Position numbers and translations under genes: made by a program. A stretch of DNA of 64,000 bases, taken from Arthrobacter sp. ATA002 (lineage in GTDB: Bacteria > Actinomycetota > Actinomycetes > Actinomycetales > Micrococcaceae). The stretch is from the NCBI RefSeq assembly GCF_026898095.1, contig NZ_CP114015.1, forward strand, positions 186,001-250,000, given 5' to 3'. A model generated the notes under the pieces. The model was given only the letters and a program-made list of their open reading frames with translations. It ran no database searches and was not told the origin of the DNA. Position 1 is the stretch's first letter, and each line of letters begins with the position of its first letter. Of this stretch, positions 1 to 64,000 are shown one piece after another.

Positions 1-273
1 ACCGTGGCCCTGACCACCGCCGCCGCCCTGGTCGCCCCCGGCGTCCTGGATGCCGGCTACAACACGGTCCAGACGGCCGCCGTGGTGGTGGCCGTTGCAG
101 CCGGCTCCGTGGTGGTCAGCCACGTGAACGACTCCGGCTTCTGGCTGGTGGGCCGGTTCATGGGCATGGATGTCAAAACCACGTTGAAAACGTGGACCGT
201 GCTGGAAACACTGATCGGCGTCATGGGCTTTGGCCTGGCGGCAGCAATCTTCGGTCTGGCTTCGCTGGGCTAA
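1..273 (+). CDS. Gluconate permease (GntP family), C-terminal fragment
   Basis: The window opens inside this gene, so only about the last 90 residues are seen. They carry HVNDSGFWLVGRFMGMD followed by a hydrophobic segment, typical of the C-terminal end of GntP/GntT gluconate:H+ symporters of the inner membrane. The frame is open from base 1; the GTG at position 4 is not the real start. A strong hairpin follows the stop. A gnd gene lies 27 kb away, but nothing here shows co-regulation. The family call is firm; the exact sugar acid is inferred. Confidence 0.85.
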   Translation, partial: TVALTTAAALVAPGVLDAGYNTVQTAAVVVAVAAGSVVVSHVNDSGFWLVGRFMGMDVKTTLKTWTVLETLIGVMGFGLAAAIFGLASLG

Positions 274-280
274 TCAGCGC

Positions 281-324
281 ACGACGGCGGCGGGGCACCC
301 GGGCGGGTGCCCCGCCGTCGTCGT
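281..324 (+). terminator. Hairpin terminator after the permease
   Basis: A 20-bp arm (281-300) and its near-perfect complement (305-324, one mismatch) enclose the loop GGGC, starting 8 bases after the permease stop. The stem is very GC-rich but has no clear T tract. Confidence 0.65.
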
Positions 325-438
325 GCCAGGCGGGGCGGATGGGGCTCTGTGTAAGGAGTGTCAGCGGCGCGTGAAAACATGAGAAGTTACGAAAGTTTTC
401 GGTGCTTCACACCGCCCTAGGGAAGGACCCCACGCACC

Positions 439-1212
439 ATGATGGGTGGTCATCACGCAGCATCAGGCGCAGCAGCCTGGATTGCTGTCGCTTCAACCGC
501 ACCGCACGCCCTCGGCTGGTATCCGGTGACACCGCTGGGAGTGGTCACCGGAGCCCTGCTCACCGCCGGAGCAGCCCTGCTCCCGGACCTCGACCACCAC
601 AGCGGAACCATTGCGCATTCCCTGCCGCCGCTCACCAAGATCCTGGCCCGGATCACCGAACAGATCAGCGGCGGACACCGCCGCGGCACGCATTCCCTGC
701 TGGGACTGGCAGTGTTTGTTGCCCTGTCCACCGCCTTGGGCAAGGTCACCGCCGTTGTCCCCTTCTTCGGCTCCGTGGCCGTGGGCGCAGGTCTGCTGTC
801 GGTGCTGTTGATGGGCTTTGCGCTCAAAGCCCTGAAGATCGCCGGCGGTCCCGGCCGCAGCTGGCTGCTGGCCCTGGGGCTTTCGGCTTTCATTGCCATC
901 TACGCCCCCGAAAACAACGACTGGCTTCCCGTGGCCGTCGGGCTGGGCGTCGCCGTACACATCGTCGGAGACCTGCTGACCCATCAGGGTGTCATGATCC
1001 TCTGGCCTCTTCGGATCAAGCGTCCGCGTTCCCTGGCGGGAATGCCGGTGCTCAATAAGCTGTGGCGCAGCAGCGGCTGCCTGTCCCTGCCGCTGATTGG
1101 TGCTGCCGGATCCTGGCGGGAATGGGCCCTGATGGTTCCCGTCACTGTCTATGCCATCTACGGGGTAATCCACGCAGCGTTCCTAACGCTGACCCACTGG
1201 GCCGTTGCCTAA
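439..1212 (+). CDS. YdjM-type membrane-bound metal-dependent hydrolase
   Basis: A 257-residue membrane protein of the YdjM/DUF457 (LexA-binding, inner-membrane hydrolase) family. Likely metal ligands are the early GGHH, then LLPDLDHHSG near residue 50, HRRGTHSLLG near residue 80 and HIVGDLLTH near residue 175. Four or five hydrophobic segments lie between and after them. The usual length for the family is 170-270 residues. The start chosen is the first ATG in frame. The substrate of these proteins is unknown; in E. coli the ydjM gene is SOS-regulated, but I see no clear LexA box here. The 193 bases downstream, up to the convergent VOC gene, hold nothing recognisable. Confidence 0.8.
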   Translation: MMGGHHAASGAAAWIAVASTAPHALGWYPVTPLGVVTGALLTAGAALLPDLDHHSGTIAHSLPPLTKILARITEQISGGHRRGTHSLLGLAVFVALSTALGKVTAVVPFFGSVAVGAGLLSVLLMGFALKALKIAGGPGRSWLLALGLSAFIAIYAPENNDWLPVAVGLGVAVHIVGDLLTHQGVMILWPLRIKRPRSLAGMPVLNKLWRSSGCLSLPLIGAAGSWREWALMVPVTVYAIYGVIHAAFLTLTHWAVA

Positions 1213-1405
1213 GGATGCTTCCGCCCGCACCGGAAATCCCCTGCCGGCGCGCTGAGCCGGGACAGGCTGATACGCCCTGTCCGCAGGTTCATGGGCCGAA
1301 GTAGTTACTATCGTGAACAATGATGGCAGTTGTGGAACCAGCCCTTTTCGCGGGCAGCAGTAAGCCTCCGGTGAACTTCCGGCGGAAGCCCCAGCTGGGC
1401 GAGCA

Positions 1406-1792
1406 CTAGCCGGCTCCGTCCTGATGCAGCTGGATGTAATTTCCGCAGCCGTCGTCGAACACAGCCTGGGTACCCATCGCGTCAATGGACGGCGGGCCGG
1501 TGAAGCGGACGCCCCGGGCCTCCAACCGCTCCATCTCCGCGGCCACATCCGGCACCCCGAAAACAATGGCCGGCATGCCCAGGTCATACAGGCCGCTGCG
1601 GTAGGCCCCCGCCACGGGATGGTCGCTGGGTTCCAGCAGCAGGCCGGGGCCATCGGGGATACCGGGCGCCTGCACGATAAAGAGGTTGTAGTCCGGCATC
1701 ACCATGAGCGGCTCAAACCCCAGGGTGCCCGTGTAAAACTCGAAGGCGGCGGCCGGATCAAGGACGTGGATGCTGCTCATCTTTACGCGCAT
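1406..1792 (-). CDS. VOC (glyoxalase/bleomycin-resistance-type) protein
   Basis: About 128 residues forming a single vicinal-oxygen-chelate fold. It has the N-terminal half SSIHVLDPAAAFEFYTGTLGF, and the C-terminal half ends in QAVFDDGCGNYIQLHQD, where the Gly-Asn and the Glu/Gln positions normally bind metal or substrate. The second metal Glu is a Gln (YIQLHQ), so catalytic metal binding is uncertain. The start is set at MRVKMSS; the frame stays open 18 codons further upstream, and a second in-frame ATG lies four codons in. The substrate cannot be predicted. Confidence 0.82.
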   Translation of the reverse strand: MRVKMSSIHVLDPAAAFEFYTGTLGFEPLMVMPDYNLFIVQAPGIPDGPGLLLEPSDHPVAGAYRSGLYDLGMPAIVFGVPDVAAEMERLEARGVRFTGPPSIDAMGTQAVFDDGCGNYIQLHQDGAG

Positions 1793-1868
1793 GGGCGACA
1801 CGCTACCCCGTCCGGCAGCGGATGGCCCCGGGCTGCCGAAAAACAACTTGGTCGGCTGACTCTAACAG

Positions 1869-2645
1869 CTAGCGGCCTCCACGCGGTTTGCCGCCCTTGC
1901 GGCTGCCCCCGGATTTACCGCCGGCGCCTTTGCCGCCGGTGTTCCGTTTGCCGCCTGACCGGCCGCCCGGCTTCGTTCCTGCCTGCTCCGCGCTTCTGCT
2001 CTGGCGTTCCTTCGTCCGCTGCCGGGCCGTGCTCTTCTGTTCGGCCTGCACCGAGGGCTGGCGTGAGCTGTTGGCTGTCCGCCCGCGCACGATGCCCACC
2101 AGTTCTTCAATGCCTTCATCCTCGCTGTCCTGTGCCCAGGCAACGGCAACCCGGGTACCGGGCACGCCGGTCAGCGGACGCGCCACAACATCGCGGCGCG
2201 AGTAGAGCTTGGCCACGGCCATGGGGAGGATCAGCAGTCCGGCGCCCGAGGCGACCACTTCCATGCCCACGTCGGCGCTGCCGAGCTCCTGAAGATCCAG
2301 AAGGTGCTCACCCGCCAGGTCGGCAAGGTCCAGTTCGTCGAAGGCGGCAACCGCGGAGTCCTTCGCCGCGGCAACCACCGGGCGCTCGTCATAGAGGGCG
2401 ACGACGCTTACCCCCGCCGGACGGATGTAGTCCTGATCCGGGATCCGGATAAAGACCACATCGGCGCGGCCGGCACGCAGGTCAGCCAGCACCGAGTCTT
2501 CGGGGCACTGATAGGCCGTCAGTTCGCGGTCCTGACGCTCGTTCCACCGGCCGATCCATTTACCGGGCGTCACTCCGGGAACGTAGGCCAGCTTCAGCGG
2601 ACGGGCTGGGCGGGGCGGGCGGAAGGAGGCATCAGTTGGCACCAT
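1869..2645 (-). CDS. LysR-type substrate-binding domain protein without HTH
   Basis: 258 residues. Residues 17-185 match the effector-binding half of LysR regulators (KLAYVPGVTPGKW near the start, then DLRAGRADVVFIRIPDQD and VASGAGLLILPMAVAKLY). The usual N-terminal winged helix is absent: only 16 residues precede the domain. The last 75 residues are a low-complexity tail rich in Lys, Arg, Gly, Ser and Gln that could bind nucleic acid. It is divergent from the DUF5997 gene 125 bases away, a pairing I recall as common in Arthrobacter relatives. The function is unknown; it may sense a small molecule and act through its basic tail or a partner. Confidence 0.72.
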   Translation of the reverse strand: MVPTDASFRPPRPARPLKLAYVPGVTPGKWIGRWNERQDRELTAYQCPEDSVLADLRAGRADVVFIRIPDQDYIRPAGVSVVALYDERPVVAAAKDSAVAAFDELDLADLAGEHLLDLQELGSADVGMEVVASGAGLLILPMAVAKLYSRRDVVARPLTGVPGTRVAVAWAQDSEDEGIEELVGIVRGRTANSSRQPSVQAEQKSTARQRTKERQSRSAEQAGTKPGGRSGGKRNTGGKGAGGKSGGSRKGGKPRGGR

Positions 2646-2770
2646 TTCAGGTTAGCCCAGGCGGGACGGCGATCCTTGCCGGTGCTCCTGCCGCTTCCCA
2701 ACGTTCTCCGAACTCCCGCCCGGCTTCAGCCGCGGGACACCCCTGCTCCTGCGCCGGATACCCTTATGAG

Positions 2771-3202
2771 ATGACTTCCGAGAAATCCCAATCCATGAAA
2801 CCTGCCACGGCAGCCAAGAAACTGGGCATCTATCTGCCCGCCGCGCCGCAGGAGTTCCAGGACGGGCCTATTTCCCGGGCCCAGTTTGATGAGCTTCAGG
2901 CCAATCCGCCCCAGTGGCTGGTTGATCTGCGTCGCAACGGCCCGCACCCGCGCCCGGTGGTTGCTCAAAAGCTCAACATCTCCATCAGCGGACTGACCCG
3001 CTCCGGCATTACGGAGGCCCTGACCACGCAGGAGATCACCGCGCTGCTGGCCGCTCCGCCGGCATGGCTGGTTGAAGAACGTGCCAGCTTTGCGGCGGTG
3101 CGGGAAGAAGCAAAGCGCGTGAAGGAAGCGGAGGCCAAGAAGAAACGCAAAGCCCAGCAGGCAGCGCAGGCGGCGGCGAAAGAGCCCAACCAGCGGCGCT
3201 AG
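2771..3202 (+). CDS. DUF5997 family protein
   Basis: 143 residues. The core (KKLGIYLPAAPQEFQDGPIS, then LQANPPQWLVDLRRNGPHPR, then a segment ending in PPAWL) is conserved in actinobacterial DUF5997 proteins. The last 35 residues are a charged Lys/Ala/Glu helix likely to form a coiled coil. ATG 2771 was chosen over ATG 2795, which would give MKPATAAKKLG and is equally possible. No clear ribosome binding site precedes either, so a leaderless transcript is possible. It is transcribed away from the LysR-like gene. The function is unknown. Confidence 0.75.
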   Translation: MTSEKSQSMKPATAAKKLGIYLPAAPQEFQDGPISRAQFDELQANPPQWLVDLRRNGPHPRPVVAQKLNISISGLTRSGITEALTTQEITALLAAPPAWLVEERASFAAVREEAKRVKEAEAKKKRKAQQAAQAAAKEPNQRR

Positions 3203-3218
3203 CACCCCGCCGCCGCGC

Positions 3219-3242
3219 GGCCACTGCCTGCGGGCAGTGGCC
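3219..3242 (+). terminator. Hairpin after DUF5997 gene
   Basis: Perfect inverted repeat GGCCACTGCC / GGCAGTGGCC with a 4-base loop, 16 bases after the DUF5997 stop. There is no T tract, so its role as a terminator is inferred from position. Confidence 0.45.
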
Positions 3243-3276
3243 GCCGCCCCGCCGCCCCGCCGGCGCGAACATAAAA

Positions 3277-3306
3277 AATCACCCCGGTCTTTCAACCGGG
3301 GTGATT
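3277..3306 (-). terminator. Rho-independent terminator of tRNA-Leu
   Basis: Perfect 12-bp stem (AATCACCCCGGT and its complement, loop 3289-3294) starting 7 bases beyond the 3' end of tRNA-Leu. On the minus strand it runs into a run of six T. On the plus strand it is followed by CGTTTT, so it may also stop transcripts from the DUF5997 side. Confidence 0.8.
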
Positions 3307-3313
3307 CGTTTTG

Positions 3314-3396
3314 TGCGCGAGGGGGGATTTGAACCCCCACGCCCTTTCGGACACTGGCACCTGAAGCCAGCGCGTCTGCCGTTCCGCCACTCGCGC
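3314..3396 (-). tRNA. tRNA-Leu (anticodon CAG)
   Basis: 83 bases fold as a class II tRNA. The acceptor is GCGCGAG paired with CTCGCGC, the anticodon loop is TTCAGGT, the long variable arm is closed by TGTCCGAAAGGGCG, and the T arm is GGGGGTTCAAATCCCCC. The discriminator is A. CCA is not encoded; the sequence after the discriminator is CAA. Confidence 0.95.
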
Positions 3397-3828
3397 CTAA
3401 ATGGTCTCCCGCGGAGAGTGTGCCTTCAGTCTCACGACCGGCGGCCTCTCGATTCCCCGGGAACAGCAGAATCAAGCATACCCACATTTTGGGCAAACAC
3501 CTAAACGGGCGTGGAATCTGCTCGAAAACCGCGGTTTCCCGCGGTTTTCGGCCGTCCGGCCGGTCCGCCGTCACAACTGCTCCAGCTACTCCGGGGCATC
3601 CCGCTGCCCCCGCGGCGCCCCGCGGCACCGGAGCTGCGTTAGGACATTTCTCAGTTGTCCCCAGTAGTATCGAAGAGGACCTGTGTACCTTTGGCCTGCC
3701 TTGTCACCGCACCGAATCCGCCCCAGCGGGCACACCCGGTGCCGCCGCAGGGCCTAAACCGGTGGCATATTGGTCCAAGTATCCGCCGGACATCCGGACA
3801 GCATCAGGACCTAGGGAAGGAGGCGAAC
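3397..3828. promoter_or_regulatory. Upstream region of the fhaA-pknB operon
   Basis: 432 bases without a gene. They should hold the tRNA-Leu promoter (minus) and the promoter of the kinase operon (plus). A perfect 12-bp hairpin lies at 3523-3534/3539-3550 (CGAAAACCGCGG, loop TTTC), in the middle of the region. It could act on the leader RNA or bind a protein. I could not place a convincing -35/-10 pair. Confidence 0.4.
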
Positions 3829-4556
3829 ATGGGCTTACTCGACAACGTTGAACGCGGAATCGAAAAGGTTGTGCGGGGTGCCTTCTCCACGGGCTCATCC
3901 GGCCGGGTGGAACCTCTTGAACTGGCCATCGCCCTGCGGCGTGAACTGGACGAGCGTTCCTTCACCGTGGGCCAGGGCCGCACCCTGGCGCCCAACGTCT
4001 TTACGGCCCGCCTGTCCGACTCCGATTTTAAGCGGGCCCAGGAATGGGGCGCGCCGCTGGCGGAAGAGCTTTGCGACGTCGTGATCAAGCACGCGCGGAG
4101 CCAGTCCTACACTCTCCAGGGGCCGGTGCGCGTATCCTTTACCCGCGACTCGGCGCTTAAGTCCGGCGTGCTCGAGGTCGACTCCGCAACGGAAAAGGCC
4201 GGATCGCCGGCACCCCGCCCGGCTCCGCCGCCCACCCCCGCCAGGGGCCGGGGCGGATGCAGCCCGTGTTGGATATTGACGGTCAACGGTATTCACTGAA
4301 TGCGCCGTCAGTTGTCCTCGGCCGTTCCTCCGAGGCGGATATCCTCGTTGATGACACCGGCGTTTCCCGCCGGCATCTGGAAATCCGCACCGAAAACGGT
4401 GCCAGCCGCGCCATCGACCTCGGCTCCACCAATGGAAGCTTCGTCAACGGTCAGAAAGTACAAGGGGAAGCAGATCTTACGGATGGTTCCACAATTGCCA
4501 TGGGCCGGACCCGCATTACGTTCCGGCTTCTGCCGATTCGGACCGGGGGACGTTAG
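3829..4556 (+). CDS. fhaA: FhaA, FHA-domain protein (frameshifted in this sequence)
   Basis: The N-terminal part (MGLLDNVERGIEKVVRGAFS) is the DUF3662 domain found in FhaA. After a Pro/Ala linker comes an FHA domain (VVLGRSSEADILVDD, GVSRRHLEI, LGSTNGSFVNG), which binds phosphothreonine on partners such as the MurJ-associated pseudokinase. ATG 3829 follows a strong GGGAAGGAGG site. The two halves are in different frames, and the break lies near 4240-4255 among G/C runs. Restoring one base gives 242 residues. It is the first gene of a seven-gene operon and ends one base into fhaB. The break is probably a sequence error. Confidence 0.88.
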
Positions 4557-5039
4557 TGGACGGTGAACTAATAGTGACCCTGCTCCGCTACGGGTTCCTG
4601 ATTCTGCTGTGGCTCATGGTCCTCAGCGTCGTCGGCGCGATCCGGCGCGATTTGGTGGTCGGCAGCCGTAACCGGACCGGTACGCCCAGCGCGCGCCAGC
4701 TGCGCCGCAACCCGGCCCTGGAGAAGCAGGCCCTGCTCGGTAAAGGTCCCCGCGCGCCAGGTAGTGGTGACCGAGGGCCCGCTGCGGGGCACCACGCTGG
4801 AGTTGGCTTCCAGCCCCATCCTGCTGGGCCGCGCCCAGGAAGCGACCCTCGTGCTCGACGACGACTACGCTTCCGGCCGCCATGCCCGCCTGTTCCCCCA
4901 GGGCAGCCGCTGGTTCATCGAGGACCTCGGCTCCACCAACGGCACGTTCCTCGGCGGCAGCCAACTCACCCGGGCGCTGCCCGTGGAACCCGGAGTACCG
5001 ATCCGCATCGGCAAGACGGTCCTTGAGTTGAGGCCTTAG
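4556..5039 (+). CDS. fhaB: FhaB/FipA-type FHA protein (frameshifted in this sequence)
   Basis: A small protein of about 161 residues with an N-terminal membrane helix (LLRYGFLILLWLMVLSVVGA) followed by a cytoplasmic FHA domain (ILLGRAQEATLVLDDDYASG, RHARLF, DLGSTNGTFLGG). In mycobacteria the homologue binds phosphorylated cell-division partners. The frame changes at or near the C run 4748-4751; the length implies one extra or two missing bases, unlike most other breaks in this window. GTG 4556 overlaps the fhaA stop by one base; a later GTG at 4574 is possible. pstP starts 2 bases after its stop. Confidence 0.85.
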
Positions 5040-5041
5040 CC

Positions 5042-6546
5042 GTGGCACTGGTGCTCAACTACGCAGCACGGTCCGACGTCGGCATGGTTCGTTTGAAGAA
5101 TGACGATTCCGCCTATGTCGGCCGCTATCTCGCCGTCGTCGCCGACGGGATGGGCGGCCATGCCGGCGGCAACGTTGCCTCGGCTTCCACCGTCCTCGAC
5201 CTCGTCCACCTGGACCGCGGATCGCACGACGATGAGCCCCTCACCGTTCTCGCCGACGAAATCCAGGCCGCCAATTCCCTCCTCTCGGAACTGGTCACCA
5301 CCAGCCCCCAGCTGTCCGGAATGGGGACCACTGTCACCGCCCTGCTGCTCAACGGCAACCGGTTCGCCTTTGCCCACATCGGCGATTCGCGCGCCTACCG
5401 GCTCAAGAACGGCGTCTTCGAACAGGTCAGCATTGACCACACCTTCGTGCAGCGCCTCATTGACGAAGGCCGGTTGCGTCCCGACGAGGCCGAGGTACAT
5501 CCCCACAAGAATGTCCTGATGCGCGTGCTGGGCGACGTGGATGCCAGTCCGGAGCTGGATCTGGCGACATTTGAGGTGGAGCCGGGCGAGAAATGGCTGC
5601 TGTGCTCCGACGGCCTCACGGCTGTCCTGCGGGACTCGGACATCGAAACCGTGCTCCGGGAGACCCGGGACCTGCAGCGGTGCGTCGACATCCTGGTGGA
5701 ACTCACCCTCGCGGGCGGTTCCCCGGACAACGTGACCGTCGCAGTCATCGAGATCGACGAGGTCCCGGATGACTCCCTTCCCGCCGAGCTCCCCTCGGCC
5801 CGCACCTCCCAGGCCGCCGGACCTGTTCTGCCGGCCGCGGCAGCGGCGCCGGCCGCCACCGCGGATGACCGGGAAACCGCAGCCGACACAGCCGGCGGTG
5901 ACGACGACGAACCGGTCCGTGCGGACCTCATCCGCCAGGATCTTTCCTCGCGTCCGCACATCCTGGTGGGAGCAGCATCGCTGGCCACCGAGACCGGCCA
6001 GATCCCCATCGTCACCAAGCGGTCGGCCGAACGCCGCGCTGCGCGGCTGCTGACGCACAAGGCAGCTCCGGAACCGGAAACGGCTCCGGAACAGGAATCC
6101 CCAAGAAGCGGCGGCGCTGGCTGCTGCCTACTGCCCTGGCAGTGATCGCCGTCCTGTTGGCAGCCGTGCTTTGGGTGGGCTACACCTGGACGCAGACCCG
6201 CTACTACGTCGGGTCGAGCGACAACAACGTGGCTATCTATAACGGCGTTTCGCAGTCCCTCGGACCGATACGGCTTTCCACCGTCACCGAACGCACGGAA
6301 ATTCCGGTGGACAGCCTGCCCGAATACCAGCGCAACCGGGTCGAGGGCACCATTCCCGCCAAGGATCTGCTGCACGCTGAACAAATCGTCGAGGATCTCC
6401 GGGGTACGGCGCAGCCCGGCGCCTGTGGCCCTGCCGCTCCCGCTGCGCCTGCGGCCGGTGCAACTCCCCAGCCGTCCGCGTCGGCCTCCCCCACTGCCGC
6501 GGCCATGCCGGCGGCCGGAAACGAAGACTGCGAAGGGCAAAAGTAA
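5042..6546 (+). CDS. pstP: PstP, membrane PP2C-type Ser/Thr phosphatase (frameshifted)
   Basis: Removes phosphates placed by PknA/PknB. Residues 1-240 form the PP2C domain with the metal-binding motifs AARSDVGMVRLKNDDS, VVADGMGGHAGG, IGDSRAYRL, LLCSDGLT and GGSPDNVTVAVI. A Pro/Ala linker, a basic KKRRR stretch and one membrane helix (LAVIAVLLAAVLWVGY) follow, then an external tail of about 110 residues. The frame breaks at the C run 6099-6102; one added C restores a protein of 501 residues that reads straight into the helix. GTG 5042 lies 2 bases after fhaB, and the stop overlaps the rodA start by one base. Confidence 0.92.
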
Positions 6547-7963
6547 TGTCCGATGTGCTGACAGCGCCCAAGTCGCGGAGGAACATTGAAGCCGTACTGC
6601 TGGTGCTTGCCCTTTTGGTGGGCATCGGAGCCAACATGGTGGTCAGCCTGGACCAGGACCGCGCCTTTGACTCGGACTTCTGGACGCAGGGCGCCACCCT
6701 GGTCGGGCTGGTTCTGGTATTCCACATCGTCCTGCGGATTCGGGCAAAATATGCCGATCCGGTTATACTTCCCATCGTCACCGCCCTCAACGGCATTGGT
6801 CTGGCGATGATCCACCGGATCGACATCGCGGAGGACACCAGCGCGGCCGACCGGCAGCTGCTCTGGAGCGCCGTCGCCGTTGCCGCAGCCATCGCAGTAC
6901 TCTTTGTGATCAAGGACCACCGGATTCTCCGGCGGTACACCTATATCTCCCTGATTGTCAGCGCCATTCTCCTGCTTCTGCCCCTGACGCCCGTGGGAGT
7001 GGAAATCAACGGTGCCCGCATCTGGATCCAAGTTGGCTCCGGAACCTTCCAGCCCGGAGAAGTCGCCAAGATCACCCTGGCTATATTCTTTGCCGGGTAT
7101 CTATCCACCAACCGTGACCTCATCCTCATGGCCGGCCGCAAGGTGGGTCCGCTGCAGCTGCCCCGCTTCAAGGACCTCGGCCCCATGATGGCGGCCTGGA
7201 TCGTCAGCATCGGCGTACTTGTCCTGCAGCGTGACCTGGGGTCCTCCATCCTCTTCTTCGGCCTTTTCATGGCCATGATCTATGTGGCGACCAGCAGGGT
7301 CAGCTGGGTATTGATTGGTCTTGCCCTGCTCGCCGCCGGCGGGCTTGTCGCCATGCAGCTGTTCAGCCACGTCGCCCTGCGGATTGACGGCTGGATCAAT
7401 GCCTTTGATCCGGAGGTTTACGACCGGATCGGCGGAAGCCACCAAGTGGTGCAGGGCCTGTACGGGCTCGCCAGCGGCGGACTCGCCGGCACCGGCCTCG
7501 GGCAGGGCCGGCCCGACCTGGTCACCTACGCCAACTCCGACATGATCATTGCCGCACTGGGTGAAGAACTGGGCCTGCTCGGCATCTTCGCCATCGTCCT
7601 GCTGTACGTCCTGCTCGTATCCCGCGGCTTCCGCGCCGCCCTGGGCACCCGCGACGGCTTCGGTAAGCTGCTGGCCTGCGGATTGTCCTTCACCATCGCC
7701 CTGCAGTGCTTCGTCGTCATCGGCGGCGTCACCCGCCTGATTCCGCTGACCGGCCTGACCACGCCGTTTATGTCCGCGGGCGGATCCTCACTGCTGGCGA
7801 ACTGGATCATTGTGGCGCTGCTGCTGCTGATCTCCGAAGCCGCCCGCCGGCCGGCGGCGACGGGGCCCTCACCGGGCCAATGGTCCCGGCCATGCAGGAG
7901 TCGCCGGTGGGATCGCCGCAACGGAAGAGCAAGGCAAGGGAACAGGAGGTGCAGGGCGCATGA
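6546..7963 (+). CDS. rodA: RodA/FtsW-type peptidoglycan glycosyltransferase (frameshifted near the C-terminus)
   Basis: A SEDS-family polytopic membrane enzyme that polymerises lipid II. About 10-12 hydrophobic segments are seen. Family signatures are NGARIWIQVGSGTFQPGEVAKI, seen here as two adjoining parts, then RDLGSSILFFG, ANSDMIIAALGEELG and TPFMSAGGSS. The reading frame changes in the G/C-rich stretch 7842-7866. The correct C-terminus is in the frame ending at 7963 (472 residues); the uncorrected frame runs on to 8063 without similarity. Its natural stop overlaps the pbpA start as ATGA. RodA works as a pair with PbpA. Confidence 0.9.
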
Positions 7964-9414
7964 ATCAGGCCATCCGCAACAGCTGGATCGTGGCACTGTC
8001 CATGTTCATCCTCATCCTCGGGTCGCTGACTTATGTCCAGTTTTTCGCTGCCGAAGAGCTTAACGCTGACCCGAACAACAACCGGACCATTTACCAGAAC
8101 TTCGGCCAAAACCGCGGCGCGATTTTGGTGGACGGAGCGCCGGTCGCCGAATCAGTGCCCTCGGACGACCAGTTCAACTTCCAGCGCGTGTATCACCAGC
8201 CCGAGCTCTACTCCCAGCTGACCGGGTACTTCTCCCTCGTCAGCGGCACCACCCAGCTGGAAAAGGTCATGAATGACCAGCTCACGGGCAACAGCAACCA
8301 ACAGTTCTTCGACCGGCTGGTGCAGCTGGTCTCCGGCAACCCTGTCCAGGGAGCCTCGGTCGAGCTGACCATCGACTCCGAACTGCAGCAGCTCGCCTAT
8401 GACCTCATTCCCGAGGGCCAGAAAGGCTCCATCGTGATGATGGAACCGAAGACCGGAAACATCCTGGCGATGGTGTCCAAGCCCAGCTATGACACGAACC
8501 TGCTGGCCGGACACGACACACAGGTGGTGGAACAGAACATGGAACAGCTGCTCACCGTCGAAGGGCTGTCGCCTTACCGCAACGCTGCGACCCAGTCGCT
8601 GCTCGCCCCCGGCTCGGTCTTCAAACTGGTGGACGCCGCCGCGGCCCTGGAGTCCGGTGACTTCGACGCGGACACACTGATTGACAATCCGAGCTCGCTG
8701 CCGCTGCCCGGCACCAATATTTCGCTGCCGAACTTCACCAACGGCAACTGCGGCATCCGGTCCGAAGCAACAATTGGCTTCGCGCTGGAGCAGTCCTGCA
8801 ACACCGTTTTCGCCCAGATTGCCTGGGATCTCGGGGAAGATGCCATCGCATCGCAGGCGGAGAAGTTCGGGTTCAATCAAGCCCTGAGCCTGCCTGAGCG
8901 CGGCATCCAGGAAGTGGCGCCCAGCGGTTTCCCCACGGAGATGGACCAGGCTCAGCTCGCCCAGGCTTCCATCGGCCAGTACAGCGTCACGGCAACCCCG
9001 CTGGAAATCGCCATGATGTCCTCAGCCATCGCCAACAACGGTGTCCAAATGACCCCCAATCTGATCCGGAATGTCCGTGCGGCCGATCTGTCAATCATTG
9101 ACGAGCCGGAGCCGGAGGTCCTGAACACCTCCGTCAGCCCGGAAACAGCCCGCCAGCTCACTGACTGGATGGTGGGCGTCGTCAACAACGGCACCGCCTC
9201 CGCAGCCCGGGTCTCCGGCTTCCAGGTGGCCGGCAAGACCGGTACCGCCGAAGTGGAGAACAGGGGTGACAATGCCTGGTTCACCGGCTTTGCTCCGGCG
9301 GACGACCCCGAGGTGGCTATTTCCATCGTCATGGAAGACGTTGATCTGGCCACCGGATCCCAACTGACCACTCCAAGCGCGCAGAAACTCCTAGAGGCGG
9401 TGTTAAATAAGTGA
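7960..9414 (+). CDS. pbpA: PbpA, class B penicillin-binding protein (transpeptidase)
   Basis: 484 residues, intact. One N-terminal membrane anchor ([19 protein letters not shown]) is followed by a pedestal domain and the transpeptidase domain from about residue 150. The active-site motifs are present and ordered: SVFK (nucleophile Ser), SCN in [10 protein letters not shown], and KTGTAE. It cross-links peptidoglycan outside the membrane. ATGA overlap with rodA and GTGA overlap with pknA indicate translational coupling. Length and motifs match mycobacterial PbpA. Confidence 0.95.
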
Positions 9415-11251
9415 GGCCTACATCGGGAATCACCTTAGGCGGCAGATTCCAGCTCACTGACCGTATCGCCATCGGCGGTATGGGTGAAGTCTGGAAGGCA
9501 CGGGACCTGGTCCTGGGCCGAATTGTTGCCATCAAGATCCTCAAGGAGGAGTACACCGGGGATCCTGGTTTCCTGAACCGTTTCCGGGCCGAAGCCCGCC
9601 ACACGGCGCTGTTGAACCACGAGGGCATTGCCAACGTGTTCGATTACGGCGAGGAGGAGGGATCCGCCTACTTGGTGATGGAACTGGTGCCGGGCCTGCC
9701 CCTGTCCTCCATCATCGAACGCGACAAGAGCCTCACGCCGGACCGCACGCTTTCCATCATTGGCCAAACAGCCACCGCCCTGGCCGCCGCCCACAAGCAG
9801 GGACTCGTCCACCGCGATGTCAAGCCCGGCAACCTCCTAATCCTGCCCGACGGACGGGTCAAAATCACCGACTTCGGCATCGCGCGCCTTGCCGACCAGG
9901 TGCCGCTGACCGCCACCGGACAGGTGATGGGCACAGCCCAGTACCTGGCACCCGAGCAGGCCACCGGCCAGCAGGCCACCGGCTCCAGCGACATTTACGC
10001 TCTCGGTGTCATCGGCTACGAGCTCCTCGCCGGAACCCGGCCGTTCTCCGGTGAATCACAGATCGCCATCGCCCTCGCCCAGGTCAACGACACCCCGCCG
10101 CCGCTGCCCGAGAGCATTCCACTGCCGGTCCGCGCGCTGATTATGTCCATGCTGGCCAAAGATCCGGCCGACCGGCCGGCCGACGCCGAAGCGCTGGCCC
10201 GCGCCGTTGCAGCGATCCGGCGCGGTGACATCGCCGCTGCCGAGGCTGCCGTTCCCGGCATGCTGCTCTTCGGCGGCGGCGGCGACACCGCCGTAACCGA
10301 TGCGGTAACCGCGCCGGTGCCCACCGCAGGAACCTCCGCCACCCGCGTCGTTAACACCGCGCCGTCCACCTCCGCCCTTCCCACCGTTGCGGGAGCCGCG
10401 GTGGGTGCGGAGTCAGCCGCGACCGGTGAACTCGCTGCCTCCCGTGAGTGGACCGATGAGGAAGTGGACGACGCCGACGGCGGGGCAACCGATGGAACGG
10501 ACGGGGACGACGCCCCGGCCAAGCGCCGCAGCCCCTGGGTCATTCCGCTGGTAGTCCTGCTGGTGCTGGCTATCGCCGGCGCAGTGGCCTGGTTCCTGTT
10601 CACCGGTTCCAACGACGATGAGGCAGAGCCGGCGCCGTCGGCCACTACCACCCAGGCCAGCCCAAGCGCCACCCCTTCCCCTCCGCCACTCCAACGGAGA
10701 ATTCCGACGAAATCACGATCAATGCCGCCAGTTTTGAGGGCCGCTACTTTGCCGATGTGGAAGCTGAGCTGACCAATCTCGGTCTTTCCGTCAGCGGCAA
10801 CGCCGTGGAATCCGCCGATAACCCGGAAGGGCTCGTTTTTGACGTCAGCCCGGTGGGCGTGCTTTCCCGCGGCGACCGGGTAACGGTTAGCTACTACACG
10901 GCGCCGCAGCCCACCGTGGAGCCCACCACCCCGGAACCGAGCGAGACCATGACCACGGTTCCCTCCGGCATCACCGGGCAGGCCGCAGCCGCGGCCGAGC
11001 AGCGGATCAGCGCCGCCGGTCTGGTGCCGGTCAACGGAGGCACTCGCGCCTCCAGCCAGCCGCAGGGAACGGTGGTGGCCGTCAACCCCTCCGAGGGTGC
11101 ACCGCTGCCCCAGGGATCCACCGTGACGTACTTTACGTCCACGGGCCCGGCCACGCTCGAACCTGCTCCGCCGAGCGCGCCGCAGCCGACGCCGTCGACC
11201 CAGGCGACCGTTCCTGCTGCCCCCAACGGCACGAATCCCTCGGCCGGGTAA
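9411..11251 (+). CDS. pknA: PknA-position Ser/Thr protein kinase with PASTA domains (frameshifted)
   Basis: The kinase domain covers about residues 13-270: GGMGEVW (glycine loop), VAIKILK (Lys), [10 protein letters not shown] (catalytic loop), DFGIARLA and [10 protein letters not shown]. An acidic/Thr linker leads to a membrane helix ([20 protein letters not shown]) near residue 380. The frame breaks at the CCCC near 10680; adding one C gives 613 residues. The second half then contains two PASTA-like repeats ([13 protein letters not shown]..., [18 protein letters not shown]...). Mycobacterial PknA has no PASTA part, so this kinase has its own muropeptide-sensor-like region. GTG 9411 overlaps the pbpA stop. 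Confidence 0.88.
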
Positions 11252-11257
11252 GCGGCC

Positions 11258-13180
11258 ATGAGCGCAGAATTCCTTAAAGGACAGCCCACTCTGAATACAG
11301 AGCGTGTGTTGAACGACCGCTATGAGATCGCGGAGCTGATCGGCCGCGGCGGTATGGCAGACGTGTACCTGGGCCGGGACATCAGGCTTGGCCGTGCCGT
11401 CGCCATTAAGGTCCTGCGCCCCGATCTTGCCCGCGACCCCCTGTTCCAGTCCCGGTTTAGGCGGGAGGCGCAGGCAGTGGCGGGACTGAACCATGCCGCT
11501 ATTGTCTCCGTTTACGACACCGGTGACCAGGAGTCACCGAACTCATCACCGGACGATGTGCGGCTGCCGTTCATCGTGATGGAGTATGTTCCCGGCCGCA
11601 CGCTGCGTGATCTGGTCAAGGCCCGGGAGATCACCACGGAGATGGCCGTTGATTACATCCTCGGGGTTCTTTCCGCGCTCGAATACAGCCACCGTTCCGG
11701 CATTGTTCACCGCGATATCAAGCCCGCAAACGTCATGGTCACCGCAGACGGCGGAGTCAAGGTCATGGATTTCGGCATTGCCCGGGCCATGGCCGATTCC
11801 GCCGCCACCATGACCCAAACCCAGGCTGTCATCGGAACGGCGCAGTATCTGTCCCCGGAACAGGCCCGCGGCGAAACTGTTGATGCGCGGAGCGACCTGT
11901 ACTCCGCGGCCTGCCTGCTGTTTGAGATGCTGGCCGGACGCCCGCCGTTCATCGGCGACAGCCCCGTCTCGGTGGCCTACCAGCACGTCCGCGAAACTCC
12001 GCCGAAAGCCAGCAGCTTCAATCCGGAGATTCCGGCGGCGCTGGACTCCGTGCTGGAGCGGGGTCTGTCCAAGGACCGCAGGGACCGCTATCAGGATGCC
12101 CACGCGTTCCGGGACGCGCTGCTCGCAGTGCGCAGCGGAGTTCCCGCCGCTGACCCCACACCTGCCACCGGCGCCACCGAGGCGCTGGCCGTGTCCGCTC
12201 CGGCCCGTCCCGCCGTCGACGTCACCCCCATTGAGGACGAACCGCGCACCCGCGCCATGGCCCGGGTCCTTGCCGGCGGGCCGCTTACCACTCCCGCCAA
12301 CGATAAGAACGACGGCGGCGTTCCCGAGGCCCTGGCGATCGGTGCCACCGGGGACCGGGATCCGGAGCAGAAGGCACGGCGCCGGGCCTGGATCACTACG
12401 CTGTTCATCGTCCTGATACTGCTGCTGGGTGCCGGATCCGTGCTGGCTTTCAACCTGATGAATCCCCAGGAAGAGGCCCCGGTAACGGCCGTCCTGCCAA
12501 ACGTGCAGTCCAAGAGCCAAACTGACGCACTGAACCTCATTATGGATGCGGGATTCGGGCCGCCGACCATCGAACAGCAGTACAGTGACACCGTCAAGAG
12601 CGGCCTTGCCATAGGCACGGAGCCGCAGGGCGGAACCGAACTGCCGCTGGAGGAGAATGTCATCCTCCTCATTTCGCAGGGGCCGTCCAGCGTGACCATA
12701 CCGGACAACCTCACCGGCATGACCGAGCCGGAAGCACGCGACACCCTGCGCAGTCTAAACCTGCAGGGCGGCACCACGGCAGAGGCCAACAGTCCCACCG
12801 TGCCGGCGGGACGGGTGCTGTCCACCAGCCCCGCCGCCGGCGGGGCCGTTCCGGTGGGCAGCAGCGTCAATCTGGTGCTCTCCACCGGTAATGTGACCGT
12901 TCCGGACCTCATCGGCGCGACGCTGGAAAATGCCCGGGCGATCCTCGCCGATCCGGTGTACCAGCTGCCGGTCACCGTGAACGAAGTGGAGAATCCGACG
13001 GTAGCCCCCGGGACCGTCACCGCGCAGAGCGTTCCCGGCGGTATGGATGTGGAACAGGGTTCCACCATTTCCCTCACCGTCGCGAAGGCACCGGCAGAGC
13101 CCACAGAGGAACCCGAGCCAAGCCCGAGCGCTTCCCCGTCACCAACTGAGTCGGAAAAGGCAGAAAAGAAAGACGACTAG
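11258..13180 (+). CDS. pknB: PknB, PASTA-domain Ser/Thr protein kinase
   Basis: 640 residues, intact. Kinase domain at about 13-285: GRGGMADVYLG, VAIKVLRPDLA, HRDIKPANVMV, DFGIARAM, with activation-loop threonines in AATMTQTQAVIGTAQYL. One membrane helix (ITTLFIVLILLLGAGSVLAF) lies near residue 385. Three PASTA repeats then bind peptidoglycan fragments outside the cell (VLPNVQSKSQTDALNLI..., VTIPDNLTGMTEPEARDTL..., VTVPDLIGATLENARAIL...). The Pro/Glu/Ser tail ends in KKDD. It is the last gene of the operon and abuts the convergent trpG with no gap. Confidence 0.95.
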   Translation: MSAEFLKGQPTLNTERVLNDRYEIAELIGRGGMADVYLGRDIRLGRAVAIKVLRPDLARDPLFQSRFRREAQAVAGLNHAAIVSVYDTGDQESPNSSPDDVRLPFIVMEYVPGRTLRDLVKAREITTEMAVDYILGVLSALEYSHRSGIVHRDIKPANVMVTADGGVKVMDFGIARAMADSAATMTQTQAVIGTAQYLSPEQARGETVDARSDLYSAACLLFEMLAGRPPFIGDSPVSVAYQHVRETPPKASSFNPEIPAALDSVLERGLSKDRRDRYQDAHAFRDALLAVRSGVPAADPTPATGATEALAVSAPARPAVDVTPIEDEPRTRAMARVLAGGPLTTPANDKNDGGVPEALAIGATGDRDPEQKARRRAWITTLFIVLILLLGAGSVLAFNLMNPQEEAPVTAVLPNVQSKSQTDALNLIMDAGFGPPTIEQQYSDTVKSGLAIGTEPQGGTELPLEENVILLISQGPSSVTIPDNLTGMTEPEARDTLRSLNLQGGTTAEANSPTVPAGRVLSTSPAAGGAVPVGSSVNLVLSTGNVTVPDLIGATLENARAILADPVYQLPVTVNEVENPTVAPGTVTAQSVPGGMDVEQGSTISLTVAKAPAEPTEEPEPSPSASPSPTESEKAEKKDD

Positions 13181-13844
13181 TTAGTTACCCGGAGCGTCGC
13201 CCGCGGTGGACATCAGTGGACTCAGAGCGGCGGCGTGGGCTGCCGCGCCGGTCAGGCCCAGCCCCTCCAGCCAGTTTCCCAGCATCTGGTAGCCGCCTTC
13301 GGTCAGCACAGATTCCGGGTGGAACTGCACGCCGGAAAGCGGTGCCGAGGGCGTGGCGCAGCCCCATGATGATGCCGCTGCCGGTTCGGGCCGTGACCTC
13401 AAGTTCGGGCGGGATACTGTCGGCGACGGCCGCCAGGGAGTGGTAGCGGGTGGCCGTCACCGGGCTTGGCAGTCCGGCGAAGACATCGGTGCCTTCGTGC
13501 CGGACAAGCGAGGTCTTGCCGTGCATGAGTTCGGGAGCGTGGGTCACGGTGCCGCCGTAGGCCTCGGCCAGGGCCTGGTGACCCAGGCAAATCCCGAGCA
13601 TCGGCTTGTTGTTGTCGCCGCACCAGCGGATCAGGTCAACGCACACGCCGGCCTCAGCCGGGGCTCCGGGGCCCGGTGAGACGAGGACGCCGTCCCGGGC
13701 GGCCGCCAGCTCAATGGCTTCGGCTAGGGTGACGTCATCATTGCGCACCACGGTGGTCTCTGCGCCCAGTTGCTGGAGATACCCGACCAGCGTGTAGACA
13801 AAGCTGTCGTAGTTGTCGACGACCAGGATTCGGATACTGCTCAT
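13181..13844 (-). CDS. trpG: TrpG/PabA-type glutamine amidotransferase (frameshifted)
   Basis: Supplies ammonia from glutamine to anthranilate or aminodeoxychorismate synthase. Class I amidotransferase motifs: VDNYDSFVYTLVGYL, VLVSPGPGAP, the nucleophile Cys in MLGICLGHQALAEAYGG, and GVQFHPESVLTEGG carrying the catalytic His and Glu. The last motif is in a different frame; the break lies near 13344-13356, after MGLRH. The length implies one extra or two missing bases; removing one G gives GLRHPSAPLSGVQFHPES, which reads well. No trpE or pabB is adjacent, so trp and folate roles cannot be separated. It is the last gene after srtE and the small membrane protein. Confidence 0.88.
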
Positions 13845-13849
13845 GCGTT

Positions 13850-14020
13850 CTAGGAACCGCCAATCGTGGAGTCGGTGAGGGGATTAAGGAAGCTGAACTC
13901 GGAGAACCACGGAAAGACGTAATTCATAAGCAGCAGCACAACTCCGGCAATCAGCACGAGCGCCGTGAGGATGCGCATCCAGAGCGGGCCTGGGAGATTC
14001 CGAAAGATCCAAGCGTACAT
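13850..14020 (-). CDS. Small single-pass membrane protein
   Basis: 56 residues from ATG 14020. Its sequence MYAWIFRNLPGPLWMRILTA leads into one hydrophobic helix and then a short polar tail. It sits between srtE and trpG with a 1-base and a 5-base gap, so it is surely co-transcribed. Small proteins with RxLPGP near the N-terminus are, as I recall, found at this place in other actinobacteria. The function is unknown; the association with sortase suggests an envelope role. Confidence 0.72.
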   Translation of the reverse strand: MYAWIFRNLPGPLWMRILTALVLIAGVVLLLMNYVFPWFSEFSFLNPLTDSTIGGS

Positions 14021-14021
14021 T

Positions 14022-14828
14022 CTACTTCGCTCCTTCCGCATTGTGGGCTACTTGGGCAGCGATCTCGGCGGGCGGTCCGGCGGACAGCGGCTGCCAGGCG
14101 TCCATAGCCGCGTAGGCGATGATGCGCTCCTCCGCTCCAAAGCGGGGGTTGCAGCTCGTCAGCGTCAGAAAACGTTCGGTCGGAACTGCCCCGGGTTGCG
14201 TGGGCACCGGAGCAATCACATCCACCCGGTCCGGCAGCACAATCTGGTTGTTACGGTAGACATAGGTGTAATAGCCGTCCTTGGTCTGCACATAGATTTT
14301 ATCCCCCGGCACAAGGGTATGAATGGCGTCCAAGACCTGCCCATGGGTCTGCCTGTGCCCCGCCAGAGCAAAGTTTCCGATTTCTCCGGGCATCGCGGTG
14401 GAGGGATAGTGTCCCAGGCCGAGTGAATCCAGCACGGCCGTCCCCACGCCGCTGGTTACCGGCCGGGAATAGGTTTCCCCGAAACGGGGAATATAGACCA
14501 CCGCAAAGGTTCGGCCCTCCTGCTGAATGGCCGGCAGCACCACCGGATCGCCGTAGTCGGGGGCGGAATCGGCAGCCTCCGGCGCCGGTGCCACGGGACC
14601 GTCAAATTCGGAGAACAGATTGCCCACGGCCTGCTCCTGCTTATTGTTGGCGTCGATATTGGTCCACCAGAGTTCCCACGCGACATACAGCACCAGCAGC
14701 AGCCCCAGGGTAATCAGCAGTTCACCGGCCGCTTGGACAATTAGTTGCCCCGGGCTGCGCCGGCGCCGCCGGCCGCCGGGCGTACGGACTTTCCTGTGCG
14801 CGTGCGCTGCCCTGCTGGTGGCCGCCAT
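14022..14828 (-). CDS. Class E sortase
   Basis: 268 residues. A basic N-terminus and a membrane helix (GELLITLGLLLVLYVAWELW) anchor it; the catalytic domain spans about 100-250. The active site is complete: His in FALAGHRQTHG, Cys in LTLTSCNPRFG, and Arg three residues later. Class E sortases attach proteins to the peptidoglycan cross-bridge of high-GC actinobacteria, usually at LAXTG signals. No sortase substrate is seen in this window. It is divergent from crgA across 216 bases, and the srtE-small protein-trpG order points to one transcript. Confidence 0.92.
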   Translation of the reverse strand: MAATSRAAHAHRKVRTPGGRRRRRSPGQLIVQAAGELLITLGLLLVLYVAWELWWTNIDANNKQEQAVGNLFSEFDGPVAPAPEAADSAPDYGDPVVLPAIQQEGRTFAVVYIPRFGETYSRPVTSGVGTAVLDSLGLGHYPSTAMPGEIGNFALAGHRQTHGQVLDAIHTLVPGDKIYVQTKDGYYTYVYRNNQIVLPDRVDVIAPVPTQPGAVPTERFLTLTSCNPRFGAEERIIAYAAMDAWQPLSAGPPAEIAAQVAHNAEGAK

Positions 14829-15044
14829 GGTTTCCCCTTTTCCTTTGGAACCGGACTGTCGTGCGGCGGCACGGATGGGGGCCGGTATTCGCTACGATGA
14901 GTACTAAGGAAAACACCCAGGTGCGGTGGCAGCCCCCAGTCAGGATACAGCCGGACAGCACCAGGCTGCGGCAGCACTGCACCCGGAGCCCCGCCATGAC
15001 CGTATACACCGGCGTCCATAGAGCCGGTTCCGCCAGGAGGATCC

Positions 15045-15296
15045 GTGCCCGAGTCGAAGTCCCGCAAGAAGTCCGCACCGGCAGCACCCGCCGCAAAGAC
15101 AACTTCCACACCCAAGCCCAATCCGGCGTGGTACAAACCGGTGATGTTCGGCCTGATGATCATTGGCCTGCTGTGGATCATCGTGTTCTATATTTCGGAG
15201 AGCCGGTTCCCGATTCCCGCGCTTGGCGCCGGAAACATCCTGGTGGGCTTTGGCATCGCCATTGTCGGATTCCTCATGACCACCCGCTGGCGCTAG
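15045..15296 (+). CDS. crgA: CrgA, cell-division membrane protein
   Basis: 83 residues. It has a Lys/Ala-rich cytoplasmic start, then NPAWYKPVMFGLMIIGLLWI, a second helix after a short loop (GNILVGFGIAIVGFLM) and the ending TTRWR. This is the conserved two-helix CrgA layout. CrgA coordinates FtsZ, FtsI and peptidoglycan enzymes at the septum. GTG 15045 follows AGGAGG (15035-15040). The position near trpG and the kinases matches other actinobacterial origin regions. Confidence 0.92.
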   Translation: MPESKSRKKSAPAAPAAKTTSTPKPNPAWYKPVMFGLMIIGLLWIIVFYISESRFPIPALGAGNILVGFGIAIVGFLMTTRWR

Positions 15297-15998
15297 AACC
15301 GCCCTCCGCACAGCACCTGCCGCAGCCACCGCACAACACAGCACAACACCTGCGGCACAGCCTCGAGCCACCCCGTACCCAGCCCGCTTCCCCGCGGGCG
15401 GCCTTCGCCTGCCCAAAACGATAACCTCGACGGCACAGCGCCCGGTCCAGGCCGGAAAACCCCGGCCGGCGGGGTTTTGCCGGATCTGCCCTGTGCAGAA
15501 CCTTTGTGCACACTCTGTGCACAGAGTTATCCACAGGTGTGTGTAACTTTTCCTGCGGCGCGGCCCACATCACCGCCATGACGGGCGGAGAAGTTATCCA
15601 CAACTGTGGAATTACATGTGTGTAACTCAGTTTTACCTCTGGATAACCTGTTCACAGCGGCCGTTACAGCCTGTGGATAACTTTGGCGCTTCGCAGCGGT
15701 CAGATCCCGACGAGGCATGTACCATGCCTGTGCGGACCGCGGCGGTACACGGGCTTTTGACGGGCTAACGCCTTAATCGGCACGGATTTCCACGGACTGG
15801 AGTCCAGGCTGGCGCTGTCTACGGAGGCCGGGCACCAACGAGTTATTAACACTGTGGGTATCCCTGTGGAAAAGATCAGGGCGGCTGTGGACTAACTTCC
15901 CGGCGGTGCCCGGCTCGCCTGCCCCAGCAGCCCGGGTGCCGTGCTTGCCCCCCGTCCTCACTCCAGTGGCGCGAGTGTGGCGCAGGGGATGCGCAGCT
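15297..15998. other. Gene-free region with a DnaA-box cluster
   Basis: About 700 bases without a supportable gene between crgA and the rhomboid gene. Perfect DnaA boxes TTATCCACA lie at 15527-15535 (+), 15594-15602 (+) and 15672-15680 (-), with TTATCCAGA at 15638-15646 (-): four boxes in 154 bases. Weaker matches occur near 15853-15868. The local sequence is less GC-rich than its surroundings (15530-15680). It is 14 kb from the dnaA-dnaN gap, so it is unlikely to be oriC itself; a DnaA-titrating or regulatory site is my inference. Confidence 0.7.
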
Positions 15999-16853
15999 CT
16001 AGAAGAGCAGGCCCTTGGACCCAGCCAGGACAGCCGTCAGGACGCACAGAACCGCGGCCACCGCGGCGAGTCCGCCGAACTGCACGAGGGACCGGTTCTT
16101 GCCCTTGGGCGCGTACACCAGGACCGCGGCACAGGCCGCGCCGGTCAGGAGCCCGCCCAGGTGCGCCTGCCAGGCAATGTTGGGAACAAAGAACCCCAGG
16201 GCAAAGTTGGCGGCCAGCAGGATCAGCACTGACCTTACGCTGGCACGCCGCTGCAGCAGCACCACCAGCAGGGCGCCGAACAGGCCAAAGATGGCCCCGG
16301 ACGCCCCCACCACCGCCTGCAACAGCGGGCTGAGCGCCAGAACTCCCACTGACCCTCCGAGCGCCGAGATGAGGTAGAGCAGCGCGAAACGCAGCCGTCC
16401 CAGCTGCGGCTCCAGCCCCTGCCCCAGGAACCACAGGGCATAGAGGTTGAACACAATATGAAGTATTCCTCCCGGGGAATGGAGGAAGGCGGAGGACAGC
16501 ATTCGCCACGGCTCGACGCCGGTGAGGACGGGCGCGTACCAAAGCTGGGAGGTGAAGGGCGGATAGAGGAACTGGATGACGAAAAACGCCGCACAGAGGA
16601 TCATCAGCGTGATGGTGACGACCGGTTTGCCCTGTGACACCTTTCCGCCGTACGGGGTCCGGTATTCCGGCGCCTGCCGGCGGCTTTCACGGAAGCAGTC
16701 AACACACTGAACACCCACCGGCGCTGCATGCTGGCACTCCGGACACGCCGCCCGGCCGCAGCGCTGGCAGCGGATGTAACTTACCCGGTCCGGGTGCCGC
16801 GGGCAGACCGGAACCTGTGAGGCCGGTGTTTCAGCAGGCACTCCATACGACAT
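15999..16853 (-). CDS. Rhomboid-family intramembrane serine protease
   Basis: 284 residues. An N-terminal zinc-finger-like segment (CPRHPDRVSYIRCQRCGRAA, then CPEC and CVDCF) precedes six hydrophobic helices. The catalytic Ser is in VVGASGAIFGLFGAL (GASG), the likely catalytic His is in IAWQAHLGGLLTGA, and HIVFNLYALWFLG carries the conserved H..N. It cleaves membrane proteins inside the bilayer; substrates are unknown. The gene follows the cyclophilin gene on the same strand, separated from it by a hairpin. Confidence 0.92.
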   Translation of the reverse strand: MSYGVPAETPASQVPVCPRHPDRVSYIRCQRCGRAACPECQHAAPVGVQCVDCFRESRRQAPEYRTPYGGKVSQGKPVVTITLMILCAAFFVIQFLYPPFTSQLWYAPVLTGVEPWRMLSSAFLHSPGGILHIVFNLYALWFLGQGLEPQLGRLRFALLYLISALGGSVGVLALSPLLQAVVGASGAIFGLFGALLVVLLQRRASVRSVLILLAANFALGFFVPNIAWQAHLGGLLTGAACAAVLVYAPKGKNRSLVQFGGLAAVAAVLCVLTAVLAGSKGLLF

Positions 16854-16894
16854 TGCGGTACTCCCAAAGAGAAATAGGGCCAGATGGACGAAAG

Positions 16895-16921
16895 GCCCCG
16901 GCCGAAGACTCCGGCCGGGGC
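16895..16921 (-). terminator. Hairpin between cyclophilin and rhomboid genes
   Basis: Perfect 10-bp stem GCCCCGGCCG / CGGCCGGGGC with a 7-base loop, 13 bases beyond the cyclophilin stop. On the minus strand it is followed by CTTTCGT, a weak T-rich stretch. Confidence 0.55.
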
Positions 16922-16934
16922 ATCCGTGGAGGGG

Positions 16935-17477
16935 CTAGAGCTGCTCGACGGAGATGTTCTTGATAACAACGTCTTCGGCCGGCTTATCGCGCATATCGGT
17001 GGCGACGGCGTTGAGCTGGTCGACCAGGGCGCGTGACTCGTCGTCGGCGACTTCACCGAAGATGGTGTGCTTGCCCTGCAGCCAGGTGGTGGGCACCGAG
17101 GTGATGAAGAACTGTGATCCGTTGGTGCCGCGGCCCATCTGGATGCCGGCATTGGCCATGGCCAGCTTGTACGGGGTGGAAAAATCCAGATCGGGGTTGA
17201 TCTCGTCGTCAAACTGGTAACCCGGTCCGCCGGTGCCGCGGCCCAGGGGATCTCCGCCCTGGATCATGAAGTCCTTGATGATCCGGTGGAAGATGGTGCC
17301 GTCGTACAGCGGGCGGCTGGTCTTCTCGCCGGTTGCCGGATCGGTCCACTCGATCTCACCGGTGGCCAGGCCAACAAAGTTCTTGACCGTCTTCGGCGCG
17401 TGGTTGCCGAAGAGGTTGACCTTGATGTCGCCAAGGGACGTGTGGATGGTTGCAATTGCGGTAGGAATAGCAGTCAT
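16935..17477 (-). CDS. ppiA: Cyclophilin-type peptidyl-prolyl cis-trans isomerase
   Basis: 180 residues from ATG 17477. Catalytic-core motifs: IFHRIIKDFMIQGGDPLGRG (catalytic Arg), LAMANAGIQMGRGTNGSQFF (Gln/Phe of the active site) and WLQGKHTIFGEV. No signal peptide or membrane helix is seen, so it is cytoplasmic. The frame stays open upstream with further ATGs (17486, 17564, 17573), but the conserved sequence begins at MTAIPTAIATIHTSLGDI. It lies between gyrA and crgA, as in other actinobacteria. Confidence 0.93.
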   Translation of the reverse strand: MTAIPTAIATIHTSLGDIKVNLFGNHAPKTVKNFVGLATGEIEWTDPATGEKTSRPLYDGTIFHRIIKDFMIQGGDPLGRGTGGPGYQFDDEINPDLDFSTPYKLAMANAGIQMGRGTNGSQFFITSVPTTWLQGKHTIFGEVADDESRALVDQLNAVATDMRDKPAEDVVIKNISVEQL

Positions 17478-17630
17478 ATCCTTCATTCTTCCACGGCAGC
17501 GCCGCCCGCGGGCGGAAATCGCCCGGTTCAGCGCACAGTGAAAAGTCCGCCCCGCCCGGCCCATCAATAGCATGCACCTGTCCCGGCAACGTAGGGTAAG
17601 GGTGAACCGTCACTATCCCGGGAGGTAGTT

Positions 17631-18629
17631 TTGAAGAAGAAGGACCGCATGGCCCGTGACTTTGAAGCCAATGTCACTGCAGGCGTAGAGACCGCACGTG
17701 ACTGGGCTGCACCCAAGGTGGAAGCTGCACGTGACTGGGCAGTGCCCCGCATCGAAAAGGGGATCGAAACCGCTTCGCCCAAGATCCAGGAAGGCCTCAA
17801 GCGCGCCGGCGACGGCGTTGCCGCCGGAGTAGCAACGGTCACCCCCCGCATTCAGGAAGGCCTGCAGAAGGTCGGACCGAAGATCAGCAGTGCCGTGGAT
17901 GAAGCCACACCGCGCATCCAGCACACCCTGGACCGTGCCACTCCGGTTCTGACCGGCGCACGGGACAAGGTAGTTGACGACTACATCCCCGGTCTCTCCA
18001 CACGGATTGGTGACGCCTCGGCTACCGTAACCCGCAGCCTGGGTGCCGCCTCGGTTCCGGTGCAGACCGCGGTGGCCAAGGCCACCGGCAACAAAAAGGC
18101 ACTCAAGAAGGCCCGGAAGGCTGCTGCCCAGGCCGCCAAGGCTGCCGGCAGGAACCGCAGGAGCGGCAAGCGCTGGCTGATCTTCGGCATTCTCGCCGCG
18201 GCCGTCACCGCCGGTGTCGCTGCCTGGCGTGCTTCGCGCCCGGTGGAGGATCCGTGGAAGACGCCGGCACCGGCCAAGCCCGAGACCATCAAGGTTCCCG
18301 AACCCAAGCCCGCCGCCCCCGCCCCCGCACCGACCGCTGCTGCTCCTGCTGCTCCTGCGGCTCCCGCACCGGAGGCTCCGGCCCCGGGTGCTCCCCGCCC
18401 CGCTGACAGCTCCGCGTCCAAGGCTGCATCCAACGGCAAGGAATCCGTACAGGAAACCAAGGAGACCGTTGCCAGCATCAAGGAGGCTGCGGAGCGCGCA
18501 GCTGCCCGCAGCGGCGAGAAGGTCACCGAGGCCGCCAAGCACAGTAAGGAAGCGGCTTCGAAGGCTGCTGACGCTGCCAAGACCTCCGGTGCCCATGCCG
18601 ATAAGTCCACGGAGAAGACCGCCGAGTAA
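17631..18629 (+). CDS. Hypothetical membrane protein with proline-spaced helical repeats
   Basis: 332 residues. Residues 10-130 are amphipathic helical repeats broken by prolines (ARDWAAPKVEA, ARDWAVPRIEK, ETASPKIQEGL, TVTPRIQEGL, EATPRIQHTL), resembling apolipoprotein or lipid-droplet coat helices. Next come a Lys/Ala-rich stretch, one membrane helix (WLIFGILAAAVTAGVAAW, near residue 190), a Pro/Ala linker and a charged Ala/Glu/Lys helix at the end. TTG 17631 follows GGGAGGTAG; ATG 17649 (MARDFEANV) is the alternative. The function is unknown; binding of lipid or envelope surfaces is a guess from the repeats. Confidence 0.75.
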   Translation: MKKKDRMARDFEANVTAGVETARDWAAPKVEAARDWAVPRIEKGIETASPKIQEGLKRAGDGVAAGVATVTPRIQEGLQKVGPKISSAVDEATPRIQHTLDRATPVLTGARDKVVDDYIPGLSTRIGDASATVTRSLGAASVPVQTAVAKATGNKKALKKARKAAAQAAKAAGRNRRSGKRWLIFGILAAAVTAGVAAWRASRPVEDPWKTPAPAKPETIKVPEPKPAAPAPAPTAAAPAAPAAPAPEAPAPGAPRPADSSASKAASNGKESVQETKETVASIKEAAERAAARSGEKVTEAAKHSKEAASKAADAAKTSGAHADKSTEKTAE

Positions 18630-18653
18630 AAACGGCGCCACGTACCCCGTTCC

Positions 18654-18693
18654 GTAAAGGAGGGCTTCCGCTTCGGCGGAAGCCCTCCTTTAC
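18654..18693. terminator. Strong terminator hairpin
   Basis: Perfect 18-bp stem (18654-18671 and 18676-18693) with a TTCG tetraloop closed by C-G, placed between the helical-repeat gene and the convergent transporter gene. It probably works in both directions. Confidence 0.85.
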
Positions 18694-18703
18694 GTGTGGC
18701 GGT

Positions 18704-19654
18704 TTAGTCCACGATGTCTCCGCCCAGGGCCGGTGGAGCCGGCGGAAGCGCCCGGGAGCGCGGCCGCCGCCCCTGTCCGGCAACCACGACGGCCAGACCG
18801 GCAAGGATAAGCGCCAGGCCGCCGTAGGTTCCCGCCGGCAGCTGTTCGCCTAGGAACACCGCGGCAAGGATTGCAGCGCCGGGGATTTCCAGCAGGATGA
18901 TCATGGACACCACCAGCGGGGAAATGACTGCCAGCAGGTGGTTGAACACGCTGTGCCCCAGAAGTTGGGCCACCACGGTCACGGCCAGGATTCCGGCCCA
19001 GGCAGCCGGTTCGAAGGACACCAGCGGCTGTCTGAACGCCAGGCACATTGCCAGTAGCAGGAGGGCGCACAGACCGTAGCACAGCGACGTGTAGGTTCCC
19101 GTGCTCATTGTGGCCCGGGCCTTGCCGCCGGCGATCGTGTACAGCCCGGCCAGCGCCCCGCCTGCGACGGCGAGCAGGTCGCCAATCAGGGCGTCGCGGG
19201 AAAGGGCCAGGTCAAAGCCGGTGATGACCACGACGCCGGCAAGGGCGGCTCCCAGTCCGGCCAGGACCCGCGGGGCCACCGGGATGCCGCGGGCGAGGTT
19301 GAACAGTGCGATCCAGCCTGCCTGCAGGCAGACCAGGGCTGTTGCTGCCGCGACCGAAGTGAGCTGGAGCGCGGTGATGAAGCAGGCGAAGTGGAGGGCG
19401 AGGGCAACGGCCGCCAGGGCCGTCCACTTAGTTTCGGTGCGGGTCAGGCGGGAGAAGGCGCGGGGACTGCGCAGTGCGGCGGGTGCGCCCATCACCACTG
19501 CTCCGAGGGCATTTCGCCAAAAAGCGATCGCGAGGGCGGGAGCGGCGGTTGCTGCCATGATGGGGCCGGAGGCTGATACTCCGAGGACGCCGATCACGGC
19601 GAGGAAAACGGTCACAGAGCAACAATAGGTGACCGGAGGCAGCCGTTTGGACAT
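18704..19654 (-). CDS. DMT-superfamily (EamA) transporter
   Basis: About 316 residues from ATG 19654 (MSKRLPPVTY), with ten hydrophobic segments arranged as two EamA repeats (PALAIAFWRNALGAVVMG in the first, LEIPGAAILAAVFLGEQLP in the second). Such inner-membrane carriers export amino acids or other metabolites; the substrate cannot be told. An earlier ATG at 19669 is possible. The frame extends into tRNA-Ala at 19753, which is not a plausible start. Confidence 0.85.
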   Translation of the reverse strand: MSKRLPPVTYCCSVTVFLAVIGVLGVSASGPIMAATAAPALAIAFWRNALGAVVMGAPAALRSPRAFSRLTRTETKWTALAAVALALHFACFITALQLTSVAAATALVCLQAGWIALFNLARGIPVAPRVLAGLGAALAGVVVITGFDLALSRDALIGDLLAVAGGALAGLYTIAGGKARATMSTGTYTSLCYGLCALLLLAMCLAFRQPLVSFEPAAWAGILAVTVVAQLLGHSVFNHLLAVISPLVVSMIILLEIPGAAILAAVFLGEQLPAGTYGGLALILAGLAVVVAGQGRRPRSRALPPAPPALGGDIVD

Positions 19655-19677
19655 CGGCGGCTTCCGCATTAAACGCA

Positions 19678-19706
19678 GAAAGCTCCGGCCGTTGGCCGGA
19701 GCTTTC
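19678..19706 (-). terminator. Hairpin terminator after tRNA-Ala
   Basis: Perfect 13-bp stem GAAAGCTCCGGCC / GGCCGGAGCTTTC, 7 bases beyond the 3' end of tRNA-Ala. The following minus-strand bases (TGCGTTTA) are only weakly T-rich. Confidence 0.65.
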
Positions 19707-19712
19707 TTTCGG

Positions 19713-19785
19713 TGGAGGCACGGGGACTCGAACCCCGAACCCCCTGCTTGCAAAGCAGGTGCGCTACCAATTGCGCCATGCCCCC
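19713..19785 (-). tRNA. tRNA-Ala (anticodon TGC)
   Basis: 73 bases. Acceptor GGGGGCA with TGCCTCC (one G-T pair), D arm GCGCAATTGGTAGCGC, anticodon loop CTTTGCAAG, T arm GGGGTTCGAGTCCCC. CCA is not encoded. It is transcribed from the tRNA-Ile side, as in the usual gyrA-DUF3566-tRNA-Ile-tRNA-Ala order. Confidence 0.96.
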
Positions 19786-19851
19786 GAATGTGAACTCATC
19801 CAGTATACCCCACCCTGACCTGCGGTGGAACCGATTCGTTCAGTGCGGAAA

Positions 19852-19971
19852 TCACTCGACCTTGTCGGTTGCCGACTTCCATACGGATTTCTCCGCGGCA
19901 GTTTCCTGCCATTTTTTTACTGCAAGGATTCCTGCTGCCGCGGCTGCAGCTACTGCCAGCAACTTCTTCAC
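19852..19971 (-). CDS. DLW-39-like small protein (39 aa)
   Basis: 39 residues from GTG 19971, preceded by AAGGAGG. The N-terminus (MKKLLAVAAAAAAGILAVKK) is a short hydrophobic helix, and the C-terminus contains SVWKSATDKV, resembling the LWxxATD motif of the actinobacterial DLW-39 small-protein family. It sits between tRNA-Ile and tRNA-Ala, in the gyrA/tRNA context where I expect that family. Function is unknown. Size, position, ribosome site and motif agree, but the exact DLW triplet is replaced by SVW. Confidence 0.78.
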   Translation of the reverse strand: MKKLLAVAAAAAAGILAVKKWQETAAEKSVWKSATDKVE

Positions 19972-20016
19972 AGTGCCTCCTTGCCTAGTGGTCCATTACC
20001 TTGCGGTAGTGTTCCG

Positions 20017-20090
20017 TGGGCGCACCAGGACTTGAACCTGGGACCTCTTCGTTATCAGCGAAGCGCTCTAACCGCCTGAGCTATGCGCCC
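20017..20090 (-). tRNA. tRNA-Ile (anticodon GAT)
   Basis: 74 bases. Acceptor GGGCGCA with TGCGCCC, D arm GCTCAGGCGGTTAGAGC, anticodon stem-loop CTTCGCTGATAACGAAG, T arm CCAGGTTCAAGTCCTGG. CCA is not encoded. Confidence 0.96.
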
Positions 20091-20168
20091 CGATACCTTC
20101 TCGGGCCGAGATAAAACTTTACCCCACCTCTGCCGTGAACCCAAATCGGGATCCGGTGCTGTTCCCAT

Positions 20169-20213
20169 TTTTGTGCCCGTCCGGCTCGTTTCGCGGGCCG
20201 GGCGGGCACAAAA
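20169..20213. repeat. 20-bp inverted repeat downstream of DUF3566 gene
   Basis: Arms 20169-20188 and 20194-20213, starting with TTTTGTGCCCG and ending with CGGGCACAAAA, pair fully if two G-T pairs are allowed. The T run precedes and the A run follows the stem in both directions, which is the wrong way round for an intrinsic terminator, so its role is open. Confidence 0.5.
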
Positions 20214-20243
20214 TACGGAATCTTTTGGCGCTTTTTCCGCTGC

Positions 20244-20753
20244 TTAGTCGTCCGTCAGCGTGACACCAATGCCGCCCACCAGGGTGGAGGCAATGTTGTA
20301 CAGCACCGATGCGAGCATGGACAGCGCCGTCAGGAGCAGGACGTTGACGACGGCGATGATGGTGGCGAAGGAGACCACCTGTCCCAGGGACAGGAGTTCA
20401 CGGATGTCCCAGCCGCCGGATTCGGTGCCGGCAATGTCGCCGAGGAGCGTGTTCACCCGGTCAAAGATGTTGGTGAGGTCCAGGACTGTCCACAGCACGA
20501 TGGCTGCCACCACTGTGACCACTCCCAGGGCCACAGACAGGAGGAACGACATTTTCAGGACCGACCAGGGATCGATCTTGCTCACCAGGAGGCGTGCCTT
20601 GCGGGCTTTGGCCTTCGGTGCGGGTTTGACGAGCGGCTGGCGGTTGGCCGGAGCGCTCTGACCACCCCCGGGGCGCTGGGCAGGGCGTGCGGGTGTCTTT
20701 ACCCGCGGGCCCGCGCCCGACGTCGACCTGGGATTTGAGTTGGTCGAGCTCAC
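20244..20753 (-). CDS. DUF3566 membrane protein
   Basis: 169 residues. A Pro/Ala/Lys-rich cytoplasmic start is followed by the DUF3566 core: [20 protein letters not shown] (helix 1 and the conserved DPWSVLK), a loop with [10 protein letters not shown], then helix 2 ([19 protein letters not shown]) and [19 protein letters not shown]. This gene follows gyrA in most actinobacteria; here it overlaps the gyrA stop as ATGA. The precise function is unknown; it is thought to be membrane-linked. Confidence 0.9.
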
Positions 20754-23380
20754 TCGCTACCTCCATCTTCTGCTGGCCGCGCATCCGGCGCCGCCGTTTC
20801 GTCTGTAGCCAACGGTACTTCATCGGCATCCGTGCCTACAGACTCTTCTGCGGTCTGCGGCGCTGTGTTACCGGCACCGGAAACGCCGTCCCCGGAAACG
20901 GTTTCGTCGTCGGCTTCTTCGATGCCCAGATCGCGCTCGGAGTTGCGCGCAACCGCAATGATGCGGTCGTTCTTGTCCGGTTTGGCGAAGATGACCCCCA
21001 TCGTGTCGCGGCCCTTGGCGGGAACGCCCGCAACAGATGAACGCACCACCTTGCCGCCCTGCATGACCACGAGGACTTCGTCCTCCTCCTGGACGATCAT
21101 GGCTCCCACCAGATGCCCCCGGTCCTCGGCGTACTTGGCGACCTTGATGCCCAGGCCGCCGCGGCCCTGAACGCGGTATTCGTCCACCGCGGTGCGCTTG
21201 GCATAGCCGCCCTCGGTGACGATGAACACGTAGGACTCATCCGTGACGACGTCGGCGGCCAGCAGTTCATCGTCCTCACGGAACTTCATACCGGTGACGC
21301 CGGACGTGGCGCGGCCCATGGGGCGCAGGGCGTCGTCGGCGGCCGTGAAGCGCAGTGACTGGCCCTTCCGCGAGACCAGCATCAGGTCATCCGTTTCGGA
21401 GACCAGCTGGGCGGACACCAGTTCGTCGCCGTCGCGCAGGTTGATGGCGATGACGCCCGCGGAACGGTTCGTGTCATAGTCCTCCAACCGCGTTTTCTTC
21501 ACCAGCCCGCGCTTGGTGGCGAGCACCAGGTACGGGGCTGCGTCGTAGCCGGGCAGGTCCAGCACCTGGGCAATGTGCTCGTCCGGCTGGAAAGCCAGCA
21601 GGTTGGCTACATGCTGGCCCTTCGCGTCACGGCCGGCTTCAGCCAGCTCGTAGGCCTTGGCACGGTAGACCCGGCCCAGGTTGGTGAAGAACAGCAGCCA
21701 GTGGTGCGTGGTGGTCACGAAGAAGTGCTCGACGACGTCGTCACCGCGCAGCTGCGCACCCTTGATGCCCTTGCCGCCGCGGGCCTGCTGGCGGTAGTTG
21801 TCGCTGCGGGTGCGCTTGACGTAGCCGCCGCGGGTGATGGTGACCACCATTTCTTCTTCGGGAATGAGGTCCTCCATGGACATGTCACCGTCGTAGCCCA
21901 TGAGGATGTGGGTGCGGCGGTCGTCACCGTACTTGTCGGTGATTTCGCGCAGCTCCTCGCTGACGATCCGGCGCTGCCGCTCTTCGGAGGCGAGGATGTC
22001 GTTGTATTCGGCAATCTCGAGCTGCAGCTTCGCGTACTGGTCCTGGATTTTCTGCCGTTCCAGGGCCGCCAGACGGCGCAGCTGCATGTCCAGGATGGCC
22101 TGGGCCTGCAGTTCGTCGATCTCCAGCAGGCCCATCAGACCGTTACGGGCCTCTTCGACGGTTGTGGAGCGGCGGATCAGGGCAATGACATCATCGAGGG
22201 CATCCAGGGCCTTGAGCAGGCCCAGCAGGATGTGGGCCACCTCTTCGGCCTTGCGCAGCCGGTAGCGGGTGCGCCGGACGATGACTTCGAGCTGGTGGGT
22301 GACCCAGTGGCGGATGAACGCATCCAGGCTCAGGGTGCGCGGCACCCCGTCCACGATCGCCAGCATGTTGGCGCCGAAGTTCTCCTGCAGCTGGGTGTGC
22401 TTGTAGAGGTTGTTCAGGACAACCTTGGGCACGGCGTCGCGCTTGAGCACGATCACGAGGCGCTGGCCGGTGCGGCCGGAGGTTTCATCGCGCATGTCGG
22501 CGATGCCGGTGACTTTGCCGTCCTTGACCAGTTCGGCGATCTTGATGGCAAGGTTGTCGGGGTTGGCCTGGTAGGGCAGTTCCGTGACCACCAGGCAGGT
22601 GCGGCCCTGGAGCTCCTCGACGTTGACCACGGCGCGCATGGTGATGGACCCGCGGCCCGTGCGGTACGCGTCCTCAATGCCCTTGTGGCCCAGGATCTGC
22701 GCTCCGGTGGGGAAATCCGGTCCCTTGATGCGGCGGATCAGTTCCTCGAGCAGCACATCGTTGGGGGCTTCCGGGTTTTCCAGGTACCACTGGACGCCGT
22801 CAGCGACTTCACGCAGGTTGTGCGGCGGAATGTTGGTCGCCATACCCACGGCGATGCCGGAGGAGCCGTTGACCAGCAGGTTCGGGAAGCGCGACGGCAG
22901 GATCGTCGGCTCCTGGTTCTTGCCGTCATAGTTGTCCTGGAAATCGACCGTTTCCTCATCGATGTCCCGGACCATTTCCATGGCCAGCTGCGCCATCTTG
23001 GTTTCGGTGTACCGGGGTGCCGCAGCGCCGTCGTTACCCGGTGAACCGAAGTTGCCCTGGCCCAGGGCCAGCGGGTAGCGCATGGTCCAGTCCTGGATCA
23101 GGCGTACCAGCGCGTCATAGATCGCCGAGTCGCCGTGCGGGTGGTACTGGCCCATGACTTCGCCGACCACGCGGGCGCACTTGTTGAACGAACGCTCGGG
23201 GCGGTAGCCGCCGTCGAACATTGCGTACAGGACGCGGCGGTGCACCGGTTTCAGTCCGTCGCGCACGTCCGGGAGGGCACGCCCGACAATGACCGCCATG
23301 GCGTAGTCCAGGTAGGACCGCTGCATTTCAGTCTGCAGGTCGATCTGTTCAACCCGGTCTGAGAGGGTCTCTTCACTCAT
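20750..23380 (-). CDS. gyrA: DNA gyrase subunit A
   Basis: 876 residues. The catalytic Tyr lies in [18 protein letters not shown] near residue 125, and the quinolone-binding region reads [15 protein letters not shown], with Ser and Asp at the usual resistance positions (the susceptible form in most bacteria). The C-terminal beta-pinwheel carries the GyrA box [13 protein letters not shown]. The acidic tail is longer than minimal. It is intact, 57 bases after gyrB, and overlaps the DUF3566 gene. With GyrB it introduces negative supercoils. Confidence 0.98.
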
Positions 23381-23437
23381 TGGTTGTTCCGTTCTTCAAA
23401 AGCTCTGTAAATCCGCGGGCGCAGGGGACACATGGTC

Positions 23438-25570
<2,133 letters not shown>

Positions 25571-25797
25571 CTACCAATTCTACCGTGCCGCAGGGGGCAT
25601 TACGTCCCAAAACACCCTCTTAGCGGCCATCAAACCGGGGTTTGAGCCCGCTTCCACCCCTTCTCTAGGTCCGGATATGGACGCAGGGGTGCCAGAGCCG
25701 CTAAAAGCCACAGAGCAACGATCCGCCGGGCAGCCTTCGGCCTCCCGGGAACGGACACAGACTTCCTGCGGCAGCGGCCGGAATGCAGGGGAGCGGC

Positions 25798-26400
25798 CTA
25801 TCCGTAGGTGTCCCGGGGGCCGCGTCCCTTAACGCTCCGCTGGCCCTTGCGCCAGTTCGGCGCCGCAGGGCCGATAACTTCAATTTTCGTGACGACGCCG
25901 GGTCCGAGTTCAGCGTCAAAACGGCTGATCAGCGAACTTCTCAGGAGGCGGAGCTGTGTGGCCCAGGCAGTCGAATCACAGCGGACCTGAACGGTGGTGT
26001 CCGAAAAGGACTCGGGCTTGCAGTGCGCGCTGACATCGGCGCCCACCAGTTCTTCCCAGCGGGAAATCACCGAGCCCACGGCGACGGGGGAGTTCCAGCC
26101 GCGTTCGCTGACAAACCGGTTGAAGACCTTGCCCACACCCTGGGGATCCCGGCCGGTGTATTCGCCCGGTACGAAGGGCAGCGCAGCCCGGCGGTGCCCC
26201 GCTTTTCGCCGGCTGGCCGGGATCCGCTGGCTGCCGCGTGCCTGGGCCGCCTGGCGCATCCGGTTTAGCTGGGCCTGTGCCGCATCCTGGCGGGCCTCCG
26301 GCTCGTCGGCCCCCTGGTTTCCGGTCCGGGCCGGCGGCAGGGACGCGCCGGGATCCGGCACCGTTCCCCCGCTGCCTGCGGCGTCAGAGGGCGGGAACAC
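25798..26400 (-). CDS. dciA: DciA-type helicase loader (DUF721)
   Basis: About 200 residues. A long Gln/Ala/Arg-rich N-terminal region is followed by the DUF721 domain ([20 protein letters not shown], then [20 protein letters not shown]) and a basic end. DciA loads the replicative helicase in bacteria without DnaC. GTG 26400 lies inside the 3' end of recF (17-base overlap), which fits coupling; the exact start is uncertain. The recF-dciA-gyrB order is normal for actinobacteria. Confidence 0.85.
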
Positions 26401-27568
26401 TGATGCCCCCGGGAACGACGGTTATCACTTCGCCCGCCAGGGCATCCGGAATATCTCCGGCGACGGCCGCGGTGACAAGAACCTGCTCAGCGCCGGCAAC
26501 AATTCCGGCCAGGCGGGTGCGGCGCTGCACATCGAGCTCGGCAAAAACATCGTCAAGGATCAGGATCGGTCCGGCCCCCGGGCTTTCGTCGTCGCTGAGC
26601 AGCAGATAGTACGTCCCCAGCCGCAGGGCCAGCGCGAAGGACCAGGTTTCGCCGTGGGAGGCATATCCCTTGGCCGGCGCCTGGCCCAGAATCAGTTCAA
26701 GATCGTCCCGGTGGGGACCCACCAGTGACGTTCCGCGCTCGATTTCCCGGCGCCGGTTGGCGGCAAAGGCGGCCAGGAACCGTTCGGTCAGTTCCACTTC
26801 GGTGAGCTCGTAGAGCTCGTTTGGGTCCGGATCGCCGGTGACGGCGCCGTCGTCGTTCACCGCGCCCTGAAGGGTGGAGCGGTAGACGGCCCGCGCCGCT
26901 TTGGTTCCGTCCGTCAGATCCCGGTACGCCCCCTGGAGATGCGGCTGCAGCCGGCGCAGGGCCTGCAGCCGGGCCGCCAGCAGCCGGGCTCCGGCCACCG
27001 CCATGTGCTGGTCCCACACCTCGAGGGTTGCTTCGTGCGAGGACGTGAAGCGTCCCGCGGTCCGCGCCGACTTCAACAGGGCGTTGCGCTGTTTGAGAAC
27101 CCGCTCGTAGTCGCTCCGCGTGGCCGCATGGCGGGGCACCAGCGACACGATCAGGTCATCCAGGAATTTCCGCCGGGCGGCAGGATCGCCTTTCACCAGG
27201 GTGAGGTCTTCGGGGGCAAACAGAACGGTTCGGCACAGGCCGAGGACTTCCCGTGCCCGCACCGGGTTAGCGCGGTTGATCCGCGCCCGGTTGGTCCGCC
27301 CGGGGTTCAATTCCAGCTCGATGCTGGTGTGTTGGGTTCCTCTGGCGAGCCGGGCGCGGATGAGCGCCTGGCCGGCATCAAAAGCAACAAGGGGGGCGTC
27401 GGTGCTGACCCGGTGGGAGGAAAGGGACGCCAGATAACCGATGGCTTCAACAATATTGGTCTTGCCGGTTCCGTTGGGTCCAACAAAAACTGTCACACCG
27501 GGTTTGAGCTCAACGTCCAGCTGTGCATAGCTGCGGAAACCGGTCAGGGAGAGGTAATCAACGTACAA
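26384..27568 (-). CDS. recF: RecF, recombination mediator ATPase
   Basis: 394 residues from TTG 27568. N-terminal [20 protein letters not shown], Walker [19 protein letters not shown], then signature and Walker B near the C-terminus ([27 protein letters not shown]). It loads RecA at gapped DNA. It lies 105 bases after gnd and overlaps dciA. Confidence 0.95.
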
Positions 27569-27673
27569 GCCTGTCCACCCTTACCCTGCCTTCCAAAATC
27601 CCTGAGGTCCGTTTCTGCTTCCTGCCCGGAAATGCCCGGCAGGACTTGCTGTCTTCCAGCCTACTGCCGGCGC

Positions 27674-28642
27674 CTACTCAGGGCTGCCGGCGCCGTCGAT
27701 GACGGCGGGCGGAAGGCTCCGGTCCGCCGCCACCGGATCGGGCGCTTCCTCCAGCCCGCTGCCGGCGGACTTTACTGCGTGTCCGCCAAACTGGTTCCGC
27801 AGCGCGGCCACCATCTTCATCGCCGGCGATTCATCCTGCCGGGACGCAAACCGCGCGTAGAGGGCTGCGGTAATGGCCGGGGCTGGAATGCCACGGGCCA
27901 CTGCTTCCTCCACCGTCCACCGCCCGGCACCGGAATCCTCCGCGTAACCCGCGATCCGGCTCAGCTCGGGATCTCCCTCCAGGGCGTTGACCACCAGGTC
28001 CAGCAGCCAGGAACGAATAACCGTCCCGTCCTGCCAGGCATGCATGACCCCGGGAACATCGGTGATGATGTCTTTGGCGGCCAGCAGTTCATATCCTTCG
28101 GCGTAGGCCTGCATAAGGCCGTACTCAATGCCGTTGTGGATCATTTTGGCGTAGTGGCCCGCACCCACGCTGCCGGCGTGTACGAAGCTCCGTTCCCGGG
28201 CACCTTCGGGCCGCAGCGCGTCAAAGACAGGCAGCGCCAGCGCGATGTCCTCATCGCTGCCGCCGGCCATCAGGGCATAGCCGTTGTCCTGGCCCCATAC
28301 GCCGCCTGACACGCCGCAGTCGACGTACCGGATACCTGCCTCCGCGAGCTTGCCGGCATTGCGGAGGTCCGCGTCGTACCGGGAATTGCCGCCCTCGATA
28401 ACCAGGTCACCGCTGGAGAGCACTTCGGTCAGCTCGCTGATCACGGCGCCGGTGACGCCGCCGGCAGGAACCATGACCCATACCACCCGCGGAGAGGGCA
28501 GTTCCGCGGCCAGTTCCGTCAGCGACATCACGTCGCTCACCACCGGGTTCCGGTCGAACCCGGTGACGTCGATTCCGTTGCGGCGCAGCCGTTCGCGCAT
28601 GTGGAAGCCCATTTTGCCGAGTCCGATAAGGCCTATGTGCAT
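27674..28642 (-). CDS. gnd: 6-phosphogluconate dehydrogenase, decarboxylating (GndA/YqeC type)
   Basis: 322 residues, the short NAD-preferring form. Rossmann start MHIGLIGLGKMGFHMRERLR, 6PGDH signature IEGGNSRYDADLRNAGKLAE, catalytic Lys/His region GHYAKMIHNGIEYGLMQAYA. It oxidises 6-phosphogluconate to ribulose 5-phosphate. The gene lies between dnaN and recF with short gaps, a placement I associate with Arthrobacter and relatives, so it is probably transcribed with dnaN. Confidence 0.95.
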   Translation of the reverse strand: MHIGLIGLGKMGFHMRERLRRNGIDVTGFDRNPVVSDVMSLTELAAELPSPRVVWVMVPAGGVTGAVISELTEVLSSGDLVIEGGNSRYDADLRNAGKLAEAGIRYVDCGVSGGVWGQDNGYALMAGGSDEDIALALPVFDALRPEGARERSFVHAGSVGAGHYAKMIHNGIEYGLMQAYAEGYELLAAKDIITDVPGVMHAWQDGTVIRSWLLDLVVNALEGDPELSRIAGYAEDSGAGRWTVEEAVARGIPAPAITAALYARFASRQDESPAMKMVAALRNQFGGHAVKSAGSGLEEAPDPVAADRSLPPAVIDGAGSPE

Positions 28643-28687
28643 GTCAGGTTCCTCTTTCCTGCATCCCTGCCCGGACCGGCTTCGCTG

Positions 28688-29812
28688 CTACTGGTTGGGC
28701 AGCCGAACCGGCATCAGCAGATATCGGTAGTCTTCCCGGTCGTCGCCGGTGAGCTCTTCCTGGGCGGAGATGACGGCCGGCTTCGGAGGTGTCGTAAACG
28801 AAAAGCGCACGTACTTGCTGGGGAAGGCGCCCAGGCCCTCGCTGAGATAGTGCGGATTGAAAGCAACCGTAATGTCATCGCCCACCAGCGACGCTTCCAG
28901 GGCTTCCGAGGCCTGGGCATCTTCTCCGGTTCCGGCGTCCAGGGTTACCTGGCCGTCGGTGAAGGCCAGCCGGACCGGGGTGTTCCGTTCGGCCACGAGG
29001 GAGACACGGCGGACAGCTTCCACCAGGGCACTGGTTTCAACCGTGGCGTGGATGGGTGTGTTGTCGGGGAACAGAGACCGGATTTTGGGGTAATCACCGT
29101 CGACCAGGAGGGAAGTGGTGCGCCGTCCGCCGCTTTCGAAGCCGATAAGTTCGCTGTCATCAGAGAAGGCCATGTTCAGGTCGCCGCTTCCGCCGAGGGT
29201 CTTGGCGACCTCGTTGAGGGTTTTGGCCTTGACCAGTGCGCTGGTGGAAATGCCCGGAGTCGCCGGCTTCCAGGAAAGCTCCCGCAGGGCCAGCCGGTAG
29301 CGGTCAGTGGCGAGGAAAGTGATGAGATCGTCTTCGATTTCCATGCGCACGCCGGTCAGGATGGGCAGGGTGTCGTCCCTGCTGGCAGCAATGATCACCT
29401 GGGAGACGGCCTGGGCGAAGGCATCGCCGTCGACGACGCCGCTGATTTCCGGAAGAGCCGGAAGCTCCGGGTACTCGGCAACGGGCATGGTGGCCAGGTT
29501 GAACCGGCTGTTGCGGCAGGTCAGCGTGACCTTTGATCCGTCTGTTTCGACCTCGACCGGTGCGGAGGGAAGGCTGCGGCAAATCTCGGCCAGGAGCCGG
29601 CCGGAGACCAGGATGGTGCCCTCTTCAGCGATCTCGGCGGCAATTTGCAGCCGGGCCGAAATCTCGTAATCGAAGCTGGCGATGCTCAGTGATCCGTTCT
29701 CCGCCCTGATCAGCAGGCCCGACAAAACCGGAACCGGGGGACGCGGGGAGAGGGAACGCGCTGTCCATGTAACCGCTTCGGCCAGGACATCCCGCTCAAC
29801 TCTGAACTTCAC
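28688..29812 (-). CDS. dnaN: DNA polymerase III sliding clamp (beta subunit)
   Basis: 374 residues with the three-fold clamp architecture: MKFRVERDVLAEAVTWTARS at the start, the middle-domain segment PILTGVRMEIEDDLITFLAT, and the end YRYLLMPVRLPNQ, which forms the partner-binding pocket. It is intact and is the first gene after the oriC gap. Confidence 0.97.
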   Translation of the reverse strand: MKFRVERDVLAEAVTWTARSLSPRPPVPVLSGLLIRAENGSLSIASFDYEISARLQIAAEIAEEGTILVSGRLLAEICRSLPSAPVEVETDGSKVTLTCRNSRFNLATMPVAEYPELPALPEISGVVDGDAFAQAVSQVIIAASRDDTLPILTGVRMEIEDDLITFLATDRYRLALRELSWKPATPGISTSALVKAKTLNEVAKTLGGSGDLNMAFSDDSELIGFESGGRRTTSLLVDGDYPKIRSLFPDNTPIHATVETSALVEAVRRVSLVAERNTPVRLAFTDGQVTLDAGTGEDAQASEALEASLVGDDITVAFNPHYLSEGLGAFPSKYVRFSFTTPPKPAVISAQEELTGDDREDYRYLLMPVRLPNQ

Positions 29813-30367
29813 TGCAGGGTGCCGCCTTTCACAACGTACTTTTCAGTACAACTGAATTTTCATGACAAGTGAGGGAGCATCGCGGGCACTGCGGCGCCGC
29901 AGCTGCGCCGCATTCGGGACACCATCTTGGGATGGAGCCGCGGATGACAACAATACTCTCTGCCAGCTTAGCTTCCGACCTGCTGTTGTTGCACGGTGTC
30001 CGAAGATCCAGGCGGTGCGCTTCACAGAAGACATCCGATGTTCCTTCCGGATGGGCTCGATGGGCGGTCCGGAAAGGTCAGATGTTATTTGGTGGAACCG
30101 AATTCTTAAGGTTCGTAGTGTTAATAACTCCTGTGGATACTGTGGATAACCCGGTACACGGGGGCGCCCCGGCGCTTTAAGGCTGTGGATAACCTGTGGG
30201 TCTGCGCTGCGGCGAACTTGGCGGGCTGTGGGGAACTTTTGGGGAATTCCGCGTATCCACAGGGAAGCACGACATCTGGGCAGTTATCCACCGGGTTATC
30301 CACACCCTTGTCCACATCTGTTAATTTCGAGCCCCTTCGGGGCCTCCGATCCGCGCCGTTCCGCGGA
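29813..30367. other. Replication origin oriC (dnaA-dnaN gap)
   Basis: 555 bases with no gene. Perfect DnaA boxes TTATCCACA: 30141-30149 (-), 30184-30192 (-) and 30296-30304 (+). One-mismatch boxes: 30132-30140 (-), 30253-30261 (+), 30284-30292 (+) and 30308-30316 (+). The stretch 30080-30130 (TTATTTGG, AATTCTTAAGG, GTTAATAACT) is AT-rich beside the boxes and is the best candidate for the unwinding element. Position, box density and gene order support oriC, although functional proof is not possible from sequence. Confidence 0.9.
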
Positions 30368-31786
30368 TTATGCCTCGCGCTGCTGCTGCTTGATCCGGTT
30401 CGTGAGTTCCGTGACCTGGTTGTAGATCGCCCGGCGCTCAGCCATCAGCTCGCGGATCTTCCGGTCTGCGTGAATGACCGTAGTGTGGTCGCGTCCACCC
30501 AGTTCCTGGCCGATCTTGGGCAGTGACATGTCGGTGAGCTCGCGGCACAGATACATGGCGATCTGCCGTGCCGTCACCAGCGTGCGGGTGCGGGACTTTG
30601 AACACAGTTCCTCCAGACTGATCTGGAAGTAGGCCGCCGTCTGCCCCAGGATGGATGCGGCCGTGATCTCCTGGGCACCGTCGTCGGTAATGAGATCCTT
30701 GAGCACAATTTCGGCAAGGCCCACGTCCACCTGCTGCCGGTTCAGGCTGGCGAATGCCGTTACCCGGATCAGGGCCCCTTCAAGTTCCCGGATATTGGTG
30801 GAAATCTTGGATGCGATGTACTCCAGCACATCATCGGGGGCACTGAGGCTGTCACCAATGGCTTTTTTGCGCAGAATCGCGATGCGGGTCTCCAGCTCCG
30901 GCGGCTGGACATCGGTCAGCAGACCCCATTCGAAGCGGGAGCGCATGCGTTCCTCAAACCCGGAAAGCTGCTTCGGCGGCAGGTCGGAGGTGATCACCAC
31001 CTGCTTGTTGTGGTTGTGCAGGGCATTAAAGGTGTGGAAGAACTCTTCCTGCGTTGCGTCCTTGTTCGCCAGGAACTGGATGTCATCGATGAGCAGGATG
31101 TCCACGTTGCGGTACAGCTGCTTGAAGCTGGCGCCTTCGTCATACCGGATGGAGTTGATGAAGTCGTTGGTGAACTCCTCGGAATTGACGTACCGCACCC
31201 GGATACCTGTGTACAGGTGACGTGCGTAGTGGCCGATCGCGTGCAGCAGGTGGGTTTTTCCGAGTCCGGAGTCTCCGTAGATAAACAGGGGGTTGTACGC
31301 CTTGGCCGGAGCCTCCGCCACGGCTACGGCGGCGGCGTGGGCAAACCTGTTGGAAGAACCGATCACGAAGGTCTCAAAGACGTACTTCGGGTTCAGCCGG
31401 CCGAACTCCTGCGATGTGCTCGGCGGGGTGGGGGACGGAGCGCTTTCTCCGCCGGGGACGGGGTTGGGAGCCTGCGGTTCCGGTTCCGGCTCGGGAACGG
31501 CCGTCACCGCGGGCATCATATCCGCGTCGATGACAAAGGCACACTGAATATCGGCCTGGAAAACTCCGCGGAGAACCTCGTCCAGGATGTGTTTGAGCTG
31601 TGTCTGCAGGACTTCGCGGGTGAGTTCATTCGGAACGGCCACAAGGAGCGTGGTTCCGATGAGGCCCTGCGCCTGGGCCAAAACTACAAAGCCGCGCTGC
31701 CGCGGAGAGACACGGTCGTCGGTTTCCAGGGTTCGAATGACTTTGCGCCAGGAGCTGCCGACGTCGTTGATTTCGTCCGTACCCAC
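30368..31786 (-). CDS. dnaA: Chromosomal replication initiator DnaA
   Basis: 472 residues. Domain I (1-90), a Pro-rich linker (110-140), then the AAA+ domain with Walker [19 protein letters not shown] and Walker [12 protein letters not shown]. The C-terminal DNA-binding domain carries the DnaA signature [18 protein letters not shown] or ATG start at 31786 ([10 protein letters not shown]). It is intact, divergent from rpmH, and its upstream region holds DnaA-box-like sites, which suggests autoregulation. Confidence 0.98.
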
Positions 31787-32264
31787 AAAAACCTCTCGTG
31801 ATCGCCCATAGCGGTCTCAGGAAACATGGAAGCCCGGGCGGGTTTCCGGCGGTTCATCCACAGAGTTATGCACAGCTGGTGGATAAAACGCCCGTGGCCA
31901 AGCCTAGAGGATGATTTACCCCGGTGGTAGCTGGATTCCGGCTGTGGACAGCGGCTGGGACCGGGCTCACACCACCGGGTGCCCGGGGGTGCAGAGCATA
32001 GTTGTCCACAGGTGTGGATGTATTTGTATGAACAGGGTCAGTCCATCAGCCGCTGCTTCCCGGTTTGACTGGCGGCGGTCCTGCCCCTAACGTGGAGTAG
32101 TCCTTTGTGTCTGCTATCTGCACTCATTCATGCCCATCAGGGTTCTGGGAATCAGGGTCCAGGTCCGGGTTGAGAGCAGTCAGAACACATGAAATAAGCG
32201 CCGCTTGTTCTTCCCCCTTGTCGCAGCAAGCCAGCGCAACTCAGATTGTCTTGGAGTAACTACC
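31787..32264. promoter_or_regulatory. dnaA-rpmH divergent regulatory region
   Basis: 478 bases without a gene. DnaA-box-like sites: TTATGCACA 31866-31874, TTATCCACC (minus) 31878-31886 and TTGTCCACA 32002-32010, plus weaker TCATCCACA 31854-31862. They probably mediate DnaA control of its own promoter, and could also be a second origin module. Promoter elements for rpmH and dnaA must lie here, but I could not assign them safely. Confidence 0.6.
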
Positions 32265-32402
32265 GTGAGCAAGCGGACTTTTCAGCCGAATAACCGCCGT
32301 CGTGCCAAGAAGCACGGCTTCCGCCTTCGCATGCGTACCCGTGCAGGCCGTGGAATCCTTTCCGCACGCCGCGCCAAGGGCCGCACCGAACTGTCGGCTT
32401 AA
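32265..32402 (+). CDS. rpmH: Ribosomal protein L34
   Basis: 45 residues from GTG 32265. [20 protein letters not shown] with the universal TRAGR segment. Length and sequence are typical. It starts the rpmH-rnpA-yidD-yidC-jag-rsmG series. Confidence 0.97.
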
Positions 32403-32464
32403 ATAGCCTCAAATTTGTCGATGCTGCTTACCGGCAGCTCCGTTGCCAATTCCAGGTGGTCTGA

Positions 32465-32833
32465 ATGCTGGCCCTAGGGAACCGGATACGGACATCGGCG
32501 GATTTTTCTTTTACTGTACGTTCCGGTGTCCGCAGTGGACGCCGGAACGTCGTGTTATATGCGGTGGTAACAGGGCCCGCCCCTACCCGGGTAGGCTTCA
32601 TCGTCGCAAAAAGCGTTGGGAACGCCGTGACACGCAACCTCGTTAAGAGAAGACTGAGAGAAGCAGCTGCCCAAAGTCTGCGTGAGCACCCCTCCGGGTT
32701 CGACATCGTTGTCCGTGCCTTGCCGCCGGCGGCGGGTGCATCCTGGCAGGAGCTTCGCACAGACTATTTGGGTGCGCTGCGCACCTGTGCGGGGAAACTG
32801 AACCGCACCCAAACGCCAAGCCAGAAGGGGTGA
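32465..32833 (+). CDS. rnpA: Ribonuclease P protein component
   Basis: 122 residues. The RNR motif KSVGNAVTRNLVKRRLREA binds the RNase P RNA; the N-terminal MLALGNRIRTSADFSFTVRS matches the family. It helps remove 5' leaders of pre-tRNAs. It lies 62 bases after rpmH and 7 bases before yidD. Confidence 0.94.
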   Translation: MLALGNRIRTSADFSFTVRSGVRSGRRNVVLYAVVTGPAPTRVGFIVAKSVGNAVTRNLVKRRLREAAAQSLREHPSGFDIVVRALPPAAGASWQELRTDYLGALRTCAGKLNRTQTPSQKG

Positions 32834-32840
32834 CCCGCTG

Positions 32841-33211
32841 ATGAGCCGTTCCGGTACTGATCCGGTAAGGGCTGTTCCGGCGATTGTCCGCGGCGTGTGG
32901 AATTCCCCGCGCCTCCTTCTCATGGGCCTGCTGATGGCCTACCGCAAAACCATTTCGCCTCTGTACGGACCGGTCTGCAGGTTTTTCCCTCCTGTTCCGC
33001 ATATGCTCTTGAAGCCGTGACTGTTCACGGGGCCGTTCGCGGCACCTGGCTGGCGGCGCGGCGGCTTGTCCGCTGCCACCCGTGGAACGACGGCGGCGTG
33101 GACCATGTCCCGCCCGGACACAGGATTTGGGACCAGGAAAAGGTTCCGAGGATTATTGTGCTGAATCATCCCGTGATTCCAGCCGACGAAGACAGCCGCG
33201 AAGCGGCTTAG
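32841..33211 (+). CDS. yidD: YidD membrane-insertion factor (frameshifted)
   Basis: About 123 residues when one C is restored at the C run 32987-32989. The first part ([29 protein letters not shown]) and the second part ([10 protein letters not shown], then [17 protein letters not shown]) join into the conserved YidD cysteine motif. It assists YidC-dependent insertion at the inner membrane. As read, the frame stops early, but the shift sits exactly inside an invariant motif and is probably an error. Confidence 0.88.
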
Positions 33212-33219
33212 GAGAGTAA

Positions 33220-34181
33220 ATGGGTTTCTTCGATACGATACTGTTCCCCTTTAAATGGGTAGTGTCCTGGATCATGTGGATCTTCCACGAGGGGTTTGTT
33301 TTCCTCGGGATGGATGAGGCTTCGGGCTGGACCTGGACTCTCTCCATCATCGGCCTCGTGATCGTGATCCGGGCCGCGCTTATCCCGGTCTTCGTCAAGC
33401 AGATCAAGGCGCAGCGCGGTATGCAGTCACTGCAGCCGGACTTGAAGAAACTCCAGCAGAAGTACAAGGGCAAGACCGACCAGCTGTCCCGTCAGGCAAT
33501 GACGCAGGAGCAGATGGCTCTCTATAAGAAGCACGGGACCAACCCGTTTGCGGCCTGCCTGCCGATGCTGATCCAGATGCCGTTCTTCTTTGCCCTGTTC
33601 CAGGTTCTGAACGGCGTATCAAGGGCCAGTGACGAAGGTATTCACATTGGCGCGCTGTCCGCGGAAGCCATCCAGCAGTTTGACGCGGCGACTATTCTTG
33701 GTGCTCCGCTTTCGTCTTCCTTGCTGCACGGAGGCGGCGGTGACGGTCAGCTCGCCGTCGTCATACTCTCCATCGTCATGATCCTTGCGATGACCGCGTC
33801 GCAGTTCATCACCCAAAAGCAGATCATGTCCAAGAACATGTCCGAGGAAGCCCTCGCGAGCCCGTTCATGCGGCAGCAGAAGATGATGCTGTACATCCTG
33901 CCGCTGGTCTTCGGTATTGGCGGTATCAACTTCCCGATTGGTGTGCTGATCTACTGGACGACCACCAACCTGTGGACCATGGGCCAGCAGTTCTTCGTGA
34001 TTCGCCGGATGCCTACGCCGGGCTCCCCGCAGCCAAGGCCCTGGCCGAACGCCGTGCCAAGAAGGGGCAGCCGATGGTTCCGCTGCTCGGTGAGTCAAAG
34101 ACCGGGGCGGCCGAGCCGGCGCCGGTTGCCACCAAAACCCAGCGCCAGCAGCCCCAGCGGAAGAACAGGAAAAGGCGATGA
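33220..34181 (+). CDS. yidC: YidC/Oxa1 membrane insertase (frameshifted near the C-terminus)
   Basis: About 320 residues. Helices and core match actinobacterial YidC: WTLSIIGLVIVIRAALIPVF (with the conserved groove Arg), QEQMALYKKHGTNPFAACLP, MLYILPLVFGIGGINFPIGV and LIYWTTTNLWTMGQQFFVIR. After MPTPGS the frame shifts at the C run 34025-34028. With one C added it continues as PAAKALAERRAKKGQPMVPL to a basic tail ending KNRKRR at 34181. That stop overlaps the jag start as ATGA. The uncorrected frame ends at 34209 with unrelated sequence. Confidence 0.92.
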
Positions 34182-34750
34182 CATCCGAGCCCCTGGCGGA
34201 ATCTCCTGACGCTGCTGCCGACGCTGTCGAAGAAACGGCGGCCCCGGCCGGGGAAGCAGCAGAGCCGCGCGGTCCCGGCCGCCTGGAAGAAGAGGGCGAC
34301 GTAGCAGCCGACTATTTGGAGGAACTGCTGGATATCGCAGATATCGACGGTGATATCGATATTGAGGTGCGGCAGGGACGGACTTACATCTCCATCGTCG
34401 CCGAAGAGAGTGGCAGCTCGGACCTTCGTGCCCTCGTGGGCGACGACGGCGAGGTGCTGGAAGCGCTGCAGGAGCTGGCGCGGCTCTCCGTTTTGACGGC
34501 CACTGACAGCCGTTCGCGATTGGTCCTGGATATCACCGGGTACCGCAGGGAACGCGGCGCCGAACTCAGGGTTATCGCCGAGCAGGCCGTCAGCCGGGTG
34601 AAGGAAAGCGGCCAGAATGTTGCGCTGCGGCCGATGAGCGCATACGAGCGGAAAATAGTGCACGACGCCGTTGCCGACCTTGGCCTCTTCAGCGAGTCCG
34701 AGGGCGAAGGGGATGCCCGGCACATCGTGGTGTCGCTGGCGTCCTCCTAG
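34178..34750 (+). CDS. jag: Jag/KhpB-type RNA-binding protein
   Basis: 190 residues. Acidic N-terminus, a KH domain (YISIVAEESGSSDLRALVGD, EVLEALQELARL) and a C-terminal R3H domain (ALRPMSAYERKIVHDAVADL). It binds RNA and is linked to cell-wall regulation in Gram-positives. It overlaps the corrected yidC stop by four bases. Confidence 0.93.
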   Translation: MTSEPLAESPDAAADAVEETAAPAGEAAEPRGPGRLEEEGDVAADYLEELLDIADIDGDIDIEVRQGRTYISIVAEESGSSDLRALVGDDGEVLEALQELARLSVLTATDSRSRLVLDITGYRRERGAELRVIAEQAVSRVKESGQNVALRPMSAYERKIVHDAVADLGLFSESEGEGDARHIVVSLASS

Positions 34751-34796
34751 GCCCGTTCCCCGCTGTAAAACTGCACCGCAGACAAGGAAGCACCAC

Positions 34797-35429
34797 GTGG
34801 TTGAAACAACGCCCGCAGAACGCAAGGCGGCGGAAAAGATCTTTGGGTCCCGGTTGGATCTGGCCGAGCGTTATGTAGAACATTTGGCGACCTCCGGCAT
34901 GGAGCGCGGACTGCTCGGTCCCCGCGAAGTTCCCCGGCTGTGGAGCCGGCATGTGCTGAACTGCGCGGTCGTGGCCGATTTGATTGAAGAGAACGCCAGA
35001 GTAGCCGACGTCGGCAGCGGCGCCGGGCTGCCCGGGCTGTGTCTTGCCATTGCGCGCCCGGATCTTCAGCTGACGCTGATCGAGCCCCTGGAACGCCGGG
35101 TGATCTGGCTCAACGAGGTCGTGGCGGATCTGGAACTCGAAAACGTCACCGTCCTCCGCGGCCGCGCGGAGCAGGTGGCCGGGGATGTCGACGCCGACGT
35201 CGTTACAGCCCGTGCCGTCTCTGCCCTGGATTCCCTTGCACGGCTGACCATTCCCCTGCTCAAGGGACGGGGAGTGGTACTGGCCATCAAGGGCCGAAGC
35301 GCCGAGGAGGAAATCCGGAAGGCCACCAAAGCCATCCGCAGGCTTGGCGGGCGGGAAACGTCCATTGTGACGGCCGGAGAGGACGTCCTGGAGGAGCATA
35401 CGACGGTGGTCAGCATTTTGGTGGGGTAG
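34797..35429 (+). CDS. rsmG: RsmG, 16S rRNA G527 methyltransferase
   Basis: 210 residues from GTG 34797, with AAGGAAG just upstream. SAM-binding motif VADVGSGAGLPGLCLAIARP, then LIEPLERRVIWLNEV and VVTARAVSALDSLARL. It methylates N7 of G527 in 16S rRNA; loss gives low-level streptomycin resistance in many bacteria. 46 bases separate it from jag. Confidence 0.95.
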   Translation: MVETTPAERKAAEKIFGSRLDLAERYVEHLATSGMERGLLGPREVPRLWSRHVLNCAVVADLIEENARVADVGSGAGLPGLCLAIARPDLQLTLIEPLERRVIWLNEVVADLELENVTVLRGRAEQVAGDVDADVVTARAVSALDSLARLTIPLLKGRGVVLAIKGRSAEEEIRKATKAIRRLGGRETSIVTAGEDVLEEHTTVVSILVG

Positions 35430-35517
35430 CCCTCCCGGCATGATCTTCTGCACACACCGGCTGCGATCCGGGAAAATTGCCGGGCACCGGATAGGCTATA
35501 TGAACTGATGCCTATGT

Positions 35518-36851
35518 TTGGAAAGTGAGCATGTCCAGGTGAGTGCGCGCCGTGAATCCGCTGCAAAACGGATTCCACCCTTTGCAGCGCTGGGGTCTGC
35601 CCTCTCGGCACAGTTCTCCAGGATTCAACCCCAAATGTTTGCCAGTAATCAAAATGCGCCGGCTGTTGCATCCGCAGAGGCCGAGGCCCGAGCCGAGGAA
35701 ATCGCGAGCGTGGTTTCGGATCCTCCATCGTCGCAGGAAGTTCGGCCGTATTCCGCTCCGCCAGCGCCTGTAACGCAGGATGTGGTTCCCCAGGCTTCGC
35801 TCCCTGAACCGGCACCAGCGCCTGAACCCTTGGAACCTGTTTCACGTGAAACATTAGACAGCGTTGGCACCCTGCAAACGGCAGCTGATTCGGCTGCTGG
35901 CCCCGAGGCTATTGAAGGTGGTGGAACTGGCTCGGTGGCTATGCCGTCGAAGTCGGTGGACGTTATGGATTTGATGGACGAAAGCACCCCCTCGCCCGGG
36001 AACTTGCGCACGAGAACCGCCGCCGCGAGAAACTCCGGGGCAGAGTTCTGCCGCGTCCCGCTGAAACGCGGATCATGACGGTCAGCAACCAGAAGGGTGG
36101 TGTCGGAAAGACGACCACCACGGTCAATCTGGCTGCTGCCCTTGCCAGCGCCGGGCTGAACGTGCTGGTGATCGACATTGACCCGCAGGGGAATGCTTCC
36201 ACCGCGCTTGGAATTGAGCACCACGCCGAGGTGGAAAGCATCTACGACGTGCTTATCGACGACCTTCCCTTGGGCAACGTGGTGGCCCAGTGCCCCGATA
36301 TCTCTAATTTGATCTGTGCTCCGGCCACGATCCACTTGGCTGGGGCTGAAATCGAGCTGGTATCCCTGGTAGCCAGGGAACAGCGGCTCCGCCGTGCGAT
36401 TGACACTTATGCCGCGGAACGGGAACGCAGAGGCGAAGAACGCCTGGACTACATATTCATCGACTGCCCTCCCAGCCTTGGGCTGCTGACCGTTAATGCG
36501 TTCGTCGCCGCTAAAGAAGTCCTGATCCCAATCCAGTGCGAGTACTACGCACTGGAGGGTCTAAGCCAGCTGTTGAAGAACATCGAGATGATCCAGAAGC
36601 ACTTGAATGCGGACTTGGTTGTTTCAACGATTCTGCTGACCATGTACGACGGCCGAACGAACCTAGCTGCGCAGGTTGCCGCGGAGGTCCGGGAGCATTT
36701 TCCGGAGCAGGTCCTTGGAGCGGTGGTCCCGCGGTCCGTGCGCATTTCCGAGGCGCCAAGCTATCAGCAAACGGTCATGACCTACGACCCGTCCTCCAGC
36801 GGTGCGCTTTCGTACTTGGAAGCCGCCGCGGAAATAGCGCAACGCGGATAG
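35518..36851 (+). CDS. parA: ParA chromosome-partitioning ATPase (frameshifted in the N-terminal extension)
   Basis: The C-terminal 265 residues are a complete ParA: NQKGGVGKTTTTVNLAAALA (deviant Walker A), VLVIDIDPQGNASTALG and FIDCPPSLGLLTVNAFVAA. An Ala/Pro/Glu-rich extension of about 180 residues precedes it, containing VSRET encoded by a parS site at 35838-35853. One C added at 35987-35991 joins the two frames as DESTPLARELAHENRRREK and continues to RIMTVSNQKGG. The start is uncertain: TTG 35518 or GTG 35539. ParA moves ParB-parS complexes apart after replication. parB follows 100 bases later. Confidence 0.9.
35838..35853. promoter_or_regulatory. parS site 1 (perfect), inside parA
   Basis: TGTTTCACGTGAAACA, the full 16-bp parS palindrome. 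In the parA frame it reads V-S-R-E-T. Confidence 0.93.
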
Positions 36852-36951
36852 ATACCCGTCGTGCCTCCGCAGTAGTTGTCGTTTGGAATCGTAGAATACA
36901 GTCAGAATCAATCCATGCCGCTTGCTGTGTGCATAAGGGAAGGACATACCC

Positions 36952-38348
36952 ATGACCGAGAAGCGTCGTGGTTTGGGAAGAGGCCTGGGGGCGTTGATCC
37001 CCAGTAGCGCAGATACTGAGGACGCGTCGCCGGTGACTCCGGCGCCAGCACGTGCCGGCCGCCCCGTGGATGTCTTTTTCCCGTCCGCAAACGATGAAGT
37101 AACGCCCTCCCGGCCGGTTGCCGGCGGACGCCGCAGTTCAGGAATCAATAAGGACGCGCTTCGGGGTCCGGCACCTTCTGCGGGGGGTACTTCGTCAGCG
37201 AAGAGCCAGCGGAAGACCGGGGGCCGAATCTTGACGCGAGGAATTCAGACGTTGAGAATTCATCTGTATGTGATGCCACTGGCACCGCCGACGCCACCGA
37301 TGCCGGTGCCGGTGCCGGTGCCCTGAGTGTCCAGCCAGGGCAGCACAGCGGTGCTGCCGGCCCGGCGGCTGAGGACGGCCTCGAAGTGGACGGCCAGAAT
37401 GCTGCAGAAGCCCTTGCGGCCCCCACATCGCGGGTTAGGAAGAAGACTGCGGTGGCAGGAACCGGAAGTGCATCCGCTTCGAATGGGGTCTCAACCGATG
37501 AGGCTGTTTCACGTGAAACACTGGTCCAGGTTCCTGGTGCCACGTTCGCAGAGCTGCCGGTTGACTCTATTCATCCAAACCGAAAGCAGCCCAGGTCCGT
37601 CTTCGACGAAGATGACATGGCCGAGCTGGTCCACTCCATTCGGGAAATCGGAGTTCTGCAGCCGATTGTCGTCCGACCCTCGCCCGAGAACGACCCCGAG
37701 CACCCCTATGAGCTTGTCATGGGCGAGCGGCGCTGGCGGGCAAGCCGTGAGGCCGGTCTAGAGGCAGTACCTGCGATCATCCGCTCAACGCAGGATGTCG
37801 ATCTGCTGCGCGATGCTCTGTTGGAGAACCTGCACCGCAGCCAGCTGAACCCGCTCGAAGAAGCTGCAGCGTACCAACAGCTTCTAGACGATTTTGAATG
37901 CTCCCACGAAGAGCTTGCCGACAGAATTGGTCGGTCCCGACCCCAGGTAACCAACACGCTGCGGTTGATGAAGTTGCCGCCGCTGGTTCAACGCCGACTT
38001 GCGGCCGGGATTTTGTCCGCGGGTCACTCGCGTGCCCTCCTTGGGCTGGGCGACGCCGCGGAGATGGAGAAACTGGCACAGCGTATCGTCGCGGAGGGAT
38101 TGTCGGTAAGGGCAACCGAAGAGATTGTTTCTTTGAGTGACGGCCTCCGTCGCCCCCCGAAAGAGACGAAGCCGAAGGTGGGTGCCAGGCATGAACGGCT
38201 GGACTACCTTGCCACTTCTCTATCGGACCGGTTGGATACCAACGTGAAGATCACCCTCGGCGCCCGCAAGGGGAAAGTCAGCATCGAGTTCGCCAGTGTT
38301 GACGACTTGAACCGAATTATGGGAGTGCTCGCGCCGCCGGCCAGCTGA
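36952..38348 (+). CDS. parB: ParB chromosome-partitioning protein (frameshifted in the N-terminal linker)
   Basis: 465 residues after restoring one G at the run 37182-37187. The N-terminus ([19 protein letters not shown]) is the short ParA-activating helix. A long Ala/Gly linker with VSRET (parS site 2) follows. The CTP-binding core has [16 protein letters not shown] and [20 protein letters not shown], then the helix-turn-helix [20 protein letters not shown] and the dimerisation domain to the end. ParB loads at parS and spreads as a CTP-dependent clamp. It is the last gene of the conserved block; parS-rich DNA follows. Confidence 0.93.
37505..37520. promoter_or_regulatory. parS site 2 (perfect), inside parB
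   Basis: TGTTTCACGTGAAACA; reads V-S-R-E-T in the parB frame. Confidence 0.93.
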
Positions 38349-38450
38349 CTACTGCATGTAGGGCCGGCGTTGTCTGGATCACATTGTTACCGGTCTGCCT
38401 GCGGGAACGAATCTGCAAACGCTTGGCTTGTAGTTTCTATCGTCTTTGGA

Positions 38451-38492
38451 CAGTACGCGTGGGTGTTTCACGTGAAACACCCACGCGTACTG
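38451..38492. repeat. 42-bp perfect palindrome centred on parS site 3
   Basis: Bases 38451-38471 and 38472-38492 are exact reverse complements with no loop. The centre is parS site 3. It lies 103 bases beyond the parB stop and is followed by CTTTTC, so on the RNA it could also act as a terminator of parB. Confidence 0.9.
38464..38479. promoter_or_regulatory. parS site 3 (perfect)
   Basis: TGTTTCACGTGAAACA at the centre of the 42-bp palindrome. Confidence 0.95.
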
Positions 38493-38762
38493 CTTTTCAA
38501 TGGCTACTTAATACCGAGTCCTTGACCCGGTCGCCGTGGGCCAGTCCCTCAGCCACCTACATATGTCGTCTTTCGACCGGATCCTCGCACCACGTGAGCC
38601 CTTAGGAGTTGTTTGGCGTGAAGAACAGCTGATCTTGTGGGACGTCCAACCCTTAATACGCCAGCGGTGGCATGCACCTCGGTGAGTGTTCACCTGTCAT
38701 CTGCAAGGTCGTGCGAACCTCGCATACAGCCGCTGGAACTGTTCGGGCCTGGAGAGTTCTGG

Positions 38763-38778
38763 TGTTTCCCGTGAAACA
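38763..38778. promoter_or_regulatory. parS-like site 4 (one mismatch)
   Basis: TGTTTCCCGTGAAACA; the mismatch is A to C within the central CACGTG, so binding may be weak. Confidence 0.6.
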
Positions 38779-39059
38779 CGTGATCTCACGCAAAGTGGAA
38801 TACAGGCGGATTTGCCTGATCTATCAGTTCCTTAGCCCGTATCGTTAACCTCCGCCTATCACCGATTTCGGCCACGGTCGACAGGTTGTCCGTGCGGAGG
38901 CAGGGTCGGATACCAGTCCAGCTGATGAGCCGGGGTTGGTATGCGGGATCGGTGCGAATGTGAGCTCACGGGAACGGCTGTTTGCAGGTACGTGCCTCCT
39001 GCTCCCGGACATCGTCGCCATTGAGCATGTCAGGCGCCGCATTGGCGCTTGAAGTGCCA

Positions 39060-39075
39060 TGTTTCACGTGGAACC
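39060..39075. promoter_or_regulatory. parS-like site 5 (two mismatches)
   Basis: TGTTTCACGTGGAACC: the left half is perfect, the right half carries two changes. Possibly a decaying site. Confidence 0.45.
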
Positions 39076-39335
39076 TCATCATGTTAGGCCAGGGCGAAGC
39101 ACCTCGGATCTAATTCACTAGGATGTAATGCGCTAGGGCAGCTGGCGGATGAAGCCGCATTGCCTCGGAGAGGAGCGACGCCTTACCCTGGACGCCGTTC
39201 AGCCCCAGCCTTTGATCTAGTTGGCCGCGGGCCTGGTTCGGTTGATGGTCCTGCCTGTACACCTCACCCTGACCGTCGGCCGTGCTGCGACTGTGCTGCT
39301 GTTGCTTGGCCACTTCCATGCCGGCACCACCGTGG

Positions 39336-39351
39336 TGTTTCACGTGAAACG
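39336..39351. promoter_or_regulatory. parS site 6 (one outer mismatch)
   Basis: TGTTTCACGTGAAACG; only the last base differs and the 14-bp core is perfect. Confidence 0.85.
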
Positions 39352-39463
39352 CGGCGGGAGCCCTACTCTCAGTTTGCGACAGACGTAGGCGCCCGAGCGA
39401 ACATGTGTGGAAGCGAGTTCGGCGCCGCAGGACTACGCGGCGACTACCGGAGGGATGATATGG

Positions 39464-39519
39464 GAGATCACCCAAGAGAGATCAGCCAAGAGAGATCACC
39501 CAAGAGAGATCACCCAAGG
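39464..39519. repeat. 14-bp tandem repeat, four copies
   Basis: Four head-to-tail copies of GAGATCACCCAAGA; copy 2 has one change (G for C) and copy 4 ends in G. It lies between parS sites 6 and 7, and copy number may vary between strains. Confidence 0.85.
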
Positions 39520-39552
39520 CCGGAGGCGCGACGGGGTGGCTACCTTGGCGTC

Positions 39553-39568
39553 TGTTTCACGTGAAACA
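39553..39568. promoter_or_regulatory. parS site 7 (perfect)
   Basis: TGTTTCACGTGAAACA, 34 bases after the tandem repeat. Confidence 0.93.
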
Positions 39569-40013
39569 GAGAACTGACTTGTGCGCCGCGCACTGACGTT
39601 CACCGGGGGCCCGGCTACCGTCGTTAGCGGTTATGTGCGCCCCATCGTGCCTGCATTGCTCCAGCAGTTGCTTTCGCGCAGCACATCGCCACCCTTTGTA
39701 GGACAGATCCGACCCGCTACGGTGGCGCGCCTAGGACCATATGTCTCATCGTGTTGATCCCGGATCGCAGATCCTCAAAATTCCTCAACAAGCAGGAACT
39801 CAGCAATTCCCTACGCGATGACAAGCAGTCCTCGTCCCTCCCGTACACCGCAGGGCATCATGTCTGTGGAACGGGACCGCAAGGTTTATCGGGGCACGCA
39901 TCAGCGTGGTCTCGACCCAAAGCCTCCGCACCACTTCTCATACGTTCGTGCCGGCGCCGACTGACCGGGCTCATCGCACGCGGTGATCAGGGATGTGACT
40001 TCAGGCGGGCTGC

Positions 40014-40029
40014 TGTTTCACGTGAAACA
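40014..40029. promoter_or_regulatory. parS site 8 (perfect)
   Basis: TGTTTCACGTGAAACA, 32 bases (start to start) from site 9. Confidence 0.93.
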
Positions 40030-40045
40030 GCGTTGTCGACTCGTC

Positions 40046-40061
40046 CGTTTCACGTGAAACA
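40046..40061. promoter_or_regulatory. parS site 9 (one outer mismatch)
   Basis: CGTTTCACGTGAAACA; only the first base differs. It is the last clear parS of the array. Confidence 0.85.
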
Positions 40062-40189
40062 AGGAGATGAGACCTGGATTCTCCAGGGAAACACGACCCC
40101 CTTCATTCGGCCTCGTGCTCCTTCCGCAAGTCTCCGATTAGGACGCCAAGACCACCGGAAAACCCGGCTACGACCGTTCTACGGTCACA

Positions 40190-40880
40190 AGTAGACGCTC
40201 CCTCCCTGCTGTTGTTTGTATCGGAACGGTAATGCTCAGCTAGTCCCAGGAGCCCTGAATCAGCTGCTGCGGCGTGATCGGAGACATCCGCGAGGAACTT
40301 ATTCAGCAATGGACGGGCCGTAACTGGTCTTGTTAAATGTCGAGAACGCCTCCGTGGTGCTGAACAGTTCAACGCGGAGTAGCTGGCGTTCAACCTGAGA
40401 GTTCTGTACCTGGCTCCCGAAAAGGGTCTGGATATGATCCCATTCCCCTCACAGCGGAGGAAATTGGGCGCCGGGAGGCGGTGGAGGTGCATAGGGTTTC
40501 ATGGCTGACATATGCGCCCGATGAACCCTTCAGGAGTTCAGTTAATCAGCCAGGTTCTGCCGCCGGGGCGACAAACCCTGAACAGCTCATCGGCCCTCTC
40601 CTGATGATGAGGAGCGATCACTCCGACACGGGAGAAAACGATGTTGAAGGATGCATCGGGGAAGGGGAGGGCTGCGAAGTTCGCCACTACCACTGGAGGC
40701 TGGCGGCCCGGGCATCCGCAAGACGCTTACCCTCATCGATCAGCTCCAGCATCAGATCGTATGCGGCCACCTCCGCCCCGGTGTCAACGGGCGGTACCGC
40801 AGCGTTGCCGGTTCCTGCCACGACATCCAACACGTGATCCCGGCTGCATACGCGGCAGTCCTTTACGAGTGGGGGCCAAG
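40190..40880 (-). pseudogene. Decayed class I SAM-dependent methyltransferase
   Basis: Read on the minus strand in shifting frames, this stretch gives HVLDVVAGTGNAAVPPVDTG (SAM-binding motif I), LMLELIDEGKRLADARA, ANFAALPFPDASFNIVFSRV, HHQERADELFRVCRPGG, TPEGFIGR, MKPYAPPPPPGAQFPPL and FSTTEAFSTFNKTSYGPS. This is the order of UbiE-like methyltransferases. The frame changes at least twice. Stop codons stand where Trp is expected (SLQW followed by TAG, LIN followed by TGA, PPL followed by TGA). The first 30-40 residues are missing and no start is seen. Unlike the single shifts elsewhere, this is real decay. Ends are approximate. Confidence 0.8.
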
Positions 40881-40923
40881 GACGGGAATCATCTTCATTG
40901 GCTACGGAAGTATAGTTCCCCAG

Positions 40924-40970
40924 CGCCTACCGGACTCTTGCTGTCGAGCCTCGCTGAGCAGCCGGTAGGC
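40924..40970 (-). terminator. Inverted repeat downstream of the GH18-like gene
   Basis: GCCTACCGG (40924-40932) and CCGGTAGGC (40962-40970) separated by 29 bases, starting 12 bases after the stop of the minus-strand polysaccharide operon. The loop is long and there is no T tract, so this is a weak terminator candidate. Confidence 0.35.
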
Positions 40971-40981
40971 TCAGGTCGGCA

Positions 40982-42162
40982 TCAGAAGCGAGGGGTGGGG
41001 GTCACGGTGATGCCCTCGACCGCCGCACCGGCCCTGGCATTGGCCAAAAGCCATGTGCGTGCCTCGCCATGTCCCGAGAGCACGAAGCCGCCTTCGGGGA
41101 CGCGGGTTCCGGTCGTAAATTCACCGACCTGGCGGTCGTTGATCAGACTGACCTTGCCGCCCGTCACGGTCACCTCGCAGCCGATCGGGTTGGTGGACGT
41201 GGTTGGCACCCTGTCTGTGTAGGCCACCAGGGCATTGAGTTCGAGAGCGATGTCGATGCCTGACAGCGGATAGGAGGCCGAGCCGATCTTCACCACGGGC
41301 CCGGGAGGCTGAGCCAGCGCGGGCGGCAGGGCCGAGGGCATCGGCTGCTCGGGAATGACGTTGCCCAGGACGAGCGGGGCCAACTGCTTGGCAAAGGCCC
41401 ACCCCCGGTCGGAATCGGTCTTGTGCTGCCACAGGAATGCCCCCCGGATCGTTGGGAACTCCTTCTCGATCGCCCGCCAGGCAGTGCGGATCTGATCGAT
41501 CGAGGAGTAGTTCTCCATGTTTTCCATGCCGAAGCCCACGACGATCTTGCTCGCGTCCCCGCCGGCCACGTTCAGCACCCAGTCGCGCGTGGTGGCAATG
41601 ATGTATTCCGGGTCGGCGAGCCCCGTGCCGTCGTAGAACTGTGGCCCGGCGTAGGTCATGAGGTCCCTCGACAGGGCCTCGCGGATCATCGCCTTGTCCT
41701 CTGCCTTCCAAGGGGCAGGCGGGGACGTGATGCCGAAGTCCTGGCCGAACCGGCGCTTCAGCTCCGTGAACATCCACAGATACTCGGCCGTGTTCGGCGT
41801 GGCCTCGGCCTCGAAGGTATTGAAGTCGACCCCGTCGATCACGGGGCTGGTCAGGGTGCCACCGAGCTCCGCGTTGATGCGCACGACGCTGTCCACGAAG
41901 CGCTGGCTCACCGACCGTGAGGAGAAGTCAATTCCCTGGCCCGCGCCCCCGTGGAGAGCACGACACGCTGACCCCGGGCACGGACGGTCCTGATGTCGGC
42001 GTCGATGTCGTTCATGCCCCACCCGATCCCCCCTGCGTCACCCGACCGGCCGGCGGCGAACAGGTAGAGCACGTTGTACGACTGCGGGACCTGTGTGAGT
42101 CGGATGTCAGCGTTCCAGCGCGTCCAGTAGACGGCGTTGACCTTGCTGGGCAGCTTGGTCAC
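40982..42162 (-). CDS. GH18-like (chitinase-fold) protein with C-terminal beta domain (frameshifted)
   Basis: About 393 residues from GTG 42162, with AAGGA upstream. The N-terminal 280 residues follow the GH18 barrel: VNAVYWTRWN, a strand ending in QRVVLSTGGAGQG (after repairing the C run 41946-41950), IDGVDFNTFEAEA in place of DGxDxDxE, DLMTYAGPQFYDG and GAFLWQHKTDSD. The catalytic Glu is offset from the usual spacing, so activity is uncertain. The last 100 residues (CEVTVTGGKVSLINDRQVGE, RVPEGGFVLSGHGEARTWLL) resemble the N-terminal part of phosphodiester glycosidases (NAGPA/DUF2233). No signal peptide is seen. It is the last gene of the polysaccharide cluster, 45 bases after the deacetylase. 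Confidence 0.72.
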
Positions 42163-42207
42163 AAGAGATTCCTTCGCGTTCCGGTTCGGACGGGCACCGG
42201 GATCTCT

Positions 42208-43035
42208 TCAGCCGTACATCTCGAGCACGCCACCCGTAGTATCCTCGCGCATCTCCGTGGTGGCACACAGGCTCCTCTCGTTCATCGCATCCACGATGGG
42301 TTGGAGTGCGTCGACCGAGTTGAGCGTCGCCTGTCCTTGGCCGTCATGCATCGTGATGATCGAGTCGGCCCGCATCCTTTGGACCGTGGCATCGATGATC
42401 TCCTGGGTGGTCGCGCCCTCGTAGTCTTGGGTATCCACGATGTTGTCCTCTTCGTGGTACCCCCAGGGCATCACGAGACGCAGGTCGAGCTCTTGTGCCA
42501 CCTCGTCCACCTGCTTGTTGATCGCACCGTAGGGCGGGCGGTAGAGCGTCGGGCGAGGGGCGCCAGCAGCGATCAGGGCCTCGTTCGTCCGCTCCAACTC
42601 ACTACGCACCCACGCGGGACTCCAGGTCTGCTTGGTGCCGTCGGGCAATTCTCCGGTCATCATGTTGGCGTGGTCCCAGGAGTGGTTGCCGATGACATGG
42701 CCCTCGGCAAGGGCACGGGTAACAGTGTGCTCGCGCCCCTTGATTCTTTGACCGTTCCAGAAGAAGACGGCGTCGATGCGGAAGCCATCGAGCGCGTCGA
42801 GCACCCTCTCGGTGTTCTCGCGCGGGCCGTCATCGAAGGTGAAGGTGACGTGGCCGCCCGAGCAGTCGTTGTCCAGCGGGCGCTCCGTGATCGGATCGCT
42901 CCGGGTTGTGGCGGTGGTGGCGGCAAACGCTGAGCCGGAGTGATCCTGGATGACCACCTGGAACGTCCCGGCGAGGGCGACGGCAGCAGCCGCCGAAGCG
43001 GCTACTGCAGTTATCCCGCGGCGTGTCAGAGTCAC
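42208..43035 (-). CDS. Secreted polysaccharide deacetylase (NodB domain)
   Basis: 275 residues from GTG 43035, which overlaps the stop of the upstream GT39-like gene as GTGA. A signal or anchor helix (TAVAASAAAAVALAGTF) precedes the NodB domain from about residue 60. Motifs: VTFTFDDGPREN (catalytic and metal Asp), GHVIGNHSWDHANM (metal His pair), LYRPPYGAINKQ, and ITMHDGQ with the catalytic His. The usual Trp of motif 4 is missing in IVDTQDYEG. It likely removes N-acetyl groups from an exported amino-sugar polymer, as IcaB/PgaB does. Confidence 0.88.
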   Translation of the reverse strand: MTLTRRGITAVAASAAAAVALAGTFQVVIQDHSGSAFAATTATTRSDPITERPLDNDCSGGHVTFTFDDGPRENTERVLDALDGFRIDAVFFWNGQRIKGREHTVTRALAEGHVIGNHSWDHANMMTGELPDGTKQTWSPAWVRSELERTNEALIAAGAPRPTLYRPPYGAINKQVDEVAQELDLRLVMPWGYHEEDNIVDTQDYEGATTQEIIDATVQRMRADSIITMHDGQGQATLNSVDALQPIVDAMNERSLCATTEMREDTTGGVLEMYG

Positions 43036-44528
43036 TCTGCTCCCTTCTTGGTGAAGACGAGCCACATGTCAGCGTCTGAATGAGCACCGGCAGGCATGGT
43101 GGCGGTGAGCTCGTAGTATGCGCTGTCCCGGAGAGCTTGAAGCAGTACGGCCTGTCCTGCGTCCTGATCGGGTTCCCCGGTGCTGGCAGAGCGAAGGATG
43201 ACGGACTGGAAGCTTTGATTCTCCACAGCCACCCTGATGGCTCCCTCGCCCTGGGGATAGAGGGAGAAGGTCGTCTCCCAGGTGATCTCGGGGCGATCGC
43301 GCAGATGGTACTTCAGGGAGTCCGACGCCGAGGAGATGTAGACACCCGGCCTGGCATCGTCCTCGATAACATCCACGACGGGCTGGACGCTGACCCAGGA
43401 GTTGTACATGGTATCCGAGCGGGAGACCCCGAACAGCAGCGTCGTAGATAGCAGCACCACCACCGGGAGCAGCTTCCATGTGCGCCTGGACAGCTTCGCC
43501 AGTGCGTAGCCGGCCAGGGGTGCCAGGAAGAGCGCGGCGTACGCCAGGTGCTTGTCGAAGGAGAAACCCTCGCCCAGGACCAGTTGCGCGGCGGGTAGCG
43601 CCAGGCCGCCGCCGAACAGCACCAGCGCCACCAGTGCGTGCCGCGGCCCTCGGCGGGCCAGCAGCAGTCCTCCCACCAGTGCGATGAGGATGAGGATGCC
43701 GATGTCGAGCACCAGCCATGCCACCAACTCGTCCGTCGAGTGTGGGCTGAACACGCTTCGATCGGTCAGGGATGTGACACCCGCGCCGATCTGATCCGAC
43801 CAGGCGAGCCAGGCGGCACCAGGGACGGCCACGGCGATGACGCCCGCGAGCGCTGCGCGCCAGCGTGGCGAGGCCAAGAACACCACGACGAGCACGACCG
43901 GGATGAAGATCGCGCCCGAGTACTTCATGACAGGGACCAGGCCGAGGATGATTCCGGTGGCCACGGCTGACATCCAGCCCGTCTGGACGCCTGTCCAGAC
44001 GGCGGCAGCGAGCATGGCGATGACCAGGGCGTCGAAGGTGGCCAGGGCACCCGCGAACACCACGGGACCCGTCAGCGCGAAGACGGTAGCCGCGAGTATG
44101 CCCTCACTCCGGTACCCCAGGTAGGCCAGCGTCCGGTAGACGAGGATGGTCGCCGCCAGCACGCAGAGCAGGCTGAAGCCCCGGACCAGCAGGAGCCCTC
44201 CGATGGTGTCCAGCACGGCAGCGAACACGGGGTAGACGAACGGCACGCCGGGAAACGAGTCGCCGTACGTCTCGACGCCGTCGCCCGTCAACCAGTGCTT
44301 GAGGTAGTCGTGCCCTGCGTTGATGTAGAGCGCTTCATCGATGAAGGCGGTGTTGGACAGCCGCAGGCTGAGTACGGACAACAGTGCCAGCAGCACGATC
44401 AGCGGGGTGCGGCCCACCCAGCGTCGTGTGCTCTCGACCTGCAGCTTGGGCGGCAGGGCCTGACTGACGGCCTCGTTCCACGTCGGCCGATGGTACCCGT
44501 CGGCCGGACGGTTGAGGGTGTCTGTCAT
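43032..44528 (-). CDS. GT39/ArnT-like polytopic glycosyltransferase
   Basis: 498 residues with about 10-12 hydrophobic helices. The first outer loop contains NTAFIDEALYINAGHDYLKH, where the Asp-Glu pair matches the catalytic acidic residues of GT-C enzymes such as ArnT and PMT. The last 110 residues form an outside domain. Such enzymes use a polyprenyl-phosphate sugar. Within this cluster it could add a sugar to, or help export, the polymer. ATGA overlap with the 55-aa gene and GTGA overlap with the deacetylase indicate one operon. Confidence 0.8.
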   Translation of the reverse strand: MTDTLNRPADGYHRPTWNEAVSQALPPKLQVESTRRWVGRTPLIVLLALLSVLSLRLSNTAFIDEALYINAGHDYLKHWLTGDGVETYGDSFPGVPFVYPVFAAVLDTIGGLLLVRGFSLLCVLAATILVYRTLAYLGYRSEGILAATVFALTGPVVFAGALATFDALVIAMLAAAVWTGVQTGWMSAVATGIILGLVPVMKYSGAIFIPVVLVVVFLASPRWRAALAGVIAVAVPGAAWLAWSDQIGAGVTSLTDRSVFSPHSTDELVAWLVLDIGILILIALVGGLLLARRGPRHALVALVLFGGGLALPAAQLVLGEGFSFDKHLAYAALFLAPLAGYALAKLSRRTWKLLPVVVLLSTTLLFGVSRSDTMYNSWVSVQPVVDVIEDDARPGVYISSASDSLKYHLRDRPEITWETTFSLYPQGEGAIRVAVENQSFQSVILRSASTGEPDQDAGQAVLLQALRDSAYYELTATMPAGAHSDADMWLVFTKKGAE

Positions 44529-44692
44529 GAGCGCTTCCTCCTCGGAGGCAGAGTGGCATCGTGTTCGTGCTTGGGCAGGATGCGGCGCACGGCGATGCCG
44601 AGGACCGCCAGTGTGAGAACCGTCAGCGCGGCCACGCCGGCCATGAAGCCGTTGTGGGTGACCTCCTCGAGGAGGCCCAGGAATGTGTCCAT
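44525..44692 (-). CDS. 55-residue membrane protein, possible synthase partner
   Basis: MDTFLGLLEEVTHNGFMAGV, then one membrane helix (AALTVLTLAVLGIAV) and a basic tail RRILPKHEH...RRKRS. ATG 44692 overlaps the GT2 stop (ATGA), and its stop overlaps the GT39-like start (ATGA). By position and size it could be the small partner of a processive synthase, like IcaD or PgaD, but there is no sequence motif to prove it. Confidence 0.7.
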   Translation of the reverse strand: MDTFLGLLEEVTHNGFMAGVAALTVLTLAVLGIAVRRILPKHEHDATLPPRRKRS

Positions 44693-45936
44693 CAGGTCAA
44701 CCACTCTTTCTCGCCGCCGCGCAGTGCAAGGCGAAGTGCCTTCCAGTACGCGATCGACTGGTAGGCCTCGTAGATCCACAGCGGGATGATGAGAGTGGCG
44801 TAGATTCGCGCCCTCCACCCTGCGTCCCAGGTGGCCACCAACTGGTCGAGCATGAACACCGGAATGATGAGCAGCCAGAACGGATGGAAAGCCACCTCCT
44901 CGAAGATCAGGGCATAGCTCCAGATCATCAGCATCAGCACCGGGATGATGGTGCGGAAGTAGGTCCATGCCTGTACCGCCCACGCCTTGCGGGTGTGTTC
45001 CACGAATCCATAGGTGAACAGGGTCTCCAGCGTCCCCCGCTGCCACCGCAGTCGTTGGATTCTCCAATCGCGCCACGTCGGCATCACGTCGGTGTCGACG
45101 ATGCAATCTGCGGCGCACCGCGGGTCGTAGCCCACACGCTTCAGTGCCACGGTCAGCTCGTAATCCTCCGTGAGGGAGGACTCGTCATACACCAGTCCCT
45201 TCACTCCGGGAATGACGCTGCTGCCGCGCATCTGGGCCACCTTGCGCAGTGCTTCCACTGTGAAGATGGTGGCTGCGCCCGACAGCACGTGGATGCGCCC
45301 AGCACGGCGGTGCACCGAGCGCAGGCCCTGGGTGTATTCGATCTTCTGCAGCAGGGCCACGCGCGACGGGTGGTCGGCGGCCAGGTAGGAGCCGCTGATC
45401 CCACCCCGTAGCGGCCAGTGCTCGAAGTAGGCCATGCCGGCAGCGACGAAGTCGCGATTGAGACGGCTGTCCGCATCCATCATCAGCACGACATCATGAG
45501 GCTGGAGACCAGGGAGGACCATGGCGAGCCCCTGATTGAGCGCCCCCGCCTTCTTGGCGGTGTTGTCCCAGGTTTCCAGAACTTCCACCCCCATGGCTTT
45601 GGCGATGTCCACGGTGCCGTCGGTGCAGTTGTCTGCCGCCACGAGGATCTGGTCGGGGGCCTGAGTCTGGCGACGCAGGCTGTCGATCGTCTGTGCGATC
45701 CCGATCTCCTCGTTGTGGGCAGGGATGATCGCAATCACTCGTACAGGCGACCGGGGCTCCTCGACTGCCTGCGCGAGCGGCTTCCGGCGGAGGTCGTTGC
45801 TCAGTTTCACGACGGACCCCCGTGCTGGACTTCCGCGCAACGGCGACAGGTTCCCCTGGACAGCTCGTGCTCCGTCTGGGACTGCTCCTGCGGCTCGGGG
45901 GACGACAGGGCAGGGGGCGCCTCTGGTGGCAGTCAT
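44692..45936 (-). CDS. Processive family-2 glycosyltransferase (PgaC/IcaA-like polysaccharide synthase)
   Basis: 414 residues from ATG 45936, with AGGAGGAG upstream. The GT2 catalytic set is complete: VIAIIPAHNEEIGIAQTIDS, VAADNCTDGT, DVVLMMDADSRLN (DxD), DESSLTEDYELTVAL (TED) and IQRLRWQRGTLETLF (QxxRW). C-terminal membrane helices (TIIPVLMLMIWSYALIFEEV, then VFMLDQLVATW and IYATLIIPLWIYEAY) form the export channel. QxxRW marks processive enzymes: PNAG, hyaluronan, cellulose or chitin synthases. The deacetylase two genes on favours an N-acetylglucosamine polymer. The frame stays open up to 46221, but that part is unlike any GT. Confidence 0.87.
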   Translation of the reverse strand: MTATRGAPCPVVPRAAGAVPDGARAVQGNLSPLRGSPARGSVVKLSNDLRRKPLAQAVEEPRSPVRVIAIIPAHNEEIGIAQTIDSLRRQTQAPDQILVAADNCTDGTVDIAKAMGVEVLETWDNTAKKAGALNQGLAMVLPGLQPHDVVLMMDADSRLNRDFVAAGMAYFEHWPLRGGISGSYLAADHPSRVALLQKIEYTQGLRSVHRRAGRIHVLSGAATIFTVEALRKVAQMRGSSVIPGVKGLVYDESSLTEDYELTVALKRVGYDPRCAADCIVDTDVMPTWRDWRIQRLRWQRGTLETLFTYGFVEHTRKAWAVQAWTYFRTIIPVLMLMIWSYALIFEEVAFHPFWLLIIPVFMLDQLVATWDAGWRARIYATLIIPLWIYEAYQSIAYWKALRLALRGGEKEWLT

Positions 45937-46612
45937 GACTGCTGCTCCTCCTGAAGTGGAGCCAGAAGCACGCGGCTGGTGGTGTGGTGGATGTGATGGA
46001 TGATCAGCAGCGTTGGAAGCGCCATAGCTTTTGGCTCGTGCTCCTGCGGTGACAGCCCGTCGGTCGGTTCTGAACCGTTGACGAAGTTCGATGATAACGG
46101 CTACATCGAAGTCAAAATCGGCTTCTGCAATCGGTGCGGCTTGCGGACCGTCGCCGTGAACGGTCCCGGTGATTTCCCCGGCGGCTTCCAGCAGATGGAA
46201 ACGCAATTCTTGCAGAGTCACGGCCGCACCCCCCTTGTCTGGTCAAAGAAAACTGGTCATCCTCCGTGTGGATGATCCGCACGAAGGCGTCGACCGGGGC
46301 CCTGCCGTGGGCAGGGCATATGCCGCTGGTTAACGCAGTGGCGGGAATTCGAACCTGCGGCCCGGAGCACTGCAGGTGATTGCTGCTCTGAATGCTCCGC
46401 AGCCTCTGGCTAGACTTTGGTGTCCGAATCGACCAGTTCAGGCTAGGAAAACGGTCGCCGCCCGGCACGCGTAACAGCTACTGGTTCCACTCCCGGTAAC
46501 TCTCGGCAGGACACCTAGCGCCGGCGTCAGCGGCTTCTAAAGACAAGTAGTCCGGTGCCGTGACCGGATTCCGGATTGGTGTTCGGGGGAACAAATCACG
46601 CGCACGTGAAAC
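45937..46612. other. Region between the polysaccharide operon and cwlM
   Basis: About 680 bases. 45937-46221 is open on the minus strand in frame with the GT2 gene (TLQELRFHLLEAAGEITGTV) and could encode a small protein or an N-terminal extension, but no start site supports it. 46340-46358 is similar to a tRNA T arm (minus strand GCAGGTTCGAATTCCCGCC), perhaps a remnant or attachment site. The promoter of the polysaccharide operon must lie here. Nothing else can be assigned. Confidence 0.4.
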
Positions 46613-46650
46613 AGCGGCGGCACCTCCCGTGGGAGATGCCGCCGCCGCTG
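46613..46650 (-). terminator. Terminator hairpin after cwlM
   Basis: A long GC stem (AGCGGCGGCA...CTCCC with GGGAG...TGCCGCCGCCGCT, with small mismatches) starting 20 bases after the cwlM stop. There is no clear T tract. Confidence 0.55.
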
Positions 46651-46670
46651 CGTGTTCGGTGGGGCCTGGC

Positions 46671-47867
46671 CTAGAGTCCGGCTACGCGCCGTTCCTCCGG
46701 CTCCTCAGCGGGGTTGAACCGGATCACGTCGTCTAGGGCCAGTGTGCCGGTGGGCTGGTCTTCTTCCTCGAGCAGGTAGAGCCGCTGGATGCCGATCACG
46801 ATGGCATCGGCCACCGTCTGGCGGAAAACGGGATCGGCGAGCCGTTCCGCATCGCCGCGGTTACTCAGGTACCCCAGGTCCAAGCCGACGGAGGGAATGC
46901 CGGACAGCTTCAGGGTGTCCCAGGTCCGTCCGTGGACGCCCAGGCTGTCCATTCCCGTGCGTGCTCCCAGCTCCTTCATCAGGAGGATGGCGGCCCGGTG
47001 GCCAATGGGGGAACGCGGCTCACCGGTTCCGGGCAGGCCCCAGTAGAAGGCGGCGATGCCGGAGGCGGCTTCCTGGTTCAGCCAGTCGCAGTGAAGGTCC
47101 AGGCTGAGGCTGGGCACCCGTTCGCCGTCGGGCTCGATCCCGGTGGCTGCGGACGTGCGGGTGACGACCCGGGCACCGAATTCCCGAAGGATGCGTTCCA
47201 CCCGCCGGCAGATGTCCGCGGCGACCAGCGCCTCGGTCAGCGGCTCGGAGGTCAGCCGTTCGACGGCGTGGGGGGAGGCCAGCTCCGACGTGCCGCCGCT
47301 GAGCGCGATCAGCCGGCCGCGCAGGGCGGTGGTGGAGCGGTCCAGCCGCTCGTAGTCGCGCAGGGCAAACGCCTGGCTTGGCGTAATGGCACGGTTGACC
47401 CGAGCCATGGCCCGCATGGTGGCTTCGTCACAGACACCGCTGCCGGGGATGCCCAGGTTCTGCTGGAGCTCGGCGACGGCGTAGCGGGTGCGGACGTTGA
47501 ACTCACCGTCAATGTGGCCGTAGTAGAACCCGAGGTGCGAAAGGTGGCGCTGGAGTTCGGCGACATCGTCGCCGCGGGCCGGCGGTTCACCTTCGACGAA
47601 AGCCAGGGTGCGGTCTCCGAACCGGAACTGTGCGTCGGCCAGGGCCCGCAGGGTGTCGGGGCCTGCGACGCCGTCGACAATCAGGCCGCGGCTCTGCTGG
47701 AAGGAGCGGACGGCGGCGTCGACGTGGTCGTCGAAAAGGGTGGGATTGGTGACGGAGTCCGGAGCCAGGTAGGACATGGAGATGCCGGCACGCAGCAACG
47801 CTTCACGAAGCGAGACTACGGGCCGGCCGGCGTCCGTTCTCCGCAGGGTTTCTCCTGCCGAGTGCAT
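46671..47867 (-). CDS. cwlM: CwlM-like amidase-fold protein with two peptidoglycan-binding domains
   Basis: 398 residues. Two PG_binding_1 domains (about 15-80 and 95-165; VDAAVRSFQQSRGLIVDGVA, VRTRYAVAELQQNLGIPGSG) precede an Amidase_3 domain (about 185-380). The first zinc motif, normally DPGHGG, is LIALSGGTSEL, and the second ligand Glu is not evident, although DLHCDW keeps a His. It is therefore probably non-catalytic. In mycobacteria the CwlM homologue, next to trxB-trxA, is phosphorylated by PknB and activates MurA; the same gene order here supports that role. It starts 10 bases after trxA. Confidence 0.88.
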   Translation of the reverse strand: MHSAGETLRRTDAGRPVVSLREALLRAGISMSYLAPDSVTNPTLFDDHVDAAVRSFQQSRGLIVDGVAGPDTLRALADAQFRFGDRTLAFVEGEPPARGDDVAELQRHLSHLGFYYGHIDGEFNVRTRYAVAELQQNLGIPGSGVCDEATMRAMARVNRAITPSQAFALRDYERLDRSTTALRGRLIALSGGTSELASPHAVERLTSEPLTEALVAADICRRVERILREFGARVVTRTSAATGIEPDGERVPSLSLDLHCDWLNQEAASGIAAFYWGLPGTGEPRSPIGHRAAILLMKELGARTGMDSLGVHGRTWDTLKLSGIPSVGLDLGYLSNRGDAERLADPVFRQTVADAIVIGIQRLYLLEEEDQPTGTLALDDVIRFNPAEEPEERRVAGL

Positions 47868-47877
47868 GGTCTTGTCT

Positions 47878-48203
47878 TTACTTCAGGAACGCCGCGAATT
47901 CCTGCTCCAGGACCTGCTTCGGCTTCGCGCCGATGGATGTGGCAGCCACCTCGCCGCCCTGGAAAACGTAAACGGCGGGGATGGACGTGATCCCGTACTT
48001 GGCTGCGATGGCCGGGTTGTCATCCACATTTACCTTCACGACGTCCACCTTGTCGGCATACTGTGCCGCGATGTCGTCGAGGATGGGGAGAGCATACGGC
48101 ACGGGCCGCACCATTCAGCCCAAAAATCGACAATGACCGGCTTGTCTGCCGTGAGGACATCCGCTCCAAAGGAAGCGTCGGTTACATCTTTCGCGTTGCT
48201 CAT
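47878..48203 (-). CDS. trxA: Thioredoxin (frameshifted)
   Basis: 108 residues when one C is restored at 48084-48087. [20 protein letters not shown], then [18 protein letters not shown] with the active-site CGPC, joined to [19 protein letters not shown] and [15 protein letters not shown] with the cis-Pro. The break falls just after the active site, so an uncorrected gene would make no functional protein. It is reduced by TrxB, encoded 27 bases upstream. Confidence 0.93.
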
Positions 48204-48230
48204 ATTGTTGCTCCTAAGAGGTTTTGGATC

Positions 48231-49256
48231 TTAAAGGGCTGCGTGTTCGGAGACAGCTTCGGCCGTCGGGGTCGGAACTTCCGCAGCCGTGTCGACGGCG
48301 TCGCCCAGATCGGCCAGGTAGTGTTCGACGTCGATGGCCGCCACGCACCCCGAACCTGAGGCGGTGATCGCCTGGCGGTAGGTGGGATCGATGACATCGC
48401 CGGCGGCGAAGACACCGGGCAGCGAGGTCTTGGACGTGCGGCCGGCGACCGCGATGGTGCCCTCCGTGGTCAGCTCCAGCTGGTCCTTGACCAGCTCGGT
48501 GCGCGGGTCATTGCCGATGGCCACAAAGACGCCGGTGACGGGAAGGTCCGACTCGGATCCGTCGACAGTGCTGCGCAGGCGCAGGCCGGTGACTTTATCC
48601 TCACCGTGGATTCCCGCGACCTCGGAATCCCAGATGAAGCGGATCTTCTCGTGGGACAGGGCCCGGTCCTGCATGATCTTGGAGGCACGCAGGGTGTTGC
48701 GGCGGTGGACTACGGTGACACTGGCGGCGAACTTGGTCAGGAACAGGGCCTCTTCGAGGGCGGAGTCGCCGCCGCCGATGACGGCGATGTCCTGGCCCTT
48801 GAAGAAGAAGCCGTCGCACGTGGCACACCAGCTGACGCCGCGGCCGGAGAGACGCTTTTCGTCCTCCAGGCCGAGCTCGCGGTAGGCGGAGCCGGTGGAG
48901 ATGATCACTGAGCGCGCCAGGAATGTTTCGCCCGTTCCAATGGTGACCTTCTTGATGTCACCCTCAAGGTCGACACTGGTTACGTCTTCAAAGAGGATTT
49001 CGGTCCCGAAGCGCGCCGCCTGCTTTTCGAACTGGGCCATGAGGTCCGGCCCCATGACGCCTTCGGGGAAACCTGGGAAGTTCTCCACATCGGTGGTGTT
49101 CATCAGTTCGCCGCCGGCTGTGACGGAGCTGGCGATCAGCAGCGGCTTGAGGTTCGCGCGGGCGGTGTAAACGGCCGCGGTGTAACCGGACGGACCGGAA
49201 CCGACAATAATGACGTCGCGTACGCCGTCGGCGGCTGCGGGGGTTTCGATGCTCAC
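48231..49256 (-). CDS. trxB: Thioredoxin reductase
   Basis: 341 residues from GTG 49256, with GAGGA upstream; the frame is open 47 codons further but without similarity. FAD motif DVIIVGSGPSGYTAAVYTAR, redox pair CATCDG in GVSWCATCDGFFFKG, NADPH motif AVIGGGDSALEEALFL and FAD motif GVFAAGDVIDPTYRQAI. It uses NADPH to reduce thioredoxin. Confidence 0.96.
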   Translation of the reverse strand: MSIETPAAADGVRDVIIVGSGPSGYTAAVYTARANLKPLLIASSVTAGGELMNTTDVENFPGFPEGVMGPDLMAQFEKQAARFGTEILFEDVTSVDLEGDIKKVTIGTGETFLARSVIISTGSAYRELGLEDEKRLSGRGVSWCATCDGFFFKGQDIAVIGGGDSALEEALFLTKFAASVTVVHRRNTLRASKIMQDRALSHEKIRFIWDSEVAGIHGEDKVTGLRLRSTVDGSESDLPVTGVFVAIGNDPRTELVKDQLELTTEGTIAVAGRTSKTSLPGVFAAGDVIDPTYRQAITASGSGCVAAIDVEHYLADLGDAVDTAAEVPTPTAEAVSEHAAL

Positions 49257-49452
49257 GGTTGGGTGTTCCTCTTCTCGGTTGAAAACTCTCTCGATCCGGC
49301 GTGATCCTGCTTGCTTGTGATGCCCTTTGCGTACTCCGGGATCACTGGGCACAACGGTTACAGCCTTCAGCTTATTCCGGGCAGGGCCCCGTGACACGGC
49401 AGTGCCCGGCTCGTGGGCCGCCCGTGCCCAATCCCTCCGGCTCCCCGGTGCC

Positions 49453-51056
49453 CTAGGAGACGCTGATCTCCGCGATCCTCAGGCCCCAGGGATAAGCGGC
49501 TTGGAGACCTCCGCTGAGGCGCGGCAGCTGGGTGAAGTTCACGATCACGTACTTGGCCGTGGCGGCCTCGCCGTCCACCCTGGGTACGGGGAAGCTGGTG
49601 CTCGGCCCGGTGAAGCCGCTCTCGGCCACCGGGGTGGCGCCGTCGAGGGTGGGGGTGTCATTGAGCAGTACAGAGAAGCTGCCGCCAGTGCCGTTGAGCT
49701 GGCTGATATCGATCTTGTTGACCGCCGACTCTTCCTCCAGTTCGACGACGAGCGCGAGGTTCGGTGCTAAACCGCCGAAGGTGTCGTTGGCGTAGACATA
49801 GCTGGACCAGTACGTGGCCGCATTGCCGTCCAGGATCTGCGGCAGCGCGCCGTCATTTTCTGCGTCGAGGCCGGGGTTCCCGGGCACCAGGCGGCTGATT
49901 CCCACGGGCACCGGTGCCGCGGCGGCCTGCTCCGGAGCGTCCGATGACGGAGTATCGGCGGGCGCGGGGGCCGTGGCCGTCGGCTCTGCCCCCGGACCTG
50001 CCTCCGGAGTGTTCTCGACCCTGCCCAGTGTGCTGACAGACAGCACGACGGCGGCAACCAGGACGAGCGTCAGGACGGCACCCACCAGCACCCGGCCCAT
50101 GGTGCGGCGTCCGCTGGAGGAATCGTCATCTTCGCCGTCGTCATACTCCTCATAGTTTTCACCGCCGCCGGAACCGCCGGACACGGCACCGCCGGACACG
50201 GCACCGGAGGCAACAGCGGCTTTCGGGAAGCTGGCGGGGCGCCGCTCGCCGGTGTCGCCGGAAGAAGCATCACGGGCGGCAGAGGGGACAGTGCCGTTCC
50301 CGGCCGGGCTCTCGTCCGCCGCGTAATCGGTCTCCGTCCAGCGTGAAACTTTGGGGGTTTGGCCGGTGGCCGGCGCCTTTGCCTGGCCGGACACGGGCCG
50401 GGCGGCGGGGGAGGGGGCATGTTCGCCGCTCCGGTGGCTGCTTCGGCGGGTGCATCGTCGGCACCGCCGAACTCCAGGTCGCGGGCGGCGGCAGCCTCTT
50501 CGGCGGCGGTAAGGGCACTGCCCGTGCCTGCTGCCGCGCCGGCCCGGCCGAACTTGGGAAGTTTGGGGAGCGGGCGGCCGGAAATCAACGGTTTGCGGGG
50601 AGCGCGCTCCGCGGGTTCGTCAACGTACCGGTCCTCATCCTCAGTTTCCGGTTCCCGGGAGCGGGGCATTCCGAAAATCTCGGAACCGAGGGTGTCGGTG
50701 AAAAAGGGTTCGACATACGGAGCGTCGCGTTCAATGACCAGGTCCAGCAGGTCCGCCGCGTTGGCGTTGTTGGTGACCAGGTAGGTGCGGCCGTCGCTGA
50801 CGCCAAGATCCAGGATCTGCACGTTGCTGGCCCGTTCGCCGGTGGCGATTTCCCTGGCGCTGGCACTGACCTGGGCGGTGTTCTCGGGTGCCGCCAGGAG
50901 GATGCTTACGGCACGGTTCAGCACCTGGTCCACGCCGTCGAGGACCAGGTCGTTCTCCGCTGAGGCCAGGACCTGGGCGGTGACCTTGTAGCGGCCTCCC
51001 AGAGTTGAGCCTGCATCTACCGGCTGTGGCACGTGTTCCTCCCATGGAAACGGCAA
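49453..51056 (-). CDS. Pseudokinase membrane protein with discoidin-like outer domain (frameshifted)
   Basis: About 534 residues. N-terminal STLGGRYKVTAQVLASAEND and RAVSILLAAPE look like the N-lobe of a PknB-type kinase without catalytic loop or DFG, so it is a pseudokinase. A long acidic/Pro linker, one membrane helix (VLVGAVLTLVLVAAVVLSVS) and a beta-rich end resembling discoidin/carbohydrate-binding domains (DGNAATYWSSYVYANDTFGG, NKIDISQLNGTGGSFSVLLN) follow. The frames join within the C runs 50393-50420. In mycobacteria these parts are fused to MviN/MurJ and the phosphorylated pseudokinase recruits FhaA; here it is a separate gene after murJ. Confidence 0.82.
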
Positions 51057-51234
51057 TTACTGCATTCAATATGCTGCGGACAGATCTGCTGTTTGGTTGA
51101 TGGCTGTTTAAACGACGAGACTCCATCGCATACCTTATTACCCATGCTACCCGCGCGCGTTGCCAAACCCTGAGTCGGCACACTGGGGCCGCCGGGCGGG
51201 GCCCCAGGGAGTAAAGCTCCGCAGCAGCCGCTGT

Positions 51235-52895
51235 TTAGCGGCGGATCTTTGCCATAACCGGGGCGAGGAAAGCATCCAGCTCCCGGACCTTGAGGACGCG
51301 GAGCATGAAGTAATAGGACACGGCCATGAGCGAACCGCAGACCAGCAGGGAGACCAGTGAGCCGGTCAGCGACTGCCAGGCGAACCCGTCGGCCGAGTAA
51401 CCGCCAAACATGCTTAGGGCCGCCGAACCGAGGATCGCGCTGCCCAGGGCCGCCAGCGTCAAGCGGACATGGACATCGAAGATCCTGCCCGCACCGTAAT
51501 GTCCCAGTTTCCGGGTGAGGAAGAAGTGGCTGATCACCACGCCCGCGACGTTTCCCAGTGAATAGGCAATGGCCAGCCCGAAGACAATCCGGTTGGCCGG
51601 CAGCGCCGCGGCCCCGACGGCCAGCAGGATGCCGAAAACGGACAGGAGGATCTGCATGACCATGGGCGTCTTGCCGTCTTCGTCGGCATAAAACGCGCGG
51701 TTCATCAGGAAAGTGGCGCTGAGGAACGGGGCGCTGATGGCCAGCAGGACCAGGACCTGCGCCTGGACGGCGGCGGAGGCCGTGGAGCCGCCGCTGAACC
51801 ACACGCTGATGGGTCCGGCCAGCACCACCAGTACGGCGGAACAGAACACCGTTGCCACGCCGATGGCCCGCAGCCCGGAGGAGATGGTGCTCGGACCTCG
51901 GCCAGATTGCCCTCGGTAAACGCGTGGGACAGCTGGTTGAACAGCACGGTGGCCAGGGACAGCGTGATCACGGAGTGCGGAATCATGTAGAACATGGAGG
52001 CAATCTCGAGGTTCACGTGGCCGGCAATGACCTCCGGCGGGTTCATCGCCGCGTAGGCCGGACGTGCGGCCGTGGCGAGGGTGGCGACATTGTTGTACAC
52101 GAGGTAGGCGCCGTTGCCCACCAGCATCGTGATGATGGTCCATTTAGCCACCCTGCCGGTTTGCCGCAGGCCCATGCCGCGCACACGGAAATTCGGGCGC
52201 AGCCCCAGTCCCAGCTTTTTGAGCGGGATGAGCAGCACCAGGGCCTGGACGGCGATGCCCAGGGTGGTGCTTCCAGCCAGTATCAGCGTCGCTGAGGAGG
52301 TCCAGTTTTCCGGTGAGAAGCTGTTGGTCTCCTGGTTGCCAATCAGTGCAATGAACAGCAGGATTCCCGCGATGGAAACCAAGTTGTTGACCACCGGAGC
52401 CCACATGTACGCTCCGAAGCGCCCGTTGGCGTTGAGTGTCTGTCCGATCACCGCGTAGGCGCCGTAGAAAAAGATCTGCGGAAACAGCCAGTAGGCGAAG
52501 GTGGTGGCCAGCGGGAGCTGCTCCCCGCTCAGCTGCGTCACCAACGGAAGGATCCAGGGTGCGGCAAGGGTCGCCGCCAGCGCCAGGACGCCAAGCGCGG
52601 CCAGGCTCAGGGTCATCATCGCGGAGACATACTCCCTGCCCCGGTCCGGGCGCTTGCTGGCTTTGATGATCTGCGGCACGAGCACGGCGTTGAATACGCC
52701 GCCGGCCAGCAGCAGGTAGATGAAGTTGGGCAGCACGTTCGCAGCGCTGAAGATGTCACTCACCAGGCCGGTGGTGCCAATGGCGACGGCCAGCAGCGCC
52801 GTCCGGACAAGGCCAAGGACACGGGACAACAGGGTTCCAGCTGCCATGACCGCACTGGAGCGCGCGGTACTGGGAGCAATATTCTTTTCGGCCAT
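51235..52895 (-). CDS. murJ: MurJ/MviN lipid II flippase (frameshifted)
   Basis: About 553 residues when one base is restored near 51890-51897. Membrane helices run throughout. Family features are GTLLSRVLGLVRTALLAVAI, SAANVLPNFIYLLLAGGVFN, MFYMIPHSVITLSLATVLFN, then after the break STISSGLRAIGVATVF, LMNRAFYADEDGKTPMVMQI and GHYGAGRIFDVHVRLTLAAL. It flips lipid II to the outer face for RodA/PBP enzymes. It is followed by the pseudokinase gene and preceded by the NUDIX gene on the same strand. Confidence 0.93.
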
Positions 52896-52982
52896 CGTGA
52901 CCCTATGCTCTCACTTCACCGGGGCAGCACTTAAACCGGCACGGTGCCGGTAAGCCGGAGCGCGGCAGGACGAACGGTGAAA

Positions 52983-53513
52983 TCAGAGGTAGCGGGGGAG
53001 GATCTCCCGGGCGAGGTCCGCGATGCGCCGCTCGTTCGGAAAGGACAGCCGCTTGCCGAGGTCTGCAAGCGGGACCCAGGCTACGTCCACGGCTTCGTGG
53101 TCCGGATCGTTGTCGATGGTCAGGTGTCCGCCGGTGGCTGCCAGCAGGAAGTGGTGCACCGTTTTGTGCACCCGGTGGCCGCTGACCGTAAACCAGTAGT
53201 CAATGCTGCCCAGGGCGGTCAGGATGCGCCCGTCAATTCCGGTTTCCTCGGCAATTTCCCGGACGGCTGCCTCACGGCTGTCTTCCTCGTTCTCGGGGTG
53301 GCCCTTCGGAAGGCACCATTCGAGCCTGCCGCCGCGGTTGAGCCGGGCAATGATTGCCACCGGCAGCTCCGGTGAGGAGGAGTCCACCACGATTCCGCCG
53401 GCGGAGACCTCTTCCACCGTGGGCAGCGCGGCGTGTACCGGATGCGCGCCGGCTCCGCCCATTGACGCCGTCAATGGGGTTCGCTTGGGTGCGCTGGGTA
53501 CGGGATGGGCCAT
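52983..53513 (-). CDS. NUDIX hydrolase
   Basis: 176 residues with a complete NUDIX box: GHPENEEDSREAAVREIAEE followed by TG (G-x5-E-x7-REUxEExGU). It lies before murJ, as in mycobacteria and other actinobacteria. The substrate is unknown; nucleoside-diphosphate derivatives are typical. Divergent from cca across 144 bases. Confidence 0.93.
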   Translation of the reverse strand: MAHPVPSAPKRTPLTASMGGAGAHPVHAALPTVEEVSAGGIVVDSSSPELPVAIIARLNRGGRLEWCLPKGHPENEEDSREAAVREIAEETGIDGRILTALGSIDYWFTVSGHRVHKTVHHFLLAATGGHLTIDNDPDHEAVDVAWVPLADLGKRLSFPNERRIADLAREILPRYL

Positions 53514-53657
53514 ATGACCACTCTAACGATCTTTGTCCGGGGATGATGACTGTCACGGGGAGGCCCGGAGCGGACGCGGGAAGCTGCGGCGTGTCCGGGC
53601 CCCGGCGGGGGCCGTCTGTGCGTCCGCGGACCTTTTATCTGGCAGGCTTAAAGGACT

Positions 53658-55202
53658 ATGGCGCACCTTTTTGATAGTTCGGCCCTGAAGACTCCCCTTC
53701 CGTCCGTTGTCGGCGAGCTCGGCACCCTGTTCCGGGACGCAGGCTTTGAGCTGTCGCTCGTCGGCGGACCCGTGCGTGACCTCTTTCTGGGACGGGTTTC
53801 TCCGGACCTGGATTTCACGACGAATGCTCGGCCGGACGACATCATCACCGTTATCCGCGGCTGGTGCGACACCTACTGGGAAATCGGACGCGCCTTCGGC
53901 ACCATCGGCATGCGCAAGGCCGGCTTCCAGATAGAAATCACGACCTACCGCGCCGACGCCTACGACCCGGAGTCACGGAAGCCTGCAGTGGCGTTCGGCG
54001 ACAGGCTCGAGGACGACCTGTTCCGCCGCGACTTCACCATGAATGCCATGGCGCTGCGGCTGCCCTCCCTGGAACTGGTGGACCCCTTCGGCGGGCTGGA
54101 GGACCTGCGGACGGGGTTCGTCCGCACCCCGGGTGCGCCGTCGACGTCGTTCTCCGACGACCCGCTGCGGATGATGCGCGCTGCCCGTTTTGCCTCCCAG
54201 CTCCAGGTGCAGGTGGCGCCCGATGTGTTCGCGGCCATGAAGGACATGGCCGGCCGGATCGCCATCATCTCCGCCGAGCGGGTCCGCGATGAGCTGGTGA
54301 AGCTGATCAACGGCAAAGCGCCCTGGGCCGGCGTCGATTTGCTGGTGGAAAGCGGCCTCGCCGATCAGGTGCTTCCGGAGGTGTCCGCGCTGAAGCTGGA
54401 AATCGACGAGCACCACCGGCATAAGGACGTCTACCAGCATTCGCTGACGGTGCTGCGCCAGGCCTGCGGCCACGAAACCGCAGCCGGCGGCGATGTGCCC
54501 GCCCCGGACTTCGTCCTGCGGTTCGCGGCGCTGATGCACGACGTCGGCAAGCCCGCCACCCGGCGCTTCGAGTCCAATGGGTCCGTGAGCTTCCTGCATC
54601 ACGACGCCGTCGGAGCCAAGCTCACAGCCAAGCGGATGAAGGCGCTGCGCTTTGACAACGACACCGTCAAGGCGGTGTCGCGCCTGGTGGAACTGCACAT
54701 GCGCTTCTACGGGTACGGGGACGCCGGCTGGACCGACTCCGCGGTCCGCCGCTACGTCAACGACGCCGGCCCCCTGCTGCAGCGGCTGCACCGGCTGACC
54801 CGGTCCGACGTCACCACGCGGAACCGGCGCAAGGCCGACCGCCTGGCGTTTGCGTACGACGACCTGGAAGCCCGGATCAGCGCGCTGGCCGAGCAGGAGG
54901 AACTGGCCGCCATCCGTCCGGACCTGGACGGGGAAGCCATCATGGCGCTGCTGGGCATTCGGCCCGGTCCGGTGGTGGGCCGCGCGTACCGGTTCCTGCT
55001 GGAAGAACGCATGGAGAACGGCCCTTCCTCCGAGGCGGAAGCAGCGGCACTGCTGCGCAGCTGGTGGGCCGGGCAGCCCGAAAGCGGCGAGAACCCCGGG
55101 CTCCCCGGCTCCGCCGTACCGTCCAGCGAACCCGCCCGTGGCGGCAGTGACAAAACAGGGACGGACGAGAACCCGTCCACACCAGCGGAAGGCAGTAAAT
55201 GA
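53658..55202 (+). CDS. cca: CCA-adding tRNA nucleotidyltransferase
   Basis: 514 residues. Nucleotidyltransferase head LSLVGGPVRDLFLGRVSPDL with DLDFTTNARPDD (two metal Asp), RRDFTMNAMAL, DPLRMMRAARFASQL, and an HD domain (FAALMHDVGKPATR). It builds or repairs the CCA end. This matters here because none of the three tRNAs in the window encodes CCA. An acidic/Pro tail follows the domain. The stop overlaps the next start as ATGA. Confidence 0.95.
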   Translation: MAHLFDSSALKTPLPSVVGELGTLFRDAGFELSLVGGPVRDLFLGRVSPDLDFTTNARPDDIITVIRGWCDTYWEIGRAFGTIGMRKAGFQIEITTYRADAYDPESRKPAVAFGDRLEDDLFRRDFTMNAMALRLPSLELVDPFGGLEDLRTGFVRTPGAPSTSFSDDPLRMMRAARFASQLQVQVAPDVFAAMKDMAGRIAIISAERVRDELVKLINGKAPWAGVDLLVESGLADQVLPEVSALKLEIDEHHRHKDVYQHSLTVLRQACGHETAAGGDVPAPDFVLRFAALMHDVGKPATRRFESNGSVSFLHHDAVGAKLTAKRMKALRFDNDTVKAVSRLVELHMRFYGYGDAGWTDSAVRRYVNDAGPLLQRLHRLTRSDVTTRNRRKADRLAFAYDDLEARISALAEQEELAAIRPDLDGEAIMALLGIRPGPVVGRAYRFLLEERMENGPSSEAEAAALLRSWWAGQPESGENPGLPGSAVPSSEPARGGSDKTGTDENPSTPAEGSK

Positions 55203-55855
55203 GCGACACTGAGGACTTCGGTCCGGCGGTTCCGGACACGACCCCGGCGGGAACCCGGCTGCCGCGCCTGTGGCTGCTGCGCCACGGTGAAACGGAGTGG
55301 TCCCGCGAGGGGAACTACACCGGTCTGACGGACATTCCCCTGACCGCCGACGGTGAAGCGCAGGCAGCCGCCGCCAGGGAAAAGATCGGGGCGGTCGACT
55401 TTGACCTCGTGCTGTCCTCACCGCTGATCCGCGCCCGGCGAACCGCCGAACTGGTGGGCCACCCCAATCCGCGGATCCTGCCCCACGCGCATGAGTGGGA
55501 CTACGGGGACAACGAGGGGCGCAAGAGCACTCAGGTCCGAGCGGAAAACCCCGGGTACATCATCTGGAACGACGGCGTTCCCAACGGTGAAACCCTGGAC
55601 CAGGTGGCCGAACGGGCCGACCGGATCATCTCGCTGGTGCAGGCCGGCTGCGGAACGCCGATGGACCGCGACCCGGACGCAGAGCCGGTGGAGAAAGTCC
55701 TCCTCGTGGCGCACGGCCACTTCCTGCGGATTCTTGCTGCCCGCTGGCTCGGCCTTCCGGCGGAAAAGGGACGGCATTTCGTGCTCGGCACAGCTGCGGT
55801 CTGCACACTCGGCTGGGACAAGCACACACCGGCGATAGTGCGCTGGAACTATTAA
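55199..55855 (+). CDS. Histidine phosphatase family protein (phosphoglycerate-mutase-like)
   Basis: 218 residues. Phospho-His motif LWLLRHGETEWSREG, second Arg in VLSSPLIRARRTAEL, catalytic acid region HEWDYGDNEG, and second His in LLVAHGHFLRILAARWLG. It is not a full-length glycolytic mutase (those have about 230-250 residues with a different core), so it is more likely a small-molecule phosphatase. Translationally coupled to cca. Confidence 0.92.
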   Translation: MSDTEDFGPAVPDTTPAGTRLPRLWLLRHGETEWSREGNYTGLTDIPLTADGEAQAAAAREKIGAVDFDLVLSSPLIRARRTAELVGHPNPRILPHAHEWDYGDNEGRKSTQVRAENPGYIIWNDGVPNGETLDQVAERADRIISLVQAGCGTPMDRDPDAEPVEKVLLVAHGHFLRILAARWLGLPAEKGRHFVLGTAAVCTLGWDKHTPAIVRWNY

Positions 55856-55890
55856 CAGGGAAAGAATTAAAAGAATTTGCGGAAAAGTCC

Positions 55891-55920
55891 TTGGCAGGGA
55901 ACTGAAACCTGTTGTATGTT
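55891..55920 (+). promoter_or_regulatory. Candidate sigma-70-type promoter
   Basis: TTGGCA, 18-base spacer, TATGTT, in an AT-rich stretch after the phosphatase gene and 70 bases upstream of the small ORF at 55990. Confidence 0.45.
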
Positions 55921-55989
55921 TCTAGGACGGCCGGGTTTCCCGCCCGCATATCCGCAAAGTCTACGCACTCAAGAAAGGGAGGTGGGGTA

Positions 55990-56172
55990 ATGATCAATCA
56001 TGTATCCGCCCCTGCCACGACGGTTTCCTGCCCGCAGGTCCGCGCGTCCATCCCTTCGACTGCACGGCCGGCACTCCGGCCAACCGGACGGCGGATGGCC
56101 GGGACGACGCATACGCCGGGCGAACCGGTGTGGCGGCCGGGCACCGTGCCTGCCTCCGGCGGCGGCGCCTAA
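55990..56172 (+). CDS. Small hypothetical protein (60 aa)
   Basis: ATG 55990 follows a very strong GGGAGGTGGGG site and a plausible promoter. The product (MINHVSAPATTVSCPQVRAS...) is rich in Pro, Thr, Arg and Ala with no helix, membrane segment or recognised domain, so it is probably disordered. The ribosome site is the main evidence that it is real; an RNA leader is the alternative. Confidence 0.45.
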   Translation: MINHVSAPATTVSCPQVRASIPSTARPALRPTGRRMAGTTHTPGEPVWRPGTVPASGGGA

Positions 56173-56604
56173 ACGCGCCACCCTCCCGGGCCGGCCGCAT
56201 TCCGGCGGCCCTGCTTTCCGGTAAGCCTGCCGCTTGGCAGGCTTCCGTTTGGCTCTGCCCGTCCCCTCTGTTCATCCTCCGACGGCGTTAAAGCCCCCGG
56301 CATCAGTTAGCGATCCCCGGGGCGGACTTCGTGCACGGGTTCGGCACAGGGGCAGGCATGGGCATCGGGCCGTGCGGCATGGCGGGCCGGCCTTCGGCCG
56401 CCACCCGGCATTCTCTTCCCCAGACATGTACCGCAGAACCTGCACGCGAATTCCATGTGCTAATTGGCCTGCGCCGCGCTCCGGGGAAAAGAATTATGCA
56501 GCCGCGGTAGTTGCCGGCTGCCGCCCGCGGGACATTCCCATTTATTCCCCTTATTTTACTTTCGCGCACCCAAAAACAGGTGTGATTATCTTTTGGAGTT
56601 TATT
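56173..56604. other. Gene-free stretch before the 87-aa ORF
   Basis: 432 bases. The first 370 are GC-rich and show nothing recognisable. From about 56530 the sequence becomes AT-rich (TTATTCCCCTTATTTTACTTTC, read as two parts) and probably holds the promoter of the next ORF. Confidence 0.4.
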
Positions 56605-56868
56605 GTGCCTTCTTTCAGCATGCCCGCATCCCCTGTCCGTGAAGCACCCAAGTTTCCGGAACCCACGGTTTCTCCGCGGCCGCCCGCCCCGGCGGACCAC
56701 CCGCCGCCGGACGGCCCCGAAAACCGGGCCCCTGCCCGGACGAAAGTCCTTACCGCACTCATCCGCCTGCACGGCTCCTTCCTCCGCTCCGAAGCGGTCC
56801 ACCAGGCCCGCCTGGACGCAGCTTGGGCAGGTCCGGAACGGCACTTGCTGGCCCGCTACACCGGTTAG
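56605..56868 (+). CDS. Hypothetical protein (87 aa)
   Basis: GTG 56605 follows TTTTGGAG and an AT-rich upstream region. The first 45 residues are Pro-rich (KFPEPTVSPRPPAPADHPPP); the rest (RTKVLTALIRLHGSFLRSEA, VHQARLDAAWAGPERHLLAR) looks like two amphipathic helices. Unlike its neighbours it has no known family that I recognise. An ATG at 56620 is the alternative start. Confidence 0.55.
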   Translation: MPSFSMPASPVREAPKFPEPTVSPRPPAPADHPPPDGPENRAPARTKVLTALIRLHGSFLRSEAVHQARLDAAWAGPERHLLARYTG

Positions 56869-57047
56869 GCCAAATAACTGCCGGGCTGTGGAACAAAACC
56901 GGGGAGTCCGCGCTGTACAGTGCGGACTCCCTTGTGTGCCGCAGCAGAAGTGATCAGGACGACCGCGCCCGGAAACCATGCTCTGCCCACCGGCGTTATA
57001 AAGTCTTAAGGGACCGAAGACTGCGGCCGGCCAGGAAGGGAGTGCTG

Positions 57048-58295
57048 TTGCTTCAGGTAAAGCGTGTGGCTATGCTCTCGCTGCATACGTCACCCCTGGA
57101 GCAGCCGGGCTCCGGCGACGCCGGCGGCATGAACGTCTATGTCCGTTCCGTGGCAGTCGAGCTGGCCCGGGCAGGTGTCGAGGTGGACATCTTCACCCGC
57201 GCCTCAGACCCCCTGCAGCAGCCCGCAGTGGAAGTCGTTCCCGGCGTCACGGTTCGCCACGTCACCGCGGGACCGCGCCGCGCGATCGCCAAGGAAGCAC
57301 TGCCGGGCCTGGCCACGGACCTGGCCCGGGGGATCACCGGGCTCCGTCCGTTTTCCGCCGGCCGCCGCTTTGACGTTATCCACTCGCACTACTGGGTGTC
57401 CGGAACGGCGGGACTGGCCGTGGCCAGGGCCTGGAACGTGCCGCTGGTGCACACGATGCACACGATGGCGCGGGTCAAGAACCTCCGGCTCCAGCCGGGC
57501 GAGAAACCCGAACCCCGGGTGCGGATTGACGGGGAACAGGAGATCGTGGACGGTGCGACCCGGCTCATTGCCAATACGAGCACCGAGGCGGGGGAACTGG
57601 AAACGCTGTATGGAGCGGATCTGCGCGACGTTGACGTGGTGGCTCCGGGCGTTGACCTGCAGGTTTTCTCGAGTAGGAACCACGGGGCTTTCCGTGCCCG
57701 TCTGGGCGTGCCCGACGATGTCTTCCACGTAGTGTTCGCGGGCCGGATTCAGCGGATGAAGGGCCCCCAGGTGCTGGTCCGGGCGGCAGCGGAACTGCAT
57801 GCCCGCCGGCCGGACATTCCGCTGAGGATCAGCATCCTCGGCGCCGGCAGCGGATCCGAGGTGCTCGACCTGCAGCCGCTGATCGATTCGGTGGGCCTGC
57901 ACGCCCAGGTGTCGCTGCATCCGCCGGTGGATGCCCCCGAACTGGCGGAATGGTTCCGTGCAGCAGATGTCGTCGCGGTGCCATCCTTCAGCGAGTCCTT
58001 CGGGCTGGTTGCCCTGGAGGCGCAGGCATGCGGAACGCCCGTGCTGGCCGCCAACGTCGGCGGGCTGCCGAAGGCCGTGGAGCACGGCCGCACCGGGCTG
58101 CTGGTGGACGGACACGACGCCGGCCGGTGGTCCGCCGAACTGGAAAAACTGTACGACGACGCCGGGCTGCGGCGGGCGCTGGGTTACGGCGCCGCTGAGC
58201 ACGCTGCGGCGTTCGGATGGAAGCGCACCGCTTCGCTTACCGCCCGCAGCTATCTGCAGGCCGCACGGGAGTTCTCCGCGCACTCCGTCCGCTGA
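57048..58295 (+). CDS. mshA: MshA, D-inositol-3-phosphate glycosyltransferase
   Basis: About 415 residues from TTG 57048, 8 bases after GGAAGG; GTG 57042 is the alternative. Family-4 glycosyltransferase: AMLSLHTSPLEQPGSGDAGG followed by MNVYV (MshA signature), SHYWVSGTAGL, FAGRIQRMKGPQVLVRAA and the EX7E motif FSESFGLVALEAQACGTPVL. It makes the first intermediate of mycothiol, the main thiol of actinobacteria, from UDP-GlcNAc and inositol 3-phosphate. Its acceptor is made by Ino1, encoded 2 kb downstream. Confidence 0.93.
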   Translation: MLQVKRVAMLSLHTSPLEQPGSGDAGGMNVYVRSVAVELARAGVEVDIFTRASDPLQQPAVEVVPGVTVRHVTAGPRRAIAKEALPGLATDLARGITGLRPFSAGRRFDVIHSHYWVSGTAGLAVARAWNVPLVHTMHTMARVKNLRLQPGEKPEPRVRIDGEQEIVDGATRLIANTSTEAGELETLYGADLRDVDVVAPGVDLQVFSSRNHGAFRARLGVPDDVFHVVFAGRIQRMKGPQVLVRAAAELHARRPDIPLRISILGAGSGSEVLDLQPLIDSVGLHAQVSLHPPVDAPELAEWFRAADVVAVPSFSESFGLVALEAQACGTPVLAANVGGLPKAVEHGRTGLLVDGHDAGRWSAELEKLYDDAGLRRALGYGAAEHAAAFGWKRTASLTARSYLQAAREFSAHSVR

Positions 58296-58361
58296 TAGCT
58301 TGGACCGTGTTCCACCAGTGCCGGTGGAGCGCCGGCAACGGGTACCGGAAGGATCGCATAG

Positions 58362-60046
58362 ATGCGCTCTGCCGCTGACATGTCCAGTGATTTGGAAATC
58401 TCCCGCCGGGCGGTGATGCGGCCCGTGACTGACGTTGCACGTGCCGCCGGCATTCCCGAAGAGGCCCTGGAACTGTACGGGCGGTACAAAGCCAAGATTG
58501 ACCCGCTGCTGGTGCCGCCGCGGAGCACCCGCGGGCAGGTGGTGCTCGTGACCGCCATGAGCCCCACTCCGGCCGGCGAGGGGAAATCCACCGTCACCGT
58601 GGGGCTGGGGGACGCGCTCGCGAAGGCGGGAGCCAGCACTGTCGTCGCCCTGCGCGAACCGTCCCTGGGGCCGGTGCTGGGACTGAAGGGCGGGGCAACC
58701 GGCGGCGGCTACTCCCAGGTGGTGCCGATGGAGGACATCAACCTGCACTTCACCGGAGACTTTCACGCCATCACCACGGCCAACAACGCACTGACCGCCC
58801 TGCTGGACAACCATATCCACCAGGGCAACGAGCTGGGCATCGACCCGCGCCGGATTATCTTCCGCCGGGTCATGGATATGAATGACCGCTCGCTGCGCAA
58901 CATCGTGATTGGCCTGGGCGGACCCGCCGAGGGCACACCGCGCCAGGACGGCTTCGACATCACGGTGGCATCCGAAATCATGGCCGTGTTCTGCCTGGCC
59001 CGGGACCTGGATGACTTGAAGGAGCGGCTGGCCCGGATCACCGTGGGGTACACCTACGACCGGCATCCCGTGACGGTGCGCGACCTCGGCGTGGAGGGCG
59101 CCCTGACGCTGCTGCTGAAGGACGCCGTCAAGCCGAACCTTGTGCAGACCCTTGCCGGCACGCCCGCCCTGATCCACGGCGGCCCGTTTGCCAACATCGC
59201 GCACGGCTGCAACTCCGTCATCGCCACCGAACTGGCACGCACTGTTGCCGATGTGGTGGTGACCGAAGCAGGTTTTGGTGCTGACCTGGGCGCCGAAAAG
59301 TACATGGACATCACGTCCCGGGCAGCTGACGTGGCACCGGACGCCGTGGTGCTGGTCGCCACGATCCGTGCCCTCAAAATGCACGGCGGGGTGCCCGGAA
59401 CGAGCTGGACCTGGCCAACCCGGCGGCGCTGGAGGCGGGAACCGCGAACCTGCGCCGGCACATCGCGAACATCCGCAAGTTCGGCCTGAATCCGGTGGTG
59501 GCCGTCAACGTGTTCAGCACTGACACACCGCAGGAAATCCAGTGGCTGCTGAACTGGTGTGGGGCCGAGGGCGTGGCGGCGGCTGCTGCCGACGTGTGGG
59601 CGCAGGGCGGCGGGGGACCGGGCGGCGATGCGCTGGCGGCCGCTGTCCTGGCTGCCCTGGAGAGCCCCGGAGACTTCAGGTTCCTGTATCCGCTGGAACT
59701 GCCGGTGGAGGAAAAAATCCGCACCGTGGTCCGGGAAATCTACGGTGCCGACGACGTCGAATTCTCCCTGCCGGCGCTGCGCCGGCTGGAGGAGATCAGG
59801 GCCGGCGGCTGGGACGGCCTGCCGGTGTGCATGGCCAAGACCCAGTACTCGTTCTCCGACAACGCGTCGCTGCTCGGCGCGCCGACGGGTTTCACGGTGC
59901 ACGTGAGGGACCTGATTCTCAAAACCGGTGCAGGTTTCGTCGTCGCGCTCACCGGGACGGTGATGACCATGCCCGGGCTGCCGAAAGCTCCCGCGGCACT
60001 GCGCATGGATGTTGCGGCGGACGGCACTCCGCGGGGCCTGTCGTGA
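58362..60046 (+). CDS. fhs: Formate-tetrahydrofolate ligase (frameshifted)
   Basis: 561 residues after restoring one base at 59395-59402. ATP site [20 protein letters not shown]; signatures [20 protein letters not shown] and [20 protein letters not shown]; the second half has [39 protein letters not shown] and a C-terminus ending in GTPRGLS. It makes 10-formyl-THF from formate, THF and ATP. ATG 58362 is the first in frame. It lies 66 bases after mshA and converges on ino1. Confidence 0.94.
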
Positions 60047-60060
60047 GGCCCCGCGGAGTG
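60025..60060. terminator. Hairpin between fhs and ino1
   Basis: Perfect 15-bp stem CACTCCGCGGGGCCT (60025-60039) and its complement (60046-60060), loop 60040-60045, overlapping the fhs stop codon. It probably serves both converging genes. Confidence 0.7.
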
Positions 60061-60073
60061 CGGCGGGGTGTTG

Positions 60074-61159
60074 TTAGCGCTCGACCACGCCGCGGATGAA
60101 CTGCTCCACCTTTTCCTTGGCGATGTCGTCGTTGTACTGCTCGGGCGGGGACTTCATGAAGTAGCTCGACGCCGAGAGGATGGGCCCGCCGATACCGCGG
60201 TCCAGGGCGATCTTGGCGGCACGCACGGCGTCGATGATGACACCGGCGGAGTTGGGGGAGTCCCAGACTTCGAGCTTGTACTCCAGCGACACCGGGGCGT
60301 CACCGAAGTTGCGCCCCTCCAGCCGGACGAAGGCCCACTTGCGGTCGTCCAGCCAGGCGACGTAGTCCGAGGGGCCGATATGGACGTCGTCGGCCTGCAG
60401 ATCAGCCGAAGTATTCGACGTGACAGCCTGGGTCTTGGAAATTTTCTTGGATTCCAGCCGCTCCCGCTCGAGCATGTTCTTGAAGTCCATGTTCCCGCCG
60501 ACATTGAGCTGGTAGGTGCGGTCCAGGATGACGCCGCGGTCCTCGAACAGCTTGGCCATCACGCGGTGCGTGATGGTGGCGCCGATCTGGCTCTTGATGT
60601 CGTCGCCGATGATGGGAACTCCGGCGGCCGTGAACTTGTCGGCCCATTCCTTGGTGCCGGCAATAAAGACGGGCAGTGCGTTAACGAATGCCACACCCGC
60701 GTCAATCGCGCACTGGGCGTAGAACTTGGCAGCCTGCTCCGAGCCGACCGGCAGGTAGCAGACCATCACGTCAACCTTGCTGTCCCGGAGCGCAGCGACA
60801 ATGTCCACCGGCTCGGCATCGGATTCCACGATGGTTTCCCGGTAGTACTTGCCCAGACCGTCCAGGGTGTGGCCCCGCTGGACCCTGACGCCGGTTTCCG
60901 GAACGTCGGCAATCTTGATGGTGTTGTTCTCGCTCGCTCCGATGGCCTCGGAAAGGTCGAGCCCGACCTTCTTGCCGTCGACGTCGAAGGCGGCCACGAA
61001 CTGCACGTCATTGACGTGGTAATCGCCGAACTTCACGTGCATCAGGCCGGGAACGGTCAGGTCCGCGTCGGCGTCGCGGTAGTACTGGACGCCCTGCACC
61101 AGCGACGCTGCGCAGTTACCAACGCCAACGATTGCGACCCGAATGGGGTTCTTTGCCAC
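60074..61159 (-). CDS. ino1: Inositol-3-phosphate synthase
   Basis: 361 residues from GTG 61159, with GGAG upstream; the frame is open 13 codons further. NAD-binding start [20 protein letters not shown], core [20 protein letters not shown], catalytic-site segments [20 protein letters not shown] and [20 protein letters not shown]. It converts glucose 6-phosphate to inositol 3-phosphate, the MshA substrate. This is the compact actinobacterial form. Confidence 0.95.
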
Positions 61160-61341
61160 GGTTCTCCTTTGAAGACAAACATCTTTCCATTGCCGCACCG
61201 GACGCGGCGGGACCGGCTCAGTCTACGGCCTGAACCTGCTGTCTTTCTGCGCGCGCGCACCGGCATCCCCCGCCGCCCGGCGAATACGGCCGCGCGGCGG
61301 GCTGCGGCGGCCCGCCGGATCCCGGGGTCATACTGGTAACC

Positions 61342-62825
61342 ATGGAGTCCAAGCCCCGGCGCCGGCCACTGCGCATAGTGGTTCCCAGCCGCAATGATCC
61401 GCTGCTCAGGACCCTGACCGAAGGAATCGGCGGCCCGCTGGGCCGCCATACCGCCCCGGGGATCGTCACGCCGGGTTTCTTTACCGTGGAGCGGGTGCTG
61501 ATCCTGTTAACCACGGCGGCGGCGCTGCTGGCCGTGCTGGTGAAGAATCCTTGCCGCAGCACCGGCTGGAGCACGCCGGGCCACTTCTACCAGGCATGCT
61601 ATTCGGACTGGCCCGTGCTGTTTGAGGACCGCGGACTGGCCGATGGCGTGTTTCCCTTCCTGACCCCGGGGCACGGGTTCGAGTACCCGGTGCTGCTGGG
61701 GCTGCTTGCCGGAGCCGTGGCCCTGCTCGTTCCGGGTGACGGCGCGGCGCCGGAGCGTGCGCTGGCATACTTCGACATCAACGCCGCCCTCGCGGTGCTG
61801 GCCTGGATCGCGACCGTCGCCGCCACGCTGCGCATGACCAACCGGCGGCCGTGGGATGCGGCCATGGTGGCGCTGGCCCCGGCCATGATCCTCTCCGTGT
61901 TCATCAACTGGGACATTTGGGCCGTACTGCTCGCGGCGCTGGGCATGCTGGCCTTCGCCCGCAGCCGTCCCGTCCTGGCCGGAGTCCTCCTGGGACTGGG
62001 CACGGCGCTGAAGCTGTATCCGGTGCTGATCCTGGGTGCCGTGCTGGTCCTGGCACTGCGCACGCTGCGGCTGCGCCCGGCAGTCCAGGCGTTCGGCGGA
62101 GCCGCGGGCGCGTGGCTGGCGGTGAACCTTCCGTTCATGGTTTCCGACTTCACCGGATGGAAGTTCTTCCTGAGCTTCACCGAAGAGCGTCCGGCCGGTT
62201 ATTCCTCGGTGTGGTTTGCCTGGAACCTCCTGGCCGCGCGGCTCGGACGCGCCGAAGCCGGACCGGAACTCATCAACTTCTGGGCGTACCTTCTCTTCGC
62301 CGCCGCGTGCGCCGGCATAGCCGTGCTGGCTCTGGCCGCGCCGCGCCGTCCCCGGCTGGCGCAGCTGGCCTTCCTGATCGTGGCGGCGTTTGTCCTCACC
62401 AACAAGGTCTATTCGCCCCAGTTTGTCCTGTGGCTGATCCCGCTGGCGGCCCTCGCCCGGCCCCGGTGGGCCGGCTTCCTGGTCTGGCAGTTTTTCGAGG
62501 TAATGCACTGGTGGGCGGTGTGGATGTACCTGGGGGCGCTGACCTCCGGGGAGACCCCCGGAACAACATCGACGCGGCATACTACGTCTGGGCGGTGGCC
62601 GGGCACGTGGCGGCCACAGCCTGGCTGATGATCCGGGTGATCACCGACATTATTTCCCCGCGGGGCGATCCGGTGCGCCGGCTCGACATCGATGACCCGC
62701 AGGGCGGGCCCTTCGACCATGCCCCGGACCGGTTCCGCCTGGGGCGCAGGACGCGGCGGCCGGCTACCGGCCCGCCCGCCGCACCTACCGTTCCGGAAAC
62801 CGTTCCAGAAAGCAGGCATCCATGA
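61342..62825 (+). CDS. GT87/DUF2029-type membrane glycosyltransferase (frameshifted near the C-terminus)
   Basis: About 494 residues when one C is added at 62555-62559; the tail then reads NNIDAAYYVWAVAGHVAATA through to 62825. About ten hydrophobic helices. Features of GT-C mannosyltransferase-like proteins: FEDRGLADGVFPFLTPGHGF EYP (in two parts), FINWDIWAVLLAALGMLAFA, GTALKLYPVLILGAVLVLAL and NKVYSPQFVLWLIPLAALAR. The donor is probably a polyprenyl-phosphate sugar; the product is unknown. The stop overlaps the next start by four bases (ATGA). Confidence 0.82.
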
Positions 62826-64000
62826 GTGACGTTTCGGTGGTCGGAGCAGGACCCAACGGGCTGGCGGCCGCGGTCATTATGGCCCGTGCCGGATTGTCAG
62901 TCCGGGTCTTTGAGGCCGGGCCCACGGCCGGCGGGGGCAGCCGGACCAAGGAGCTGCTGGAACCGGGCTACCGCTACGACGTCTGCTCGGCCGTGCATCC
63001 CATGGCGCTCGCATCACCCTTTTTCCGGGAGTTTGGCCTGGCGGAGCGGATCCGGGTCCTGGCGCCGGACGTGTCCTACGCCCATCCCCTTGACGGCGGA
63101 GACGCCGGCCTGGCCTACCGGGAGCTCGAACGCACAGTCGAGGGACTGGGGCCCGACGGCGCGGCCTTCCGCCGCCTGATGCTGCCCCTGACGGAGCGCG
63201 GCGAAGCGGTCACGAAGCTGCTCATGTCGCCGCTGGTCCGCGGGTACCGCGAACCAGCGGCAGCCCTCGCGTTCGGACGGGCGGCCCTGGAACAGGGCAC
63301 CCGGCTGTGGAACCGGCGGTTCACCGGTGAAAAAGCTCCGGCCCTCCTGACCGGCGTCGCCGCGCACCCGGTGGGGCGGATGCCGTCGCTGCCCTCGGCC
63401 GGCGGAGGCCTGCTGCTCTCACTGCTGGCGCATACCGTGGGCTGGCCCATCCCCGAGGGAGGATCCCAGGCCATCGCCGAGGCCATGGTCCGGGATTTGC
63501 AGGCCCACGGCGGCGAACTCATTACCGGACACCGGGTGGCATCCCTCAAGGAGCTGCGCGGCTCACGGACCGTACTGCTTGATGTTGCGCCGGCCACCCT
63601 GCTGGAGCTGGCCGGCGAGGAACTGCCGCGCCCGTATGCGAAGGCGCTGGAGCGCTTCCGCTACGGCAACGCCGCCTGCAAGGTGGATTTCATCCTGTCC
63701 GGGCCGGTGCCCTGGGCGAACGGGGAGGTGCACCGGGCCGGCACGGTCCATTTGGGCGGCACCCGTGCCGAGCTGGCGCGGGCCGCGGCCCGGGTGGCTG
63801 CCGGGCAGCACCCGGACCGGCCCTACGTCCTGCTGTCGCAGCCCAGCAGCTTTGACTCTTCCCGGGCGCCTGCGGGCCGTCACGTCCTCTGGACCTACTG
63901 CCATGTCCCCGCCGGCTCCACCGCAGACATGACCGGTGCCGTCACCGCGCAGATCGAACGTTTCGCTCCCGGCTTCCGGGACGTCGTCGTGCGCTCACAG
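62822..64000 (+). CDS. FAD-dependent oxidoreductase, phytoene-desaturase-like, 5' part
   Basis: 393 codons, open to the end of the window; the C-terminus lies outside. ATG 62822 overlaps the upstream stop. MSDVSVVGAGPNGLAAAVIM is the FAD-binding Rossmann motif, followed by RVFEAGPTAGGGSRTKELLE. Further typical segments are GGSQAIAEAMVRDLQAHGGE, and NAACKVDFILSGPVPWANGE near residue 285. Such proteins desaturate or oxidise carotenoids or other lipids; with no carotenoid genes nearby, the substrate is unknown. Confidence 0.87.
   Translation, partial: MSDVSVVGAGPNGLAAAVIMARAGLSVRVFEAGPTAGGGSRTKELLEPGYRYDVCSAVHPMALASPFFREFGLAERIRVLAPDVSYAHPLDGGDAGLAYRELERTVEGLGPDGAAFRRLMLPLTERGEAVTKLLMSPLVRGYREPAAALAFGRAALEQGTRLWNRRFTGEKAPALLTGVAAHPVGRMPSLPSAGGGLLLSLLAHTVGWPIPEGGSQAIAEAMVRDLQAHGGELITGHRVASLKELRGSRTVLLDVAPATLLELAGEELPRPYAKALERFRYGNAACKVDFILSGPVPWANGEVHRAGTVHLGGTRAELARAAARVAAGQHPDRPYVLLSQPSSFDSSRAPAGRHVLWTYCHVPAGSTADMTGAVTAQIERFAPGFRDVVVRSQ

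Follow-up and report, generated by a model that had tools for sequence, protein, structure and literature searches.

Organization of the locus

The window considered here (the whole stretch of 64,000 nt analyzed from Arthrobacter sp. ATA002) contains five co-directional genes, listed with associated features in Table 1. They encode a GT2 glycosyltransferase, a protein of 55 amino acids, a GT39-like membrane protein, a NodB-type deacetylase and a GH18-like protein. A preliminary description of the sequence had recognized this cluster, and the presence of its members was confirmed: the GT2 with its motif set, the small protein (here read as one-helix), the GT39-like protein, the NodB protein (with a hydrophobic N-terminus) and the GH18-like protein. 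The description also joined the first four genes by 4-base overlaps. This is true of the junctions small/GT39 (ATGA) and GT39/NodB (GTGA) only. The GT2 and small genes meet in TGATG, and the overlaps are thus of 1, 4 and 4 bases.

The identical gene order was found in another genome of the same genus (G257, locus L052) and in Arthrobacter sp. RIT-PI-e (L013), which disposes of the concern that the five genes might never co-occur elsewhere. The operon genes are under purifying selection, with dN/dS values between the window and RIT-PI-e of 0.11–0.38 (GT2 0.11, NodB 0.29, small protein 0.34, the two GH18 pieces 0.33 and 0.35, GT39-like 0.38). Given the recurrence of the order and these low ratios, the grouping is more than chance. 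No repeat of the operon was seen at four other GT2 or GtrA neighborhoods of the same genome (L073–L076).

Table 1 Features of the operon and its surroundings. Positions are those of the window.
Feature	Position	Strand	Remarks
Broken methyltransferase gene	40305..40995	-	Remnant of displaced locus; follows the operon with a slight overlap at its end; three pieces, E 3e-42, 1e-47
Inverted repeat, 14 nt	40920..40975		Just 3' of operon; possible terminator; without T run
Exchanged block	40948..45989		97.7% identical to G257, in which it has the same chromosomal location; identity of the nearest flanks 86.4% and 82.7%
GH18-like gene	40982..42162	-	ChiA-type barrel and C-terminal domain of ~90 aa; frameshifted near 41,940-41,950; no signal peptide
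NodB-type CE4 deacetylase, hydrophobic N-terminus	42208..43035	-	GTG 43035; TFDDGP, HSWDH, RPPYG, HDG
GT39/PMT_2-like multi-pass membrane protein	43032..44528	-	N-T-A-F-x-D-E-A-L invariant in five relatives
One-helix microprotein, 55 aa	44525..44692	-	Divergent member of GT2-partner family; tail RRILPK; no L[AP]xTG
GT2 synthase, 414 aa	44692..45936	-	ATG 45936, GGAGGAG upstream; D/DxD/TED/QxxRW
Sugar-nucleotide dehydrogenase gene, 5' end remnant	46093..46221	-	Displaced locus; 50% over 44 residues, E 1.1e-5, to L176

Recent exchange at the chromosomal site

The operon was recently exchanged in place between two related bacteria, and it sits amid the remnants of a different polysaccharide locus (the dehydrogenase and methyltransferase fragments of Table 1). 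Its dS relative to G257 is 0.08 or less, and that of the flanking genes is 0.69–1.96. The exchange site lies between parB and an amidase gene, a chromosomal position at which one polysaccharide locus has taken the place of another.

The GT2 synthase

The DxD, TED and QRLRW motifs are legible in the GT2 sequence, and simple hydropathy confines the strong hydrophobic segments to the C-terminal part (about residues 326–363). A longer reading frame, from GTG 46221, crosses the dehydrogenase remnant. The protein matches Glyco_trans_2_3 of Pfam above the cut-off (70.1 bits). Its best NCBIfam model is PgaC_IcaA (TIGR03937), but the score of 59.7 bits misses the family threshold of 422.3. In a phylogenetic tree, where several reference branches are very long and the branching among references is hence unsure, the protein falls into a separate actinobacterial group of 55 (97/90), apart from Escherichia coli PgaC, which pairs with the GT2 of a Kocuria MatB-type protein (99/94). 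A NodC-like reference is placed elsewhere, on a very long branch, and the window protein is not of the cellulose-synthase-like type. The GT2 profile best matches, amongst solved structures, an unspecified glycosyltransferase (6p61); behind it come hyaluronan synthase, at 3.8e-4, and chitin synthase, at 9.4e-4. I know of no product for any member of the group.

The cluster had been likened to the ica/pga systems that make PNAG (poly-beta-1,6-GlcNAc). The parallel with IcaA/IcaD/IcaB may serve as a fair functional analogy, but membership of the GT2 in the family was rejected on the basis of its score and its separate tree group. It is quite improbable that the operon is nonetheless a true PNAG system, an ica/pga cluster in function whose accessory genes are unusual. 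Such a reading could call on PgaC_IcaA as the best NCBIfam match, on the logic of GT2, small partner and deacetylase, and on the production of PNAG by actinobacterial MatAB (according to the available part of PMC5972031); it has to contend with the large shortfall in score, the grouping of PgaC with a MatB-type GT2, a small protein that matches no Pfam or NCBIfam family and a GH18-like barrel that matches chitinases. No match to the Kocuria MatB-type protein at E 1e-60 appeared in 29 genomes of the genus, in a search that had no positive control, and no description of PNAG in Micrococcaceae was found in the open-licence literature, among the matches listed.

Twenty loci of the GT2 group (L119–L138) contained no relative of the GT39-like or GH18 proteins and one weak, distant match to NodB; the accessory genes are therefore not general partners of the GT2.

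The microprotein partner

A one-helix microprotein directly follows the GT2 stop codon at 39 of the 55 distinct places when scored by rule, and at 6 more by eye. Control stops gave 7 of 343, and at least three of these reach the same microproteins from another frame. GT2 and microprotein thus form a linked pair that recurs in many other actinobacteria, and the combination with NodB is also present in Embleya. At E 0.1 the 55-aa protein hit neither a Pfam nor an NCBIfam family, a weak test for so short a sequence. It scored 18.0 bits against a microprotein profile built without its own lineage, and the best of 200 shuffled sequences scored 5.6.

A sorting-like motif, defined as L[APTSV]x[TS]G, occurs in 23 of 39 members of the microprotein family, and a sortase gene adjoins 9 of 54 loci of the GT2 group, as compared with none of 31 controls. 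No L[AP]xTG-like motif precedes the helix in the microproteins of the window, G257 and RIT-PI-e. I tentatively suggest, as an idea with a good deal less than an even chance, that the GT2s are an undescribed class of actinobacterial glycan synthases, that their partners of 50–60 residues, with L[AP]xTG, one helix and a basic tail, may be sortase substrates, and that the sortase could link the cell wall to the polymer or to its anchor. The operon of the window would then be a derived, released form that lost the sorting motif and gained the deacetylase, GT39-like and GH18-like genes. No description of a link amongst GT2, microprotein and sortase was found in the open-licence literature, among the matches listed, which does not prove that none exists. 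Should the microprotein turn out to work as a subunit of the synthase, or to be processed by sortase, then many actinobacterial GT2 genes of no known product would gain a testable partner, and there would be a possible route for the fixation of glycans to the wall.

The GT39-like protein and the deacetylase

The GT39-like protein is predicted to be an extracytoplasmic transferase that uses a polyprenyl-phosphate sugar donor. Its similarity to PMT_2 (Pfam cut-off 26.1) is weak: 21.3 bits for the window copy, below the cut-off, with RIT-PI-e (27.2), L015 (30.2) and L060 (42.4) above it. An AlphaFold2 model made from two sequences had a mean pLDDT of 39, and the family profile gave three matches in the PDB (E 0.05–0.46), all implausible.

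The preliminary description regarded the GT39-like and GH18-like genes as additions foreign to ica and pga operons. Both are real members, but the former is no oddity standing in for IcaC: its relatives have a GT2 nearby, as a rule one of another type, in every one of the 20 loci examined; further GT39-like places, outside this count, lie in G466, G601, G715 and contig C3 of G591. Cellulose-synthase-like GT2s are among these neighbors; GH26 accompanies them in three loci, and the related clusters L015 and L016 have a galactose-oxidase-like gene. GtrA lies beside the relatives in L016 and L054 and is fused in L056. The operon itself contains neither GtrA nor a polyprenyl-sugar synthase gene; the genome has two GtrA genes at other sites. 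A search of plasmids for the GT39-like protein found none, and no description of links amongst GT39, GtrA and GlxA was found in the open-licence literature, among the matches listed. A gene near the RIT-PI-e operon had been labeled GH16-like, a label dropped after Pfam gave no family.

The deacetylase carries the NodB/CE4 motif set (Table 1), and it matches Polysacc_deac_1 of Pfam with 115.4 bits (cut-off 23.1). Its best NCBIfam models are PdaB (85.3 bits) and PgdA (85.1), both below cut-off, and it scores 74.1 against the NodB model TIGR04243. The affinity to PdaB and PgdA is what one might expect if the cluster modified a polymer already in the wall, such as teichoic acid or peptidoglycan, and made no new exopolymer, and GtrA/GT-C systems decorate teichoic acids in Gram-positives, according to the part of PMC13390465 available. 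I consider this improbable nonetheless, in view of the full processive motif set and microprotein partner of the GT2 and of the company kept by the GT39-like relatives, which fits new polymers.

The GH18-like gene

The GH18-like protein had been thought to start at 42022. That start was a misreading caused by a frameshift near 41,940–41,950, which splits the gene in the assembly: the piece at 42022 is the second part of the gene, whose true start is GTG 42162, and the reading of an enzyme that begins at 42022 was rejected. The claim that the protein has no signal peptide stands, for the window, G257 and RIT-PI-e alike; a signal-like N-terminus is seen in L015 and L016, which are more distantly related.

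The homologue is a single frame of 393 codons in G257 and one stop-free frame in RIT-PI-e. A chitinase-type TIM barrel was found with both the RIT-PI-e copy (model against 3n13, Foldseek E 9.4e-10) and the family profile (against 3ebv, E 7.2e-17). GH18 Pfam scores of 28.8 and 25.6 bits fall just below the cut-off of 29.6, and the two window pieces on their own had no Pfam match. GH18 enzymes have the catalytic motif DGxDxDxE. At this position the window protein reads DGVDFNTFE, and DGxDxN[TN][FY]E is found in all five sequences examined in place of the catalytic DxxDxDxE, so hydrolysis is doubtful.

The frameshift is likely an assembly error. It is unlikely that the gene is decaying in the operon lineage and already dead in the window strain, even though the copy is frameshifted, the operon protein lacks the signal peptide of L015 and L016, RIT-PI-e has no ATG, GTG or TTG before the conserved N-terminus (the first lies 30 codons inside) and dN/dS of the larger piece against G257 is 0.91, from few changes. 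The frame is open in G257, and dN/dS of the pieces against RIT-PI-e is 0.33–0.37. Moreover, parA, parB and trxA in the window are likewise split and the completeness of the genome is 94.24% (98–100% for the relatives listed), which makes assembly error the likelier explanation.

In all three genomes NodB and GH18 share a frame, separated by one stop and 15 codons. The lack of a standard start codon in this region of RIT-PI-e speaks for read-through; the GTG after AAGGAA in the window and G257 speaks against it, as do the two differences between their spacers, both residue-changing in the read-through frame. The case for read-through is weak, and it is not favored.

Proposed function

The recently exchanged operon probably, though by no means surely, directs the production of an amino-sugar exopolymer by a synthase-dependent route. 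The biochemical steps and the identity of the sugar are deduced from the genes. The GT2, with the microprotein as its membrane partner, would polymerize a UDP-sugar (UDP-GlcNAc or another HexNAc being the likeliest), and the pair would pass the growing chain across the membrane. NodB and the ChiA-type barrel point to a chain of N-acetylated hexosamine. The secreted NodB would strip N-acetyl groups from it, the GT39-like enzyme would probably decorate it at the outer face with a side sugar from a polyprenyl-phosphate donor, and the GH18-like protein might bind or trim it. The weak PMT_2 similarity, the altered motif and missing signal of the GH18-like protein, and the lack of GtrA in the operon count against the exopolymer model, and so do the want of a plausible solved structure for the GT39-like family, the near absence of the accessory genes from L119–L138, and 6p61, an unspecified glycosyltransferase, as the best structural match of the GT2 profile. 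GtrA represents the flippase type of lipid-linked glycan decoration, according to the part of PMC13390465 available.

A polymer more like chitin or chitosan, beta-1,4-linked and made in the manner of a long-chain NodC/NodB system, is possible but not likely. The score of the deacetylase against TIGR04243, the ChiA-type GH18 and the matches of the GT2 profile to hyaluronan and chitin synthases suit it, but the GT2 scores only 17.9 bits against the NodC model, below several other GT2 models, the GH18 motif is altered and the NodC-like reference lies elsewhere in the tree.

The operon brings together a GT2 and its conserved one-helix partner, a GT39-like transferase of a kind found repeatedly near GT2s of other types, and a site of locus replacement.

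Comparison with known systems

The barrel of the GH18-like protein is that of the ChiA-type chitinases (3ebv, 4tx8, 3n13), by profile and model, but it differs from them in its motif, its lack of a signal peptide and its extra C-terminal domain. The operon resembles GtrA-dependent or three-component glycan decoration (PMC13390465, as far as available) in having a multi-pass GT39-like protein beside glycan genes, with GtrA or its fusion in three related loci; it differs in having neither GtrA nor a lipid-sugar synthase, and in pairing the GT39-like protein with a GT2 of processive type. The likeness to CslA-GlxA of Streptomyces lies in the galactose-oxidase-like gene of L015 and L016, but neither the window genome nor G257 has a match to PF09118, and the GT2 is of another type. 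With icaADBC and pgaABCD the operon shares a GT2, a small membrane partner and a deacetylase, but its GT2 falls outside that family, its 55-mer matches no Pfam or NCBIfam family, and GT39-like and GH18-like genes are present, not IcaC or PgaA. Streptomyces MatAB, which by the available part of PMC5972031 makes a matrix polymer, is like the operon an actinobacterial combination of GT2 and CE4, but the two domains are fused in MatB (same source) and here lie in separate genes.

The five-gene operon and its recent exchange

The five genes of the operon all lie co-directionally on one strand (see table). The preliminary description had the first four joined by overlaps of 4 bases; two of these junctions do overlap by 4 bases and the remaining one by a single base. 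A gap of 45 bases separates the NodB-type deacetylase gene from the GH18-like gene. The same five-gene order, which that description proposed to seek elsewhere, is found unchanged in G257, a genome of the same genus (locus L052), and in Arthrobacter sp. RIT-PI-e (locus L013). In all three, NodB and GH18 share a frame, with one stop and 15 codons between them. The original observation is confirmed in part, and its interpretation, a likeness to ica/pga systems, is supported in part.

Positions of the features discussed, in the window or in other fetched loci
Feature	Locus	Position	Strand	Remark
parA	window	35509-36848		split over two frames
parB	window	36952-38345		split over two frames
parB-amidase interval	window; L175-L182	38348-46671 (window)
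Methyltransferase, broken	window	40995-40305
GH18-like gene	window	42162-40982	-	N-terminal piece in different frame, from 42162
NodB-GH18 spacer	window	42211-42162
NodB-GH18 spacer	L052	11187-11233
NodB-GH18 spacer	L013	11570-11616
NodB-type CE4 deacetylase	window	43035-42208	-	hydrophobic stretch at N-terminus
GT39/PMT_2-like multi-pass protein	window	44528-43032	-
One-helix protein (microprotein)	window	44692-44525	-	55 aa
GT2	window	45936-44692	-	DxD, TED, QxxRW present
Dehydrogenase remnant	window	46221-46093
trxA	window	47881-48203		split over two frames
Repeated ~90-aa domain	L015	6283-6921
Repeated ~90-aa domain	L016	11195-12298
Protein without Pfam match	L054	5780-6631		283 aa
GT2-microprotein-sortase-GH26	L124	7328-10134
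GT2-microprotein-sortase-GH26	L127	5405-8343

A profile of the GT39-like protein matches 8 of 395 genomes sampled from the family, the present one included; of the 29 genus genomes, all within that sample, only ATA002 and G257 are among the 8. Positions 40948-45989 of the window are 97.7% identical to G257, and the nearest flanks 86.4% and 82.7%. Synonymous divergence between the two is 0.03-0.08 in GT2, GT39, NodB and the GH18 pieces and zero in the 55-codon gene; in the flanks it is 0.69 (part of trxA), 0.74 (amidase), 1.64 (part of parA) and 1.96 (part of parB). Neither parA, trxA nor the amidase gene was found in the 17-kb RIT-PI-e locus, which holds instead a cellulose-synthase-like GT2 and a weak GH26-like match, and the operon therefore occupies a different place in that strain.

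The site between parB and the amidase gene

The interval between parB and the amidase gene is a variable polysaccharide locus in the genus. The region was fetched for seven of the genus's other 27 genomes. Two (G172, locus L180, and G146, locus L176) carry a full set of genes for a sugar-nucleotide dehydrogenase, epimerase, deacetylase, lipoprotein-like protein and GT2 (in G172 Pfam backs four of the five, the lipoprotein-like protein having no match), three carry partial or broken versions (L175, L177, L178), and in two none of the set was found at E 1e-5 (L179, L181); the present operon stands there in ATA002 and G257. The window keeps a dehydrogenase remnant and a broken methyltransferase gene, and G257 retains pieces of a GT2, a regulator-like gene and a methyltransferase gene. 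Because these remnants of the old locus persist in both genomes, it seems that one polysaccharide locus has taken the place of another at the same site, and the operon may be expressed from the old upstream region.

The GH18-like gene

What had been taken for the GH18-like reading frame proves to be its second piece only, the N-terminal piece lying in another frame. The homologue in G257 is a single frame of 393 codons, and that in RIT-PI-e a single frame without stops, in which no ATG, GTG or TTG lies upstream of the conserved N-terminus. The frameshift more likely stems from an assembly indel, because parA, parB and trxA, compared with relatives, are also split, all within about 13 kb, and the genome is 94.24% complete, as against 98-100% in the relatives listed. 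The split core genes suggest residual assembly indels in this genome.

A model of the RIT-PI-e protein (mean pLDDT 59.4; residues ~50-240 mostly 55-88) matches Bacillus cereus chitinase 3n13 (Foldseek E 9.4e-10), and a search with the family profile gives a match to chitinase A 3ebv (E 7.2e-17). The GH18 motif, DxxDxDxE, is altered in all five GH18-like sequences seen, and the protein may therefore bind more than it cuts. The C-terminal domain of about 90 aa in the window protein is possibly carbohydrate-binding. It recurs as two and three repeats inside a galactose-oxidase-like protein in L015 and L016, respectively, related clusters from two other genera.

The GT2-microprotein pair

The most interesting lead falls outside the wording of the preliminary description: the pairing of GT2 with a microprotein that in many relatives bears a sorting-like motif and in some has sortase neighbours. 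A profile of five GT2 sequences (E <= 1e-70) matches 44 of 394 genomes of the class. I considered 55 distinct GT2 places: 49 of the profile matches, together with the window, G257, RIT-PI-e, L015, L016 and an Embleya locus (L085). At 39 of them an ORF of 35-90 aa that combines a strong helix with an R/K..P tail lies -30 to +150 bases from the GT2 stop; six more have a helix ORF that, by my reading of the list, fails the tail rule, one is masked, and nine have none. Such ORFs also follow 7 of 343 control stops, those of other ORFs of at least 300 codons, taken from all frames of these loci and in many cases not real genes, and at least three of the seven are the same microproteins reached from another frame. 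The window microprotein scores 18.0 bits against a profile made without its lineage (best of 200 shuffles, 5.6). The sorting-like motif (L[APTSV]x[TS]G) occurs in 23 of the 39 microproteins and is absent from those of the window, G257 and RIT-PI-e.

Sortases were sought with two queries, from L119 and L127, which match there by construction. A sortase adjoins the pair in 9 of the 54 GT2-group loci searched, 13 of them short (~3.3-4.1 kb), and a tenth lies about 7 kb away; 31 other loci, each 12-20 kb long, yielded none, nor did the G257 and RIT-PI-e loci, and none was noticed near the operon in the window. Pfam was run on eight of the nine neighbours (all but that of L121) and confirmed each. 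Since all nine loci belong to just three families (f24, f34, f26), they are not independent. In L124 and L127 the order is GT2, microprotein (LA[AM]TG), sortase and a convergent GH26 gene. LAXTG is used by class E sortases of actinobacteria (PMC5148588).

Accessory genes in relatives

L015 and L016 hold GT2, an LAATG microprotein, NodB, GT39-like and galactose-oxidase-like genes, as well as a GH18 whose N-terminus is signal-like. The Embleya locus has GT2, microprotein and NodB, with no GT39-like or GH18 match. Twenty further GT2-group loci (L119-L138) gave no GT39-like or GH18 match and, for NodB, a single weak match at the edge of a locus. GT39-like queries found nothing in these or in the seven parB-amidase regions (0 of 27), and a cellulose-synthase-like GT2 query found nothing in the latter and, in the former, nothing besides each locus's own GT2.

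All 20 GT39-like loci fetched (L051-L070) have a GT2 nearby. It is of the kind of the cellulose-synthase-like query in 18, though only 26-31% identical in four of these (L061, L065, L069, L070), and the other two are the five-gene operon itself. GH26 was confirmed in L053, L054 and L060; GtrA occurs in L054 and L016 and is fused in L056. A galactose-oxidase-like gene is present in L015, L016, L054 and L055, and a PF09118 search of ATA002 and G257 gave no match. In L054 a protein without a Pfam match is encoded between the galactose-oxidase-like gene and GT2.

Proposed function and comparison with known systems

Gene content, order, linkage and exchange are the demonstrated part of this account. 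As for function, GT2 and the microprotein would polymerise and export a HexNAc chain, which NodB would deacetylate, to which the GT39-like enzyme might attach a sugar from a polyprenyl-phosphate donor, and which the GH18-like protein might bind or trim. A candidate donor is polyprenol-phosphate mannose, on which Pmt draws in most Actinobacteria (PMC5882110).

In an IQ-TREE phylogeny of 66 rows, the 55 GT2s form one group (97/90), within which those of the window, G257, RIT-PI-e, L015 and L016 form a subgroup (99/94). The group stands apart from E. coli PgaC with the Kocuria MatB-type enzyme (99/94) and from the cellulose-synthase-like GT2s, subject to the tool's caution about possible false joining of the long reference branches. 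The row that I named NodC-like is an unannotated piece of pSymA, and E. coli BcsA is represented by residues 251-720 only. Against the PNAG synthase model (TIGR03937), the window GT2 scores 59.7 bits, under the cut-off of 422.3.
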